DNA from: an uncultured Thermoguttaceae bacterium | GTDB taxonomy: Bacteria > Planctomycetota > Planctomycetia > Pirellulales > Thermoguttaceae | Length of the DNA: 42,480 nt | NCBI GenBank assembly: GCA_937951625.1 | Contig: CALFBP010000068.1 | Location: forward strand, 1-42,480 | Direction of reading: 5' to 3' | In this document: positions 1 through 42,480 of the stretch, piece after piece | Layout of the letters: every line of letters starts with the position of its first letter | Position numbering within the stretch: position 1 is the stretch's first letter | Notes under the pieces: generated by a model | What the model was told of the DNA's origin: nothing | What the model saw: only the letters and a program-made list of their open reading frames with translations | Database searches by the model: none | Program-made: the position numbers and the translations under genes

Positions 1-2334
1 TTCCTCGGCCCGATCGTCCACGATCATGCGCCAAGCCCGGTCTAAAAATCCCCGCACGCCTTCTACCCCACGCATGCTCCACGGCTTGACGGCCTCCAAC
101 GGGCCCATGAACATCTCGTACAACCGCAGGGCGTCGGCACCGTATTCGGCCACCACGGCGTCGGGATTCACCACGTTGCCGCGGCTCTTAGACATCTTAT
201 AGGCCCGGCTCTCCACCCGCACAGAGGGATCGCTCTTGAGTACGAACGACTCGCCTTGTTTCTCGACCTGGTCGGGCGAAAGCTTGACGGGCCGGACTGA
301 ATCGCCGAGCGATTCTGCCTCTTCAGCGCTAAGCCATTGGCCGGATGCGTCCTGATAGGCGGTGAACTCCATCTCGCCGAGGATCATACCCTGGTTGACG
401 AGTTTCATGAAAGGCTCGGGCGTGCTCACCAGGCCGCGATCGAAGAGCACCTTGTGCCAGAATCGGGCGTAAAGCAGGTGCAGCACCGCGTGTTCGGCCC
501 CGCCCACGTAAAGATCCACTGGCATCCACGCCTTTTCGATCTCCGGGTCGACCAGGGCGGCATCGTTGCGGGGATCGAGAAATCGCAGGTAATACCAGCA
601 CGAGCCGGCCCATTGCGGCATCGTGTTCGTCTCGCGCTTGTAACGCTTGCCGTCAAGCGTGACGTACAGCCAATCTTCAGGAGCCTTCTCTAGAGGCGGC
701 TCGGGCGAATCGTGCTTGGCGTCGAAGGCCATCGTCGCAGGCAAGTCCAAAGGCAACTGCTCGGGCGAAAGGGCGCGGACCAAACCGTTCGGTTTTCCCT
801 CGGCATCCAGCTCGTGCAGGATTGGGAACGGCTCGCCCCAGAAGTGCTGGCGGCTGAAAAGCCAGTCGCGGAGCTTGTAGTTGACAGCCGCCCGGCCCAG
901 CCCTTTATTGGCCAAGTCCTCGACGATTCGTTGCTTGAATTCCGCGGTGGTCAGCCCGTTGAAACGGCTGGAATGGATCGCCCTGCCCTCGCCTGTGAAC
1001 GCCTCTTGACCCTCGAGCACTGCTTGGCGGTTCACCCCCGGCAGGTCTCCTGGGTCCACCACCGGCACAATCGGCAATTGATATTGCTGCGCGAACTCGA
1101 AGTCGCGGGTGTCGTGGGCGGGAACGGCCATGATCGCCCCCGTGCCGTAGCTGATCAGCACGTAGTCGGCCACCCAAATCGGGATCGCCTTGCCGTTGAC
1201 GGGATTGACCGCATACGAGCCCGTGAACACCCCGGTCTTCTCTTTGGCCAGGTCGGTACGGTCCAGGTCACTCTTCGAGGCGGCCTTGCGACAGTAGGCC
1301 TCCACGGCCGCGGCCTGCTCAGGCTTGGTCAGCCGCCTCACGAAGGGATGCTCCGGGGCGATGACCATGTACGTCGCGCCGAACAGCGTGTCGGGCCGCG
1401 TCGTGTAGATCCGCAAGACGTTCTCGCCAGCTTTCTTTGGGAACCCATGTTCGATCCGATCCACGACGAAATACTCGAATTCTTCCTGCGAGGGCATTCC
1501 GTCGTCGTCGGTCCGCGTGCCGATGAAAAAATCGACCTCCGCGCCCGTGCTGCGGCCGATCCAGTTGCGTTGCAACAGTTTGATGCTCTCGGGCCAATCC
1601 AGTTGATCGAGGTCACGCTCCAGCCGATCCGCGTAGGCGGTGATCCGCAGCATCCATTGACGCAGAGGCAAGCGCACCACGGGATGGCCCCCCCGTTCGC
1701 TCACCCCGCCCACCACTTCCTCATTGGCCAGCACGGTGCCCAACGCCGGGCACCAATTCACCGGGGCCTCGAGTTGATACGCCAGGCGATGTTCGTCTTG
1801 GTACCGCCGTACTGCCTCTTCGCCAGCCGCGGAGACTTCGGGCGGGATAGGCAATTCGGCAATCGGGCGGCCTTTCTGCTGCTCGGGATCGAACCAGGTG
1901 TCGAACAGCACGAGAAAAATGAACTGGGTCCAGCGAAAATACTCTACATCGGTCGTGGCCAGCTCCCGCTCCCAATCGTAACTGAAGCCCAGCATCTTGA
2001 GCTGGCGGCGAAAGTTGCTGATATTTTTTTCGGTGGTTTCTCGGGGATGGGCCCCGGTCCGCTTGGCGTGTTGTTCGGCAGGCAGGCCAAAGGCGTCCCA
2101 GCCCATGGGATGCATCACGCTCCGCCCTCGCATCCGCTCGAAGCGACAAACGATATCAGTGGCCGTATACCCCTCGGGATGGCCCACGTGCAGCCCATCA
2201 CCGCTAGGGTATGGGAACATGTCGAGCACGTAGAGCTTCTTGCCTTGCGGCAACCGAGGCGTTGCAAACGTGCGGTGCTGTTCCCAATACTGCTGCCATT
2301 TCGGCTCGATGATCGCTGGATTGTAACGCGGCAT
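1..2334 (-). CDS. leuS: Leucyl-tRNA synthetase, N-terminal 778 codons (runs off window)
   Basis: Class I synthetase that charges tRNA-Leu in the cytoplasm. The frame is open from ATG at 2334 to base 1, so the C-terminal anticodon and tRNA-binding part lies outside the window. Visible are the HIGH motif as HVGHPEG near residue 49, the KMSKS loop (KMSKSRGN) near residue 710, and a complete CP1 editing domain with the threonine-rich stretch [13 protein letters not shown] and the [19 protein letters not shown] segment, whose Asp discriminates mischarged amino acids. The start is supported by AGGAGA four bases upstream. The whole length matches bacterial LeuS with nothing missing up to the edge. 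A 544-codon open frame on the other strand (712-2346) is an antisense shadow. Confidence 0.97.
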
Positions 2335-2898
2335 GATCTCTCCTGAGACGAAGCCCCATCACCTGTTGATGTCTCGCGCAGGCAAAGCGATGCCTTCGGG
2401 AGTGCGCATCGAAAGCACAGGCCATTCCCACCTCTATGCAACGGCCCTCAGGCCTTTTCCCTCAGGGCTGCTGCCCGGCAGCCAGCCCGACTGCCAGTCG
2501 CTCGGGCAGGAAGTAGCCGCTGGCGCAAATCTCCGCCGGCCGTTTTCAGGCCAACGAGACCAACGCCCACACCCACCCACTGCACAGTTCGGGCTTCCAT
2601 GGGGTAGCCTTCCCCCCCAAAAAACATTTCATCAACCCGTGCAAGCGTTGGGAAAGCCGTGATTCTAACTTTAGATGCCCAATTTGCAAAAGGGGCTTAA
2701 GGGGTACGCCGCAAAGCTGGGGTATGCATAGCAAATAGGTTAGATAGCAAGAAGGCGGCTAATCCAAAGGGGCTTGGCAACGGCGGACCAAGGTGTTATT
2801 TTGTTGAACATCGACCATCAAGCCGTCCGTCGGGCCCTATCGATAAAGTTTTTTAAGGTGTCGGACTTTTTGCCCGGCGAATTGCTCGAAGTCGAATT
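2335..2898. other. 564-bp gap between leuS and tRNA-Lys
   Basis: No coding frame here has recognisable protein content. It must hold the leuS promoter (minus strand). A GC-rich palindrome GCTGCCCGGCAGC lies within it near 2469-2481. The sequence becomes AT-rich towards 2640-2890, just ahead of the tRNA. I saw no T-box-like specifier/antiterminator pair and no clear -35/-10 pair. Confidence 0.5.
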
Positions 2899-2972
2899 GC
2901 CCCCTTAGCTCAATTGGTCAGAGCATCTGACTCTTAATCAGAGGGTTGTAGGTTCGAGTCCTACAGGGGGCA
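2899..2972 (+). tRNA. tRNA-Lys (anticodon CTT)
   Basis: A full cloverleaf can be folded. The acceptor stem GCCCCCT (2899-2905) pairs with AGGGGGC (2965-2971), with discriminator A2972. The D arm is GCTC/GAGC. The anticodon stem TCTGA/TCAGA closes the loop CTCTTAA with anticodon CTT at 2933-2935, reading AAG (Lys). The variable loop has five bases, and the T arm is GTAGG-TTCGAGT-CCTAC. The 3' CCA is not encoded (CACT follows). No intrinsic terminator with a clear stem was seen directly after it. Confidence 0.97.
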
Positions 2973-3059
2973 CTAAGTTTTTGACAAAAAAAGTTTACGA
3001 AAACATTCGGCAAGCTATACCGCTTTAGTTCTCGATTCTCCCCAAAAGAAGCCTCTTAA

Positions 3060-3381
3060 GCTTACCAAAGCCTCCCGACGTTCGCGGTGGCCATCTTCGC
3101 CCCGCCCAACGCCGAATTCATCCCTGTGGCCACGATGCTCGGCAACCAGGACTGGACTACGCTCCGTCAGGAACTTTTCTTGCGATAACGCGACGCTAGC
3201 GGGGCTCTGCGGGCCGGACATTATCTTGGCCGAGATGACCGCGATCTGGGCCGAGTTGCTCTACAACAAGAAGGATTGGGACCTGACCGGCAACCGAGTG
3301 AACCATCCCCACGACTTCGGCCATCGCGTCTACGCTCAGGTGATATCGGCCCTCCTCATCCGCGATTTCGGACGTAACTGA
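3060..3381 (+). pseudogene. Decayed 3' end of an SGNH/GDSL-type hydrolase
   Basis: Two reading frames carry protein-like text but no start. The frame from 3060 gives FAVAIFAPPNAEFIPVATML and ends at a stop at 3186-3188. The +1-shifted frame continues with GLCGPDIILAEM, then LLYNKKDWDLTGNRVNHPHD and FGHRVYAQVISALL, ending with TGA at 3379-3381. The block N-H-P-x-D-F-G-H-x-x-Y-A resembles the C-terminal catalytic His region of SGNH/GDSL hydrolases. About 100 codons of C-terminus remain, with a stop plus frameshift and no N-terminal half. It starts 88 bases after the tRNA. Family assignment is by motif recognition, so it is moderate. Confidence 0.55.
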
Positions 3382-3401
3382 GCCTTTCGTATCTCGTGCG
3401 C

Positions 3402-3421
3402 GGGTGCCAGCAATGGCACCC
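3402..3421. repeat. Perfect palindrome with GNRA loop between convergent ends
   Basis: GGGTGCCA (3402-3409), loop GCAA, TGGCACCC (3414-3421): an 8-bp perfect stem with a GCAA tetraloop. It lies between the pseudogene end (3381) and the stop of the minus-strand ABC permease (3441). There is no T-run on either strand, so it may be a terminator-like or RNA-end-protecting hairpin, or one copy of a dispersed GGGTGCCA/TGGCACCC palindrome. Confidence 0.5.
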
Positions 3422-3440
3422 GGCGGTCGCGTGGCCGGGC

Positions 3441-5960
3441 CTATTCGTATTGCAAGGCGATGAGCAAATTCAACCGGACGGCACGGCGTGCCGGGAGCCA
3501 GGCGGCGACGAGAATGATGACCAGCGCGACCACATAAGTCCCGAGCAGGAGCGAGGGGCTGAGCACGAAGTCGATCGCACGGCCCGTGACCGCGGGAGTA
3601 CAAAGATTCGTTGTGTAGGCGGAGACCACGCCGGCGATCACGCCGAACGTCACGCCGAAGACCCCCAAAATCACGGCCTGGGCAAGGATCGTGTTGCGGA
3701 CCTGGCGGCGGGTCATGGCGACGACGCGAAGCATGGCGATTTCGCGGGTCTGTTCGAGGACGTTCATGGTTAGGGTGTTGGCCACGGCGAAACCGGCCAC
3801 GATCAGCCCCAACGTCATGATTCCCCACAAGCCCGCCACTACCCCGTTCATAAGCGTATCGAGGCGGCGGCGCAGGTCGGCGAAGGAGAGCAGCAGCAGG
3901 CTGTTTTGATCGCAGAGGGCCTTGATTTTGGTCTCGACTTGGTGCAGGGCGGAGGCGTCTGCACGGACGATGAAGATGTCGGCGCCCTCGGCGCCCAACA
4001 ATTTCTTGGCGACGGCCCGCTCCAGGTGAATGACCAAGCCGCCGGAGACGTAGTCGTTGGTGATTCCCGCCACCCGCAACGACTTGGGGCCCTCGAGCGT
4101 CCTCAGCGTGATTTCCCCACCGGCTTTGATGCCGGCGCGGTGGGCCAGGACGGTGCCGACCACCACGTCGCCCGCCAAGAGGCGCTGGCGGACTTGGCTG
4201 GGATCGCCCGCTTTGAGGTCCAGCAGCAGTCGATTAGGATCCTGCTCTTCGTAGTCGCGCAGCACGGCGTTGACCTGCATCCCGGCCGCCGTCACATCTT
4301 GAAGGAAGCGAACGGCCTCGACCGCGGTCACGCCTTCGATGGCCGCGAGGTCGGCCTTGAGGGACTCGGGCATGGGGGCGCTATCGTTGGTGGCGAGGTT
4401 CATTTGCAGTGCGCGGACGAAAAAGTCGCCGACGAACGTCTTCGCCTGCCAATTGCGGACGTCCTGCACGTTGTTCAGAATCGCCGTACCCAACCCCAAG
4501 CCGGCGCTTAGCCCTACGTAAAGCACGCCGACGGTGAGCGTGGATCGGGTGCGGCGGCGGACGATCTGCCGTTGGGCCAGCTCGCCGGCCGTGCCCAAGA
4601 GGGGATGGAACACTTTGGCGATCAGCCGTGTCACCGGCGAGAGCAAGGCAGGGATGATCAGAACCAGCGAACAGGTGTAGGCCACGCCGGTGGGTGTGGC
4701 GAACTCGATCGGTAAATAGCCGAGCACACTCGCCACCAGCGCCAATCCGGTCAGGAGCGTCAACACGATGCCGAGCAACAAGACTTTGGGCGAGGCGGGC
4801 TGGGTGACCTCCGCCACAAGCGGACGCATTCCTTCCAGGGGCGTGACCTTGCCGGCCAAGTAGGCCGGCGCCAACATGGCGATCATCGCCATTCCCGGCC
4901 CCAACAGGCCCGCCAAAAGAAACGGTCCCGCGTTGATCTCCAAGGCGTTCACCGTGGCGTTGTAGGCGCGAGCCATGGCGAGGCTCAATCCGTAGGCCCC
5001 GGCCAAGCCCACTACCATCCCCGCCGCCGTGCCCACAATTCCCAGCACGAGGCCCTCGCGGAGCAACATGCCCATGATTTGGCGTCGCGTGGTTCCCAAC
5101 GCCCGCAAAATGGCCAATTGCCGCCGCCGTTCACCGACGTTCATCAGGAACGTATTGAGGATGACGATCGTGGCCAACACCAGCGTCAGGGTGTAGGCGA
5201 ACCCCAGTCCCTGATCGAGGCTCTGGAGCGTCTCGCGGCCCAATTGAGCGCGGGCGAGCGGAGGCCGCACGGTGAGTCCAGGCGGCAAGATGCGGGCGAT
5301 GGCCGTCTGCACGGCCGCGGGGTCCGCCGAATCTTCCAGCACCAGACTCGTGGCGTTGATGCTCCGCGGCTTGCCAAACATCCGTTGCGCCGCCCGAAGG
5401 GTGACAAAGGCGGTGCCGCCTTGATTGAACTGGGCCGCCCCCTCCGGGGCCAAAAAGCCGATGACGGGGATTTTGGTGTAGCCGCGGGTGACGAGCAGGC
5501 CGATCTCGTCGCCCACCGAAATGCCCAGTCCGCGGGCAAATCCGGCCTCGATCAAGGCCCCTTCGTCGTCGTGAAAAAACTCGCCCTCCACAAGGCGGTA
5601 GTCGCGCACGGCCTCGTCGCGCAAGGGGTCGATGCCCATCACGAAGAAAAGTAGTTTGCCGGTCTTGCGGAACAACTTGGCTGGCCCGCGAAATATCGGC
5701 ACGGCGGTCTTGACGCCCGGCACCTTTTCGAGCTTGGGGACGATCGCCTCGTCATAGGCCGCGCCGCCCTCGGCGATCACTTCCAGGGCCGCCCGACCGG
5801 CCAGCTTCGCGTACATTTCTTCGTACGCGCGGCGGGTGGTGCTCGACGAAACGTTGACCGCCACCACGGCCGACACCGCGATGACAATGCTCAGCAGGGT
5901 CAGCGCAGCCCGACCGGGGCGGCTCTTCACCTCGCGGATCGTGAATTTCCAGAGAACCAT
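3441..5960 (-). CDS. ABC transporter permease with two FtsX-like domains
   Basis: 839-residue inner-membrane permease of the FtsX/LolE/MacB superfamily. An N-terminal membrane segment (residues about 12-38, TLLSIVIAVSAVVAVNVSSS) is followed by a periplasmic MacB_PCD-like region. A first FtsX block of three to four helices holds RRRQLAILRALGTTRRQIMG, a second periplasmic region follows, and a second FtsX block holds REIAMLRVVAMTRRQVRNTI. These two cytoplasmic coupling loops are the family hallmark. The doubled architecture is typical of the long permeases that work with a separate LolD-like ATPase. It starts three bases after the ATPase stop (5964-5966), so the two are surely cotranscribed. 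Substrate is unknown; lipoprotein, lipid or peptide export are the usual roles. Confidence 0.9.
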   Translation of the reverse strand: MVLWKFTIREVKSRPGRAALTLLSIVIAVSAVVAVNVSSSTTRRAYEEMYAKLAGRAALEVIAEGGAAYDEAIVPKLEKVPGVKTAVPIFRGPAKLFRKTGKLLFFVMGIDPLRDEAVRDYRLVEGEFFHDDEGALIEAGFARGLGISVGDEIGLLVTRGYTKIPVIGFLAPEGAAQFNQGGTAFVTLRAAQRMFGKPRSINATSLVLEDSADPAAVQTAIARILPPGLTVRPPLARAQLGRETLQSLDQGLGFAYTLTLVLATIVILNTFLMNVGERRRQLAILRALGTTRRQIMGMLLREGLVLGIVGTAAGMVVGLAGAYGLSLAMARAYNATVNALEINAGPFLLAGLLGPGMAMIAMLAPAYLAGKVTPLEGMRPLVAEVTQPASPKVLLLGIVLTLLTGLALVASVLGYLPIEFATPTGVAYTCSLVLIIPALLSPVTRLIAKVFHPLLGTAGELAQRQIVRRRTRSTLTVGVLYVGLSAGLGLGTAILNNVQDVRNWQAKTFVGDFFVRALQMNLATNDSAPMPESLKADLAAIEGVTAVEAVRFLQDVTAAGMQVNAVLRDYEEQDPNRLLLDLKAGDPSQVRQRLLAGDVVVGTVLAHRAGIKAGGEITLRTLEGPKSLRVAGITNDYVSGGLVIHLERAVAKKLLGAEGADIFIVRADASALHQVETKIKALCDQNSLLLLSFADLRRRLDTLMNGVVAGLWGIMTLGLIVAGFAVANTLTMNVLEQTREIAMLRVVAMTRRQVRNTILAQAVILGVFGVTFGVIAGVVSAYTTNLCTPAVTGRAIDFVLSPSLLLGTYVVALVIILVAAWLPARRAVRLNLLIALQYE

Positions 5961-5963
5961 CGA

Positions 5964-6695
5964 TCAGGGAACTCGCTTGAACAAACAAGTGCGGACCCTG
6001 GGCCGCGTCTGAATCTGGCGCACGTCGTTCTCGATCAATCCATCGCGCAAGCGGACCAAGCGATCGGCCTGGGCCGCCACGCCCGCATCGTGCGTCACCA
6101 TGACGATCGTCTGTTTCTCCTCGTCCACCAGACGGCGCAACAGCGACGTGACTTGCTGGCCGTTCACACTGTCGAGGTTCCCGGTGGGTTCATCGGCCAG
6201 GAGGATCGCCGGCCGGATGGCCAACGCCCTGGCGATCGCCACCCGTTGCTGCTCCCCGCCCGATAGCGCGCTGGGAACGTGGTTCCGCCGATGGGCAATG
6301 CCCACCAGGCTCAAGGCGTCAAGGGCCCGACGCCGCGACTCCTTGGCCGACATGCCGCTCAAATCCAAAGGCAGCGCTACATTTTCTTCCGCGGTAAACG
6401 TGGGCAAGAGGTTGAACGACTGAAAGATGAAGCCGATGCGCGTACGGCGGATCAGCGTCCGCTCATCGTCATCGAGCGAGGCCAAGTCGGTTCCCTCGAG
6501 AAAGACTTGCCCGCTCGTTGGCGTTTCGACCCCCCCTAAAATGTGCAACAAGGTGCTCTTCCCCGAGCCAGATGGCCCCATGATGGCCAGGAACTCACCG
6601 TATTGCACTCTCAGGTCGATCCCCCGCAACGCATGGACGCGCGTTTCGTCGGTTCCGTAAGCCTTTTCGAGCCTGCGGGTTTCGATAACATTCAT
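5964..6695 (-). CDS. LolD/MacB-type ABC transporter ATPase
   Basis: 243-residue cytoplasmic ATPase driving the adjacent FtsX-type permease. Walker A is GPSGSGKST (near residue 40), the Q-loop is FIFQSFNLLP, the signature is [15 protein letters not shown], Walker B plus D-loop is [12 protein letters not shown], and the H-loop is VMVTHD. The FQSFNLLP and [10 protein letters not shown] strings are characteristic of the LolD/MacB/FtsE branch. The start is ATG at 6695 (MNVIETRRLEKAYG). No good Shine-Dalgarno sequence is visible before it. About 20 residues after the usual end (QTRPRVRTCLFKRVP) look like an unstructured tail. The second, unlinked ATPase of the same family at 21086-21805 is a paralogue with its own permease. 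Confidence 0.94.
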   Translation of the reverse strand: MNVIETRRLEKAYGTDETRVHALRGIDLRVQYGEFLAIMGPSGSGKSTLLHILGGVETPTSGQVFLEGTDLASLDDDERTLIRRTRIGFIFQSFNLLPTFTAEENVALPLDLSGMSAKESRRRALDALSLVGIAHRRNHVPSALSGGEQQRVAIARALAIRPAILLADEPTGNLDSVNGQQVTSLLRRLVDEEKQTIVMVTHDAGVAAQADRLVRLRDGLIENDVRQIQTRPRVRTCLFKRVP

Positions 6696-7324
6696 GAGGA
6701 GACCCCGCCAATGGGTTGTAGGCCAAAGAAACAGGCCATGACGGTACTTTCAATTATGTCGAAAAGTCGGCGGCAAGGACTGGAGCAAACCCTGCCGCCT
6801 TGTTCCCAATTCCCTGCCCCCGATGCTGGGCACGACAAGCCCGCAATCGCAATCCCCCCTGCAAGAGGAGAACGCTTCAGTGTGTATCTTATCCGCTACT
6901 GAACCCGACGTGCAAGCAACCGGGCGCCCCGAATTAGATTTTACGAGTGTTATTCTTGAGCAACGACGTAACACGACCCGCACGACCAGCCTAAGTTCCG
7001 CGGGCCGCTCATCCAATCAACATTGGGGACGCCCAGTGGGTAATCACCAGATCGGAGGATCGGCCAGGAATCCGCGCACTCTCTAATGGCACGAAATGGC
7101 GCGGGCGGGTCGTTGGGTTGGAACACGATGTGCCGGATGGCCTTCTCCATCGCAAGCGCACAGAGTGTGCTGGTTTGACGGGAGTGTCTGAACCGGTTCT
7201 TGTTTTTGCCTGCCTTGCCCACGGCCAGTCTTCGCTAAGTCTGGCCACCGATTCTCAGAATTCGGTCGAGTGCTTCGGAGCGCAATTCCCACACGAGAGC
7301 CGAGCAAAATTGCTTGGCCTGTGC
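6696..7324. other. Intergenic region between divergent ABC operon and mraZ
   Basis: About 630 bp with short open frames only. The best one, near 6823-7086 (+), is Ser/Thr/Arg-rich, has no SD and matches nothing I know. A hairpin lies at 7223-7246 (GGCCAG, one T-T mismatch, CTT, loop CGCT, AAG, then CTGGCC). The region should contain the promoter of the minus-strand ABC pair, but I saw no convincing -35/-10 for it. Confidence 0.4.
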
Positions 7325-7352
7325 TTGACTTGGGACGGATTCAGGGTATAAA
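7325..7352 (+). promoter_or_regulatory. Sigma70-type promoter of mraZ
   Basis: -35 TTGACT (7325-7330), 16-bp spacer, -10 TATAAA (7347-7352). Transcription would begin near 7359, inside the MraZ box array and about 47 bases before the mraZ ATG. This is one of the two best promoter matches in the window. Confidence 0.75.
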
Positions 7353-7386
7353 TGGGCCCCAGTGGGAACGAGTGGGACGCCGTGGG
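7353..7386 (+). promoter_or_regulatory. MraZ operator: four TGGG boxes at 10-bp period
   Basis: TGGG begins at 7353, 7363, 7373 and 7383, an exact 10-bp repeat; the last three read GTGGG. This is the direct-repeat architecture known for MraZ autoregulation (TGGGN boxes one helical turn apart). The array starts right after the -10 box and ends 20 bp before the mraZ ATG, so bound MraZ would block promoter escape. Confidence 0.85.
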
Positions 7387-7405
7387 AAGAAGCTGAGGGG
7401 GACGA

Positions 7406-7888
7406 ATGTTGTTGACAGGGACATTTGCCCGCTCAGTGGATGACAAGTTACGGTTGGCGATCCCGAAAAAATTGCGTGAGGGGCTGGGGTGTCTCCAGGG
7501 GGGTATCTTATTTATCGCCCCTGGAACGGATAGTTCGCTGGCGATCTACTCAGAGGAGGCATTCTTACGATGGGCAGACCGCTTGAAAGCGGCCCCCCCG
7601 ACCCAAAAGGACGTTCGCGCGTTCACTCGGTTGTTTTACGCCCAGGCCCAGCGAGTTGAAATCGACCACCACGGGAGGATTCGAATACCCGTGGAATTAG
7701 CGACGTTAGCCCGGCTAGGCAGGCAGGTAGTCCTTCTGGGGGTGCAAGATCATTTGGAACTTTGGGCCGCGGAACGCTGGCGGGAATACCTTCTCGAACA
7801 GCAAGCGCGATTCGACGAGGTTGCCGAAGCTGCCTTTGGAACTACGTTTTCGGGGTCTTCGGCCCCGAAGGATCCTGGTGGGACTTGA
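7406..7888 (+). CDS. mraZ: Transcriptional regulator MraZ
   Basis: 160-residue DNA-binding protein of the SpoVT/AbrB fold that forms ring oligomers and represses its own operon. Two AbrB-like halves are visible, each with the D-x3-R motif: SVDDKLRLAIPKKLR (about residues 10-24) and EIDHHGRIRIPVEL (about 84-97). The C-terminal tail (SGSSAPKDPGG) is disordered. The start ATG at 7406 lies 20 bp behind the last box of its own operator. It heads a cluster continuing with rsmH, as in the classical dcw cluster, though a 472-bp gap separates the two here. Confidence 0.95.
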   Translation: MLLTGTFARSVDDKLRLAIPKKLREGLGCLQGGILFIAPGTDSSLAIYSEEAFLRWADRLKAAPPTQKDVRAFTRLFYAQAQRVEIDHHGRIRIPVELATLARLGRQVVLLGVQDHLELWAAERWREYLLEQQARFDEVAEAAFGTTFSGSSAPKDPGGT

Positions 7889-8360
7889 TTTGGAGCCAGT
7901 ACGAAATTACTCGCCGAGCGTGAGAGCGGATGCGTCGGCTGTAGGCCACCCAGTCGGCGCGGCTGCCTGGACACAGTAGAGGCGTGGCTCTCACGGGCAT
8001 GGGAGGCAAGGAGGCCTCCCGGCCGCGAGTTTGCGGAGCACGGTGGTGGTTGCTTTCGTTCGCCGAAGATTCCGCAGGCACTCGACCTCCAATGGGCGCA
8101 CGGAGGCGCCCGAGGGAGAGTGTCGCCATACGCCGCCCGCTTGACCAGGCTGGCCGGGCAATCAACCTCGCTTTCGTTGCCGCAACTGCCGGGATAGTCG
8201 CCGTTGCTGCTCGAATTGCTTGGATTTAGTTAAGCTCGAAAAGCCGTCTTGCCCCCGTTTTAAGTCGGGTATCTTCATCAACTGCTATGGCCCCAAATTC
8301 CAAGAACCGGGAAAATACAGTTGCGAGCGAGGCGCTCGAAGCCATAGCTGATAACCCACC
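7889..8360 (+). other. 472-bp gap between mraZ and rsmH
   Basis: An unusually long spacer for this gene pair. A GTG-started frame at 7984-8229 (81 codons) ends in a hydrophobic stretch INLAFVAATAGIVAVAARIA that could be one membrane helix. It has no clear SD and a low-complexity Arg-rich N-terminus, so I leave it as an unproven small membrane protein. No terminator with a T-run is visible, so read-through from the mraZ promoter into rsmH is possible. Confidence 0.35.
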
Positions 8361-9260
8361 ATGTGGACGGCACATTCTCCCCCAATCCACGTCAGCGTAT
8401 TGCGCGACGAAGTGGTCGCGTGGTTGGATCCACATCCAGGAGGGGTGTTCGTGGATGGAACGGTCGGGGCTGGTGGCCACGCCATGGCACTCGCGGAGCG
8501 GGTGGGCCCAACGGGATGCGTCATCGGCGTGGATCGAGACAGCGCTGCGCTGGATACGGTCCAACGTCGTTTATCCGGGTTACCGATTCGTTTAGTTCAA
8601 GCCAATTTCTGCGATTTGCCCGAGGTCCTCGCCGCTATGGGGATCGAGGTGGTCGATGGCGTGCTCCTCGATCTGGGGATGTCGAGCGATCAGCTCGCCG
8701 ATGTCTCGCGAGGCTTCAGTTTCGACGCCGAAGGTCCTTTGGATTTGCGGTTCGATCCAAGCGAAGGCGAGCCCGCCTGGCGATTGCTCCAGCGGCTCAG
8801 CGTCGATCATTTGGCCGACTTGATTTATCATTACGGGGAAGAGAAATATAGTCGGCGGATCGCGCGGCGGATTGTGGAGCGGCGTCGGGAGGCCCCCATT
8901 CGGACGGCGCGCGAACTTGCCGACATTGTTCGTCAGTGCGTGCCGCGGAGTCGGGCGGAGAAGATCGATCCCGCCACGCGGACGTTTCAGGCCCTACGCA
9001 TCGCCGTGAACGACGAGTTGAAAAGCCTGGAAATCGCCCTGCGGCGGATCCCGCAGTGCCTTCGGCCCCAGGGCCGCTTGGCGGTAATCAGCTTTCATTC
9101 CTTGGAAGATCGTCGGGTCAAGGAAGCGTTTCGCGACGATCCTCGGTACGAGGCGCTCACGCGCAAGCCAGTCCGAGCCAGCGCCACGGAGATCGCGGTC
9201 AATCCGCGAGCTCGCAGCGCCAAGCTCCGCGTGGCTGCCCGAAGGGCGGGAGTCGATTGA
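8361..9260 (+). CDS. rsmH: 16S rRNA m4C1402 methyltransferase RsmH (MraW)
   Basis: 299-residue SAM-dependent methyltransferase that N4-methylates C1402 of 16S rRNA in the decoding centre. Family text is plain: IHVSVLRDEVVAWL at the N-terminus, the SAM-binding loop DGTVGAGGHA, GVDRDSAAL, the catalytic-region motif GVLLDLGMSSDQLAD, SRGFSF, PLDLRFDP, the inserted helical domain with RTARELADIVR, then FQALRIAVNDEL and ISFHSLEDRRVK, and the NPRARSAKLR C-terminus. Length is normal (E. coli about 313). The start is ATG at 8361 (MWTAHSPP); no strong SD is visible. It is followed 48 bp later by the LysM protein where ftsL would normally be. Confidence 0.97.
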   Translation: MWTAHSPPIHVSVLRDEVVAWLDPHPGGVFVDGTVGAGGHAMALAERVGPTGCVIGVDRDSAALDTVQRRLSGLPIRLVQANFCDLPEVLAAMGIEVVDGVLLDLGMSSDQLADVSRGFSFDAEGPLDLRFDPSEGEPAWRLLQRLSVDHLADLIYHYGEEKYSRRIARRIVERRREAPIRTARELADIVRQCVPRSRAEKIDPATRTFQALRIAVNDELKSLEIALRRIPQCLRPQGRLAVISFHSLEDRRVKEAFRDDPRYEALTRKPVRASATEIAVNPRARSAKLRVAARRAGVD

Positions 9261-9308
9261 CTTCGTAAGGGAAAGGAAGACCACGGACAACTCAAGCAAG
9301 GAGGCGAC

Positions 9309-10700
9309 ATGACGAAGCACGAAAAGAATGATCGCGCGGCGGTTCGCCAAGAGCGCAATCTAGCCACGGAGGGGACCGAAGAGGAGCCTTTGGATGACTT
9401 GGAAGGCGCCGAAGAGCTTTTGAAGACCAGTTTCACGTCGGGAAACGAGATGAAGATTGCCGTGGCGGTGATCGGCATCTTGGTCCTGATCTTCGCCGCG
9501 GCGATGGTTTACTGGTTGCGACGATCTCCCCCGCCCTCGCCCACACCCGCCGAACAAACGGTGGTGACAAACGACCGACCCGCGGCGGCCGCTCGCGACC
9601 AAGCCATGGACGAAGCGGATCGCCGGAACGCCTCAGTATTCGGCCCGGCAGCCAAGGCCGCAAAGTCGAACGTGGTGCCAGCCGTGCCCGGCCCTGGCTC
9701 TGAATTAAAACCGGAGATGGGGGTGAAAGGGCCGGACCGGTGGAGCTTTGCCTCCGACGTTCAACCCAAAACAAGCAAGCCCGAGGATCGTGCGTTGCCG
9801 TCGTCGTTCCAGCCTCGGGTCGCCGCGCGCGATAAAGATGGCCCTGCCGGCCGCTCGAAGGAGCTCGACGAGCCGAAACCATCCTTCGGAGGTTGGCAAC
9901 AGGACACGGAGGTCCGGACGCGACTGCCCAGCTCCCCGCCCAACGACCCTTTCCAAAATCGTTCAAGCCGGGAGGCAGCGGGAGCGGGGAATCCGCCTTC
10001 ACCGAACGCCTCGCCCTTGGGAGCCACCGTCGCGAGTCCTCAGGCTGCAAAACCTCAGCGGTCCACGGAGGGTGATCGCTGGGGCCAAGGTTTCTCCAGT
10101 TCCGCGGACCACACATCGGCTGGTCGGCCAGGAGAACGGAGTTGGGTGATGCCGCCCGGTCCAACCGCTTCGCCCCCGACTTCGGAGCCTCCGACTCGGG
10201 CCACAACTCCGGGTTCCCATCCCATCGCCAATCCCTTGCGCCCCGCGGCCCCTAGCGACGCGGTCGGTTCGCCGCCGTCGCCTGGCCATCTGGCGCCGCT
10301 CAGCGCGCCGACCCAGCTTAACGCGCCATCGCCACGTCATGCGCAGTCGTCGCCTGACTCACCGTCGACCTTGGGTGGACCGACGCGTTCTTCACTCCCA
10401 AGCCCAAACGCCCCGGCCTCGCGCGATGCCCAAAGCAATCCCGCCAACACGCACGGTTCCAGCGCGGTTTCCTTGCTGAACCGTGGCAGGCGGACGTACA
10501 CCGTGCAAAATGGCGACACGCTTTACGACATCGCTCGCCAGCAACTCGGCAAGGCCTCTCGATGGCGCGAGATCTACGAGTTGAACAAGGACCTGATCAA
10601 CACCCGTTGGTTGGATTTGGAACCGGGCACGCAACTGATCCTTCCTGACGCAGGCCCGGAGGGCCTCACGGAGCGACCAGGCATGGGCTCGCTGCGATGA
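9309..10700 (+). CDS. Single-pass membrane protein with C-terminal LysM domain
   Basis: 463 residues. A charged cytoplasmic N-terminus (about 48 residues, rich in Glu) precedes one membrane helix (KIAVAVIGILVLIFAAAMVY, about 49-69). About 330 residues of Pro/Ser/Gly-rich low-complexity linker follow, then a C-terminal LysM domain (about 405-455: RRTYTVQNGDTLYDIARQQL ... IYELNKDLI ... LEPGTQLILP). LysM binds peptidoglycan GlcNAc, so the protein probably tethers membrane to wall in the periplasm. The start has AAGGAGG five bases upstream. It follows rsmH by 48 bp in the position and topology of FtsL, without FtsL similarity. Its TGA overlaps the next ATG (ATGA). A division or wall role is inference from context. 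Confidence 0.85.
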   Translation: MTKHEKNDRAAVRQERNLATEGTEEEPLDDLEGAEELLKTSFTSGNEMKIAVAVIGILVLIFAAAMVYWLRRSPPPSPTPAEQTVVTNDRPAAAARDQAMDEADRRNASVFGPAAKAAKSNVVPAVPGPGSELKPEMGVKGPDRWSFASDVQPKTSKPEDRALPSSFQPRVAARDKDGPAGRSKELDEPKPSFGGWQQDTEVRTRLPSSPPNDPFQNRSSREAAGAGNPPSPNASPLGATVASPQAAKPQRSTEGDRWGQGFSSSADHTSAGRPGERSWVMPPGPTASPPTSEPPTRATTPGSHPIANPLRPAAPSDAVGSPPSPGHLAPLSAPTQLNAPSPRHAQSSPDSPSTLGGPTRSSLPSPNAPASRDAQSNPANTHGSSAVSLLNRGRRTYTVQNGDTLYDIARQQLGKASRWREIYELNKDLINTRWLDLEPGTQLILPDAGPEGLTERPGMGSLR

Positions 10701-11182
10701 GCAGGCGACTCTCGCCAAGGCGGGGATGCTTTCGGCCGACTCGGATTGTTTCCGGCGGCCAGACCGGCGTGGACCGTGGGGCCTTGGATGCCGCCATGGC
10801 CTTGGGAATTGCCCACGGGGGTTGGTGCCCAAAGGGGCGCAAGGCGGAAGACGGCGTGATTCCGCCTCAATACCAGCTCCGCGAGAACGAATCGCCGGAA
10901 TATGCGGCGCGGACCGAGAGAAACGTAGTGGAATCCGACGCCACGTTGATCCTATGCCGCGGAGAACCAACCGGCGGAACGGCCCTGACGCGGGTGTTTG
11001 CCGAACGCCACGGGCGGCCGTACCTGGTGGTGGACTTCGAACGCCCTTCCTTGGCCCGAGTCCGCCGTTGGCTGGCCCGGGTCCGGCCCGCCACGCTCAA
11101 TGTCGCCGGACCGCGCGAGAGCACTGCCCCCGGAATCGCGGAACAAACGCGCCGCTGGCTCATCGACTTGTTTGGCCAGTGA
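10697..11182 (+). CDS. Putative molybdenum-cofactor carrier / YpsA-like SLOG protein
   Basis: 161-residue Rossmann-like protein of the YpsA/MoCo-carrier group in the SLOG superfamily. Diagnostic text is IVSGGQTGVDRGALDAAM (nucleotide-binding GGxTG-like loop), then GGWCPKGRKAEDGVIP, ERNVVESDATLILCRG and GTALTRVFAERHGRPYLVVD. The family is typed from a carrier-like protein, but the ligand (molybdenum cofactor versus a nucleotide such as ADP-ribose) is unsettled for most members. It overlaps the LysM gene by 4 bp and is thus translationally coupled to it. No molybdoenzyme gene is nearby, so the linkage gives no functional hint. The 86-bp convergent gap behind it has a small hairpin CTCCC-CACC-GGGAG but no T-run. 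Confidence 0.85.
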   Translation: MSRRLSPRRGCFRPTRIVSGGQTGVDRGALDAAMALGIAHGGWCPKGRKAEDGVIPPQYQLRENESPEYAARTERNVVESDATLILCRGEPTGGTALTRVFAERHGRPYLVVDFERPSLARVRRWLARVRPATLNVAGPRESTAPGIAEQTRRWLIDLFGQ

Positions 11183-11268
11183 GAAATGGCGTCGCTGCTT
11201 GGCGTGAGCCAGGTCGCTCCCGAAAAGTTAGAAACCCAGCGCCTCCCCACCGGGAGAGATTCCGGGCA

Positions 11269-14200
11269 TCACAACTTTGCGAGCAAAAGCTGAACTTTGA
11301 CCTGGACTGGCTGGGATTGCAACACCAGGAGGGCGCGGGAAGTTTCATCGAAGATCATGACTCCCGGCCCGCCCGCGTCGTTCCATGTGGCGCTGGCGAC
11401 CTGATTCTTGATCCGCTCCATGATCGAGTCTGGGGTCATCGGTTTGGCCAAGATGGAGGCCAGGGGGTAGATTTCGAGTTCCAGGCGGGCGGCAGCGGCC
11501 TGGCGAGTCGTGATTTCAAAGGTGTCGGCGTTGACCATGCGGTAGGTGAGTCCCAACGGATCGAGTAAGCTCACCAGAGCCTCGGACAAGGGCCGATCGT
11601 AAAGCGCCAACGTGGTCTCGCGGGAGCGCGAGACGCCTGCCGCGCTCATCGCCACACCGTCGAAAAGGATCGTTGCGTGGCTGAGGCGTTCCAATTCCCT
11701 GACGATCACAACCAGAGGGGTCGGGTCGGGAATATTGATGCGGATAGTTTGGCGGAGCTTCGCCCTTGCCAGATCGAATCGTGTCGAACCTAACGCTGCG
11801 GAGACTTCTGGTCGACTCCTCACGGATTTACCGCGGACCAGGCGAAGGCGGTCGAGAAAATCCTGGACTTGGGCATGGACGCGGTCGTTTTGGGTCACGG
11901 CGAGAGCGGCATCGGCAAACTGGACCGTGCCTGGGCCACCCGCCTCGCGCCAGCTCTCCGGTGAGACAAGCTTTCGCGTCCACTCTGCCAAGCGACTGCC
12001 GGATGCCGTGTCTCTGTCGATCAAGTCGGATACGTCAAACTTACGCGGCCGCAAGCTGTTTCGTCTTTCGGCGGGCGCGGTAAGCAGAACTTGATCGTCG
12101 AGGACTTCGCAGGCTAGATTGCGATTGGCCGCCAAGGCCGCGAAGACCTCGCCCACGGTGGCATTGGTCAATCGGACCGTGACCGGATCGCGGATCCCCA
12201 CCCCCAAGGTCTGGAACCAGTCGAGATCGAAACTCACCGGAACGGTGCTCATCTGGCTGATAAGGCGCACCGCGTCGAGCAAGGGGACCGCCGGGAACTG
12301 GATTTCCGGAATGCGCACCGCGAGACGCGCCGCTAGATCGAGCTTGGAGGCCGGGTCGGCGTCGAGTTCTGCCCCGTCCGGCGGGCCGTCAAGCTCGTCT
12401 TCTTCAACCATCGAGGGCTGGGCCTGTGCTTTATTGGCCGGAACGCCCAGTCCCGCGCTCGGCGTGGCGGCCGCTTGAGGCGAAGAAGGGTTTTTCCCAC
12501 CGGCGGCCGCTTTTGCTCGAGTCTGCGGCCCCATTTCTGCTGTGGCGGGGCGGGGATCGACGACCGACGCGGCGGCCAACGCCTCTCGGGAGCCAAGAAC
12601 CGCGAGTTCCTCCAATACTTGAGGATCGATGTTCTTGGAGAGGAATCGGGCCGAACCATCCGCCATGCCGGCGACCATTCCATGGGGCTGACCGCTGCCA
12701 AAACCGTCCGGGCCGTTGACATAGGGCCGAGTGGTCAAGGCCCGGACCGTCGCGTTGCCGCCGGCGGCCCAAGGGCCAAGCTGGCGGCTGACACCCAAGG
12801 TGGCCAACGTGTTGCTTGCGCCGCGCGGCAGGTCCTCCGGACGCACGACGCGCGAGGTTCCGAACAGGCCCGCTCGAGGATCGCCGGTCTTCAACTCCGC
12901 CGCGTCGGTCCCCACCCCGGCCACGCCAACATAGTGGGTGACGGGGAAGCCGGCGTCGGTTCGGGCAGGACCGAGGGCAGGATTGGTGACCGGCTCCAGG
13001 GGACGCTGGGTCACAGGTCGATTTTGAGGGCTGTTCCAAGAGTAGCCGAACTGGAGTTCTCGATGCCAGTCGCGGCGGTCCAAATACGGCAGCATCGTGG
13101 CGATCCAGCTCAAACGTGTTTCGGCGGGCAAGAGGCTCCCGCCGGCTGCTCCCGTCGGAAACTGTCTTTCCCCTCTCGCGTATCCCGCCAACGACGTCAC
13201 GAGCCGGGCCTGATGGGCTAGATCGGCAGCCAAGGCCGCGGCGAGCCAATCGTCGCGCATGCGAGGCGTGCAGAGCACGGCGGCCATCGCTGCGTCAAGA
13301 GGGTTTTGGCCCCCTTGCACACGAAGGATCACGGTCTGCTCAACGATGTCCCACTTCGCGGCGGCCAAAACAGCGGCGCCTTGCTGGAGGAGCCCTTCAT
13401 ACTGAGCCGCTTCGCGGCCGGTCAACTGTCCCTCCGCGAGACGTTGGCCGACTCCCGCTGCCAAAGCGTCGAGCCCAGCCCGGGCCGCCGGCACAAACTG
13501 GCCGAGGGCCTCGCGGACCTTGATGGCCGACGACTCGCTGTCGCACACCAACGCCAGCTCGAGTTGATTGCGAGGCGAGGTGCGGATAGCGAGGCCCAAG
13601 CCTTTCGGCGTCTCCCAGACCACGCGCCACGACGCGCGTCCGGCTGGCCAGATGTCCCAAACCGCGGTTGGCAATGGCCAACCGGCTTCGCGAGCGGCAT
13701 CCAAATCGACCAGCAAGTTGACTTCCGCCTCGGGCGAAGCGCTCGTGACCAACTGCTCGATGACTCCGCTGTGAAAAGCGGCCTCGGTCCGCCCGGATAG
13801 CTCGCGAAGCAGATCTTCCGGACCGGTAATCACGGTCCGCGGATTCAGCACCACATAGGGTTGAAGCCAGTCCTGGGAAAGTCGGCGGCAGGGCTTGCCG
13901 CTGAAATCCCAACCCAACGGCTCGCCCGAGCCTGACAGCACCCCCGCGTCTTGGTCCTCCTCCAATTCGATCACCACGACCGTCCGCTCGTCCCATGCCG
14001 CCAGATCGGTCGAAGCCCAGGTCAGCCTGCGCACATTGCGGGGCAAGAGCCGGAAGGCGTTAAGCAACCTGCCTATCGAACGTCGCCAAAAGGGATCAAG
14101 ATATGCGGCGACAGGCTCCCATTCAGCACGCTCGGACAGAGCAGCCAGCCGGAGGCAAGCAATCCCCCGCGTCTGGTTCGGCAGCCAACGCACGTCGAGG

Positions 14201-14979
14201 CCGTCCTGAACTGCCGTTGCCAAAGGTTGGGCCGGCGAAGGGGAGTCGGGGGGCGAGACAACCGCATTTTCCACGGCATTGTCGGCGTGCTCGGATTCCT
14301 TCGGCAGTGAAAGCAACGCCCAAATCCCCACGCCAGCCACGATGGTTAAAAGCGGCACCACCAACGCAGTAAGCCACCTGGACCCTCCCAGGCCACCGCC
14401 ACCGGGGGTCATCGCCTCGAAATCGGTCGGCGTATTCTCGGCTTCATCCTCTGGTTGTGCTGACGGGGTCGGTAAAGGCCCGGCAGGTGGCGTGGTCAAG
14501 TGAACTTCCAGCGAGGCTGGCGCTGCCTTGGAGGGCGCTCGCGGCAGTGGTGGAGGTGGCAACGGGGAAGCCGGCGGCGGAGGAGGCGGCGCGGGGCGAT
14601 CTGGCAACGGGGTCGCGCGAAGCAACTTCTTCCCTTTCGTGCCGACTTCACCCACCGGGGACATGCCGGGCACATGCTCGGACAGGCGGCTGATTTCGGC
14701 AGGCGAGGCTTTGCGGCCCGCACCCTGGTTGGCAAGTTCGGGTGGGGGGAAGGAATCCTCTTCAACTTGCTGAGTTTGACCTGACGGAGGGGTGGTCGCT
14801 GGTTGCCGAGGGGTGGCTTCTGGGAGGTTATCAGGCGGAAACCACCCCTCCGGAGGTAAGACCTGCACCATGCTGCCACATTTGGGGCACGTGACAATAT
14901 CCCCGATGATGGAGCTGTCGCGCACCGCCAAACGTCGTTGACAGGTAACGCATTCGATGGAGAACAGGTAATCGTCCAC
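11269..14979 (-). CDS. Large chimeric membrane protein: zinc ribbon, TM, DUF1559-like segment, two STN-like domains
   Basis: 1236 residues, starting GTG at 14979. An N-terminal zinc ribbon has Cys10, Cys13, Cys31 and Cys34. A Pro-rich linker runs to about 200, with one membrane helix at about 202-224 (WLTALVVPLLTIVAGVGIWA). A long globular region follows. About 600-790 resembles planctomycete DUF1559 proteins in their later part: LSWIATMLPYLDR, then HGMVAGMADGSARFLSKNID (the H-x9-DG-type C-terminal block). The pilin-like N-terminus of that family is absent. Two repeats near 890-1060 and 1085-1236 look like secretin/TonB short N-terminal (STN) domains: PAVPLLDAVRLISQMSTVPV and TPLVVIVRELERLSHATILF, each followed by a beta region. 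No catalytic motif was found. Gene stands alone, divergent from hisD. Role unknown. Confidence 0.8.
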   Translation of the reverse strand: MDDYLFSIECVTCQRRLAVRDSSIIGDIVTCPKCGSMVQVLPPEGWFPPDNLPEATPRQPATTPPSGQTQQVEEDSFPPPELANQGAGRKASPAEISRLSEHVPGMSPVGEVGTKGKKLLRATPLPDRPAPPPPPPASPLPPPPLPRAPSKAAPASLEVHLTTPPAGPLPTPSAQPEDEAENTPTDFEAMTPGGGGLGGSRWLTALVVPLLTIVAGVGIWALLSLPKESEHADNAVENAVVSPPDSPSPAQPLATAVQDGLDVRWLPNQTRGIACLRLAALSERAEWEPVAAYLDPFWRRSIGRLLNAFRLLPRNVRRLTWASTDLAAWDERTVVVIELEEDQDAGVLSGSGEPLGWDFSGKPCRRLSQDWLQPYVVLNPRTVITGPEDLLRELSGRTEAAFHSGVIEQLVTSASPEAEVNLLVDLDAAREAGWPLPTAVWDIWPAGRASWRVVWETPKGLGLAIRTSPRNQLELALVCDSESSAIKVREALGQFVPAARAGLDALAAGVGQRLAEGQLTGREAAQYEGLLQQGAAVLAAAKWDIVEQTVILRVQGGQNPLDAAMAAVLCTPRMRDDWLAAALAADLAHQARLVTSLAGYARGERQFPTGAAGGSLLPAETRLSWIATMLPYLDRRDWHRELQFGYSWNSPQNRPVTQRPLEPVTNPALGPARTDAGFPVTHYVGVAGVGTDAAELKTGDPRAGLFGTSRVVRPEDLPRGASNTLATLGVSRQLGPWAAGGNATVRALTTRPYVNGPDGFGSGQPHGMVAGMADGSARFLSKNIDPQVLEELAVLGSREALAAASVVDPRPATAEMGPQTRAKAAAGGKNPSSPQAAATPSAGLGVPANKAQAQPSMVEEDELDGPPDGAELDADPASKLDLAARLAVRIPEIQFPAVPLLDAVRLISQMSTVPVSFDLDWFQTLGVGIRDPVTVRLTNATVGEVFAALAANRNLACEVLDDQVLLTAPAERRNSLRPRKFDVSDLIDRDTASGSRLAEWTRKLVSPESWREAGGPGTVQFADAALAVTQNDRVHAQVQDFLDRLRLVRGKSVRSRPEVSAALGSTRFDLARAKLRQTIRINIPDPTPLVVIVRELERLSHATILFDGVAMSAAGVSRSRETTLALYDRPLSEALVSLLDPLGLTYRMVNADTFEITTRQAAAARLELEIYPLASILAKPMTPDSIMERIKNQVASATWNDAGGPGVMIFDETSRALLVLQSQPVQVKVQLLLAKL

Positions 14980-15273
14980 GCGTCGCCCGGCTGGCCGCGC
15001 CTCAGACCGGCTTTAAGATTCGTCGACCAAGTAATGCTAAGTATTGACTACTTAGAAGGTTCCGTTTCGTCTGGCGTTGTTTTGGGAGCGGCCCTCGTCA
15101 AAGTGATCGTGTATTGAAGGAGCCCGCGAACAGTCCCGAGGGTCCACCTGTCAATTGTAGAGCACGATCGCGACGGATCGGCGAGATTTCGGCCGTCTGC
15201 CCCAGGGGCTTTCGCCAGGGCCCTCAAATGCCCACAATAGAGGTTTTGTCGCCCCAAAGCAAGGACGGGAACC
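14980..15273. promoter_or_regulatory. Divergent intergenic region with inverted repeat (operator candidate)
   Basis: The 294-bp region serves both the minus-strand 1236-aa gene and hisD. At 15037-15055 it contains a perfect inverted repeat CTAAGTA-TTGAC-TACTTAG (7-bp arms, 5-bp centre). The centre and first base of the right arm spell TTGACT, a -35-like hexamer. No good -10 lies 16-18 bp downstream, so the promoter is unproven. The dyad is a candidate repressor site. Confidence 0.45.
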
Positions 15274-16686
15274 ATGGCTCAAGAGAGACGTTTGAACATT
15301 CTCCGAATCGACAGTCGCCGGGAAGACGTCGCGGCGGCCATGGCCCGGCTGCGCCGACAGTTGAGTCCTCGCGGCGAAGTGGTCAGTCAGGAGGGGCGGC
15401 GGCGGACTGTGGAAATCTTCGGTGAGCCGCTCACGCCGCTGGAAGTGGTTCGTCGGATTTGCCGCGATGTGCGCGAGCAGGGCCTGTCGGCCGTGCTCGA
15501 ATACACACGCCGTATCGACAAGGCCGAGTTGACGCCGCAGACCGTGCGGGTGTCGGAGGAGCAACTGGCCGCGGCCCACGCCCGGGCGGATCGCGAGTTC
15601 CTCGAAGCCATCCGTCGGGTTCGCCGCCAAATTCGCACTTTTCAGGAAGCGATTTTGCATCGCGACGTACGGGTGGAATGTTCCGGCGGGACGATTTGGG
15701 AGCGGTATCGGCCTTTGGATCGCGTGGGGCTGTGTGTTCCCGGCGGTGCGGCGGCTTACCCTTCGACGGTGCTCATGACAGCCGTGCCGGCTCAAGTGGC
15801 GGGCGTGGAACAGTTGGCGGTCATCGCCCCGCCCACGCCCTTCGGGGCCTACAACCCCGATCTCTTGGCGACCTGTCACGAGCTTGGCATCCGGGAAGTG
15901 TATCGATTGGGCGGGGCCCAGGGCGTAGCCGCCTTGGCCTACGGCGTGGAGGGTATTTCCCGCGTGGACAAGATCGTCGGTCCAGGGAACCTCTTCGTGG
16001 CCTTGGCGAAGCAGCATGTCTTCGGCGAGGTGGATATCGACTCGATCGCCGGGCCGAGCGAAGTGGTGGTGATCGTGGACCGATCGACGCGGGCAGAATT
16101 CACGGCCTATGATCTGATTGCTCAGGCCGAGCACGCCCCCGGCGCGAGCATTCTCATCGGCTGGGACGAGGGGGTGCTGGACGCCGCGGTGGGGGAGCTG
16201 GAGCGGCAGTTAGGCCGTGTCGAACGCGGCGAACTCGCCCGGCAAAGCCTCGAAGAATTCGGCGCCGTGATCCTCGCCCGCGACGCCGAGGAGGCCTGCC
16301 GTCTGGCCGATCAAATCGCTCCGGAGCATCTCCACATCGCCACGGAGAACGCGGAGGTTCTGGCTGAGAAAATTCGTCACGCGGGCGCGATGTTCCTGGG
16401 GAACTACACGCCGGTGGCCTTGGGCGACTATGCCGCCGGTCCGTCCCACGTTTTGCCCACCAGCGGCACCGCCCGCTTCGCCAGCGGCCTCTCGGCAAAC
16501 GACTTTCTCCGCGCCTACAGTGTGCTCCACTTCGACCGCCAGGGACTCGAACGGCTCGCTCCCGACGTTCGGCAGCTCGCCACGAAGGAAGGGCTGACAG
16601 CGCACCGGGCAAGCGTCGAGGTGAGGTTGGGGCAAGTCGATCGCCAGCGTCATGCGCAGGATGCGGATCCTGATCGTGCAACCTGA
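15274..16686 (+). CDS. hisD: Histidinol dehydrogenase
   Basis: 470-residue zinc enzyme that oxidises L-histidinol to L-histidine with two NAD+, the last step of histidine synthesis. Clear family strings are ERYRPLDRVGLCVPGGAAAY, YPSTVLMTAVPAQVAGV, GGAQGVAALAYGVEGI, VDKIVGPGNLFVALAKQHVF, GEVDIDSIAGPSEVVVI, DLIAQAEHAPGA (Gln and His zinc ligands), APEHLHI and GPSHVLPTSGTARFASGLS. A C-terminal tail (VDRQRHAQDADPDRAT) makes it slightly longer than the usual 430 residues. The ATG at 15274 (MAQERRLNIL) fits the family start. The gene opens a hisD-hisC-hisB block on the same strand. Confidence 0.97.
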   Translation: MAQERRLNILRIDSRREDVAAAMARLRRQLSPRGEVVSQEGRRRTVEIFGEPLTPLEVVRRICRDVREQGLSAVLEYTRRIDKAELTPQTVRVSEEQLAAAHARADREFLEAIRRVRRQIRTFQEAILHRDVRVECSGGTIWERYRPLDRVGLCVPGGAAAYPSTVLMTAVPAQVAGVEQLAVIAPPTPFGAYNPDLLATCHELGIREVYRLGGAQGVAALAYGVEGISRVDKIVGPGNLFVALAKQHVFGEVDIDSIAGPSEVVVIVDRSTRAEFTAYDLIAQAEHAPGASILIGWDEGVLDAAVGELERQLGRVERGELARQSLEEFGAVILARDAEEACRLADQIAPEHLHIATENAEVLAEKIRHAGAMFLGNYTPVALGDYAAGPSHVLPTSGTARFASGLSANDFLRAYSVLHFDRQGLERLAPDVRQLATKEGLTAHRASVEVRLGQVDRQRHAQDADPDRAT

Positions 16687-16859
16687 CCCAGTGGTACATG
16701 TCGCGGCGGTGCGGCAGTTGTCGATTTGTTGTGGGGCGCGTCCCTGCGGTTTTGCCGCCAAAAGTTGAATCACGAGGCACAAGGTCACAAGAGCGCGAAC
16801 TTCCAAGCGGTCCTGAAGAGGATTTCGGGGCGATATTCCTGAACGCTCAGTAAATTTCC

Positions 16860-17906
16860 ATGCAATTCGTTCGACCTGAGATTTGCGCGATGGCCGGCTA
16901 TACTCCCGGCGAACAGCCGCAGGAGGCCGGCTTCATCAAACTCAACACCAACGAGAATCCGTATCCCCCGTCGCCAGCGGTGCGTGCGGCCATCGAGGAA
17001 GCCTTGCGGCGGGGTTTGCAGAAGTATCCCGACCCGATGGCCGGGGCCTTTCGTCGCCGAGCGGCAGAGCTGCTGGGCGTCGATCCGGATTGGATCCTCT
17101 GCGGCAATGGCAGCGACGACATCCTGACCATCGCCACGCGGACTTTCGTGGGCCAAGGCGATCTGCTGCGCCTGCCGTATCCCAGTTATGTGCTGTACAA
17201 AACGCTGGCCCAAATCCAGGGGGCGCGGAGCGAAGAGGTGCCCTTCGAGGCCGATTTCACCCTCTCGCCCCGATTCGCCGCCGCGACGGAGGGACTCCGC
17301 CTGGCGTTCCTGCCCAATCCGAATAGCCCGTCCGGCACGGTGATCCCGCCTGAAACCGTGCTCGCGCTCGCCGAGCAGTTGCCTTGTCCCTTGTTGGTCG
17401 ACGAGGCTTATGCCGATTTCGCCGAGCGGAACTGCCTGGGTCTCGTCGCGCGGAGCGAGAAAATCCTGGTCTCGCGGTCGCTGAGCAAGTCGTATGCCTT
17501 GGCCGGGCTGCGTTTCGGCTATGTCGTGGCCCAACCGCACTTGATCCGCGAGATGGTCAAGGTGAAGGACTCGTACAATTGCGACGCCCTGTCCATCGCC
17601 GCGGCCACGGCGGCCATCGCCGATCAGGCTTGGCTTCGCCAGACGCGGGCCAAGATTCTGGCCACACGCCGACGATTGACCGACGCCATGCGCAATTTAG
17701 GGTTTGTAACAATCGATTCGCACGCCAATTTCACTTGGAACGTTCATCCCGAACATCCCGCACGACCGCTTTACGAGGAACTCAAACGCCACCGCATCCT
17801 GGTCCGATACATGGACTATCCGGGCTGGGGCGATGGCCTGCGGATCACCGTGGGCACCGACGACGAGATCGATGCCTGCCTGGATCGCCTCCGCAAGCTT
17901 GTTTGA
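16860..17906 (+). CDS. hisC: Histidinol-phosphate aminotransferase
   Basis: 348-residue PLP-dependent class I/II aminotransferase converting imidazole-acetol phosphate to histidinol phosphate. Seen are the N-terminal [15 protein letters not shown], the cofactor-binding [41 protein letters not shown], the Schiff-base lysine in [17 protein letters not shown], and a C-terminal [18 protein letters not shown] with the phosphate-binding Arg. Length is normal. It sits 173 bp after hisD; the gap shows no terminator. The ATG at 16860 lacks a good SD. hisB follows 25 bp later. Confidence 0.97.
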
Positions 17907-17931
17907 GGCGATGAACTGGGAAAGGGGAGCC

Positions 17932-18519
17932 ATGGCTCGCACAGCGCACGTCCGCCGCAAGACCGCTGAAACCGAGGTCGACATCGAATTGTCTCTGGAC
18001 GGCTCGGGCCAGGGCAAGTCGGCGACCGGCGTGGGGTTTTTGGACCACATGCTGGCGCTTTTGGCCAAGCACTCGGCCATGGACCTCGCCGTCAGCGCGG
18101 CCGGCGACTTGGAAGTCGATCAACACCACACGGTGGAAGACGTAGGGATCGTCTTGGGCCAGGCGCTCCGCGAGGCTTTGGGCACGAAGACCGGAATCCG
18201 CCGCTACGGACATTTCACGTTGCCCATGGAGGAAACCTTGGCCACCGTAGCGATCGATCTGGGCGGCCGGGCCTATTTCGTCTTCCAGGCCCAATTCCCC
18301 ACGGACAAAATCGGCCAGTTCGACGCCGAGCTGGTGGCCGATTTCTGGCAGGCCTTCTCGGCCAACGCCCTGTGCAATTTGCACATTGTGGTTCCCTACG
18401 GCCGCAACAGCCACCACATCGCCGAGGCGATCTTCAAGGCCACGGCGCGGGCCTTGCGCATGGCCATCGAGCCTGACCCTCGCCTGTCCGGCGTGCCAAG
18501 CACCAAAGGGACGTTGTAG
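17932..18519 (+). CDS. hisB: Imidazoleglycerol-phosphate dehydratase
   Basis: 195-residue monofunctional dehydratase that makes imidazole-acetol phosphate, the substrate of HisC. The metal-binding double His motifs are visible: [29 protein letters not shown] and [17 protein letters not shown]. It lacks the histidinol-phosphatase half found in enterobacterial HisB. I prefer ATG 17932 ([15 protein letters not shown]) because AAAGGGGAG precedes it and it matches the family; an in-frame ATG at 17911 would add seven residues. The gap to hisC is 25 bp. Confidence 0.97.
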
Positions 18520-18642
18520 CAGTTCCACCGGCACGTTTCGCGGCGGGAGGGACGCGTTGCGCCGCGCCCGCGTGACGTGGCGCGCTCGTTACCCCGGAAT
18601 GTTCGACGGCCACGACGGAGCGTGGCCCTCCAAAACTCTTGA
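18520..18642 (+). repeat. REP-like palindromic sequences behind hisB
   Basis: Two GC-rich palindromic units stand in tandem. The first, about 18536-18572, is GCGGCGGGAGGGACGCG followed by its partial complement TTGCGCCGCGCCCGC. The second is a perfect 7-bp stem GGCCACG (18608-18614)-ACGGAG-CGTGGCC (18621-18627), then CTCC. There is no T-run. They could act as a transcript end for the his block, or be copies of a dispersed intergenic repeat; only a genome search can tell. Confidence 0.4.
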
Positions 18643-18670
18643 TTGACGGGCGGAGGGCAGAGGGTACAAT
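18643..18670 (+). promoter_or_regulatory. Sigma70-type promoter of the phosphoesterase gene
   Basis: -35 TTGACG (18643-18648), 16-bp spacer, -10 TACAAT (18665-18670), both five of six to consensus. The start point would be near 18677, leaving an unusually long 180-nt leader before the ATG at 18859. The leader contains local hairpins, for example GACG-ATGGGTTTGC-CGTC just after the start, but no known riboswitch motif that I can name. Confidence 0.65.
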
Positions 18671-18858
18671 CCCGACTAGACGATGGGTTTGCCGTCTGGG
18701 ACTGCCGAAACCACGGCGTTGGCTGGGTCCCGCTTCGCTGGGCAACGTGCTTGGCGCGGGCGTCTGTCTGCTGAGAGGCAGGCGAGGGAATCGGCGGAGG
18801 GCCTCGGTTGAACCATGGCGTGGGCAAGCGACGGCGGGCGTTTTTGGAGGCCGTCGGC

Positions 18859-19569
18859 ATGAAACTGCTTATACTTTCGGACATCCATGGGAATTGGCCG
18901 GCCTTGGAGGCTGTACTTGCCGCTGAGCCGAATCGCGACAGCGTGGTTTTCTGCGGCGATGTAGTTGACTACGGTCCCCAGCCGGTCGAGTGCCTGCGCT
19001 GGGTGGCGGGCAACGTCCAGCACTTCGTCCGGGGCAATCACGACAACGCCCTAGGCTTCAACGAGGATTGCCAGTGCCTGGGGAGTTTTCGGGAGTTCTC
19101 GTTGGCCACGCGGGCCTGGCATCGCAGCCTGGTCCACGGCGACGATTGTCAATTCCTTCGGAACGCACCGCGGCTCGACTGGTTCAAGTGGGACGGAGGC
19201 TATTTCCGCATCGCCCATGCCACGCCCCAGGGAGGTCTGTTCGAGTATCTCTCCGCGGACCAGTGGGGCGAGTGGCTGGAGGGGGTGGAGGCGGATTTCG
19301 TGCTCTTGGGCCATACCCATGTGCAGGGCGTGCGGACCTTCGGCAGGACGACGGTGGTCAATCCGGGCAGTGTGGGACTTGCGCGGGACGTGCGAGGCAA
19401 GGCCTGCTACGCGGTTTATGAAGCCGGGCGCATCGAATTGCGACAGGTTGATTACGACGTGGAGCAAACGGTGGCCGCGCTCCGGGCAGCGCCGCTGCCG
19501 CAGCGCGTCGTCGAGGGGCTGGCACGCGTTTTGGGCTGCGACTCGCGCGCGTCCGCCAGGGTATCTTGA
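18859..19569 (+). CDS. YfcE-like calcineurin-fold metallophosphoesterase
   Basis: 236-residue phosphodiesterase of the YfcE/MJ0936 group with all metal ligands in order: SDIHGNWPALEAVL (Asp, His), FCGDVVDYGPQP (Asp), VRGNHDN (Asn, His), a His in IAHATPQGG, and LLGHTHVQGV (His, His), followed by NPGSVG. Members hydrolyse phosphodiesters in vitro, but natural substrates are mostly unknown. The ATG at 18859 has GGAGG eight bases upstream; an in-frame TTG at 18808 is less likely. The gene has its own promoter and is not part of the his operon. It ends convergent with the MacB permease. Confidence 0.93.
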   Translation: MKLLILSDIHGNWPALEAVLAAEPNRDSVVFCGDVVDYGPQPVECLRWVAGNVQHFVRGNHDNALGFNEDCQCLGSFREFSLATRAWHRSLVHGDDCQFLRNAPRLDWFKWDGGYFRIAHATPQGGLFEYLSADQWGEWLEGVEADFVLLGHTHVQGVRTFGRTTVVNPGSVGLARDVRGKACYAVYEAGRIELRQVDYDVEQTVAALRAAPLPQRVVEGLARVLGCDSRASARVS

Positions 19570-19584
19570 AGGCGGGCCCCTCGT

Positions 19585-19611
19585 CCCCTGTCGCCGTCTG
19601 CGGCGACGGGG
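19585..19611. terminator. Strong hairpin between convergent genes
   Basis: CCCC-T-GTCGCCG (19585-19596), loop TCTG, CGGCGAC-GGGG (19601-19611): an 11-bp stem with one bulged T. It lies 16 bases after the phosphoesterase stop and 75 bases from the stop of the opposing permease. No T-run follows, so it would be a bidirectional, non-canonical terminator. Confidence 0.5.
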
Positions 19612-19686
19612 CAGAGGCGACGCTAGCTCTATCTCTCCTCCCCACTCCTGTTTCGCGATGCCCTCCCGCACGGGGCCTGGTCGCGT

Positions 19687-21012
19687 TTACTCATGGCGAA
19701 GGGCTTCGATGGGGTCCATGGCGGCGGCGCGCATGGCGGGGTAAAGGCCGAAGACCACGCCGATGGTCACGGCAATGATGAAGGCCAGCGGAATGGACAG
19801 GGGAACGATGGTCGGCTCGACGGCCTTAATGACGTCGGGCAATTGGGCCATGACGTTGGGAAATGCCTGCTCGATCCTAGCCTGAATGAATTTGGTGACG
19901 GCGGGACAGAGCAGCCCGCCCAACACTCCCGTCAGCCCCCCCACCGTGGACAATGACACTGTCTCGACGAGGAACTGGCGCACGATGTCGCGGCGTTTGG
20001 CGCCGAGAGCGCGGCGGATGCCGATTTCGCGGGTCCGCTCCGTCACGGTGGCGAGCATGATGTTCATGATCCCAATCCCGCCCACCACCAGCGAAATCGC
20101 CGCGATCAGGCCCATGAAGAGGATGAACATCAATCGGGTGGTGCGGGCCTGTTCGAGCAATTCCAAGGGGACGGTGACGCCAAAGTCCTCGATGCGGTGG
20201 CTGAGGGCGAGCGTCTGCTTGACCAGTTCCGCGGTCTCCATGACATGCTCGACCTTATCGACGCGGAGCGTGATTTGGCTGAGCTGGACCATTTCGCCCT
20301 CGAACGAGCCGCTGCGGCGCGTGACCACCAGATCGCCGATCCGCGTGCGCAAGGTCTCGATGGGGATGTAGACATCGCTGGAGAAATCCTGTGCGGCCAA
20401 AGAGCCGCCAATTCCGGCCGTGGGCATGCGCGGCTTGAGCACGCCCACCACCACGTAATACTGTTCCTCCACGTGGATCGACTCGCCCAGCGGATCCTCG
20501 AAGGGAAACAGCTTCTCGGCCGTACCCGCGGCCAGCACGCAGACGTTCTTTTTCTCGCGACCGTCAGCGTCGGTCAGGAACCGTCCGCGATCGACCTCCA
20601 GCTTCGTGACCTCGGCGTAATCCGGCGTGGAGCCGACCAGGCGGCCATCGACCATCCGCCCCTTGTAGCTGAAGCGGCGGCGCAATTCGCGGATGGGCAG
20701 GGCCCGGGTGACCGTCGGGATGGTGGCGGTCAGGCGGGCGTAGTCGTCGCGGGTCAGACCGTAGGGCATCAGGCCACGGAGCCGATCGGTCACTTCGCTG
20801 GGCGGTTTCAGCGTCCGCAGGATGATGTTGTTGGCGCCCAAGCCCTCGATCTGTTCCTGCGCCTTGCGGCTGATTCCTTCCCCAATCGCCAAGAGCCAAA
20901 TCACCGCCGCCACGCCAATGAAAATGCCCAACACCGTCAGCGCAGAACGCAAGGGATGCAAGAGCAAGCTCTTGATGCCGACTTGCCAGGTGCGGAGCCA
21001 AAGCAGGGTCAT
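19687..21012 (-). CDS. MacB-type ABC transporter permease
   Basis: 441-residue inner-membrane permease. An N-terminal membrane helix (ALTVLGIFIGVAAVIWLLAI) is followed by a large MacB_PCD periplasmic domain (about 45-275) and a C-terminal FtsX block of three helices with the coupling loop ERTREIGIRRALGAKRRDIV. The C-terminus AMDPIEALRHE is the usual MacB ending. The separate ATPase lies 73 bp upstream, and a MacA-like adaptor lies before that, so the complete unit is adaptor-ATPase-permease. Such sets export macrolides, peptides or lipids across the envelope; the substrate here is unknown. No TolC-like gene is in the window. Confidence 0.94.
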   Translation of the reverse strand: MTLLWLRTWQVGIKSLLLHPLRSALTVLGIFIGVAAVIWLLAIGEGISRKAQEQIEGLGANNIILRTLKPPSEVTDRLRGLMPYGLTRDDYARLTATIPTVTRALPIRELRRRFSYKGRMVDGRLVGSTPDYAEVTKLEVDRGRFLTDADGREKKNVCVLAAGTAEKLFPFEDPLGESIHVEEQYYVVVGVLKPRMPTAGIGGSLAAQDFSSDVYIPIETLRTRIGDLVVTRRSGSFEGEMVQLSQITLRVDKVEHVMETAELVKQTLALSHRIEDFGVTVPLELLEQARTTRLMFILFMGLIAAISLVVGGIGIMNIMLATVTERTREIGIRRALGAKRRDIVRQFLVETVSLSTVGGLTGVLGGLLCPAVTKFIQARIEQAFPNVMAQLPDVIKAVEPTIVPLSIPLAFIIAVTIGVVFGLYPAMRAAAMDPIEALRHE

Positions 21013-21085
21013 GGGATTGAGGGTTGGGCGGCAATCGAGGCATCAAATCCTAGATGCCCCGCGGACGGTACCGCCGCAAAGCCGT

Positions 21086-21805
21086 CTAAATCGCGGCGTT
21101 CGCTTCGCAAGGTTCCTTGTTATCCAAACGTCGATCGGACACGACCTTGCCGTCCATAAGGCGGACGATGCGCCGCGTCCGGGCGCCGACGTCGGGTTCG
21201 TGCGTGACCATGATGATCGTCTTCCCGTCACGGTTGAGCGACTCGAGAAGACTCAGGATTTCCTCACTGGTCGCCGAGTCGAGGTTTCCGGTCGGCTCGT
21301 CGGCCAGGATGAACAGGGGGTCGTTGACCAAACTCCGGGCGATGGCGACGCGCTGTTGCTGGCCGCCAGAGAGCTGGGTAGGCCGGTGGCCAAGCCGTTG
21401 TCCCAAACCCACCATCTCGGCCAGTTCGCGGCACCGTTTGCGGTATTTCGGCCCGCACTTTCCCTGATAGATCAAAGGCACTTCGATGTTTTCCAAGACC
21501 GTCAGTTGGGGAATGAGGTTGTAGGACTGAAAGACGAAGCCGATGTGCGAGGCGCGGATCTCGGAAAGCCGGTCGTCGTCGGCTTTGGTCACGTCCTCGT
21601 CGCCGAGCCAGATCGTGCCCGAGGTGGGGCGATCCAGGCACCCCAAAAGGTTCAGCAGGGTACTCTTGCCTGATCCCGAGGCCCCCATCACGGCCAAGTA
21701 ATCCCCTTCAGGCACGTCCAGGTCCACGCCACGCAGTGCGCGGACCGTGCCGCCGTCGAGGACGTATTCTTTCGTCACTTGGCAAACTCGCGCGGCATAT
21801 CGCAT
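21086..21805 (-). CDS. MacB-type ABC transporter ATPase
   Basis: 239-residue ATPase partner of the permease at 19687. Walker A is GASGSGKST, the Q-loop is [10 protein letters not shown], the signature is [15 protein letters not shown], Walker B and D-loop are [13 protein letters not shown], and the H-loop is MVTHEP. Paralogous to the ATPase at 5964-6695 but clearly divergent from it. It starts 42 bp after the MacA-like adaptor stop. In E. coli MacB the ATPase is fused to the permease; here the two are split. Confidence 0.95.
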
Positions 21806-21847
21806 GGGACGATGGCGCCGAGGTGTAGGTAGTGGAAGGCGGAGCGG

Positions 21848-23683
21848 TCAACCGCCCCGGGACTTAGGCTTGGGTTCGGGGCCGCGGGCGGCGAGGGCCC
21901 GGGCGGCGGCGAGCCATTCCTGGCGGTCCACGAATCCATCGCGATTGGCGTCGACGACGGCGAATTGATCCTGCATCGAGGCGGGAAGCTCCTCTTGGGA
22001 CAGCCGCCCGTCGCCGTTGGCGTCCAGTTGGTCGAATCGCCGGCTCGCTAACGAGGCCGGATCGGACTTGGTGGGCGCGGGGTCCTCCGAAGGCCGCTTC
22101 TTTCCGGCAGGCGCCGTCTTCGGCGTCGGCCTCGCGTCCGACCCCTTCGTGGCTTTTTCTTCGCCCGGCTGGATTCCCCCAGCGGCCTCGCTCGACGCCA
22201 GCATGGTTTTGGGCTCTGTGGCGGGGACATCGCCGGGCAACTCGAATTGCTCGCGGAGCGCCGCGGCATTGGCCGCCACCCGCTCCCCCGGCTGGAGGTT
22301 GCTCTTGACCACCAGCATCTTATCGTTGGTGTTGCCGACCTCGATTTGCCGAAGTTCCCAGTCGTTGTTGCGCCAGACAAAACAATAATACTTGTCGCCC
22401 TGGGCGAGCACGGCTTGGACGGGGACTTGGATGGCGTCGGGCAGTTGGGCGACGCGGATGCGGACCTCGGCGTTCAGACCCGGCCTCAACCCCTCGGGCG
22501 ATCCGAGGATCTCGACCGTCGTCTCGTATTCCTTGATGTTGGCCGCCCACCAGCCGCCCTGCACGGGGTACTCATTCACCTTCCGCACCACGCCCTGAAG
22601 TTCCTGGTCCGGCAAGGCGTCCAGGCGAATCGAGGCCGTTTGCCCTTCCTTGACCAGGGCGATCTTCGATTCGTTGATGCGGGCCTTGACCTGCATGCGT
22701 TTGGGGTCGGGCAGGCGGACGATCACCTGGCGCTCGCGGACCACCGTCCCTTCCTCAATGATGATCTCCTGACCGCCGTATCGCTCGGTGTTGTTGGCGT
22801 AGACCACCTGCCCGTTGGCCGGCGCTGTGATGCGGCATTTCTTGATTTGTTCCGAGATCAGGTTCAGCCGCTGAAGTTCAAGTTTCCAGGTATTCTCCTG
22901 GGCCTTGAACTTCGCCTCGGTGGACTGGATGTCGGCCTCGAGCTGGAGCTTCGTCTTGGCTTTGGTGTATTCATCGAGCACTTTGAGTCGGAGTTTCGCC
23001 GCCTCCAGGTCGGTGGCGGCCTTTTTCGCGGCGAACTCGTCGGCCTGGAGCTGAAGTTTGGTGATATAGCCCTTTTCCAACAACTGCTTGCTGTAGCGGA
23101 CGTTGTCGGCGGCGCGGCGGGCGTTCTCCTCGGCCACAGCCAGGTCCGCGTCGATTTGGGCTCGATCGATCTGGTATTTGCCCTGAAGATACTCGTCGAG
23201 CGCCTTGACGGCCGTCTCATGGTCGCTCTTGGCCTGGATCATCGCCGCGTTGGCGTTTTCCACCACGCTCTTCTGCTTCAGTTCGTCATTCTCCAAGGCC
23301 GAGGAATCGAGACGGCAGATCAAATCGCCGGCCTTGACGTAGGTGCCCTCGGGAACGATCTCCAGAATCCGCGTGCCGGCGGAACCTTGGGCCTGGACCT
23401 CGCAGCGGACCTCGATGTTGCTGGCGCTTTCCACGCTGCCACGTTCCGTGATCTCGTGGACGAACTCACCCCGCTCGACGACGTGCAATAGCGGCATGGC
23501 CTCGGAGGCCCCGCTCGAAAAAGAAGGCCAGAACAGCCAGGCCAACAGCGGCAGAACCAACAACCCCACGAGCACGACCGCCTGTCCCAAGGTGATCGCC
23601 CCAAGCCGACGCCGCAACGCCTCGTTCAGTTTCAGTGGGGGGATGCGGTGCATCGAAGCTGCCCTGCGGTTGAGGAAGTCCAT
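21848..23683 (-). CDS. MacA/HlyD-type membrane fusion protein with C-terminal EF-hand pair
   Basis: 611-residue periplasmic adaptor of the tripartite exporter. One N-terminal membrane helix (LGQAVVLVGLLVLPLLAWLF, about 33-53) is followed by a biotinyl-lipoyl-like half, a long coiled-coil hairpin (about 125-265, rich in Lys/Glu/Ala heptads), the second lipoyl half (ITAPANGQVVY), and beta-barrel and membrane-proximal domains. A Pro/Lys-rich linker leads to two canonical EF-hand loops, DANGDGRLSQEE (about 554) and DANRDGFVDRQE (about 578). EF-hands are not part of ordinary MacA and suggest calcium binding in the periplasm. ATPase and permease follow at 42 and 73 bp. Start ATG 23683; an internal Met at 23653 is possible. 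Confidence 0.9.
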   Translation of the reverse strand: MDFLNRRAASMHRIPPLKLNEALRRRLGAITLGQAVVLVGLLVLPLLAWLFWPSFSSGASEAMPLLHVVERGEFVHEITERGSVESASNIEVRCEVQAQGSAGTRILEIVPEGTYVKAGDLICRLDSSALENDELKQKSVVENANAAMIQAKSDHETAVKALDEYLQGKYQIDRAQIDADLAVAEENARRAADNVRYSKQLLEKGYITKLQLQADEFAAKKAATDLEAAKLRLKVLDEYTKAKTKLQLEADIQSTEAKFKAQENTWKLELQRLNLISEQIKKCRITAPANGQVVYANNTERYGGQEIIIEEGTVVRERQVIVRLPDPKRMQVKARINESKIALVKEGQTASIRLDALPDQELQGVVRKVNEYPVQGGWWAANIKEYETTVEILGSPEGLRPGLNAEVRIRVAQLPDAIQVPVQAVLAQGDKYYCFVWRNNDWELRQIEVGNTNDKMLVVKSNLQPGERVAANAAALREQFELPGDVPATEPKTMLASSEAAGGIQPGEEKATKGSDARPTPKTAPAGKKRPSEDPAPTKSDPASLASRRFDQLDANGDGRLSQEELPASMQDQFAVVDANRDGFVDRQEWLAAARALAARGPEPKPKSRGG

Positions 23684-23850
23684 CGGGAGCCGACAACGCG
23701 GCTCGCATTATTCCATCCCAACCTTTATCATACTCAAAAAACCTAACTGTTCCAGTGAAGACCAGCCGCGCAGGCTGGCGCCATGCCACCTGAAGGGACT
23801 GCCTGTCTCAGGGCTACTTCACCCCGCGGTCTCGACTCGGGATGAAGCAG

Positions 23851-25062
23851 TTAAGGGAGTCGGGCAACGGAACCGTCCCGAACGGTACCCAAAGCAACGG
23901 TTCGGGAATTGCCCCCCAAGGCATCCCAAAGGATCGGCCCACATTCCCCCTCCCATGGGGCCAAGGCCCGGATCGCGTCGGCGATTCTGGCGCGATTGAG
24001 GCCTGCTTGGCGGACCGCGGCCACGACCAGCGTCACGGCGTCGTAGGCAGCGGCGGCGGCGTAGTCGGGCGGTTTTCCCACGCGGCGGTGGAATTCTTCG
24101 GCGAAGGGAGTCGGCGACTCGCGAGGGGCGTACAACAAAGGGAAGACCAAGTCGTTGGCGGCGCTGGCCACCAATTCCACAAATCGCCGGCGTCCCATCC
24201 AGGGCCCACCGAGGATCGGTCCGCGATAGCCGGCCTCGCGGAGTTGGATCGTCACCTGTGCGCTGGCCTCGGCCGGGGCGACGACGACGACTGCGCGTGG
24301 TTTCTCTTCTGTGATTTGTCGAACTACGTTCCCCAAATCCTCCACTCCTGAGAAAGACCATCGACGGCGAGGGACGAGGTTCCGCTTGCGGAGCGCGGCA
24401 TTCAACTGGCCGAGAAACACTCGGCAGTCGTGATCGTCGGTCCCCAGGACCACGAAGGCATCCTCCGCGCGGATGGTGGCCAGTCGATCAACCAAAAGCG
24501 GCGCGAGTACATCGTCGCCCGGCAGACAGGAGAATATCCACGGTACAAACGCAGAGTTAGCGCTGCGGTCGGTGCTAGCCGGGCTGACGATCACGAGCCG
24601 GGCCTTGGCGGCGATTTGCTCCGCCAGATGGGTCGTGGCGCTGTCCACGCCACCTATGATCGCCCAAACCTTATCGTCATACACCAGTCGGGCCGCTTGG
24701 GCCGCGCCGCCCGTCCAAGGGTTGTCGGACCAGCGCGCCACGAGGCGAAACGGCTTACCCCGATAACCGCCCTCACGATTGGCCTGCTCGATCGCCATGC
24801 GAGCCGCGGACCACAGGTCGCCGAACTTGGCGTGGGCAGGATCATTCGGTCCGAAATAGCCGATGCGGACTTCTTCCAAGTCGGCTGGCTCAGGCTGTTC
24901 GCGCCCGGGGCCGACGTATTCCAAGGGTTGCTTCCGCCCGTCGTGAAACACGGCCCTGCCTTCGGACGGCTTGGGTGACACGGCGCCCGGCTCCGCGCCT
25001 AGGACCGCGGCGGCAATCGATCCTAACCCCAAAAGCACGAACCCGATGTTGCGGCGAACCAC
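23851..25062 (-). CDS. Branched-chain-amino-acid-type periplasmic binding protein (Peripla_BP_6 family)
   Basis: 403 residues from GTG 25062, chosen because it gives a compact signal peptide (VRRNIGFVLLGLGSIAAAVLGAE) with AGAGG upstream; TTG at 25110 would add 16 residues. The body is a type I binding fold of the LivJ kind: EVRIGYFGP, AARMAIEQANREGGYRGKPF, VWAIIGGVDSATTHLAEQI, VIVSPASTD. A motif YVGPGREQPEPAD just before the domain is shared with the next gene upstream. There is no permease or ATPase of the amino-acid uptake type in the window, so it may be a receptor or ligand-scavenging subunit rather than a transporter part. Ligand unknown. Confidence 0.85.
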   Translation of the reverse strand: MVRRNIGFVLLGLGSIAAAVLGAEPGAVSPKPSEGRAVFHDGRKQPLEYVGPGREQPEPADLEEVRIGYFGPNDPAHAKFGDLWSAARMAIEQANREGGYRGKPFRLVARWSDNPWTGGAAQAARLVYDDKVWAIIGGVDSATTHLAEQIAAKARLVIVSPASTDRSANSAFVPWIFSCLPGDDVLAPLLVDRLATIRAEDAFVVLGTDDHDCRVFLGQLNAALRKRNLVPRRRWSFSGVEDLGNVVRQITEEKPRAVVVVAPAEASAQVTIQLREAGYRGPILGGPWMGRRRFVELVASAANDLVFPLLYAPRESPTPFAEEFHRRVGKPPDYAAAAAYDAVTLVVAAVRQAGLNRARIADAIRALAPWEGECGPILWDALGGNSRTVALGTVRDGSVARLP

Positions 25063-25378
25063 GGCAGCCTCTTTAGGCAAGAGCCCCTTGAGGATACTTG
25101 CATTCAGCAAAGGCCCCTACAGCCTGAGGCCATGCGCATGTAAAAGCCCTCTTGCCTTTCCACCCGATTCCCGGAGGGCAGGCGAAAATCGCGCGCTCGG
25201 ACACGGAAGCGGTAGCTTGACCTAAGAGCTTATCCCGCAACCTCCCCTCTCTCGCTCGCGGGAGAGGGGTTGGGGGTGAGGGCAACTGCAAGGCAGGCGT
25301 TTTTCCCGTCGTCTGCAAAGATCTTGGGCCCTCACCCCGACCCTCTCCCATGGGGAGAGGGGACTTTTGGGATAGACA
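25063..25378 (-). other. 316-bp gap between the two binding-protein genes
   Basis: Holds the palindromic repeat pair described separately (25241-25362). The rest (25063-25240) has no recognisable gene. The leader of the downstream binding protein, with an AGAGG ribosome site, lies at its low-coordinate end. Confidence 0.5.
25241..25362. repeat. Inverted pair of CCCTCTCCC/GGGAGAGGG palindromic repeat units
   Basis: One unit at 25241-25283 has CTCCCCTCTC, a short loop, GGAGAGGGG, then TTGGGGGTGAGGGC. A second at 25326-25362 reads the reverse way: GGGCCCTCACCCCGACCCTC, then TCCCATGGGGAGAGGGG. Each is a hairpin, and the two are inverted copies of each other around a 42-bp centre, so one long imperfect hairpin is also possible. 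Such CCCTCACCCC-ACCCTCTCCC elements are a dispersed intergenic repeat in several bacterial groups. It lies between two genes of one direction and may reduce or end transcription. Confidence 0.7.
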
Positions 25379-26887
25379 CTAAGGGTTTTGCGGGCTGGCG
25401 ATCAGTTCGCCGCGGTCTCCGGGCGGCCGCTGCGGACCTCGCGGGATGGCCAAATCCTCACGAGAATAGTAGCGCCACCGTCCGTTTTCGTATTTTGCCA
25501 AATACACTTCGCCAATGTCGTCCATCGCAGCGCTGAAGATGATGTCGCCGGTGACGCCCGGCCAGGGCTGGGTACGATAGGCCAACACGTCGCGGATTTT
25601 CGCCCGATTCAGCCCTGCCACCTGGATCGCCCAGATCAGCATGTTCATGCCGTCGTAGGCGTGGGCGGAGTAGGTTTCCACCTCCGCGTCCTTGCCGAAC
25701 TTCTCGTCATTTTCAAATCGCTTTCGGAACCGCTCGCGAAAGGCGTCAAGTTTGGGATCCTTGCGGTCGGGATTCCAGGGGTAGCAACCGATGACCCCGT
25801 CAGCGTTCTTGCCGGCGATTTCCACAAACTCGCGGGAAACGCAGCGGTCGCAGACGAAGAAGGGCTGGTTCATCCCGCGTGCCCGCATCTGGTTGAGGAT
25901 CCTCGCCCCGTCGTCGGCATTGCCCCAATGGACCACCGCGTCGACGTTGGCGGCCTGGATGCGATCGAGATGGAGGGAGAAGTCAGTCTGCCCAAGCTGG
26001 TAAGCCATTTCGATGGGAATGGGATAGCCTAACCGCCTAGCGGAATCGCGGATTTCGCGGACACCGAAGCGGCCGTAGCGATTGCTGGCGCGGATGATGC
26101 CCACGCGTTTCATCTTCAGTTTGCGGAAAAGGTAGTCGGCCAGCAGATAATTCATCTGCCGGTCGTCGCCCACGCAACGGAAGACCCAGGGGATGTTGGT
26201 CTCGATGAACGTGGGATCCATGTCGCCGCTATTCATCATGGGCACTTCGGCCTTCAAGGCCACGCGGATGGCGATATGACTATTGGCCCCGTCGATCGTG
26301 CCGAGGATGGCCCACACGTTGTCCTTGTAGGCCTGCTTGATGATCTCATTGCCGGAGGAGCCCCACAGGCCATTGTCATTGCTGACGACCAGTTCGAAGG
26401 GGATATTGCGACGCAGATAACCGCCCTGGGCATTGGCCTCTTCGATAGCGAGGACGCAGCCCTGGAGCATCTTTTTACCGAGCAGCTCTTCGTTATGGCT
26501 TTTGCCGCCGGTGGCCACGGAGACCGTTGGCTCGATCGGGCCGATGAAGCCGATCTTCACCGTCTTGACGTCCTCCGGCTCGGGAATCGTCCGGCCCGCC
26601 CCGTAATACTCCATCTGCTCCAGGAAGTGTCGCTTATACGGAGTGACGTGGCGGAACGGCTCGAGATCGCGGGAGGTGTGGGCGTAATTTTCATCAGTCT
26701 TCAAGGGCAGGTTCGGAACCTGGTAGGCGTTCAGCGAGTTCACTTCTTCCAGGATTTTCAGGGTCTCGGCGTCGACGGCCAGCGGGGGATGCCAAGCCGT
26801 GGGATTGGACGGCCTTGCTCCCGGTTCGGCTTGCACCACCGCTGCGAAAAGTATGAGTATCATGCAAGAAAGGCTGAACGATCGCAT
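25379..26887 (-). CDS. Branched-chain-amino-acid-type periplasmic binding protein, long form
   Basis: 502 residues with signal peptide MRSFSLSCMILILFAAVVQA. An N-terminal extension of about 85 residues ends in YYGAGRTIPEPEDV, the same motif as in the paralogue at 23851. The Peripla_BP_6-type domain follows: VKTVKIGFIGP, GCVLAIEEANAQGGYLRRNI, VWAILGTIDGANSHIAIRVA, NIPWVFRCVGDDRQMNYLLA, RVGIIRASNRYGRFGV. A good GGAG lies 8 bp before the ATG. It sits 33 bp after the propeller gene and is probably cotranscribed with it. Like its paralogue it has no transporter partners here. Similar binding proteins occur near periplasmic quinoprotein and cytochrome genes, which fits this setting. Ligand unknown. 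Confidence 0.87.
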   Translation of the reverse strand: MRSFSLSCMILILFAAVVQAEPGARPSNPTAWHPPLAVDAETLKILEEVNSLNAYQVPNLPLKTDENYAHTSRDLEPFRHVTPYKRHFLEQMEYYGAGRTIPEPEDVKTVKIGFIGPIEPTVSVATGGKSHNEELLGKKMLQGCVLAIEEANAQGGYLRRNIPFELVVSNDNGLWGSSGNEIIKQAYKDNVWAILGTIDGANSHIAIRVALKAEVPMMNSGDMDPTFIETNIPWVFRCVGDDRQMNYLLADYLFRKLKMKRVGIIRASNRYGRFGVREIRDSARRLGYPIPIEMAYQLGQTDFSLHLDRIQAANVDAVVHWGNADDGARILNQMRARGMNQPFFVCDRCVSREFVEIAGKNADGVIGCYPWNPDRKDPKLDAFRERFRKRFENDEKFGKDAEVETYSAHAYDGMNMLIWAIQVAGLNRAKIRDVLAYRTQPWPGVTGDIIFSAAMDDIGEVYLAKYENGRWRYYSREDLAIPRGPQRPPGDRGELIASPQNP

Positions 26888-26920
26888 TGTCGTGTCTCCT
26901 CGAGTTATTCTCGTTAAAAG

Positions 26921-28177
26921 TTATTTCCGTTCCTGCCGGGAAACGACCGCGATGTGTTTTTCATGCAACCAATCGGGGTTGGCCTTGACGCCGGGGTAAT
27001 AGCCTTTGCCAATCCCCCAGCCGAGTCCCTTGCCCGTCCCCGCCCAAATGTCGTTGCCATCGACTTCCACGGCGATCTGGAAGTTGTGCGGAACACTCCG
27101 CTCCATGTCCACCTCTTTGAGCAAGCGGCCGCTACGGTAGATTCGCGCCTTTCCGCGGAGGGTATTGGGGTCGCGGGTGTACGCCACGTAAGTGTCGGTG
27201 CGGAAGTCGGCGACCACGCCCAACCCTTTGTCATGGGCGAAATAGCACTCATTGGAGCTGCGGGCCTTGAGATTGTTGGTGAAATCGCTGGGCAGGCCCG
27301 TCTCCTTCGCGTAGAAACCTCGCCAATGCCGCCCGTCGTAACGGCACGTGCCGAAGTAGGTGGAAATCCACAAAGCATCCTCGACGTGGCTTGCGCCGGT
27401 CACGATCACGTGGATGATTCCGTCATCGCGATAGAGGTCGATTTCCATCTCACCATCGGGATCGAGATAGGCCTTCCAGGGATCGCCCTTGCCTGAGTTG
27501 GCCACTGCCACGTCGTATTCCAGGCAGCCGCTGCCCCACACGGCCAGATACACCTTGCCCTGGTCATACGACACGCCGTAATTCCAGATTTCCTCCATGG
27601 GGGCGTTCTTTTCGGTGAAGATCGTCCACTGGCGGGTTTTGACGTTGTAGCGGCTGGCCCCGGCCGTGGTGGCCGCCCAGACGTTGTCGTTCTCGACAGC
27701 CACGCCATAGACGACGTCGTTGACCAGGCCGCTGTTGAGTTGATGGAAGTGGTCGAAGCGTCCTCCGCTGAAACGGGCAAGCCCGCCGCCGAAGAGAGCG
27801 AGCCAAACGTCGCCGGTCTTCTTATCCACGTCGATGCCCGTCACGGCCCTCCACGGCAGCCCGTCCTTCTCCTTCCACACGCGGAACTTGCCCGTCGTTT
27901 TGTCATAACAGGCCAGTCCGTCCTCGGTTCCCACCCATACCCGCGGACCATCAGCCTTGATTGCGAAGATATGGTCGTTGGGCAGACCATCGGCCGTGGT
28001 GAAGTGCTTCCAATGGGTGTAGACATAAGGAAGCTCGTCATCGGCCGCGGCGGCCGGGGGAGGCGATTGAGGTGGCGCCGCAGGCGTGGGTGATTCGGCG
28101 GCGCGGACCGGAAAACAAACTAGCACGACCGTAAAAATGCCGGTTGCGATGCCTGCGATCCTGAGGATGCTAATCAT
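26921..28177 (-). CDS. Exported two-component-regulator-type beta-propeller
   Basis: 418 residues with a signal peptide (IATGIFTVVLVCFPVRAAES) and a Pro/Ala linker, then repeats of the Reg_prop kind: HFTTADGLPNDHIFAIKAD, VWVGTEDGLACYDKTTGKF, VWLALFGGGLARFSGGRFDH, VWAATTAGASRYN, LWISTYFGTCRYDGRHWRGF and IWAGTGKGLGWGIGKGY. These are the blades found in the sensor half of hybrid regulators, here without any kinase, Y_Y_Y or DNA-binding domain, so the protein is a free periplasmic propeller. A strong AGGAGGAGAG precedes the ATG. It stands between the cytochrome (106-bp gap) and the long binding protein (33-bp gap). Function unknown; a sensor or scaffold role is inference. Confidence 0.82.
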   Translation of the reverse strand: MISILRIAGIATGIFTVVLVCFPVRAAESPTPAAPPQSPPPAAAADDELPYVYTHWKHFTTADGLPNDHIFAIKADGPRVWVGTEDGLACYDKTTGKFRVWKEKDGLPWRAVTGIDVDKKTGDVWLALFGGGLARFSGGRFDHFHQLNSGLVNDVVYGVAVENDNVWAATTAGASRYNVKTRQWTIFTEKNAPMEEIWNYGVSYDQGKVYLAVWGSGCLEYDVAVANSGKGDPWKAYLDPDGEMEIDLYRDDGIIHVIVTGASHVEDALWISTYFGTCRYDGRHWRGFYAKETGLPSDFTNNLKARSSNECYFAHDKGLGVVADFRTDTYVAYTRDPNTLRGKARIYRSGRLLKEVDMERSVPHNFQIAVEVDGNDIWAGTGKGLGWGIGKGYYPGVKANPDWLHEKHIAVVSRQERK

Positions 28178-28283
28178 GACGAATCTCTCCTCCTACTCAA
28201 GTTCATCTCGCCGGTGAGGGGTTTCGGAGCCTAGTCGGCGCTCGACGCGGCGACGAGGCGCCAGAACACAAAATCGCCAAGGT

Positions 28284-31250
28284 CTATAGCGTCTTCAAAT
28301 ACTCGATCAAATCATTCAACTGGTCCTTCGTCATATCGTTAGTGACCCCGTGAGTGTCGTAAGGGTTGTACACCGTCCAGATTTCTTCCAAGGTAGCGGC
28401 CTTGCCGTCGTGCAGGTAGGGGGCCGAGTCATAAATGTTGTTCAAGTGCGGGGCGTCGAACTTGGCGTGCGAATCGAACGGACCCCGAGAACCGACGTCG
28501 TGCATGTTCCGATCTGTGTACAAGGGGGGGAAATGGCACGTGGCGCACTGGAGTTCTTTGGGGATCGGCGTCCCATCGTTTTTCTTGGTCCGATAGAACA
28601 TCTCCCGACCGCGGCGCTGCGCGTCGGTCAAAGGCGCCCCCACCGGCCGATAACGGTTCGGCGGCCGGGGAATGGTGCAAATATACGTGTCCAAGGCGTC
28701 TAACTGCTCGGGCGTGAAGGGGGCGAGGCGGGTAAAGAACACCGAAAGCCTCGGGCCGCATTGCCGCGACAAGCTCGGGTTGATCCCCGACCACTTGAAC
28801 GGGGCCGTATCCAAGATGCCCCGCAACGTGCGGTTGTCCACGGGGTCCTTGCCGATGCCCCCGCCCGGGCCATCCTCCTCGATGTCGTACGTCAGCCCGT
28901 CCACGTGGCCGTCGGGATGGCAGGAGTGGCACGACAACTGCCGCCGGAACGATACCTTGGCGCTGTGGAACAACCGCTCGCCATAACGGACCTTGGTGAT
29001 TTCCTTCGGTCCGCCAAGATCGATCCGCTCGACGGCCTTTTTTTCCGCCAAGTCGATCACCGTGAGCGAATCGTCCAACGAATTGGCTACGAAAGCGGTC
29101 TTGCCATCCGGCATGATGAGCAGGCCCCGCGGGCAGTCTTTAGTGGGAATGTGGGCCACGACGAATTCCGTGGCTTTGCCCAAGTGATTGGGAAAGATTT
29201 CGGTCCGCTCCTTAGGATCGGCCGCCTCCAACATGGCTACCAACTTTTCCAGATCGACCACGGCCACCCGATCCGAACCGGAACTCGACACCAAAGCGTA
29301 GCGCCCGTCGGGTGTGATCGCCAGACCGATGGGGTCGGGGAAGCTGATCCCCGGCTCATCCAAAAGCACCTGGTCCACTCGCCCGTCGGCCCAAAGGATC
29401 CCCAGACCGTTGGTCAAGGTCCAACCCTGCATCATGCGAGTCATGGGCACGAGGTTCTTCGTGCGGAGCATCGTCACCAGGGCATATTTGCCGCTGGGGT
29501 GCCAAGCCACGCCTTGGACGAGGTTCGTGTCGGGCACCATGATGCGGTCGTCGATGATCGCTTGCTCCGTTTGAATGACGGTGACTTCCGAGACGGAGGG
29601 CTGCCGATAGGGAACGAAATGGGAGAACATATTGGTCGCCAACAGCCGTGAGCCGTCGGGCGAGAGGGCCAAGGACCATGGACCCCGCCCCGCTTCCAAA
29701 CGTTTCACCTCGGCCAAGGTGGCCGTGTCGATCACCGAGATGTCGTTCGACGAGGTGTTCAGCACATACAGATACCTGCCCGAACGGTCGGTCATCAGGC
29801 CGTGCGGCTCGTCCCCTACGGCAATCGTCGCGATCACCTTCCGGGCCTCGGCATCGATCACGGAAACCGAGTCGTCCAGCCGATTGCTGACATAAGCGAG
29901 GTTCCCGCTCGGATGGAACGCCACGTCCATGGGCTGGCCACCCACGGGGATTTCGGCGACTTTGCGGCGCGTGGCGGGATCCACCACGATCACCGAATAG
30001 GCGGCCTCGCAGGTTACGTAGATCTCACGCCCACCGGGCCGCAGGGCAAGATTCAACGGCGTTTTGTAACGGATTTCCGGAGGCGCTGGCGGGAGTTTGG
30101 TCGGGTGGGCGATTTCGGCCAAGGCCTTTTCGTAGTCGAAGGGCTTGCCATGGGCGTTGGCATGGCAGACCGCGCAGGTCTCCGCAGTGATCTTCCGCAG
30201 ACCTGCCGCGTAGGCTTGGGCTTTGTCTCTCATCACGGCTTCTGGCGAATACTCGCTGCCTGGCCCATGACACGCCTCGCAACCGACTCCCTCATGAACC
30301 GAATAACGTTCCAGCACGCCTGCCGAAGGGTACGAATAAGCCGTGGCGTGGCACTTCAAACAGGCCATGCTGGTTTGGGGATCGCCCTGAACGTTCATTT
30401 GTTTGGCGATCGCGTAGCCGCGGGGCGTGCCCAGGTCGGCATAGGCCCGGGCGTGCTTGCTGTCGCGCCACTTGCTGAATTGGTAACCCGAGTCGGCCCC
30501 GGTGTGGCACTCGGCGCAGGCCGCCACGCCGGTATATTTCGGACCCGAATGGACTCCAATCAATTTCGGCGTCGGCGCCGCCCCAATGCTGCCCGAAGTC
30601 TTCACCGTTTCGGACGTTTGGGGCGGCGGAGGCGGCTCGATGCGCTTCTCGTACCAATCGTGCGGTGTGGGATGCGCGATTTCGTTCCAGGCCTTTTCCA
30701 GGTCGAACGGCGGACGTTTCAGGACCCGGGTGTGCGAGCCCTTTTCCTTATGACACATCAAGCAGTCCTCGCGGGTGGGGATGATCAAACCGGCCTTCAG
30801 CGAGGCCTCGCGACTGACCATGATGCGGGCATCCATGTACTCGCTGCCCGGACCGTGACACTTCTCGCACGACACCCCCTCCTTTTCGGAAAAGGTCTCG
30901 TCTTTTTCCCAATCTTCAGCCTCGGCCCCCGTCGCATGACAGCCCAGACACATGGCGGACTTCTGCGGATCCATGGGAATGCCGCTCAGCCGGGCAATTT
31001 CTTTCGCCTCGGGCTTGGAAAGGCTGGTGTACGCCGTCGCGTGCTTCGACAAATACCAGAGCGTGAACTGATCGCCCATGTGCTTTCCTTCGTGGCACGG
31101 GGCGCACGCCTGGGCGCCGACGTAAACCGGTTGACGCCGCTGGGCAAGACACGGTTGGGCCAGCGCCATGAGCGCGCTCAACACAAGCATCACGCGGAGT
31201 CCCAACGTTGCCACAGGCCGAAAAAGGGAGATGAGAAGGACAGGCAACAT
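28284..31250 (-). CDS. Ten-haem fusion cytochrome: two c554-like tetrahaem modules, YVTN propeller, dihaem C-terminus
   Basis: 988 residues from ATG 31250, chosen because GGAG lies 8 bp upstream and a signal peptide follows (VLSALMALAQPCLA). A longer frame to 31343 would overlap the previous gene. Ten CXXCH motifs are present. Module 1 has Cys49, 101, 128 and 163; module 2 has Cys245, 297, 324 and 359. The modules align in spacing and text (CLGCHATG/CLKCHATA, CEKCHGPGSEY/CEACHGPGSEY, EIAHPT at both ends), an internal duplication of a cytochrome c554-like unit. A YVTN-type propeller spans about 400-760 (NLAYVSNRLDDSVSVID, YLYVLNTSSNDISVIDT). Cys774 (CHSCH) and Cys902 (CATCH) lie in a MauG/cytochrome-peroxidase-like end with FDAPHLNNIYDSAPYLHDG. 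Periplasmic electron transfer is likely; the substrate is unknown. Confidence 0.93.
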   Translation of the reverse strand: MLPVLLISLFRPVATLGLRVMLVLSALMALAQPCLAQRRQPVYVGAQACAPCHEGKHMGDQFTLWYLSKHATAYTSLSKPEAKEIARLSGIPMDPQKSAMCLGCHATGAEAEDWEKDETFSEKEGVSCEKCHGPGSEYMDARIMVSREASLKAGLIIPTREDCLMCHKEKGSHTRVLKRPPFDLEKAWNEIAHPTPHDWYEKRIEPPPPPQTSETVKTSGSIGAAPTPKLIGVHSGPKYTGVAACAECHTGADSGYQFSKWRDSKHARAYADLGTPRGYAIAKQMNVQGDPQTSMACLKCHATAYSYPSAGVLERYSVHEGVGCEACHGPGSEYSPEAVMRDKAQAYAAGLRKITAETCAVCHANAHGKPFDYEKALAEIAHPTKLPPAPPEIRYKTPLNLALRPGGREIYVTCEAAYSVIVVDPATRRKVAEIPVGGQPMDVAFHPSGNLAYVSNRLDDSVSVIDAEARKVIATIAVGDEPHGLMTDRSGRYLYVLNTSSNDISVIDTATLAEVKRLEAGRGPWSLALSPDGSRLLATNMFSHFVPYRQPSVSEVTVIQTEQAIIDDRIMVPDTNLVQGVAWHPSGKYALVTMLRTKNLVPMTRMMQGWTLTNGLGILWADGRVDQVLLDEPGISFPDPIGLAITPDGRYALVSSSGSDRVAVVDLEKLVAMLEAADPKERTEIFPNHLGKATEFVVAHIPTKDCPRGLLIMPDGKTAFVANSLDDSLTVIDLAEKKAVERIDLGGPKEITKVRYGERLFHSAKVSFRRQLSCHSCHPDGHVDGLTYDIEEDGPGGGIGKDPVDNRTLRGILDTAPFKWSGINPSLSRQCGPRLSVFFTRLAPFTPEQLDALDTYICTIPRPPNRYRPVGAPLTDAQRRGREMFYRTKKNDGTPIPKELQCATCHFPPLYTDRNMHDVGSRGPFDSHAKFDAPHLNNIYDSAPYLHDGKAATLEEIWTVYNPYDTHGVTNDMTKDQLNDLIEYLKTL

Positions 31251-31264
31251 CGTCTTTGCTCCAC

Positions 31265-32890
31265 TCAATCGGACGGTTGAACGACCTGGAGAAACTGGTT
31301 GGCCGGCACGTCCTTCAGGACAGTGATCTTTCCGTTCATCCAACGAATCTCGACTCGGTCGGCGCGCGGAGCCTTGCCAAGGCCGAAATGGACCCGGGGA
31401 TCGAATTGCGAGAGGTATCCCTGGGTCGCCGCCATATGATGAAACTGCGTGACTCCGCCAGCCGTTACGCTAACTCTTGCGCCTACGGCGTCGGACTTTC
31501 CGTTGGGCAGCTTGGCTATCACCGTCAGCCAGTGGTTGCGGTTGCCCCCGTCGTTGCGCAAGAGTCGAGGGGGTTCGTTCAAGTTGTTCACCAGGATGTC
31601 CAGATCACCGTCGTTGTCGTAATCGCCGACGGCCACGCCGCGACTGACGCACTTGCGATTCAAGCACTCGCCGGACTGCCGCGCCACGTCGATGAATCGG
31701 CCCTGCCCGTTGTTGCGGACCAAAATGGCTTCCTCGATATGTTCATGATGCGCGTCGCCATTGGCTTGGAAGATGTCCACGAACCCGTCGTTGTCGTAGT
31801 CGAACAGTGCAGCCCCCCAGCCGGTGTACTGCCCACAGATCACCGCGAGATTCATGGGGTCGGTCACGTCCTCGAAGAATTCGCCGTGGTTGAGGTGCAG
31901 GGAGCCATAGCGGATGGCGGGTACAAAGACATCGAGACGGCCGTCATGATTCACGTCGCCGACCACCGGGCCCATCGAAGCCACGTCTTGCCCGCCTTGA
32001 CCAAACGCCAGCCCCCGGACTAGCCCTTCCTCCGAAAACTTGCCCCCGCCCAAGTTGCGGAAGTAGAAATTGGCCGAGGCGTCATTGGTGACGTAAATAT
32101 CAAGCTTGCCGTCGTTGTCGAAGTCGGCGATGGCCAGGCTCATGCCCCGGCCGTCCGGGTCGTGGATTCCCGCCTCATCGCTCACGTCGGTAAAGGTTCC
32201 GTCGCCATTGTTGCGGTAGAGGGCGTCGGGTTGGGACTTGTAGCTTAACGGGCCGGGATAGCCGGCGGCGGGATAATAGGACCGGAACTCCCCTTTGTCG
32301 TATTCGAGATAGTTGACTACGTAGACGTCGAGCCTGCCGTCGCCATTGTAGTCGAACCAGCCGGCCGCGAGACTCCACCGTGGATCGGCCAGCCCCGAAC
32401 TCTTCGACACTTCGGTGAACGTGCCGTCGCCATTGTTGCGGTACAGTTCATTGGGGCCGTAGTTGAGCACGTAGAGGTCCAAATCGCCGTCGCCATCGTA
32501 ATCGGCGGCCGAACAGCCGGAACTGTAGTGCCTGCCGCCCACACCGGCCTGCTCCGTCACATCGGTGAAGGTCCCGTCGCGGTTGTTTCGGTACAGCTTG
32601 TTGAAACACTTGCCGCGAAGTTTGCGGCCCGTGTTGTCGCTCACATCCTCGTGGTAGCGGCCGGTGACCAGAAAAATATCAAGCCAACCATCGCCGTCGT
32701 AATCGAAAAACATGCAGCCCGACCCGGTCCCTTCGACGATGTTGTTCATCTTCGAGTCGCCGACGCTATGGACAAACTTGATGCCGGCAGCCTCGGTTAT
32801 TTCGGAGAAGATCGGCAAAACAACATCTTCCGCGACGACGATCGGCGGGTGCGCCAAGAACAGACCGGCAATCAACACAAGGCGTCTCAT
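31265..32890 (-). CDS. FG-GAP/ASPIC-UnbV exported beta-propeller (CRTAC1-like)
   Basis: 541 residues from ATG 32890, which starts at the signal peptide MRRLVLIAGLFLAHPPIVVA (a frame to 32953 would hide it). Seven calcium-type loops mark an integrin-like propeller: DYDGDGWLD, DYDGDGDLD, DYNGDGRLD, DFDNDGKLD, DVNHDGRLD, DYDNDGFVD and DYDNDGDLD, most followed by LYRNNGDGTF. The C-terminal about 80 residues are an ASPIC/UnbV domain (GARVSVTAGG, QGYLSQFDPRVHFGLGKA, VEIRWMNGK). The cytochrome ATG lies 14 bp beyond its stop, so the two are one transcript. These proteins are common in planctomycetes and often stand beside multihaem cytochromes; the biochemical role is not established. Confidence 0.93.
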   Translation of the reverse strand: MRRLVLIAGLFLAHPPIVVAEDVVLPIFSEITEAAGIKFVHSVGDSKMNNIVEGTGSGCMFFDYDGDGWLDIFLVTGRYHEDVSDNTGRKLRGKCFNKLYRNNRDGTFTDVTEQAGVGGRHYSSGCSAADYDGDGDLDLYVLNYGPNELYRNNGDGTFTEVSKSSGLADPRWSLAAGWFDYNGDGRLDVYVVNYLEYDKGEFRSYYPAAGYPGPLSYKSQPDALYRNNGDGTFTDVSDEAGIHDPDGRGMSLAIADFDNDGKLDIYVTNDASANFYFRNLGGGKFSEEGLVRGLAFGQGGQDVASMGPVVGDVNHDGRLDVFVPAIRYGSLHLNHGEFFEDVTDPMNLAVICGQYTGWGAALFDYDNDGFVDIFQANGDAHHEHIEEAILVRNNGQGRFIDVARQSGECLNRKCVSRGVAVGDYDNDGDLDILVNNLNEPPRLLRNDGGNRNHWLTVIAKLPNGKSDAVGARVSVTAGGVTQFHHMAATQGYLSQFDPRVHFGLGKAPRADRVEIRWMNGKITVLKDVPANQFLQVVQPSD

Positions 32891-33014
32891 CGAAAAGCCC
32901 TTACGCACTCTGTCCGAACCACACGCTGAGCTCGGCTTTAGTGACGTGGTCAACGGTCAGGCGAACGTACGCGGCGATTCAATCGCCAAATGGGTCGTGC
33001 TTTCGCCTTCCTTA

Positions 33015-35030
33015 TCAGTCCCCTTGCCAACGAGCCCCCAAGTCGATCCACCGCACGAAAACGTCCGTTTCCTCGGCGGAGAGCGACGGGGCCTTGTCGC
33101 TTGGGATTGACTTGATCGGTTGTTGGGCGACGGGCCCGTCCCAAGGGCGGGAGGTGTTCACGCCCAACAGATGCCAGACCAGCGGACTGGTGCGGGCCTG
33201 GCCAGGATGAACGTATTTCCAGCGCGGCGCGGCATTGCCTCCGACGGCCTCGAACGCTAACAGCGCTCGGTACACGCCCTCGGCTCCCTCGCCTGCCCCA
33301 TCCAACCGCGGCGGACTTCCTTCTACCCCATGACAAGCTACACACTTCTCCGAAATGACCGGTAACACATCGCGGCGAAAATCGACCGACGATCGCTGTT
33401 CTATGGGCGGGTGGAGCCGTACTGAGTCAGTCGCCACCGCGTCCACGACCCGATTCGTTGGGGTCAACTCCGGATCCTCGTGGCAACCGATGCACCCCTG
33501 GTTCGCATGATTTCGAATCCAGATCCAACCACAGCTTCGCAGGGCCAAGCCCCGGTCGTCCAACAACTGAAGTTGAATCGGCACATTGGCTGGAATCAAA
33601 AGGTTGAACGATCCATCCGCGGCCACGGGCGTCTCGCCAAGAATCCGCCGGGCGGCGAGCTGCGGGACCGAAGCCTGGACCGATGGGGAGTCGGCCGCGG
33701 GCGGGACTCCCTCCAAAACCCGGACCTTCTTCGCACAACCCGGCGGCATCCAAGTCGGATCTTTGAATTCGGTCTGGTACACGTTGAGGCAATACAACTT
33801 GCCTAAAGGCTCTTCCGGAGTCAGCACACTAGAGCGTCCATCGGGTTCTCCTCGCGGCGCTACCACTTTGGCCTGGAGCCAATGATACCCCGATTCCTCA
33901 AGCAACAGATCGAGACGTCTGGTCTCCAAATCCAAACGATACACCGCGTGCGGAACAGAGCCGTCGACTGGACGGCGCGATACCAGCATGCGGCCATCTG
34001 GCAGAGCGGAAGGGGAGTGAAACAATCCTTCACCCGGCTCAGTAATTGGGCGATACGAGTGCAGCGGTCGGCGGAGTGAGACGCAGGAAAGCTGCCCAGC
34101 GCCATCCCAAGCCACTGAGTCCGCCTCGACGAACACCGCCAAACCTTGTGTAGTCACGCACGGCATGTGCTTGATCCGTCGCCCGACTTCGCCACAAAAC
34201 GGAGCCAAGTCGATGCCATCCGTGTTCACCCCAAGCAAAGTAATTCGTCCCCAAGCCCCGTGACGCCAATCCGAACGCTGCCATGAGGCGAAAACCAGCC
34301 GCCCGTCCGGCATGATGATCGGATCATAGTCGCTGGAGAGGTTGTACGTCAGACGCTGGACAAAGCTACCGTCCAACTTGCATGAGTAAATCGCACTGAC
34401 GCAGCCAGCGCCAACCTCATTCCGCGACTGACAATCAGTCTCAACAAAAGTGATTTGATACCACGGGGCGTCTTCCGTAATCGTGTACATTACCCCCTGG
34501 TAGCCGGGGGAACGACAATCACCGGGCCGGTCGGTGATGCGTCGAATCTCCCCGCTGGAGAGCGTGATTTCATAAATCGCCCAGCGATCCTGCGCGCTTC
34601 GTTTGCCGGCGAAGAGGATCCGTTTTCCGTCGAAGGAAATATCGGGGTCTGCCGAGCTGTGGAAACCCGGCACAAGTGGCCTGCCGAGTTGCCCGGGGCC
34701 AGCGAAGAGAACCAAACCCGCACCATCACCCCAGGACGCTCGGAGCGTCCCCGATGCGAGTGTTCCAAGGTTTTCGCTGCCATTTACTCTCGGCAGCCGC
34801 GTCGCCACCAAAGGAAACGGCGGCGCTTTGTCACTTAACGAAGGAAGAGGATCGGACCAAGCCGCAGCGACCGGGATCAGTTGAAACGCGATCGACGACA
34901 AAATCGACGATACGATAATGACGCTCCACTTGGAACGTTTTTGAGGATTCAACCATTCCCAGGTCGGACGATACCCGAACCTCCCCCGGATGCGGCCCTG
35001 GAGGCCGACCGGAACCTTGCTGCCACCCAT
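33015..35030 (-). CDS. HzsA-like exported dihaem protein (hydrazine synthase alpha-subunit-like)
   Basis: 671 residues. A membrane or signal segment lies at about 36-58 (SVIIVSSILSSIAFQLIPVA). A TolB/PD40-like propeller spans about 110-400 (DPDISFDGKRILFAGKR, YDPIIMPDGRLVFAS). A middle domain carries GWIWIRNHANQGCIGCHEDP (CXXCH at Cys513), and a C-terminal cytochrome module has VISEKCVACHGVEGSPPRLD (Cys563). Propeller, then HZS-alpha-type middle domain, then second haem is the layout of the anammox HzsA subunit and its planctomycete relatives. HzsB/HzsC-like subunits are absent, so hydrazine synthesis is not implied. It heads the minus-strand cluster, 124 bp before the ASPIC/UnbV gene. Confidence 0.8.
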   Translation of the reverse strand: MGGSKVPVGLQGRIRGRFGYRPTWEWLNPQKRSKWSVIIVSSILSSIAFQLIPVAAAWSDPLPSLSDKAPPFPLVATRLPRVNGSENLGTLASGTLRASWGDGAGLVLFAGPGQLGRPLVPGFHSSADPDISFDGKRILFAGKRSAQDRWAIYEITLSSGEIRRITDRPGDCRSPGYQGVMYTITEDAPWYQITFVETDCQSRNEVGAGCVSAIYSCKLDGSFVQRLTYNLSSDYDPIIMPDGRLVFASWQRSDWRHGAWGRITLLGVNTDGIDLAPFCGEVGRRIKHMPCVTTQGLAVFVEADSVAWDGAGQLSCVSLRRPLHSYRPITEPGEGLFHSPSALPDGRMLVSRRPVDGSVPHAVYRLDLETRRLDLLLEESGYHWLQAKVVAPRGEPDGRSSVLTPEEPLGKLYCLNVYQTEFKDPTWMPPGCAKKVRVLEGVPPAADSPSVQASVPQLAARRILGETPVAADGSFNLLIPANVPIQLQLLDDRGLALRSCGWIWIRNHANQGCIGCHEDPELTPTNRVVDAVATDSVRLHPPIEQRSSVDFRRDVLPVISEKCVACHGVEGSPPRLDGAGEGAEGVYRALLAFEAVGGNAAPRWKYVHPGQARTSPLVWHLLGVNTSRPWDGPVAQQPIKSIPSDKAPSLSAEETDVFVRWIDLGARWQGD

Positions 35031-35450
35031 TGATCTAAAACCCTGGACATGAAATGAACGTATGATTGCCCCAGTGTCAACCTTGCAAATTAGCGTAGCT
35101 CTGAGGAAAAGTCAACTTCCTCGCCGCAATCTGTTCACAAGATGGACGGGGAATTGCAAACGCCTTGGGCGAAAATGAGCCAGATTACTTACGTATGTCA
35201 AAACAGTTGGTTCGCCAATGAGAAAAAAACTTTGCGGAAAGCACCATTTTTTGGTGCCAGTTTGGTTCGCGCCGATATACCAATCGGATCGCCTTTGACT
35301 GTATTTCGTTCAACACGAGCGCGTCGCATCGTCGATACAACCATTAACACGGATCAGTGCCTCGCGTTTCCCGATTGTGGCTGTGGCGGACGACAACTGC
35401 CATGGCCCGGGGGCGAGCCGAAATCGCCAACAACTTACCGGAGGGGGGAT
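35031..35450. other. Divergent 420-bp region, with weak promoter-like elements
   Basis: Separates the minus-strand cytochrome cluster from the small secreted-protein gene. On the minus strand TTGACA (35080-35075) and TTGACT (35115-35110) could be -35 boxes for the cluster, but the -10 positions fit poorly. A small hairpin GCACCA-TTTTT-TGGTGC lies at 35241-35257. A longer reading frame covers 35142-35450 but has no protein-like content before the ATG at 35451. Confidence 0.4.
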
Positions 35451-35774
35451 ATGAACCGCCGGCTCATTCTCGGGCTGTTCTTGGCCGCAACACTGATTGC
35501 CTTGACCTCGGTGACCGCGCAAGCTGAACAGGCCTTTGGGCGGCGTTGGGGAAGGGCCTACACGACACAGGACTGGAACCGCTTCTACCACTATCCCTAC
35601 GTCTATTATCCCCAAAACTTTTGGGGTTCCGACTACTACCGAAGTTCTGAGGATCTTTATTTCCGTTACCCGCCCGAAATGCGCATCCCGGTCTACAACA
35701 CCAAGTGGATGAACTTCCTGCCCGAGGGGCAGCGATACCACATGGGCCACCATTTCATCCTGGACGTGTTCTGA
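35451..35774 (+). CDS. Small secreted aromatic-rich protein, planctomycete type
   Basis: 107 residues. A signal peptide, MNRRLILGLFLAATLIALTS ending in AQA, is followed by a mature part of about 83 residues that is very rich in Tyr, Phe, Trp and Arg (FYHYPYVYYPQNFWGSDYYR; MRIPVYNTKWMNFLPEGQRY; HMGHHFILDVF). GGAGGGGGG just ahead of the ATG is a strong ribosome site and fixes the start; the open frame runs further upstream without meaning. I recall similar short proteins with the PEMRIPVYN and GHHFILDVF blocks in Pirellula-like planctomycetes, sometimes annotated as calmodulin-binding, but I see no basis for that name. Role unknown, envelope location likely. Confidence 0.8.
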   Translation: MNRRLILGLFLAATLIALTSVTAQAEQAFGRRWGRAYTTQDWNRFYHYPYVYYPQNFWGSDYYRSSEDLYFRYPPEMRIPVYNTKWMNFLPEGQRYHMGHHFILDVF

Positions 35775-35824
35775 GCCAAGGCCCTTCCGCGGCGGGGATT
35801 TGCTATGCTTGGAGCTGCCGCGCG

Positions 35825-37084
35825 TCAGCAAAACGACTTCAGGAAGCGATAATAGATTTCCGCGGCTTTTTCGACTTGATCCAGCGCGATCCATTCGTCG
35901 GCCGTATGGGCCTGGGCGATGGAGCCGGGACCGAAGACCACCGTCGGTACCCCCGCGGCGGCAAAAGCTGCCGCGTCGGTTCCATAAGGCACGCCAACCG
36001 CTTTGCTGGAAACTCCAACCTCGGCGGCTGCAGCGATCAGACGATCGGCCAACGGTCTATTGCGATCATCAGACAACGGCCCCGCCACCAGGAAAGGCGG
36101 CTCGTGCTCCAGTGCCGGCCCGAGGCCTGTCGCAACCTCGATAAAGTCGATCACTTGGCGTTGGGCGGTCTGAGGGCTTTCGCCGGGCACTAACCGGCGG
36201 TCAATCTCAATGGTGCAGTTGTCGGGAACCGTATTCACGCTTACACCGCCGGAAATCGTCCCAACGCTTACCGTGGCCGTCCCGCACAGGGGGTGCGAGG
36301 CCACTCGCTCCGGTAACTCTCCGGAATACCGCTCGATCGCCACCAAGGCTCGAGCCATGCGGTAGATGGCGTTCTCGCCCGCGCTAGGCGTCGCGCTGTG
36401 AGCCGCTTTCCCTTTGGCACGGCACCGCCAACGCACCACCCCCTTGTGGGCGACGACCACTCGCAGCTCCGTGGGCTCGGCCACGATGGCATAATCAGGC
36501 AGGCGGGCGCAATGCGATGGGATGGAACTGTTTTGTAATAGAGAACCACTGCCGGTCCCGGCTTCCACAAAGACTGAAGGTTGTTTTAAGTCCTTTGCAT
36601 CCCGCCAGGATTTCGCCAGTGCCTGGGCCCCGGTGAACCCATACTCTTCGTTGACTGTGAACGCCAGAAGGATTGACGGCATGTTTCCAGGGCTTTCGCC
36701 ATGCAGCCTCGCTGCGGCGACTATCATGGCGGCCATTCCCCCTTTCACGTCACAGGCACCGCGGCCGTAAAGCCGCCCCTGCCGAACCTCTGCGGCAAAA
36801 GGCGGAATCGACATGCCGTCCACTGGCACCGTGTCCTGGTGCGCCTCGAGGAGAATCAGCGGCCGCTGGCTGTTGCCGGAGGGACTTCCGATTAGGGCAA
36901 GGAGATTTTCTCGTTTGGGCTCGGCTGGTTGTCGCACGGCCGGGATGCCCAAACGGTTCAGAAGGCGTTCGAGGTAATTGGTCAAGCGGGCCTCGGGCGG
37001 TTCCGCGTTGTCGCGCGGCCTACCCATCGGATTGACGCTCGGGATGGCGACCAGGTCGGCGAGCAGTTTGCTGGGAGACAACAT
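35825..37084 (-). CDS. M20-family metallopeptidase/deacylase (ArgE/DapE-like)
   Basis: 419-residue cytoplasmic zinc hydrolase of the ArgE/DapE/CPG2 group. Ligand motifs are in order: LLEAHQDTVPVDG (His, Asp), RGACDVKGGMAAMI (bridging Asp), NEEYGFTGA (catalytic and metal Glu), IVAEPTELRV (metal Glu/Asp), and GPGSIAQAHTADEWI (last His). The inserted dimerisation domain contains KGKAAHSATPSAGENAI. Substrate (N-acetylornithine, succinyl-diaminopimelate or other N-acyl amino acid) cannot be decided from sequence. The gene stands alone, convergent to the small secreted-protein gene 50 bp away and divergent from the nuo region. Confidence 0.92.
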   Translation of the reverse strand: MLSPSKLLADLVAIPSVNPMGRPRDNAEPPEARLTNYLERLLNRLGIPAVRQPAEPKRENLLALIGSPSGNSQRPLILLEAHQDTVPVDGMSIPPFAAEVRQGRLYGRGACDVKGGMAAMIVAAARLHGESPGNMPSILLAFTVNEEYGFTGAQALAKSWRDAKDLKQPSVFVEAGTGSGSLLQNSSIPSHCARLPDYAIVAEPTELRVVVAHKGVVRWRCRAKGKAAHSATPSAGENAIYRMARALVAIERYSGELPERVASHPLCGTATVSVGTISGGVSVNTVPDNCTIEIDRRLVPGESPQTAQRQVIDFIEVATGLGPALEHEPPFLVAGPLSDDRNRPLADRLIAAAAEVGVSSKAVGVPYGTDAAAFAAAGVPTVVFGPGSIAQAHTADEWIALDQVEKAAEIYYRFLKSFC

Positions 37085-37353
37085 GGGGATTCCAAAGGTT
37101 GCTTGAGCTGATCCACTCCGGAGAAGGGATTAAATGGTGCCGTAAAAGGTAGGGGATAACAACACTAATCATGGGAGTACATTGACAATAATCCCCCTGC
37201 CGTGCCAAGGGTCGGCCTCGGATCGTCAGAGTCGATGAATCGGCTGAGATATTTTTTTGCCAACGGCGTTATTCCGTGTAGATGTCGCAATATGCCGAAC
37301 CATCCCAGATCGACTCAAGCAAACAAAATTGCCCATTATCCCTGAAGGTGGGG
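37085..37353. other. Intergenic region upstream of the candidate RNA and nuo operon
   Basis: About 270 bp with no gene, AT-richer than its surroundings. It should include the promoter of the minus-strand M20 gene; a TTGTCA (37188-37183) is the only -35-like element and has no convincing partner. Confidence 0.35.
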
Positions 37354-37458
37354 TTGAGGTTTGATTTCGGTTAGACGATAATCATGTGTGTGAGGGGCGT
37401 AGCTCCTCGCGTTTGCCCTTCGTAGGTCCCTGCCCCGCCTACGGAGGGCTGTTTTTTT
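37354..37458 (+). ncRNA. Candidate small RNA (or nuo leader attenuator) with promoter and intrinsic terminator
   Basis: A promoter-like pair TTGAGG (37354-37359)-17 bp-GATAAT (37377-37382) would start transcription near 37390. The transcript of about 69 nt folds into two hairpins. The first is GAGGGGC-GTA-GCTCCTC (37392-37408; 7 pairs, one G-T). The second is GCCCTTCGTAGG (37415-37426), 11-nt loop, CCTACGGAGGGC (37438-37449; 12 pairs, one T-G), followed by TG and seven T (37452-37458). That second hairpin is the only textbook rho-independent terminator in the window. No coding frame lies upstream on this strand after 35774. It is either a free small RNA or a premature terminator ahead of nuoA. 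Confidence 0.5.
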
Positions 37459-37474
37459 GCGCTGGTCCCCCCAA

Positions 37475-37503
37475 TTGACCCTGACTCGGAACCCACGTAA
37501 AAT
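37475..37503 (+). promoter_or_regulatory. Sigma70-type promoter of the nuo operon
   Basis: -35 TTGACC (37475-37480), 17-bp spacer, -10 TAAAAT (37498-37503). Start near 37510, giving a leader of about 122 nt to nuoA. It lies 16 bp after the terminator at 37415-37458, so nuo transcription can be independent of upstream read-through. Confidence 0.65.
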
Positions 37504-37504
37504 G

Positions 37505-37597
37505 CTTTACCTCGAAAGGGTTATGTAATTTTCTATCGACTGCAATACCCGTTTGGTAGTCGGTATGGTAAAGGCCCTTTCGACCATGAACGTCATG
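37505..37597 (+). promoter_or_regulatory. Nuo leader with interlocking inverted repeats
   Basis: CTTTACC (37505-37511) is complementary to GGTAAAG (37567-37573), and the adjacent TCGAAAGGG (37512-37520) to CCCTTTCGA (37575-37583). The order A-B-A'-B' means both pairs together would make a pseudoknot, or each excludes the other. Between them lies a stem CGACT/AGTCG (37537-37562). A further dyad CATGA-ACG-TCATG follows at 37585-37597. If transcription starts near 37510 only the B pair is fully in the RNA, and the A pair would be a DNA element. Confidence 0.45.
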
Positions 37598-37631
37598 ATA
37601 AAGCATTCCGGAAGCGATTAGGAGCAGTTTG

Positions 37632-38030
37632 GTGCATCACCTTGCGCTCCCGATTCTTCTTCTGTTAGGTATAACGTTTGCCCTCGCTTGCATTTTGGCG
37701 AGTGTCGGAGTGCTCTTTGGCCCACGTCGGGGCGGCCGGGTCAAGCGAATGCCGTACGAGAGCGGGATGGACCCGATCCACGACACGCGGCGGCGATTCG
37801 ACGTGAGATTTTATCTCTTGGCGATCGCTTTTTTGATTTTCGATGTTGAAATGCTATTTTTGTACCCTTGGGCGGTGTTGATCGGGGCGAAAGCAGCCGC
37901 TGAAGCATCGAGCATGACCGCGGCGGAGACGGCGGCCCCGTTGGCCTTTATCGGGGGTCTCGTGTTCCTTGCCTTGTTGACTTTGGGCTACGTCTACGAT
38001 TGGAAAAAAGGGGTGTTTCGGTGGCGGTAG
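37632..38030 (+). CDS. nuoA: NADH-quinone oxidoreductase subunit A
   Basis: 132-residue membrane subunit of complex I, three helices, lying next to the quinone cavity. Family signatures are [20 protein letters not shown], the conserved loop, and [21 protein letters not shown] prefer GTG 37632 because AGGAG ends 7 bases upstream; TTG at 37629 is too close. The gene overlaps nuoB by 10 bases. First gene of the operon; promoter at 37475. Confidence 0.95.
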
Positions 38031-38578
38031 ATTTGCCCGACAATGTGGTGGTGACCAAGCTCGATGAATTGGTGAGCTGGTGTCGCAAAAACAGCTTGTG
38101 GCCGATGCCGTTTGCCACCGCCTGCTGCGGGATCGAATTGATGGCCACGGGTGCTAGCCGCCACGATGTGGCCCGTTTCGGCGCCGAGGTGTTTCGTTTC
38201 AGCCCGCGACAATGCGATCTGATGATCGTCGCCGGGCGGGTGGTAATGAAAATGCTTCCGGTGCTTCAGCGAATCTGGCAGCAAATGCACGAGCCGAAGT
38301 GGTGCATTTCCATGGGGGCATGCGCTTCGACGGGCGGGGTCTTCGACACCTACAGTGTCGTCCAAGGCATCGACCGCTTTATTCCCGTCGACATGTACGT
38401 CCCTGGCTGCCCACCTCGCCCGGAGCAACTCATCCAGGCGATTATCGACCTCCAGGAAAAGATACAGCGGGAGGGGACTGTCTCTGGCCGCGAGTTTTTG
38501 GACCCGAAACGTCAGCAGCCAGTGCTCGCGCTGCGCGAGAAAGGCCGAGGTTCCAATCCGCAAGATACTCGAAAATAA
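38021..38578 (+). CDS. nuoB: NADH-quinone oxidoreductase subunit B (cluster N2)
   Basis: 185 residues; carries the terminal [4Fe-4S] cluster N2 that reduces quinone. All four ligands are present: the tandem cysteines in [11 protein letters not shown], then [12 protein letters not shown] and [13 protein letters not shown]. Start GTG 38021 has AAGGGG 7 bp upstream inside the nuoA end and gives [11 protein letters not shown]; a TTG at 38000 is less likely. An intergenic hairpin CGCCCGAC (38592-38599)/GTCGGGCG (38615-38622) lies in the 132-bp gap before nuoC and may set transcript stability. Confidence 0.96.
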
Positions 38579-38710
38579 AAATTAAGAAGCACGCCCGACG
38601 GAAGATCGGCTCGTGTCGGGCGCAAAAGAAAGGAACGACGCGGTTTCGCGGCGATTTACGGTCAGGGGACCCTTTCGCCACGGCTGGCCGTCGTTTAGGA
38701 AGCGTGATTG

Positions 38711-39214
38711 ATGAGCGCCACCGATCCTGCCACGATCGCTGCATTGAAAGATGCCTTTCCCGAGTTGGTCGTGAGCGAGTTTCGCGGGCAGACGCGGGTA
38801 GTGATTCCTCGGACCCACTTGTTTTCCCTGTTGCAGAAGTTGAAGAACGAGTTCGGGTTCGACATGCTCGTCGACGTGACGTGTGTCGATTACCTTCAGT
38901 ACCGTGGAGCGAAGGATCGATTCGGTTTGGTGTATCTGCTTGCCAGCACGCGTACCAATCAACGGATGACGGTGCGGTGCTTCGTGAACGAACCCGATCC
39001 TTCCGTGCCGTCGGCAGTACCGCTGTGGGAGGGGGCGAATTGGCTTGAGCGGGAGGTTTGGGACCTGTTTGGGATCCGCTTCGAAGGCCACCCCGATTTG
39101 CGCCGGATCGTCTTGCCGGAGGAATTCACGGCGCACCCCTTGCGCAAGGATTACCCGTTACAAGGACTTGGGGAAAGGCACAACTTCCCGGTGATCACAA
39201 GAGCGGAGCAGTGA
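38711..39214 (+). CDS. nuoC: NADH-quinone oxidoreductase subunit C (30 kDa)
   Basis: 167-residue peripheral-arm subunit that packs against NuoD. Family text is LVDVTCVDY, then REVWDLFGIRFEGHPDLRRI, and the C-terminal HPLRKDYPL. It is separate from NuoD, unlike the fused NuoCD of enterobacteria. ATG 38711 has AGGAAG 8 bp upstream. nuoD follows after 10 bp. Confidence 0.96.
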   Translation: MSATDPATIAALKDAFPELVVSEFRGQTRVVIPRTHLFSLLQKLKNEFGFDMLVDVTCVDYLQYRGAKDRFGLVYLLASTRTNQRMTVRCFVNEPDPSVPSAVPLWEGANWLEREVWDLFGIRFEGHPDLRRIVLPEEFTAHPLRKDYPLQGLGERHNFPVITRAEQ

Positions 39215-39224
39215 GTCGCTTGTC

Positions 39225-40451
39225 ATGCCGTTAACGCGCAGTACGCTGAGGGAAGGCATTCCGGAGGGGGGACCTCAGGAATATTTATGGACCATGAATT
39301 TTGGGCCGCAGCACCCGGCCACGCACACGACCTTGCGGTTGGTGCTCACGCTGGATGGCGAACGGGTGGTGGACGCGGAACCCGACATTGGCTATCTCCA
39401 CTCGGGCTTTGAAAAGATTGGCGAGCACTTGGACTTCAACCAGTACGTCACAGTGACGGACCGCATGAATTATATCTCGCCCATGGCCAACAACGTGGCC
39501 TGGCACTTGGCGGTCGAGAAGCTGTTGGGGATTGAGGTCCCGCCGCGATGCCAATATCTTCGCGTGATCATCGCCGAACTAGCCCGCATCAGCGATCACC
39601 TCTTATGCAATGGTGCAGCCGGACTGGATACGGGTGCTTTCACCTTTTTCATCTACGCCTTCAACCCGCGGGAACAGATCTATTCGATCTTTGAGGCCTT
39701 GTGCGGGGCCCGGTTCACGAACAGTTACACGCGTGTTGGCGGCTTGATGAACGATGCCTCGCCCAAGGCCATCGAAATGATCCGGGAGTTCTTGCGCGGA
39801 ATGCCCAAGGTGCTCGACGACATGGAACGCCTGTTGACCCGCAACCGCATCTTCGTCGACCGCACCAAAGGGATCGGCGTGTTGACTAAAGAAGAGGCGA
39901 TCAACCGCTCGGTGACCGGGCCGATTGCCCGGGCAAGCGGGGTGACCCGCGACCTGCGCAAGGACGAACCGTATCTGGCGTACCGCGACTTCGATTTCAA
40001 AGTTTGCTGCGCGAAGGCGGGCGATTGCTACGCCCGATTTTTGGTCCGCATGGCGGAAATGCGGGAGAGCTTGAAGATCATCGAGCAAGCGGTGGAAAAC
40101 CTTCCGTCAGGACCGGTCAACGTGGGCATCGGAGACCGCGTGGCGCTGCCTGACAAGCGGCAGGTGTTCACCACGATCGAGGGCTTGATCTCTCACTTCG
40201 AACTGACGATGAGCAACCGCGGTTTCGAGACGCCATGCGAAGAGGTGTATGCGGCGACGGAGTCGCCCAACGGCGAACTTGGGTTTTACATCGTGGGCGA
40301 TGGGACGAACACGGCCTATCGGGCCCGCTGCCGCCCGCCCTCGTTCATCCACTTCGCCCTGTTTCCCCACTTGATCCGCGGCCACACGCTCAGCGACGTG
40401 GTGGCGGTATTGAGCAGCCTGAACATCATCGCCGCGGAGTTGGATCGGTGA
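39225..40451 (+). CDS. nuoD: NADH-quinone oxidoreductase subunit D (49 kDa)
   Basis: 408-residue subunit forming the quinone-binding pocket with NuoB, related to the large subunit of NiFe hydrogenases. Visible are MNFGPQHPATHTTLRLVLTL (the His-bearing loop near the quinone head), DIGYLHSGFEKIGEHLDFNQ, YVTVTDRMNYISPM (conserved Tyr), NRIFVDRTKGIGVLTKEEAI, and the C-terminal GDGTNTAYRARCRPPSFIHF. It ends normally at the usual family C-terminus. Next comes the ATPase gene 14 bp away instead of nuoE. Confidence 0.97.
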   Translation: MPLTRSTLREGIPEGGPQEYLWTMNFGPQHPATHTTLRLVLTLDGERVVDAEPDIGYLHSGFEKIGEHLDFNQYVTVTDRMNYISPMANNVAWHLAVEKLLGIEVPPRCQYLRVIIAELARISDHLLCNGAAGLDTGAFTFFIYAFNPREQIYSIFEALCGARFTNSYTRVGGLMNDASPKAIEMIREFLRGMPKVLDDMERLLTRNRIFVDRTKGIGVLTKEEAINRSVTGPIARASGVTRDLRKDEPYLAYRDFDFKVCCAKAGDCYARFLVRMAEMRESLKIIEQAVENLPSGPVNVGIGDRVALPDKRQVFTTIEGLISHFELTMSNRGFETPCEEVYAATESPNGELGFYIVGDGTNTAYRARCRPPSFIHFALFPHLIRGHTLSDVVAVLSSLNIIAAELDR

Positions 40452-40465
40452 GAGGTCGCTGCGCG

Positions 40466-41596
40466 ATGTTGACATTGACACATCTGGAACTTGCCGGCTT
40501 CAAAACGATCGCCAGCATCTCCCCGCCCCTTGCGCTTCGTCCACTGACGGTGCTCCTCGGCGCAAACGGCGCGGGGAAGTCGAATTTCCTCCTTTTCTTC
40601 CGGCTGCTTCATGAGTTGGTGAACCGGCGGCTTCAATGGTTCGTGAAGACTCAGCCAGGAAGGGGCGACGCGCTGCTCTATTACGGCTCGAAGACCACGC
40701 AGCGGATCGAAGCCGGACTGGCGCTTTCACATGAGCAAGACTTTTCCGTAGCGTACAAGCTCTTCCTCGATTTCTGCCCTCCGGACAGCTTGATCATCGA
40801 ACACGACGAAATTTGTTTTGGCCGCAAGATGCCGGGCGTCATCCCGGCGGCAACCTCGGTAACGATCAGTCGGGCTGCTGATGAAACCAATTTGCCGAGC
40901 GCTGATGAGCAATCACTAGCCGAGGCCGTTGAGGTTTGGGACTTCCTGCGGCGCTTGGCCGTGTACCACTTCCTCGACACCTCGCGCGATGCTTCGATTC
41001 GCAAACCGAGTTACATTCATGACAACGCGGTGCTTCGGCACGATGGCGGTAACCTTGCCTCGGTGCTTTTCAAACTCAAGACGACCTATGGATGGGCCTA
41101 CCGCCGCATCATCGCAACGATTCGCCAAATGTTGCCTTGGTTCCGCGACTTCCGCTTGGAACCGCTGGCGCTGAATCCGACGCACGTGCAACTCGACTGG
41201 TACGAGCAAGACTCGGACTTGTTGTTCGGCCCGCACCAGCTCCCTGACGGTGGGCTGCGGGCGATCGCTCTAGTGACTGCGTTGTTACAGCCCGAAGAGT
41301 TGCTCCCTCCACTGGTCCTGATCGATGAGCCAGAGCTAGGATTGCATCCGCACGCGCTTTCCATTCTTGCGGGGCTGGTCAAGGGCGCGGCGTTTCACTC
41401 TCAAATCATTCTTGCCACGCAGTCCGTGGCGCTCGTAGAGTATTTCGACCCCGAGGACATCGTCGTAGTCGACCGCAAAGACGGCGCATCGACGTTCGCC
41501 CGGCTGGAAGCGGAGAAACTCCAAGATTGGTTGGGCGACTACTCGCTCGGTGAATTGTGGGAGAAGAACCTCATTGGCGGTGGGCTCAACGCATGA
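40466..41596 (+). CDS. OLD/RecF-like AAA ABC-class ATPase of a two-gene conflict-type system
   Basis: 376 residues from ATG 40466. The N-terminus MLTLTHLELAGFKTI is followed by Walker A GANGAGKSN (Lys38), a middle region with coiled-coil-like and insert segments (about 55-240), an ABC signature-like LPDGGLRAIAL (about 259-269), Walker B LVLIDEPELGLHPHA (Asp287-Glu288) and an H/Q-loop region IILATQS (about 314-320). This is the SMC/RecF/OLD layout in one chain (AAA_21-like). It has no nuclease of its own; that would be supplied by the DUF4276 protein encoded next, whose ATG overlaps this stop (ATGA). It lies 14 bp after nuoD and would be read from the nuo promoter. It is not a complex I component. 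Confidence 0.85.
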   Translation: MLTLTHLELAGFKTIASISPPLALRPLTVLLGANGAGKSNFLLFFRLLHELVNRRLQWFVKTQPGRGDALLYYGSKTTQRIEAGLALSHEQDFSVAYKLFLDFCPPDSLIIEHDEICFGRKMPGVIPAATSVTISRAADETNLPSADEQSLAEAVEVWDFLRRLAVYHFLDTSRDASIRKPSYIHDNAVLRHDGGNLASVLFKLKTTYGWAYRRIIATIRQMLPWFRDFRLEPLALNPTHVQLDWYEQDSDLLFGPHQLPDGGLRAIALVTALLQPEELLPPLVLIDEPELGLHPHALSILAGLVKGAAFHSQIILATQSVALVEYFDPEDIVVVDRKDGASTFARLEAEKLQDWLGDYSLGELWEKNLIGGGLNA

Positions 41597-42282
41597 CGCG
41601 GCTATGCGTCATTGCCGAAGGAAAAACAGAACAATTATTCGCCACCCGGCTTTTGACGCCTCACCTGGCGGATCGCGGGGTGATCGTCCATCGCCCCGGC
41701 CTCGTGGAAACAAGCAGGAAACACGGGAAACGTGGTGGCCTGCTGAACTACGATCAGGTCAAGAGGTTCATCCAACATTGGTTGAGGCAAGAACACGGCA
41801 GCGACACGTATTTCACCACCATGTTCGACATGTACCGCTTGCCGCGGCGTTTTCCGGGCTACGAACGGGCGATGACATTGGAGAATAAATACGCTCGCGT
41901 GGCTGAGCTGGAGAGTGCCTTTGCGGCTGACCTCGACGACCGGCGTTTCATTCCGTATTTTCAGTTACACGAGTTCGAGGCGATCCTCTTTGCAGACCCG
42001 AAAGCGTTCGCACAATATTACGGGGGCGATGAACAGCTTAGTCGCAAGCTCGAAGCGCTCGAGTGCGTGGCCGAGAAGTTCGGCAATCCCGAATTGATCG
42101 ACGACGGCGAGCAAACGGCGCCATCGAAGAGGATTATTGAACAGTTTCCCGACTACAAAGCTAGGAGAAGTACGGCGGGGCCAATCATCGCCGAAGCGAT
42201 CGGCCTCGCGAAGATTCGTTCGGCGTGTCGGCATTTCGATGAGTGGCTGACGAAGCTGGAAAAACTGGACGCTCCCAGCTAA
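41593..42282 (+). CDS. DUF4276 protein, Toprim-like partner of the ATPase
   Basis: 229 residues. Motifs of the DUF4276 family: CVIAEGKTEQLFATRLL with Glu9 in the position of the Toprim glutamate, TTMFDMYRLPRRFPGY with Asp79 (acidic DxY/DMY in place of a Toprim DxD), and YFQLHEFEAILFADP (HEFEA at 126-130). The family often occurs directly behind an OLD/RecF-like ATPase, and the members are thought to be metal-dependent nucleases, by analogy with OLD, PARIS and RloAB. The family and pairing are recognised; nuclease activity is inference. It overlaps the ATPase by 4 bp and ends 18 bp before nuoE. Confidence 0.8.
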   Translation: MTRLCVIAEGKTEQLFATRLLTPHLADRGVIVHRPGLVETSRKHGKRGGLLNYDQVKRFIQHWLRQEHGSDTYFTTMFDMYRLPRRFPGYERAMTLENKYARVAELESAFAADLDDRRFIPYFQLHEFEAILFADPKAFAQYYGGDEQLSRKLEALECVAEKFGNPELIDDGEQTAPSKRIIEQFPDYKARRSTAGPIIAEAIGLAKIRSACRHFDEWLTKLEKLDAPS

Positions 42283-42300
42283 TCTTCAATTAAAAAGTTT

Positions 42301-42480
42301 ATGGCAACCACGCGAGTCTTCAACGACACGATCCTCGCCGCGATTCGGGAGTATTTTCCCCGCTATCCGAACCGCCGGGCGGTGGTGTTGCCGGCGCTGC
42401 ACGTGATCAACGAACATCTAGGCTATGTCCCGCCCGAAGCCGTCGCCGAAATCGCCGAACTCCTCGAGCTCGCGCCCGCC
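42301..42480 (+). CDS. nuoE: NADH-quinone oxidoreductase subunit E, first 60 codons (runs off window)
   Basis: The [2Fe-2S] N1a subunit (24 kDa), thioredoxin-like. The ATG at 42301 begins MATTRVFNDTILAAIREYFP and reaches PALHVINEHLGYVPPEAVAE, the usual N-terminal helical part of NuoE (cf. P-x-L-x-x-x-x-x-H-L-G-Y-V). The cluster cysteines lie beyond the window. No good SD is seen; the bases before it are AT-rich (AATTAAAAAGTTT). It confirms that the nuo operon resumes directly after the two inserted genes. Confidence 0.88.
   Translation, partial: MATTRVFNDTILAAIREYFPRYPNRRAVVLPALHVINEHLGYVPPEAVAEIAELLELAPA

Follow-up and report, generated by a model that had tools for sequence, protein, structure and literature searches.

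Background

Candidate immune modules are usually sought in islands and mobile elements. The locus analysed here raises the question of why two genes resembling such a module, which encode an ABC ATPase and a DUF4276 protein, lie inside the operon for respiratory complex I, between nuoD and nuoE, what they may do there, and whether their site is connected with respiration. The window, that is, the whole stretch of 42,480 nucleotides under analysis, is one entire contig, C68; the draft genome to which it belongs (G000) measures 4.59 Mb. A preliminary description of this DNA had read the pair as a possible anti-phage module, either inserted opportunistically or acting as a guard over respiration.

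Results and discussion

Gene order and spacing at the locus

By ORF calls, the four genes at the end of the window are all co-directional:

39225..40451, + strand: nuoD, complex I 49 kDa subunit, the upstream neighbour (PF00346 Complex1_49kDa, E 1.1e-106)
40466..41596, + strand: HEC-01A ATPase of SMC/Rad50/PtuA-type ABC, 376 aa (PF13304, AAA_21, E 2.8e-23)
41593..42282, + strand: HEC-01B, DUF4276 protein, predicted OLD-type Toprim-like, 229 aa (PF14103, E 3.1e-52)
42301..42480, + strand: 5' part of nuoE (PF01257 2Fe-2S_thioredx, E 1.1e-6 over 60 aa)

Upstream lie three genes that we take to be nuoA (37629-38030), nuoB (38000-38578) and nuoC (38708-39214), also on the basis of tblastn against relatives. 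The ATPase gene starts 14 bp after nuoD, its stop codon overlaps the DUF4276 start as ATGA, and 18 bp separate the DUF4276 gene from nuoE. Order, strands, coordinates and both gaps are thus as the preliminary description gave them; its wording "in frame with the operon" was loose, since it holds for direction and tight spacing and there is no fusion. The contig ends within nuoE, and the nuo operon runs on past the window, because the first 141 bp of contig C85 overlap C68 exactly, and the remaining nuoE and nuoF follow there.

Since a promoter or terminator has little room at these junctions, the pair would depend on read-through from the promoter of complex I, and it is probably co-transcribed with the nuo genes, as the spacing suggests. 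A consensus scan of positions 37400-42480 found two promoter-like sites, one upstream of nuoA and one within the ATPase gene, where 1.6 were expected; as this is no more than chance, a separate promoter for the pair is without evidence. The GC content of the ATPase gene (0.58) and of the DUF4276 gene (0.56) is near that of the nuo genes (0.56-0.64), and therefore the pair bears no recent foreign stamp.

The pair belongs to HEC-01

The best PADLOC match of the ATPase is HEC-01A (PDLC04175, E 5.1e-119, aa 3-373 of 376) and that of the DUF4276 protein is HEC-01B (PDLC04188, E 2.6e-76, aa 1-225 of 229); PF14103 and AAA_21, the Pfam families which the preliminary description had named, matched as well. 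The two genes are neighbours on one strand, joined by the ATGA overlap, as HEC-01 demands. Judged by these profiles the pair is a member of HEC-01, a candidate defence system in PADLOC, and the type of module is already known. HECs are Hma-embedded candidates, according to a 2026 study of archaeal immunity, which reports antiviral activity for several of them, including HEC-06 (PMC12988326). PMC12724379 lists HEC-01 without more; we found no experiment on HEC-01 in the literature searched, and a full-text literature search returned no paper on DUF4276.

When named genomes were scanned, the DUF4276 protein had at least 543 relatives, of which the best 80 were analysed. They belong to cyanobacteria, Chloroflexota, Acidobacteriota, Pseudomonadota, planctomycetes and others, and all 80 loci hold an ATPase match. 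The junction between the two genes measures -4 to +5 bp in 75/80; the remaining five (319, -10, -29, -38 and -91 bp) may reflect genes that are broken or start codons that the script misplaced, and in 6/80 the ATPase ORF is shorter than 300 aa. Twelve records of a plasmid collection contain a relative, and none was matched among 50,697 records of a phage collection. Since the relatives span many phyla and occur on plasmids, HEC-01 is widely but patchily spread.

The genome of the window also encodes three more DUF4276 proteins above the Pfam cut-off (C34:67256-67816, C14:32704-33246 and C36:46331-46864), none of which was matched by the window copy at E 0.001 in a protein search. In two other genomes, copies of HEC-01 genes are interrupted by a TGA stop and are apparently decaying (G117:C261:999-2090 and G079:C208:5298-5459).

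Predicted folds and conserved residues

The AlphaFold model of the DUF4276 protein has a pLDDT of 90. Its top Foldseek match is OLD (probability 0.99, E 1.3e-3, TM 0.37/0.40), nothing being found by Foldseek at E 0.001 or below. In VIA-align, OLD C-terminal regions score between Z 8.8 and 9.9, the best at an rmsd of 4.3 over 176 residues; they are accompanied by an uncharacterised Pyrococcus protein, 2p62 (Z 9.0), and followed by AriB (7.4), retron Eco8 (7.2) and GajA (7.0). Because unrelated folds, for example PurE, reach Z 7.2, the scores are distinctive only for OLD and 2p62. A sequence search of the DUF4276 profile against solved structures gave no match at E up to 1. On these moderate scores the predicted overall fold resembles Toprim, with OLD as the closest match. 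The preliminary description had made the defence reading depend on superposition on Toprim or another nuclease fold; the model resembles the OLD Toprim regions and AriB, the HEC-01 matches agree, and the reading as an ATPase plus Toprim-like pair is supported.

Four motifs are conserved in the alignment of 96 DUF4276 proteins:

41617..41631, + strand: EGxTE with E9 (96/96 rows) and E13 (95/96), candidate metal ligands
41827..41835, + strand: DxY with D79 (96/96) and Y81 (95/96), in place of Toprim DxD
41971..41979, + strand: ExE with E127 and E129 (96/96 each)
42121..42132, + strand: PSKR, aa 177-180, with S178 (96/96) and R180 (94/96), candidate basic catalytic residue

In the Burkholderia OLD nuclease the metal ligands reported are E400, E404, D455, D457, T506 and E508, assisted by K562 (PMC6755086). 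The DUF4276 residues E9, E13, D79, E127, E129 and R180 follow the order of these ligands and K562, and E9 and E13 are spaced as E400 and E404 are; E9 would thus be the equivalent of E400, judging from the spacing and from the ranges of the structural alignment (1..227 to 392..594) rather than from residue pairs. The invariant Glu of Toprim would have its counterpart in E9, and where Toprim has DxD, D79-x-Y81 is found instead.

For the ATPase, the model has a pLDDT of 89.7 and is matched by SMC and Rad50 heads at Z 19-23 and by retron PtuA at Z 19-20; AriA does not occur among the 50 structure matches listed, which says nothing against a resemblance to it. Its motifs, with their conservation in a 91-row alignment, are:

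40559..40582, + strand: Walker A GANGAGKS, aa 32-39, K38 in 90/91 rows, the remaining row having X
41240..41260, + strand: ABC signature LPDGGLR (usually xSDG[TS]LR), aa 259-265, Ser260 in 85/91 rows
41315..41335, + strand: Walker B VLIDEPE, aa 284-290, D287, E288, P289 and E290 in 91/91 rows

Proline at the position of Ser260 is found in the window, in G015, one of the two other genomes with a pair at the nuo site (see below), and in locus L166. The signature reads PDGGLR in the window, PGGGFR in G015 and SDGTLR in G023, the third such genome, and P260 occurs together with G263 only in the window and G015 among the 91 rows. Because the ATPases of the window and G015 are without the signature serine, their ATP hydrolysis may be altered.

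Relation to known systems

With its HEC-01 relatives the pair shares protein models, gene order and the short overlap; what sets the window copy apart is its position in the complex I operon and the change from Ser to Pro in the ABC signature. In PARIS (AriA-AriB, class 4 OLD), too, the ABC ATPase and its partner are encoded by separate neighbouring genes; the fold of the partner is Toprim-like, in our case by prediction, and the DUF4276 model resembles AriB at Z 7.4. However, the DUF4276 protein matched only HEC-01B models (five) and no AriB model at E up to 1, AriA (PDLC02980, E 1.2e-23 for the ATPase) ranked under nine HEC-01A models, and DxY is found where DxD is expected. AriB is reported to cleave tRNA-Lys (PMC12409363). 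The Toprim-like fold with a helical part is common to the DUF4276 model, the OLD nucleases of classes 1-3 and GajA, but here ATPase and Toprim are two chains and no helicase gene is adjacent; in fact, where Gabija has the UvrD-like helicase GajB, the neighbours are nuoD and nuoE. The MADS ATPase MAD3 is a weak family-profile match (87.6 bits versus a cut-off of 420), and the genes next to our ATPase are nuoD, DUF4276 and nuoE.

nuoD-nuoE junctions in related genomes

Forty-six nuoD-nuoE junctions of the taxonomic order could be read, 32 from the window's family and 14 from its other families; those of G050, G081 and G006 lie outside this set. The pair occupies three of them, in the window, G015 and G023, which represent three genera of one family. 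In G015 it is followed by nuoE, nuoF, nuoG and nuoH and then by a ferredoxin-type gene at the position of nuoI. Because two further genera show the identical gene order, an assembly artefact of one genome is ruled out.

Two more junctions, in G018 and G069 (both of genus g19), carry a scar, in which about the last 18 codons of the DUF4276 gene remain: the frames HFDPWITKLERLKA (G018) and CPHFDPWIAQLARLGAPT (G069) end with TAA directly before nuoE and align to the DUF4276 C-terminus HFDEWLTKLEKLDA. Both alignments score 60, against shuffle maxima of 38 and 37 (40 shuffles each). The search for scars covered the forward strand of the 43 pair-less junctions with eight query proteins and single-base shuffles as the null; 13 junctions with gaps below 24 bp were left unscored and 30 were scored, of which 28 gave no signal above the shuffles. 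The remaining 41/46 junctions are empty.

A complex I accessory gene should be present at the site across the nuo operons of relatives, and a universal presence had been named in the preliminary description as what would speak against defence. The pair is far from universal, with three occupied junctions and two scarred ones. Eight DUF4276-bearing genomes from other families have nuoD and the DUF4276 gene on separate contigs. Among the best 80 of the at least 543 relatives in named genomes, some of whose loci are cut by contig ends, nuo genes were seen only at L091, which is apparently the contig of G023.

The genome of the window encodes a second NuoD-like protein (G000:C39:53677-54816), 45-50% identical in two pieces, and a second NuoD match of this kind is also common among the 60 relatives covered.

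In open-licence papers we did not find in print a HEC-01 pair inside a nuo operon, its sharing among genera or its scar, nor related literature on a nuo operon together with a defence system; among the papers listed on defence genes in housekeeping operons, none bore on this case by its title and the opening of its abstract.

One insertion or several

Whether the three pairs descend from a single insertion was addressed with trees of the concatenated ATPase and DUF4276 proteins. A FastTree of 90 rows places the three in one clade at 0.965. In a tree of 39 rows under LG+F+G4 this clade has an SH-aLRT/UFBoot support of 93.1/97, and under a mixture model a UFBoot/SH-aLRT support of 93/82, while in a 42-row tree with another alignment it is weak (UFBoot/SH-aLRT 69/34). 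The 39-row set is the clade of the 42-row tree realigned, with five near-copies out and three new rows in; support thus ranges from weak to good (UFBoot 69 to 97) depending on the choice of rows and on the alignment. The larger sets were built without L091 and L099 (apparently contigs of G023 and G004) and without the loci with short ORFs. Trees of the ATPase alone group the nuo-site copies at 53/77 or 0.63.

In a tree of NuoB, NuoC and NuoD, where 16/47 rows are less than half filled, G015 joins G012 and G067 at 100/100, and the other occupied genera fall in a part without resolution. Since the junctions of G012 and G067 are both empty and scarless, losses have to be assumed. Because the pairs from the three nuo sites group together, with the support given above, a single old insertion with later losses, of which the scar records one, fits best and is probably the right reading. 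This agrees with the option, raised in the preliminary description, of an opportunistic insertion that left the operon intact, to which the sharing among genera and the scar elsewhere are now added.

The alternative is that HEC-01 pairs were inserted independently between nuoD and nuoE in several genera, the site tolerating or attracting them. Several observations point in this direction: the three nuo-site pairs are just 46-51% identical in protein sequence while NuoD of the window shares 82-83% identity with its counterparts in G015 and G023; the sister genus g13 is empty and scarless; trees of DUF4276 alone do not unite the three copies; and rare shared residues, used as a test of one origin, show no excess among them. 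On the other hand, the concatenated trees do unite the pairs, weakly to well, L091 is the one locus with nuo genes among the best 80 of the at least 543 relatives, and at none of the three occupied junctions is the pair flanked by direct or inverted repeats of at least 14 bp. On balance we regard repeated insertion as possible but rather unlikely.

Proposed function of the pair

Our main reading, to which we give a probability of about 0.58, is that the pair is a split OLD/PARIS-like antiphage module of the HEC-01 type which was inserted once between nuoD and nuoE, is expressed by read-through from nuo, and was later lost in several lineages. By analogy with related systems, the ABC ATPase would bind ATP in a dimeric or higher assembly, probably sensing or holding, and may keep hold of the Toprim-like DUF4276 protein until a signal of infection arrives. 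Once freed or activated, the DUF4276 protein would probably cut nucleic acid, either DNA or tRNA, and the cutting would stop phage growth or kill the infected cell. As for its history, the pair would have entered the junction in an ancestor of several genera without breaking any nuo gene, relying for its transcription on the promoter of complex I; several lineages would then have deleted it, one genus keeping about 18 codons of the DUF4276 end. The pair and its family, the Toprim-like fold as predicted, the conserved acidic residues, the site common to three genera and the scar are results of the analysis, whereas we infer the nuclease activity, phage defence, co-transcription and single origin in this scheme from the comparisons given above.

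Other roles, and the link to respiration

The retention of the pair in a core operon of three genera might also mean that it is a domesticated ATPase-nuclease with a job in cell physiology. There is a precedent in archaeal Cran1, an OLD-family protein which is reported to act in cell-cycle control (PMC12796447), and the ABC signature is divergent in two of the three nuo-site ATPases. However, most relatives are without the pair and one genus has deleted it, so it is not essential in the family; moreover, its distribution across phyla is patchy. A housekeeping role is thus improbable.

A further proposal, which we offer only as a long shot, is that the module was kept in the complex I operon through several genera because expression tied to respiration is useful, either through coupling with energy metabolism or through the sensing of lost respiration when phages depolarise the cell; the replacement of the signature serine in two of the three copies would then be an adaptation to this setting.

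As for the guard of the preliminary description, the pair would monitor complex I or respiration and fire when phages disturb it, hence its site. The retention of the site in three genera and the shared expression that the spacing would give are in its favour. Against it, 41 of the 46 junctions are empty, both proteins are recognisable HEC-01 members without an added domain, and pairs elsewhere adjoin unrelated genes (restriction, aminotransferase, pyrimidine or other genes), L091 being the only one of the best 80 loci with nuo genes. Moreover, among 119 genomes of the family, 20 have the ATPase (E 1e-35) and 34 have NuoD (E 1e-80); the DUF4276 gene adjoins the ATPase gene in 18/20, lying on another contig in G032, with none found in G065. 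Seven of the 18 genomes with an adjacent pair have NuoD, and in three of these the pair occupies the nuo site, while 11/18 give no NuoD match at 1e-80, an absence that is uncertain in drafts. There is no indication that the pair depends on complex I or the reverse, and a guard of respiration seems very improbable.

The setting of HEC-01 at other loci was also compared with control gene pairs, and a general targeting of operons was rejected, there being no enrichment over the controls. With a crude ORF caller and ORFs of at least 100 aa, both flanks are co-directional within 60 bp at 1/67 HEC-01 loci versus 3/45 control pairs, and within 150 bp at 10/67 versus 11/45. With ORFs of at least 80 aa, counted without a control, 2/74 loci have both flanks within 60 bp. 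These counts left out the 6/80 loci with an ATPase ORF below 300 aa; the set of 67 also left out L091 and loci without flanks, and the set of 74 kept L091, whose nuoE the caller missed. As a test for a setting in defence islands, 96 flanking proteins at other loci were tallied per family, a count that is silent on how many of them had any match: even the most frequent PADLOC families matched just 2-3 proteins each, and metabolic and restriction types were mixed among the most frequent Pfam families.

Two individual loci deserve mention. On a Latescibacteria chromosome (OY282377.1; L140:3976-7618) a HEC-01 pair lies 106 bp after a pyrK-like gene and 1 bp before pyrD, the flanks being by Pfam the Fe-S subunit and the catalytic subunit of dihydroorotate dehydrogenase; this is a second case of a pair within a core metabolic gene cluster. 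In an uncultured Chlorobiaceae (L139:2993-9209) the pair is flanked on one side by a GmrSD restriction gene and on the other, with a 4-bp overlap, by a PglZ gene.

Finally, the pair might be a neutral passenger without current function, decaying and awaiting deletion, as the strong divergence of the three nuo-site copies, the replaced signature serine in the window and G015 and the decay that left the scar in another genus would allow, but all three nuo-site pairs are full-length with conserved Walker and acidic residues, and this is hardly credible.

Conclusions

The kind of module is known, and what is unusual is where it lies, within the operon for complex I. Should the pair be active, it would be a naturally occurring example of a possibly toxic nuclease under a housekeeping promoter, and a warning that the junctions of core operons can harbour defence genes that are missed by searches based on islands. 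The comparison also points to DUF4276 as an OLD-like variant of Toprim with DxY.
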